Below are positions 1 to 5,333 of a DNA stretch of 5,333 bases, one piece after another. The DNA comes from Candidatus Thorarchaeota archaeon (GTDB taxonomy: Archaea; Asgardarchaeota; Thorarchaeia; Thorarchaeales; Thorarchaeaceae). Position 1 is the stretch's first letter. The number at the start of each line of letters is the position of its first letter. The stretch is from contig JAEOST010000625.1 in assembly GCA_016840245.1 (NCBI GenBank), forward strand, positions 1-5,333, in the 5' to 3' direction. The notes under the pieces are model-generated. The model had not been told where the DNA came from. It worked only from the letters and a program-made list of their open reading frames with translations, and did not search any database. Made by a program: the position numbers and the translations under genes.

Positions 1-1
1 T

Positions 2-1771
2 CAGCTCTGCAAACCTATGAAGGTCTTCATTTGTAACGACTCTACTATGGATACAGAATACATTAGACGTACTGCAATTGCACGTGGAGAGGAAACTCCT
101 CTAGCTAATCCTCATCATACTGTTCACTTTGATGGATATTTTGATCAAGCCCGTGATAAGGAGCGAACAGTCTATCTTGTTCCCAAGGGTGAGAGTCTGG
201 GAGAACAGTTAGCACAACATGACCGAGAGGACGGTCTCGAAATTGCAAAGAAGAGGCTCGATGGCAGTATGGAGAACAAGAAGATGGTGGTAAGATTCTT
301 CTCTCTTGGACCTCTTGACTCACCATTCTCAATTCCTGTGGTTCAGATTACTGACTCATTCTATGTAGCTCACAGTGAAGATCTGTTGTATAGACCCGGT
401 TACGATTATTTCAGAAGAATGCCAGAGGATAAGGAAATCTTCTGGATGCTTCACTCCTCAGGTAAGCTGATACATGCAGTCAGCACTGATTGGAAGAAGC
501 GCGGAGTCATGATAGACTACAAAGAGAATACCGTCTACAGTATGAATACTCAATATGCGGGAAATACAATTGGGCTAAAGAAACTGGCACTCAGGCTCGC
601 GATTCGTAAAGCAGATCGCGAAGGATGGTTAGCTGAACATATGTTTCTCATGGCAGTGCATGGTCCTCATGATCGGAAGACCTACTTCACTGGAGCATAT
701 CCATCAGGATGCGGCAAGACAAGTACTTCTATGGTACGAGGAAATACCATTGTAGGAGACGACCTTTCGTACTTGAGAGTGCTTGATGGAAAGGTAAGAG
801 CGGTCAATGTTGAACGTGGAATCTTCGGTATCATCAGATCAGTCACTCAAAGAGATGACCCAGTTATTTGGGATATACTTCATTCCAATCAACCTGCTAT
901 CTTCTCGAATATCCTAATTACGGAAGATGCAGAAGCTCGCTGGCTTGATGATGGTAAAGAAAATCCTGATGCTGGGATTAACCACTCTGGTGAATGGTTT
1001 ACTGGGAAAGTCGATAGACATGGTGAAGAGATTCCCTATGCTCATAAGAATGCCAGATATACAATCATGCTCGATGGTCTATCGAACCTAGACGGTTGTC
1101 TTGATGACCCTCGGGGAGTAGAAGTTGGTGGCATCATCTATGGAGGTCGTGACTCGGATACATGGGTTCCAGTCCAACAGTCTCGAAGTTGGGAACATGG
1201 TATAATTACTATGGGTGCAAGTCTTGAGTCTGAGACCACAGCTGCAACGCTAGGACCAAGCGGAGTTAGAAAGTTCAATCCCTTCTCAAATCTAGACTTT
1301 CTATCAATCCCACTTGGAAAATATATTGAGAATAATCTTGACTTTGGAAGACTCTCCTCGGAGAGCCCTCTCATATTTGCTGTCAATTACTTCCAGAAGG
1401 ATAAAGATGGAAACTTCCTTACTGATAAGAGAGACAAGCAAATCTGGCTAAAGTGGATGGAACTCCGTGTTCATGGAGAGGTTGATGCAATAAAAACACC
1501 AACTGGATTCATACCGCTTTACAAAGACCTGAAGGAGCTCTTTGAAAAATACCGTGACAAGGACTACACCAAGGAAGATTACGATGTACAGTTTACAATT
1601 CGAATTCCAGAATTAGTGGAGAAGATTAAACGGATTGAGATGATATATCGTGATACTGTCCCTGACGCTCCACCAGTTCTCTTCGAAGAACTTGCACGAC
1701 AAAGTGATAGGTTGGAGCAGGCAAGAGAAACTCATGGTGATCATATTCTACCTGAAACATTTCTGAACTGA
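2..1771 (+). CDS. pckG: Phosphoenolpyruvate carboxykinase, GTP type (5' end cut by window)
   Basis: This cytosolic enzyme interconverts oxaloacetate + GTP and PEP + CO2 + GDP at the gluconeogenic/anaplerotic node. Residues are numbered from the ATG at 17. The substrate-binding stretch FSLGPLDSPFS is at 95-105. Y180 and N183 precede K189, and GWLAEH ends in H208; K189 and H208 match the Mn2+ ligands of animal PEPCK. The P-loop AYPSGCGKTSTSM (227-239) holds C232, the equivalent of the hyperreactive cysteine. VGDD (246-249) is the kinase-2/metal motif. R347 (HKNAR) and R378 (GGR) match conserved substrate and nucleotide arginines. SWEHG is at 391-395. The frame is open to the window edge and reads QLCKP before this Met, aligning with LCQP about 40 residues into animal PEPCK, so Met17 is internal and roughly 20-40 residues are missing. 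The guanine-pocket motif GFGEN of animal enzymes is not conserved. GTP use is inferred from family. Confidence 0.95.
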   Translation, partial: QLCKPMKVFICNDSTMDTEYIRRTAIARGEETPLANPHHTVHFDGYFDQARDKERTVYLVPKGESLGEQLAQHDREDGLEIAKKRLDGSMENKKMVVRFFSLGPLDSPFSIPVVQITDSFYVAHSEDLLYRPGYDYFRRMPEDKEIFWMLHSSGKLIHAVSTDWKKRGVMIDYKENTVYSMNTQYAGNTIGLKKLALRLAIRKADREGWLAEHMFLMAVHGPHDRKTYFTGAYPSGCGKTSTSMVRGNTIVGDDLSYLRVLDGKVRAVNVERGIFGIIRSVTQRDDPVIWDILHSNQPAIFSNILITEDAEARWLDDGKENPDAGINHSGEWFTGKVDRHGEEIPYAHKNARYTIMLDGLSNLDGCLDDPRGVEVGGIIYGGRDSDTWVPVQQSRSWEHGIITMGASLESETTAATLGPSGVRKFNPFSNLDFLSIPLGKYIENNLDFGRLSSESPLIFAVNYFQKDKDGNFLTDKRDKQIWLKWMELRVHGEVDAIKTPTGFIPLYKDLKELFEKYRDKDYTKEDYDVQFTIRIPELVEKIKRIEMIYRDTVPDAPPVLFEELARQSDRLEQARETHGDHILPETFLN

Positions 1772-1824
1772 TAGAAAACTGTCAATATTCAGTCACTATC
1801 AGTCAGAAACATCATTTTCATTTG
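1767..1824 (+). terminator. Stop-codon hairpin and T-rich tract after pckG
   Basis: A perfect 8-bp inverted repeat, ACTGATAG (1767-1774) and CTATCAGT (1796-1803), spans the TGA stop. Inside it a second stem, ACTG (1778-1781) with CAGT (1790-1793), closes an 8-base loop, with aaa/ca as internal loop. A T-rich stretch (1812-1823) follows. TCAGTCA is also directly repeated at 1789 and 1799. Archaeal termination relies mainly on T-tracts, so the hairpin may serve 3'-end stability or termination. Either role is inferred. Confidence 0.4.
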
Positions 1825-2052
1825 CCGTTTGAAACAGAAACAGGTCCGTATGGTTTGGAAACATATCTTTCATAATGTAACTCAGTTGTCATAACCTGAC
1901 AGACCGTAATCATACCAGTTTCAACTATACTATGTCTGAAATTGATACATTCCGAAAACATGTCTGTACCAATTTGTGACAATAATGAAATATAGTGAAT
2001 GAAAAGAAAAGTATACGAACATGAAACCTCACTTTGGTTATCTATTCTTAAC
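1804..2052. other. AT-rich intergenic stretch, no gene seen
   Basis: No frame here gives a credible protein. The minus-strand open frame 1818-2069 has no recognisable motif and an ordinary noncoding composition. The stretch has about 27-40% GC by hand count on sampled lines, lower than the flanking genes. It holds a small operator-like inverted repeat, TGTCA-taacc-TGACA (1887-1901), and a looser pair TTTCA/TGAAA around 1919-1938. I see no tRNA, rRNA, CRISPR or insertion-sequence ends. Confidence 0.6.
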
Positions 2053-2105
2053 ATTGTGAACGCAATCATGTCCGTTTTCGTTAACTAACGATAGTTTCGT
2101 GAACG
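2053..2105 (+). promoter_or_regulatory. Operator-like repeat cluster upstream of TATA-like box
   Basis: Three copies of a GTKAACK motif lie in the same orientation: GTGAACG (2056-2062), GTTAACT (2080-2086) and GTGAACG (2099-2105). The first sits in a near-palindrome ATTGTG-AA-CGCAAT (2053-2066). The second lies inside a perfect inverted repeat CGTTA-AC-TAACG (2079-2090). TTTCGTTAAC (2076-2085) and TTTCGTGAAC (2095-2104) form a direct repeat with one mismatch and 19-bp spacing, close to two helical turns. The cluster ends directly against the TATA-like box, the usual place for an archaeal activator or repressor. No specific regulator is identified. Confidence 0.4.
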
Positions 2106-2113
2106 TTTTTATA
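2106..2113 (+). promoter_or_regulatory. TATA-like box, candidate promoter for the hdr operon or leader RNA
   Basis: TTTTTATA fits the archaeal TATA consensus. A start site about 25 bases downstream would fall near 2130-2138, at the foot of the first long RNA stem (2134). Sequence composition also changes there, from AT-rich to GC-richer. Other TATA-like runs (ACATATAAT near 2159, AATATTT near 2337) are possible alternatives. The one near 2337 would give a short leader for hdrA. Confidence 0.4.
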
Positions 2114-2133
2114 CTCTGAACCTTTAAGTCGGC

Positions 2134-2312
2134 GCTAGATTACTCCCAAGACGGCCTACATATAATCTGTAGACGGTCGTGGATAGCACATATACTGGGA
2201 TTGACAACTTCGATACATCGATCAGCCTTCGTATGAGGCCGGTGAAAGAGTAATGTTGAAGAGAGAGGTATACCCTATCAATTCGCCATTTGATCATTCT
2301 CTTATCACAGGC
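2134..2312 (+). ncRNA. Candidate structured RNA or 5' leader of hdrA
   Basis: Three stems can be drawn by hand. Stem 1 (2134-2187) has four helices: GCTA 2134-2137/TAGC 2184-2187, TCC 2144-2146/GGA 2181-2183, ACGGC 2151-2155/GTCGT 2176-2180, and CTACA 2156-2160/TGTAG 2168-2172. That makes 17 pairs including one G-U, with a 7-base loop TATAATC. Stem 2 is the inverted repeat TCGAT-AC-ATCGA (2210-2221). Stem 3 runs GCC 2238-2240/GGC 2310-2312, GTGA 2242-2245/TCAC 2305-2308, AAGAG 2246-2250/CTCTT 2299-2303 and AATG 2252-2255/CATT 2295-2298. That is 16 pairs broken only by one mismatch and two single-base bulges. Inside it TTGAAG (2256-2261) can pair with CT-a-TCAA (2275-2281). No known riboswitch, box C/D RNA or tRNA is recognised. 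Whether it is a cis leader or a separate RNA is undecided. Confidence 0.4.
2225..2239 (+). other. Small alternative hairpin competing with stem 3
   Basis: GCCT (2225-2228) can pair with AGGC (2236-2239) around a 7-base loop. Bases 2238-2239 are also needed for the GCC/GGC foot of stem 3, so the two pairings exclude each other. With four base pairs this is weak alone; it is listed because alternative pairing is what a switching leader would need. Confidence 0.2.
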
Positions 2313-2362
2313 AACCATAACGAAGTTACAAAATCCAATATTTCTTTGATATTCAGTTTAAG

Positions 2363-2416
2363 ATGTCTACAGAAGAAAATGTATGTCACATCAGGGTTAT
2401 GGAGTTAGCACCATGA
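2363..2416 (+). CDS. Possible 17-codon upstream leader peptide
   Basis: An ATG at 2363 opens a short frame reading MSTEENVCHIRVMELAP and ends at TGA 2414-2416. That stop overlaps the ATG at 2413 in the arrangement ATGA, typical of translational coupling. No clear ribosome-binding site precedes 2363. The peptide matches no family I recognise, and chance is quite possible for a frame this short. Confidence 0.15.
   Translation: MSTEENVCHIRVMELAP
2401..2404 (+). promoter_or_regulatory. Ribosome-binding site favouring the hdrA start at 2413
   Basis: GGAG at 2401-2404 lies 8 bases before the ATG at 2413, a normal Shine-Dalgarno distance. The in-frame ATG at 2383 is preceded only by A-rich sequence (agaagaaaatgt). 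The ten residues between the two starts do not resemble the flavoprotein N-terminus. Confidence 0.5.
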
Positions 2417-5217
2417 CAATTGAACAACCGACAGAAACAACGGAAGGGGGTCTCGGAGATCAGGCCCCAACCGCACTCGTTGTTGGTGGCGGAGTAGCTG
2501 GTATGCAGGCTGCACTTGATATTGCTAATCAAGGGTTCAAAGTCCATCTTGTTGAAAAAACGTCTAGTATCGGAGGTCGAATGGCCGCCATTGACAAGAC
2601 GTTCCCAACACTGGATTGTTCTGCATGTATTCTTACTCCGCGACTGAGCGAAGTTGCGCGACATCCGAATATTGAGCTATTGACATATTCGGAAGTCAAG
2701 AGAGTAACAGGAAGAGCCGGGAACTTCCATGTTGAGGTTCTCAGAAGACCAAGATATATCCTTGAGGACAAATGCTCTGGATGCGGAGATTGTGTTGAAG
2801 TATGCCCTATAGAGACCGCCAACGAATTTGATGAGGGTCTCGGATTTAGAAAGGCAACTTACATACCATTCCCACAGGCGACCCCTAATGTCTATACAAT
2901 AGACAAGAAGGATCATCCTGCATGCAGAATAAATTGTCCCGCAGGTGTAAATTGTCAGGCTTTCGTTATACTGACCAATCAAGAGAGATATGCCGACGCT
3001 ATCAGAATCGTTAGGGATAACATCCCATTCCCAGCAACACTGGGCCGAGTCTGTGTTAGTTGGTGTGAAGGACAGTGTCAGAGAGGAGAATATGACGCTA
3101 GTGTCAGTATAAGAAACCTACACCGGTTCTTAGCAGATTATGAAACAGAAACAGGAACTAAACCACCAGTCGAAGCCAAGATAGACAAAGATGAGAAAGT
3201 GGCAGTGGTTGGTGCTGGTCCCGCAGGTATTGCGGTAGCTTACCAACTCGCACGACTAGGTTATCCTGTGACTGTATTTGAAAAGCGCTCTGAAGCAGGA
3301 GGACTGCTGAAATGGGCGATTCCTTCATACAGACTCCCACGAGAGATCCTCGATGAGGAGATTGACTGGGTTGGTGAACACGGAGTCGAGTATAGGATGG
3401 ATTCCAATATTGAGTCTGTGGACCAACTGAAGAAGGATGGTTACAAGGCAGTATTCATTGCAACAGGAGCATCACGAAGCAACAAGCTTATGATCCCTGG
3501 TGAGGACGCAAAGAATGTCTATCACGCAATAGACTTCCTTGACAAAGTAGCAAGTGGAGAAGCTCCGAAGGTCGGAGAGAGAGTGGCGATAATCGGTGGC
3601 GGTGATGCTGCCGTCGACTCTGCAAGAACTGCCCTAAGACTTGGAGCGACTGAGGTTACAGTAATCTATCGTCGTTCACAGGTTGAAATTCCTGCAATCC
3701 CAACAGAAGTTGAGGATGCAAGGCAAGAGGGAATTCGTTTCATGTTCCTAACAACTCCAGTTGAGGTCTTAACCCAACGTGGAGAGGTTCAGGGTGTCAA
3801 ATGTATACGAATGCGACTTGGTGAGCCAGACCATTCAGGAAGAAGACGTCCACTACCAATCCCCGACTCTGAGTTCACAGTAAATGCGGACCAGATGATC
3901 ATTGCAGTTGGTCAATCTGTCGAACCAATCCCATTGCATAACAGTGTTGACACTACTGAGTGGGGTACAATAATGGTAGACCAAGTGACACTTCAGACCA
4001 ATAAGCAAGGTGTCTTTGCTGGTGGAGACTGTGTACTCGGTCCAGCAACTGTAGTCCAAGCAATTGGTCAGGGCAATGAGGCAGCAATTTCTATAGACCG
4101 TTTCCTCCGTGGTGAGGATCTTCGTGTAGGGCGTGAGCCACAGCACTATAGGATTGCTAAACCCGACGTTGACCCAGCTCACTTTCAGCCACAAGCTCGA
4201 GCCCATATGAACAAAGAGGGGATTGCCAGTAGAAAAGGCGGTTTCTCTGAAGTTGAGAAAGGATTTGACAAGGATGTCGCAGTCAGTGAGGCTGGACGAT
4301 GTCTGAACTGTACAGTGTGCTGTGAGTGTATGGAGTGTGTCAAGGCTTGCGAGAGAGAAGCTATTGATCATTCGATGAAGGAACAGAAAATGGATCTGAA
4401 CGTTGGTGCCATTGTAGTCGCTACAGGATACAAACTGTTCGACGTCAGTAGGTACAGACGACTCGGATATGGACAGTTCCCGAACGTCATTACCGCAATG
4501 GAGTACGAGCGACTCATCAACGCAGCAGGTCCAACACTTGGGAATCTCATTCGATTCAGTGACGGAATGATGCCGAAGAACATTGGGTTTGTCCAGTGTG
4601 TGGGTGCTCGAGATACACAGATGGGTGTTCCAAACTGTAGCAGAGTCTGTTGCATGTACGGAATCAAAAATGCGGTCATGGCAAAAGAGCACGATCCTGA
4701 AGTTGAAGTCTCAATGTACTATGCAGACATCAGAGCCTTCGGAAAAGGATTCGAAGAGTTCTATCAGATGGCTGATACCCGCTTCGGTGTAAACTTCGTC
4801 CGAGGTAGGGTGGCAGAGGTTTCTGAAGACGCAAGTAATGGAGATCTTGATGTATTAGTTGAGGACACCGAAACTGGTGAATTGATGACGATTAAGCATG
4901 ATCTTCTAGTGATTAGTCCTGGATTAGTCCCAACTGACGACATGGCTCAACTTGCTGATGAGCTAGGTCTCGACCTCTCAGAAGAGGGATACATTGACGT
5001 ACGTGATGAATTAGTCGCACCTGTTGATACAAGCAAGGACGGAGTCTATGTCTGCGGATGTGCAGATGGACCCAAGGATATTCCTGACTCAGTAACGGCA
5101 GGAAGTGCAGCAGCAATGCGAGCAACAATCATTCTCGGAGAGATGGTTGCAGAGAAGGGCGAAGCGCCTGTTGGAAGTGTTGCTGCGGAATCGGAGGTAG
5201 AGGCTAAGCCTAGGTAG
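2413..5217 (+). CDS. hdrA: HdrA-like flavoprotein with nested GltD/NfnB-type NAD(P)H oxidoreductase module
   Basis: This is a soluble flavin/FeS subunit of a heterodisulfide reductase-like complex, 934 aa from the ATG at 2413 (944 from 2383). Layout: HdrA FAD site GGGVAG (25-30); LDCSAC (C69, C72); ferredoxin C121-C124-C127-C131. Then comes a GltD/NfnB/DPD-like module: FeS segment C171, C175, C181, C214, C218, C222; FAD site GAGPAG (267-272); YRLP (306-309); NAD(P) site GGGDAA (395-400) with YRR (419-421), which suggests NADP(H); and AGGDC (536-540). The module ends at a second cluster region: C630, C633, then C636-C639-C642-C646 in CxxCxxCxxxC spacing. HdrA resumes with GAIVVATGY, the characteristic C729-x12-C742-x3-C746-C747 cluster motif, and GPKDIPDSV (886-894). 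The N-terminal domain and C-terminal ferredoxin of methanogen HdrA are absent. Predicted role: passing electrons between NAD(P)H, ferredoxin and HdrBC, perhaps by flavin bifurcation. The family is clear; partners and direction are inferred. Confidence 0.93.
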   Translation: MTIEQPTETTEGGLGDQAPTALVVGGGVAGMQAALDIANQGFKVHLVEKTSSIGGRMAAIDKTFPTLDCSACILTPRLSEVARHPNIELLTYSEVKRVTGRAGNFHVEVLRRPRYILEDKCSGCGDCVEVCPIETANEFDEGLGFRKATYIPFPQATPNVYTIDKKDHPACRINCPAGVNCQAFVILTNQERYADAIRIVRDNIPFPATLGRVCVSWCEGQCQRGEYDASVSIRNLHRFLADYETETGTKPPVEAKIDKDEKVAVVGAGPAGIAVAYQLARLGYPVTVFEKRSEAGGLLKWAIPSYRLPREILDEEIDWVGEHGVEYRMDSNIESVDQLKKDGYKAVFIATGASRSNKLMIPGEDAKNVYHAIDFLDKVASGEAPKVGERVAIIGGGDAAVDSARTALRLGATEVTVIYRRSQVEIPAIPTEVEDARQEGIRFMFLTTPVEVLTQRGEVQGVKCIRMRLGEPDHSGRRRPLPIPDSEFTVNADQMIIAVGQSVEPIPLHNSVDTTEWGTIMVDQVTLQTNKQGVFAGGDCVLGPATVVQAIGQGNEAAISIDRFLRGEDLRVGREPQHYRIAKPDVDPAHFQPQARAHMNKEGIASRKGGFSEVEKGFDKDVAVSEAGRCLNCTVCCECMECVKACEREAIDHSMKEQKMDLNVGAIVVATGYKLFDVSRYRRLGYGQFPNVITAMEYERLINAAGPTLGNLIRFSDGMMPKNIGFVQCVGARDTQMGVPNCSRVCCMYGIKNAVMAKEHDPEVEVSMYYADIRAFGKGFEEFYQMADTRFGVNFVRGRVAEVSEDASNGDLDVLVEDTETGELMTIKHDLLVISPGLVPTDDMAQLADELGLDLSEEGYIDVRDELVAPVDTSKDGVYVCGCADGPKDIPDSVTAGSAAAMRATIILGEMVAEKGEAPVGSVAAESEVEAKPR

Positions 5218-5220
5218 GTG
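5217..5220 (+). promoter_or_regulatory. Ribosome-binding site of hdrC
   Basis: GGTG at 5217-5220, part of the run AGGTAGGTG that overlaps the hdrA stop codon, lies 6 bases before the ATG at 5227. This matches the archaeal anti-Shine-Dalgarno preference and sets the hdrC start. The in-frame TGA at 5221-5223 rules out any earlier start. Confidence 0.55.
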
Positions 5221-5226
5221 TGAGTT

Positions 5227-5333
5227 ATGGCAGCTGAAGAAACTGAAAAACAAAAGAGCCACACTCCATCCTCAGACTTCGCGAAGGAGGTAGAATCGGT
5301 TGAGGGTGGCGAGGCTATCAACAAGTGTGTTCA
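5227..5333 (+). CDS. hdrC: Heterodisulfide reductase subunit C-like protein (3' end cut by window)
   Basis: Only 35 codons are present. After a polar, probably disordered leader (about residues 1-16), the protein reads DFAKEVESVEGGEAINKCV. This aligns with the stretch just before the first ferredoxin motif of HdrC (FSEKV..GGESV..C.QCGTC in methanogens), so K-C-V with C34 should be the start of the first CxxCxxCxxxCP cluster motif. HdrC carries two [4Fe-4S] clusters and passes electrons from HdrA to the catalytic HdrB. The gene starts 9 bases after the hdrA stop, so the two are almost certainly one operon. The window ends before the clusters can be seen, and a fused HdrC-HdrB or another small ferredoxin is not excluded. 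Confidence 0.75.
   Translation, partial: MAAEETEKQKSHTPSSDFAKEVESVEGGEAINKCV

Follow-up and report, generated by a model that had tools for sequence, protein, structure and literature searches.

The window analysed here, a stretch of 5,333 nucleotides from a Candidatus Thorarchaeota contig, raises the question of how an entire NAD(P)H oxidoreductase is built into a heterodisulfide reductase subunit A (HdrA), and what a chain of this kind might do. The reading frame concerned, hdrA{gltD}, is already open at 2383 and ends at 5217 (944 aa). A start at 2413, already given in the preliminary description, is preferred because the Met there is the N-terminus of most homologues, and it gives 934 aa; residue numbers follow the 944-aa frame throughout, and 10 is to be subtracted for the shorter form. 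In the Asgard locus L001, whose gene is 78% identical to that of the window, a PEP carboxykinase (PEPCK) gene likewise lies upstream of the hdrA{gltD} cluster, and the order PEPCK-hdrA{gltD}-hdrC start is common to both (Table 1). The named homologues are called only "FAD-dependent oxidoreductase" or "heterodisulfide reductase subunit A" in the databases.

Table 1. Features of the window and the evidence on which they are placed.
Feature	Position	Strand	Evidence
GTP-dependent PEP carboxykinase, neighbour gene	17..1771	+	NF003253 587.5 bits (cut-off 504)
hdrA{gltD} gene, likelier start, 934 aa	2413..5217	+	homologue starts, profile and PDB matches
HdrA core, first half (aa 29-128)	2467..2766	+	FAD Rossmann GGGVAG, CxxC C79/C82
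HdrA inserted ferredoxin (aa 129-176): first cluster motif, then linker up to YTIDKK	2767..2910	+	C131/C134/C137/C141
Inserted GltD/NfnB-type module (aa 177-645)	2911..4317	+	profile, PDB and model matches
HdrA inserted ferredoxin, second cluster motif	4318..4350	+	C646/C649/C652/C656; empty site in tandem paralogs
HdrA core, second half (aa 657-925)	4351..5157	+	E709, K762, C739, C752, C756, C757; no C-terminal ferredoxin after
Start of hdrC	5227..5333	+	35 codons, cut by window end; 79% over 24 aa vs HdrC of L001

A whole GltD/NfnB module is nested in HdrA and looped out of its inserted ferredoxin, as had been proposed from the sequence, and split PDB matches, a family profile and an AlphaFold model agree on this. 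In phmmer searches against the PDB, residues 144-291 and 293-571 of the HdrA chain 5odc_A match query residues 29-176 and 646-924, respectively; because both matches flank query 177-645, this segment splits a stretch that is contiguous in HdrA. Query 178-578 matches NfnB, StnC and GltD, the best matches extending to 653, while NF009410 (PRK12771) scores above its cut-off over 173-677 (520.5 vs 516) and Pfam finds PF14691 (Fer4_20), PF07992 and PF00070 in the insert, that is, Fer4_20 with the FAD and NADP Rossmann domains. The AlphaFold model (pLDDT 88, pTM 0.83) joins the two HdrA halves into a single HdrA fold, which superposes on 427/427 residues of 8rvu_a at 1.3 A over model residues 27..922. 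The GltD part, flanked by both halves, superposes on 9bov_A and 8oh5_C (472 residues, 1.9 A) and on the NfnB-like fold of 5jca_L (398 residues, 1.5 A). The TrxR-like FAD core of HdrA with its inserted ferredoxin is present in both sequence and model.

The insert does not, as initially described, lie inside the second ferredoxin motif, but between both motifs: C646/C649/C652/C656 are intact, and C640/C643 are part of the GltD module. Tandem GltD-less copies carry YTID-x3-CxxCxxCxxxC at the insertion place in 9/12 cases (the pattern missed the other 3), and this intact motif at the empty site rules out an insertion within the second cluster motif. The N-terminal Fe-S domain and C-terminal ferredoxin of class A1 are absent, the HdrA match beginning at aa 29 and no Cys following residue 893; a Pfam search of aa 889-944 was uninformative. 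Membership in HdrA stands, because this absence is the published A6/A9 pattern; judged by its sequence, the chain is not a complete Hdr-type unit.

That the assembly joined two separate genes is improbable to the point of being negligible. The window by itself is insufficient to exclude such a chimera, and no support for one was found; against it, P0001-P0086 have the same architecture at 58-90% identity, and the gene neighbourhood recurs in 20 distinct Asgard loci. Among 80 genome loci, chosen by similarity to the query, H1-G-H2 lies within a single ORF in 71, the other 9 being cut or split. With same-architecture homologues in many assemblies, an assembly error as the source of the nesting is excluded in practice.

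Residues expected to be functional are conserved across the alignment. C79 and C82, the latter corresponding to Cys197 of 5odc by alignment offset, are found in 77/77 rows, as are the GltD cluster Cys ligands and E709/K762; the last two correspond to E356/K409, which hold the bifurcating FAD in HdrA (PMC12054007). The GltD module contains C181, C185, C224, C228, C232 and H247, an FAD site GAGPAG (277-282), an NADP site GGGDAA (405-410) with YRR (429-431), and a C-terminal segment EAGRCLNC (C640, C643). At the fourth ligand position of a GltD cluster, 89/89 Asgard-type rows have His, and most other nested proteins have Lys. One of the two putative GltD clusters would be held by C181, C232, C640 and C643, drawing on the EAxRCLxC segment, which could perhaps be a relocated version of the segment that is N-terminal in NfnB, as hinted at by low-scoring alignments (9.0 and 12.9 bits) and a like placement in StnC/NfnABC. 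By ligand count, the chain would carry five [4Fe-4S] clusters. Motifs and ligand count support the two flavin sites, one nucleotide site and several Fe-S clusters expected from the outset, and an electron path linking NAD(P)H with the Hdr flavin is plausible.

The choice between NADH and NADPH had been left open, and for the Asgard proteins the motifs favour NADP(H). Recounted on the alignment (earlier regular-expression counts left many rows unread and caught stray FRRS/FRKS), GxGxxA and YRR occur in 89/89 Asgard-type nested rows, which points to NADP(H); YRR binds phosphate in NfnB, and DsrL-2 of the YRR type depends strictly on NADP(H) (PMC7596348). Six named Bathyarchaeia proteins have both motifs too. 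One Bathyarchaeota locus (L006) has GxGxxG, yet with YRR, and C/A/S-L/I-E replaces YRR in 14/77 double-HdrA rows and a few others; some members of the family may well use NAD(H). PMC12054007 reads the nucleotide site of type III HdrA as NAD-type GxGxxG, a claim about specificity and not a structural definition. In the window, GxGxxG is found at the FAD site and not at the nucleotide site.

The gene order in relatives, computed over 20 distinct Asgard loci (a further row, L161, duplicates L001), places hdrC-hdrB next to hdrA{gltD} in 19 and a complementary hdrA' in 16, the other four contigs ending before it. The genes mvhD, mvhG and mvhA occur together in 13 loci, and a GltD-less hdrA copy in 12. 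Of 18 distinct HdrA' ORFs, 17 are without the inserted ferredoxin, and 17 show two cluster motifs at the C-terminus. Because the window ends inside hdrC, we infer its own hdrA' and mvh genes from L001. A "self-contained" unit from NAD(P)H to the Hdr flavin, as the preliminary description had it, is thus not what we find, since the missing N-terminal domain and C-terminal ferredoxin are accompanied by a complementary HdrA' in the operon of relatives. In L067, no mvhG/mvhA was found on the remainder of the contig. The Cys motif that normally closes MvhA is missing from the L001 and L003 proteins, so that hydrogenase activity is not assured; a search of ~400-450 bases downstream for a split C-terminal piece led nowhere. 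Outside this operon form, the HdrA{GltD} and HdrA' parts also occur fused into a single chain of ~1450-1650 aa; in the fused chains P0089, P0093, P0094, P0095 and P0097, the C-terminal HdrA part keeps its inserted ferredoxin and so is not complementary.

We propose, at roughly even chances, that the protein is a type III HdrA of the A9 pattern that pairs with HdrA' on an MvhADG-HdrBC base and forms the NADP(H) port of a bifurcating complex. We infer a heterodimer of HdrA{GltD} with its operon partner HdrA', in which the N-terminal domain and C-terminal ferredoxin are present and the inserted ferredoxin is absent. Electrons from H2 would flow through MvhD and the C-terminal ferredoxin of HdrA' to the FAD of the HdrA{GltD} core, the putative bifurcating flavin, and be split there, one passing through HdrC/HdrB to a disulfide as the presumed acceptor, the other through the inserted-ferredoxin clusters, the two GltD clusters and the GltD FAD to NADP+. 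NADP(H) would sit at what is the docking place of free ferredoxin in ordinary HdrA; the whole reaction may run in reverse. The GltD of StnC, among the closest solved modules to the insert, is linked to NADPH, and its FAD does not bifurcate (PMC10482914). Biochemical work on type III HdrA was not found in the literature searched, largely excerpts.

The identical anatomy would also suit NADPH (or NADH) as a mid-potential donor, feeding the HdrA FAD through GltD and the inserted ferredoxin; after the split there, HdrBC would be one acceptor and either protons (via Mvh) or ferredoxin the other. Such a scheme has been proposed with NADH for Bathyarchaeota (PMC12054007), in-cell NADPH lies near -370 mV (PMC10482914), and the L006 and YRR-less double-HdrA variants suggest NAD(H) use by some members. 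We nevertheless consider it unlikely, as MvhDGA and HdrA' of the Asgard operon already give the canonical mid-potential entry, and the GxGxxA and YRR counts in Asgard and Bathyarchaeia proteins speak against it.

A plain electron wire linking NADPH with HdrBC (or with hydrogenase), without bifurcation, would fit the chain alone, which lacks a C-terminal ferredoxin and so has two ports; the invariance of E709/K762, and an operon HdrA' that supplies the missing port, make this quite improbable. Bifurcation by the GltD FAD as well, as in NfnB, would give two bifurcating flavins per chain, a possibility raised in PMC9012536 and in keeping with the NfnB-like fold seen on 5jca_L. The best-scoring solved GltD modules, however, are of the Stn/NfnABC types, the StnC flavin being reported as non-bifurcating (PMC10482914), and the cluster ligand position holds His in the window protein as against Lys in StnC and Glu in NfnB; we regard this reading as very improbable.

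Trees built separately for the HdrA and GltD parts conflict, which implies either repeated insertion of cassettes or their exchange between HdrA backbones. On the HdrA core, a single nested lineage against 8 GltD-less rows is rejected (dlnL 121, p-AU 1.8e-50), as is a clade of the Asgard short forms with L003_12824 (dlnL 147, p 3e-96), while a clade of L003_12824 with L112 is marginal (p 0.029); the groups were named after viewing a first tree, which weakens these p values. For GltD alone, a single clade of all nested rows, tested against 11 "standalone" rows of which some may be cut nested proteins, gave dlnL 151 and p 2.1e-5, or dlnL 77 and p 0.026 without P0124, P0186 and P0205, and all ~1140-aa forms as one clade gave p 1.6e-7. 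GltD may have been acquired once and then exchanged, or gained several times. A broader picture, possible but doubtful, is that the Asgard operon has interchangeable HdrA heads. HdrAcore would leave its port free for ferredoxin, HdrA{GltD} would bring an NADP(H) port of its own, and either could pair with the same HdrA', HdrBC and MvhADG, so that the low-potential branch would lead to ferredoxin or NADP+. The inserted ferredoxin would then act as a socket into which GltD cassettes were placed or swapped more than once.

The exact nesting, at first thought to be perhaps new, is already in print: HdrA-NfnB insertions of the methane-oxidising archaea ANME-1 (HdrA9/10/11) were described in 2022 (PMC9012536), and "type III HdrA" was named in 2025 from nine sequences (PMC12054007). 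In the literature searched, largely excerpts of freely available papers, we found no description of the Asgard family as nested HdrA{GltD} or of its operon setting (hdrCB, hdrA', mvhDGA and often a GltD-less hdrA copy). ANME-1 members, sought by name, were not among the 120 matches listed, a minority of which are named. The nested family occurs in many bacteria besides Asgard archaea and is far wider than the nine published sequences imply; given this breadth, results from a single biochemical study would bear on many anaerobes. Asgard archaea are the closest archaeal relatives of eukaryotes, and their redox balancing has been reconstructed mostly from annotation. A direct NADP(H) port on the Asgard Mvh-Hdr complex, if true, would link H2, NADP(H) and a disulfide, and alter redox models.

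By the published class description, the window protein is an Asgard member of the type III HdrAs and shows the A9 domain pattern. Like type III HdrA A9 (PMC12054007) and HdrA9/10/11 (PMC9012536), it has a GltD/NfnB module of ~470-500 aa in the inserted ferredoxin, and class A9 is likewise without the N-terminal domain and C-terminal ferredoxin. It differs from the published type III descriptions, which cover ANME-1 and Bathyarchaeota, in its Asgard type, its relatives' hdrCB/hdrA'/mvhDGA operon, the His at the fourth cluster-ligand position and the GxGxxA-YRR nucleotide site. With methanogen MvhADG-HdrABC (5odc, 8rvu) it shares the HdrA core fold, the FAD-holding Glu/Lys and the operon partners; here, however, the ferredoxin docking site bears GltD, and HdrA functions are apparently split over two complementary chains. 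The GltD of StnC/NfnABC (8oh5, 9bov, 9n5u) has the same fold (38-42% identity) and also a C-terminal EAxRCLxC, but is joined to NuoG-like parts instead of HdrA. NfnB (4ylf, 5jca) and GltD share the fold and the FAD and NADP sites, whereas their EAxRCLxC segment is N-terminal and their fourth cluster ligand is Glu, as compared with the C-terminal segment and His of the window protein.

Genes of the window
Feature	Position	Remark
GTP-dependent PEP carboxykinase	17-1771	
hdrA{gltD} (long ORF)	2383-5217	translation more likely starts at 2413, in line with most homologues
hdrC, first 35 codons	from 5227	79% over 24 aa versus HdrC of locus L001

The long ORF, whose 944-aa numbering is used throughout, has its nearest named relatives in Candidatus Thorarchaeota proteins P0002-P0004 (79-85%). 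Query residues 29-176 and 646-924 match residues 144-291 and 293-571 of the HdrA structure 5odc_A, which are contiguous there, and the stretch between these halves has its matches in NfnB, StnC and GltD, over 178-578 and further on. Library hits in the nested chain are PF14691 and PF07992 (Pfam) and, over its cut-off, NF009410 (NCBIfam). An AlphaFold model made with a 77-row alignment as input (mean pLDDT 88.1, pTM 0.83) was compared with solved structures, also by Foldseek. All 427 residues of the HdrA 8rvu_a superpose at 1.3 Å on model residues 27..922. For the insert, 472 residues align at 1.9 Å with 9bov_A and with 8oh5_C (model 176..655 and 175..655). Thus the two halves make up one HdrA core from which the GltD module is looped out, in agreement with the preliminary description.

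That description had placed the module inside the second cluster motif of the inserted ferredoxin; the ferredoxin stands, the position within it does not. Tandem paralogs without GltD in Asgard operons show YTID-x3-CxxCxxCxxxC at this site in 9 of 12 cases (the other three were missed by the pattern), and in the window YTIDKK is followed by 469 residues and then C646xxC649xxC652xxxC656. The insert therefore sits between the two motifs, leaving the second whole. The insert ends with EAGRCLNC (C640, C643), an EAxRCLxC-type segment that NfnB carries at its N-terminal side and that this module, like StnC/NfnABC, carries at its C-terminal side, from which we infer that C640 and C643 complete the GltD cluster together with C181 and C232. 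Judged by its predicted ligands, the chain would hold five [4Fe-4S] clusters along with two FADs and one NADP site, which puts a number on the several clusters first proposed alongside two FADs and one NAD(P)H site.

In StnC, Lys170 is one of the ligands of the FAD-proximal cluster; NfnB has Glu there (PMC10482914). The aligned residue is His247 in 89 of 89 Asgard-type rows, a term that covers the window, L001-L003 and P0001-P0086 (58-90% identical; where named, they belong to Thor-, Hermod-, Odin- or Promethearchaeota). In the other sets Lys prevails, with 72/77 among double-HdrA rows (the others being 3 His and 2 Arg), 15/16 among rows with an N-terminal domain (1 His), 14/15 among other short forms (1 Arg) and 117/117 in a third set. 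His is thus typical of the Asgard-type group, but not exclusive to it.

The nucleotide site of the window reads GGGDAA, followed by Y429-R430-R431, and GxGxxA with YRR is found by alignment in 89/89 Asgard-type rows. According to PMC7596348, YRR holds the extra phosphate in T. maritima NfnB; DsrL-2, a YRR enzyme of the same family, uses NADP(H) only, and in relatives lacking YRR, NAD(H) is the preferred or the obligatory cofactor. Across the wider family the motif varies: YRR occurs in 13/16 rows with the N-terminal domain, 14/15 other short forms, 116/117 rows of the third set (YRK in the remaining one) and 63/77 double-HdrA rows, the other 14 having C/A-L/I-E. Such a replacement (C/A/S-L/I-E) is seen in, for example, L054 (Moorella stamsii) and L055 (Desulfotruncus arcticus) among these 14 of 77, and also in L059 and L065; its acidic end may mean NAD(H), not NADP(H). 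The Gly-rich loop is altered in 15 of the 101 short rows of the third set, where it is CVHRL, not GGGNV (e.g. P0315, P0319, P0354), with YRR/YRK kept. On the strength of a GxGxxG motif, PMC12054007 proposes that type III HdrA uses NADH; the Bathyarchaeota locus L006 has GxGxxG, but with YRR, and six named Bathyarchaeia proteins have GxGxxA-YRR.

The distinct Asgard loci number 20 (21 rows, as L161 equals L001; L158 and L162 come from the same genome, on separate contigs). The nested gene lies beside hdrC-hdrB in 19 and is accompanied in 16 by a further hdrA gene of complementary make-up, hdrA', the remaining four contigs ending first; mvhD, mvhG and mvhA are all present in 13, and the rest of the L067 contig has no mvhG or mvhA. 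In L001, the closest locus (78%), the order is PEPCK, hdrA{gltD}, hdrC, hdrB, hdrA', mvhD, mvhG, mvhA. A GTP-type PEPCK gene upstream, as in the window, is found in 4/20 loci (L001, L003, L159, L160), and a divergent gene labelled from sequence as aldehyde-ferredoxin-oxidoreductase-like lies upstream in L001 (5139-7385, minus strand) and eight others. The MvhA-like subunits of L001 (17633-18949) and L003 (8653-9987) end in KLPDPLVKT, lacking the usual C-terminal DPCxxC; this motif, intact or with a stop, is absent from the ~400-450 bases downstream of both genes, and a split subunit encoded elsewhere is a possible explanation.

The two HdrA chains differ in their equipment. The chain encoded in the window carries the inserted ferredoxin, the Cys197 equivalent and both FAD-holding residues, and lacks the N-terminal domain and the C-terminal ferredoxin. 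Of 18 distinct HdrA' ORFs, 17 are without the inserted ferredoxin (all but the 664-aa ORF of L157), and 17 show two cluster motifs at the C-terminal end (all but L148, which is cut). In bacteria and some archaea the two parts are fused into ~1450-1650-aa chains; in 28 of the 33 chains examined the C-terminal HdrA part has no match over the inserted ferredoxin, which P0089, P0093, P0094, P0095 and P0097 keep. The ~1650-aa homologues P0087 and P0090 carry a second tandem nucleotide-binding domain in the GltD module; its motif is ESRDEMP or ESKEEMP, against YRRSRDEIP in the first domain; P0091 and P0096 give the same double hits, and the domain order H1a-G-G-H2-H1a-H2 occurs in five homologues. 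A different link between GltD and the Mvh-Hdr system is offered by ~680-763-aa proteins joining GltD to an MvhD/FlpD domain, PF02662 (P0135, P0136, P0138, P0139, P0143, P0145, P0157, P0192, P0194). P0176 and P0181 have PF02754 instead, which we take to be the Cys-rich domain of HdrB.

Among the best 80 loci by similarity to the query, 71 have the HdrA-GltD-HdrA order in one ORF and nine are cut or split; their titles cover Asgard archaea, Bathyarchaeota, Euryarchaeota, Desulfobacterota-type, Chloroflexi, Clostridia, Acidobacteria-type and others. In 33 of the 59 genomes searched around G001 there is a match at E <= 1e-100, some of these being cores that lack GltD; a single match covers the full nested order in 25 genomes.

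The trees of the HdrA core and of GltD are in conflict. On the core tree, the backbones of the Asgard short nested proteins make up a single clade (100/100), with double forms of bacteria and a short form of Bathyarchaeota close by (98/94), and ~1140-aa forms fall among ordinary HdrA. The Asgard ~1140-aa protein L003_12824 has a GltD grouping with those of Asgard short forms (100/96) and a backbone sister to L112 (100/100), whose own GltD lies elsewhere. A single nested lineage is strongly rejected on the HdrA core and, with all rows, on GltD, where p is a marginal 0.026 without the possibly cut 'standalone' rows; the tested groups were chosen after seeing a tree. These conflicts and tests point either to several insertions of GltD or to the transfer of one cassette from one HdrA backbone to another at an identical position; PMC12054007 infers two insertions from its nine sequences. 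HdrA cores of 433-475 aa without GltD also occur in 12/20 Asgard loci, a tandem ~450-aa copy lying between hdrB and hdrA' in L146, L147, L149 and L152-L156. Tandem nested and GltD-less copies are intermixed on the Asgard tree, with four changes, a pattern consistent with gene conversion or with recurrent gain and loss; the GltD-less copies of L146/L147 cluster with the nested ones from their own clade (98/94), the outcome expected of gene conversion.

The nesting itself had been thought possibly new, a claim overtaken by PMC9012536, which described HdrA-NfnB insertions in ANME-1 in 2022, and by PMC12054007 (2025), which defines type III HdrA. In PMC11291895 (2024), Mvh-Hdr genes are expressed in soil Asgard archaea, and its accessible text does not mention the insert. 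Complementary HdrA pairs are known from ANME (PMC9012536). HdrA{GltD} therefore belongs to an already published kind; the operon, cofactor and evolutionary details of its Asgard form were not found in the accessible literature searched.
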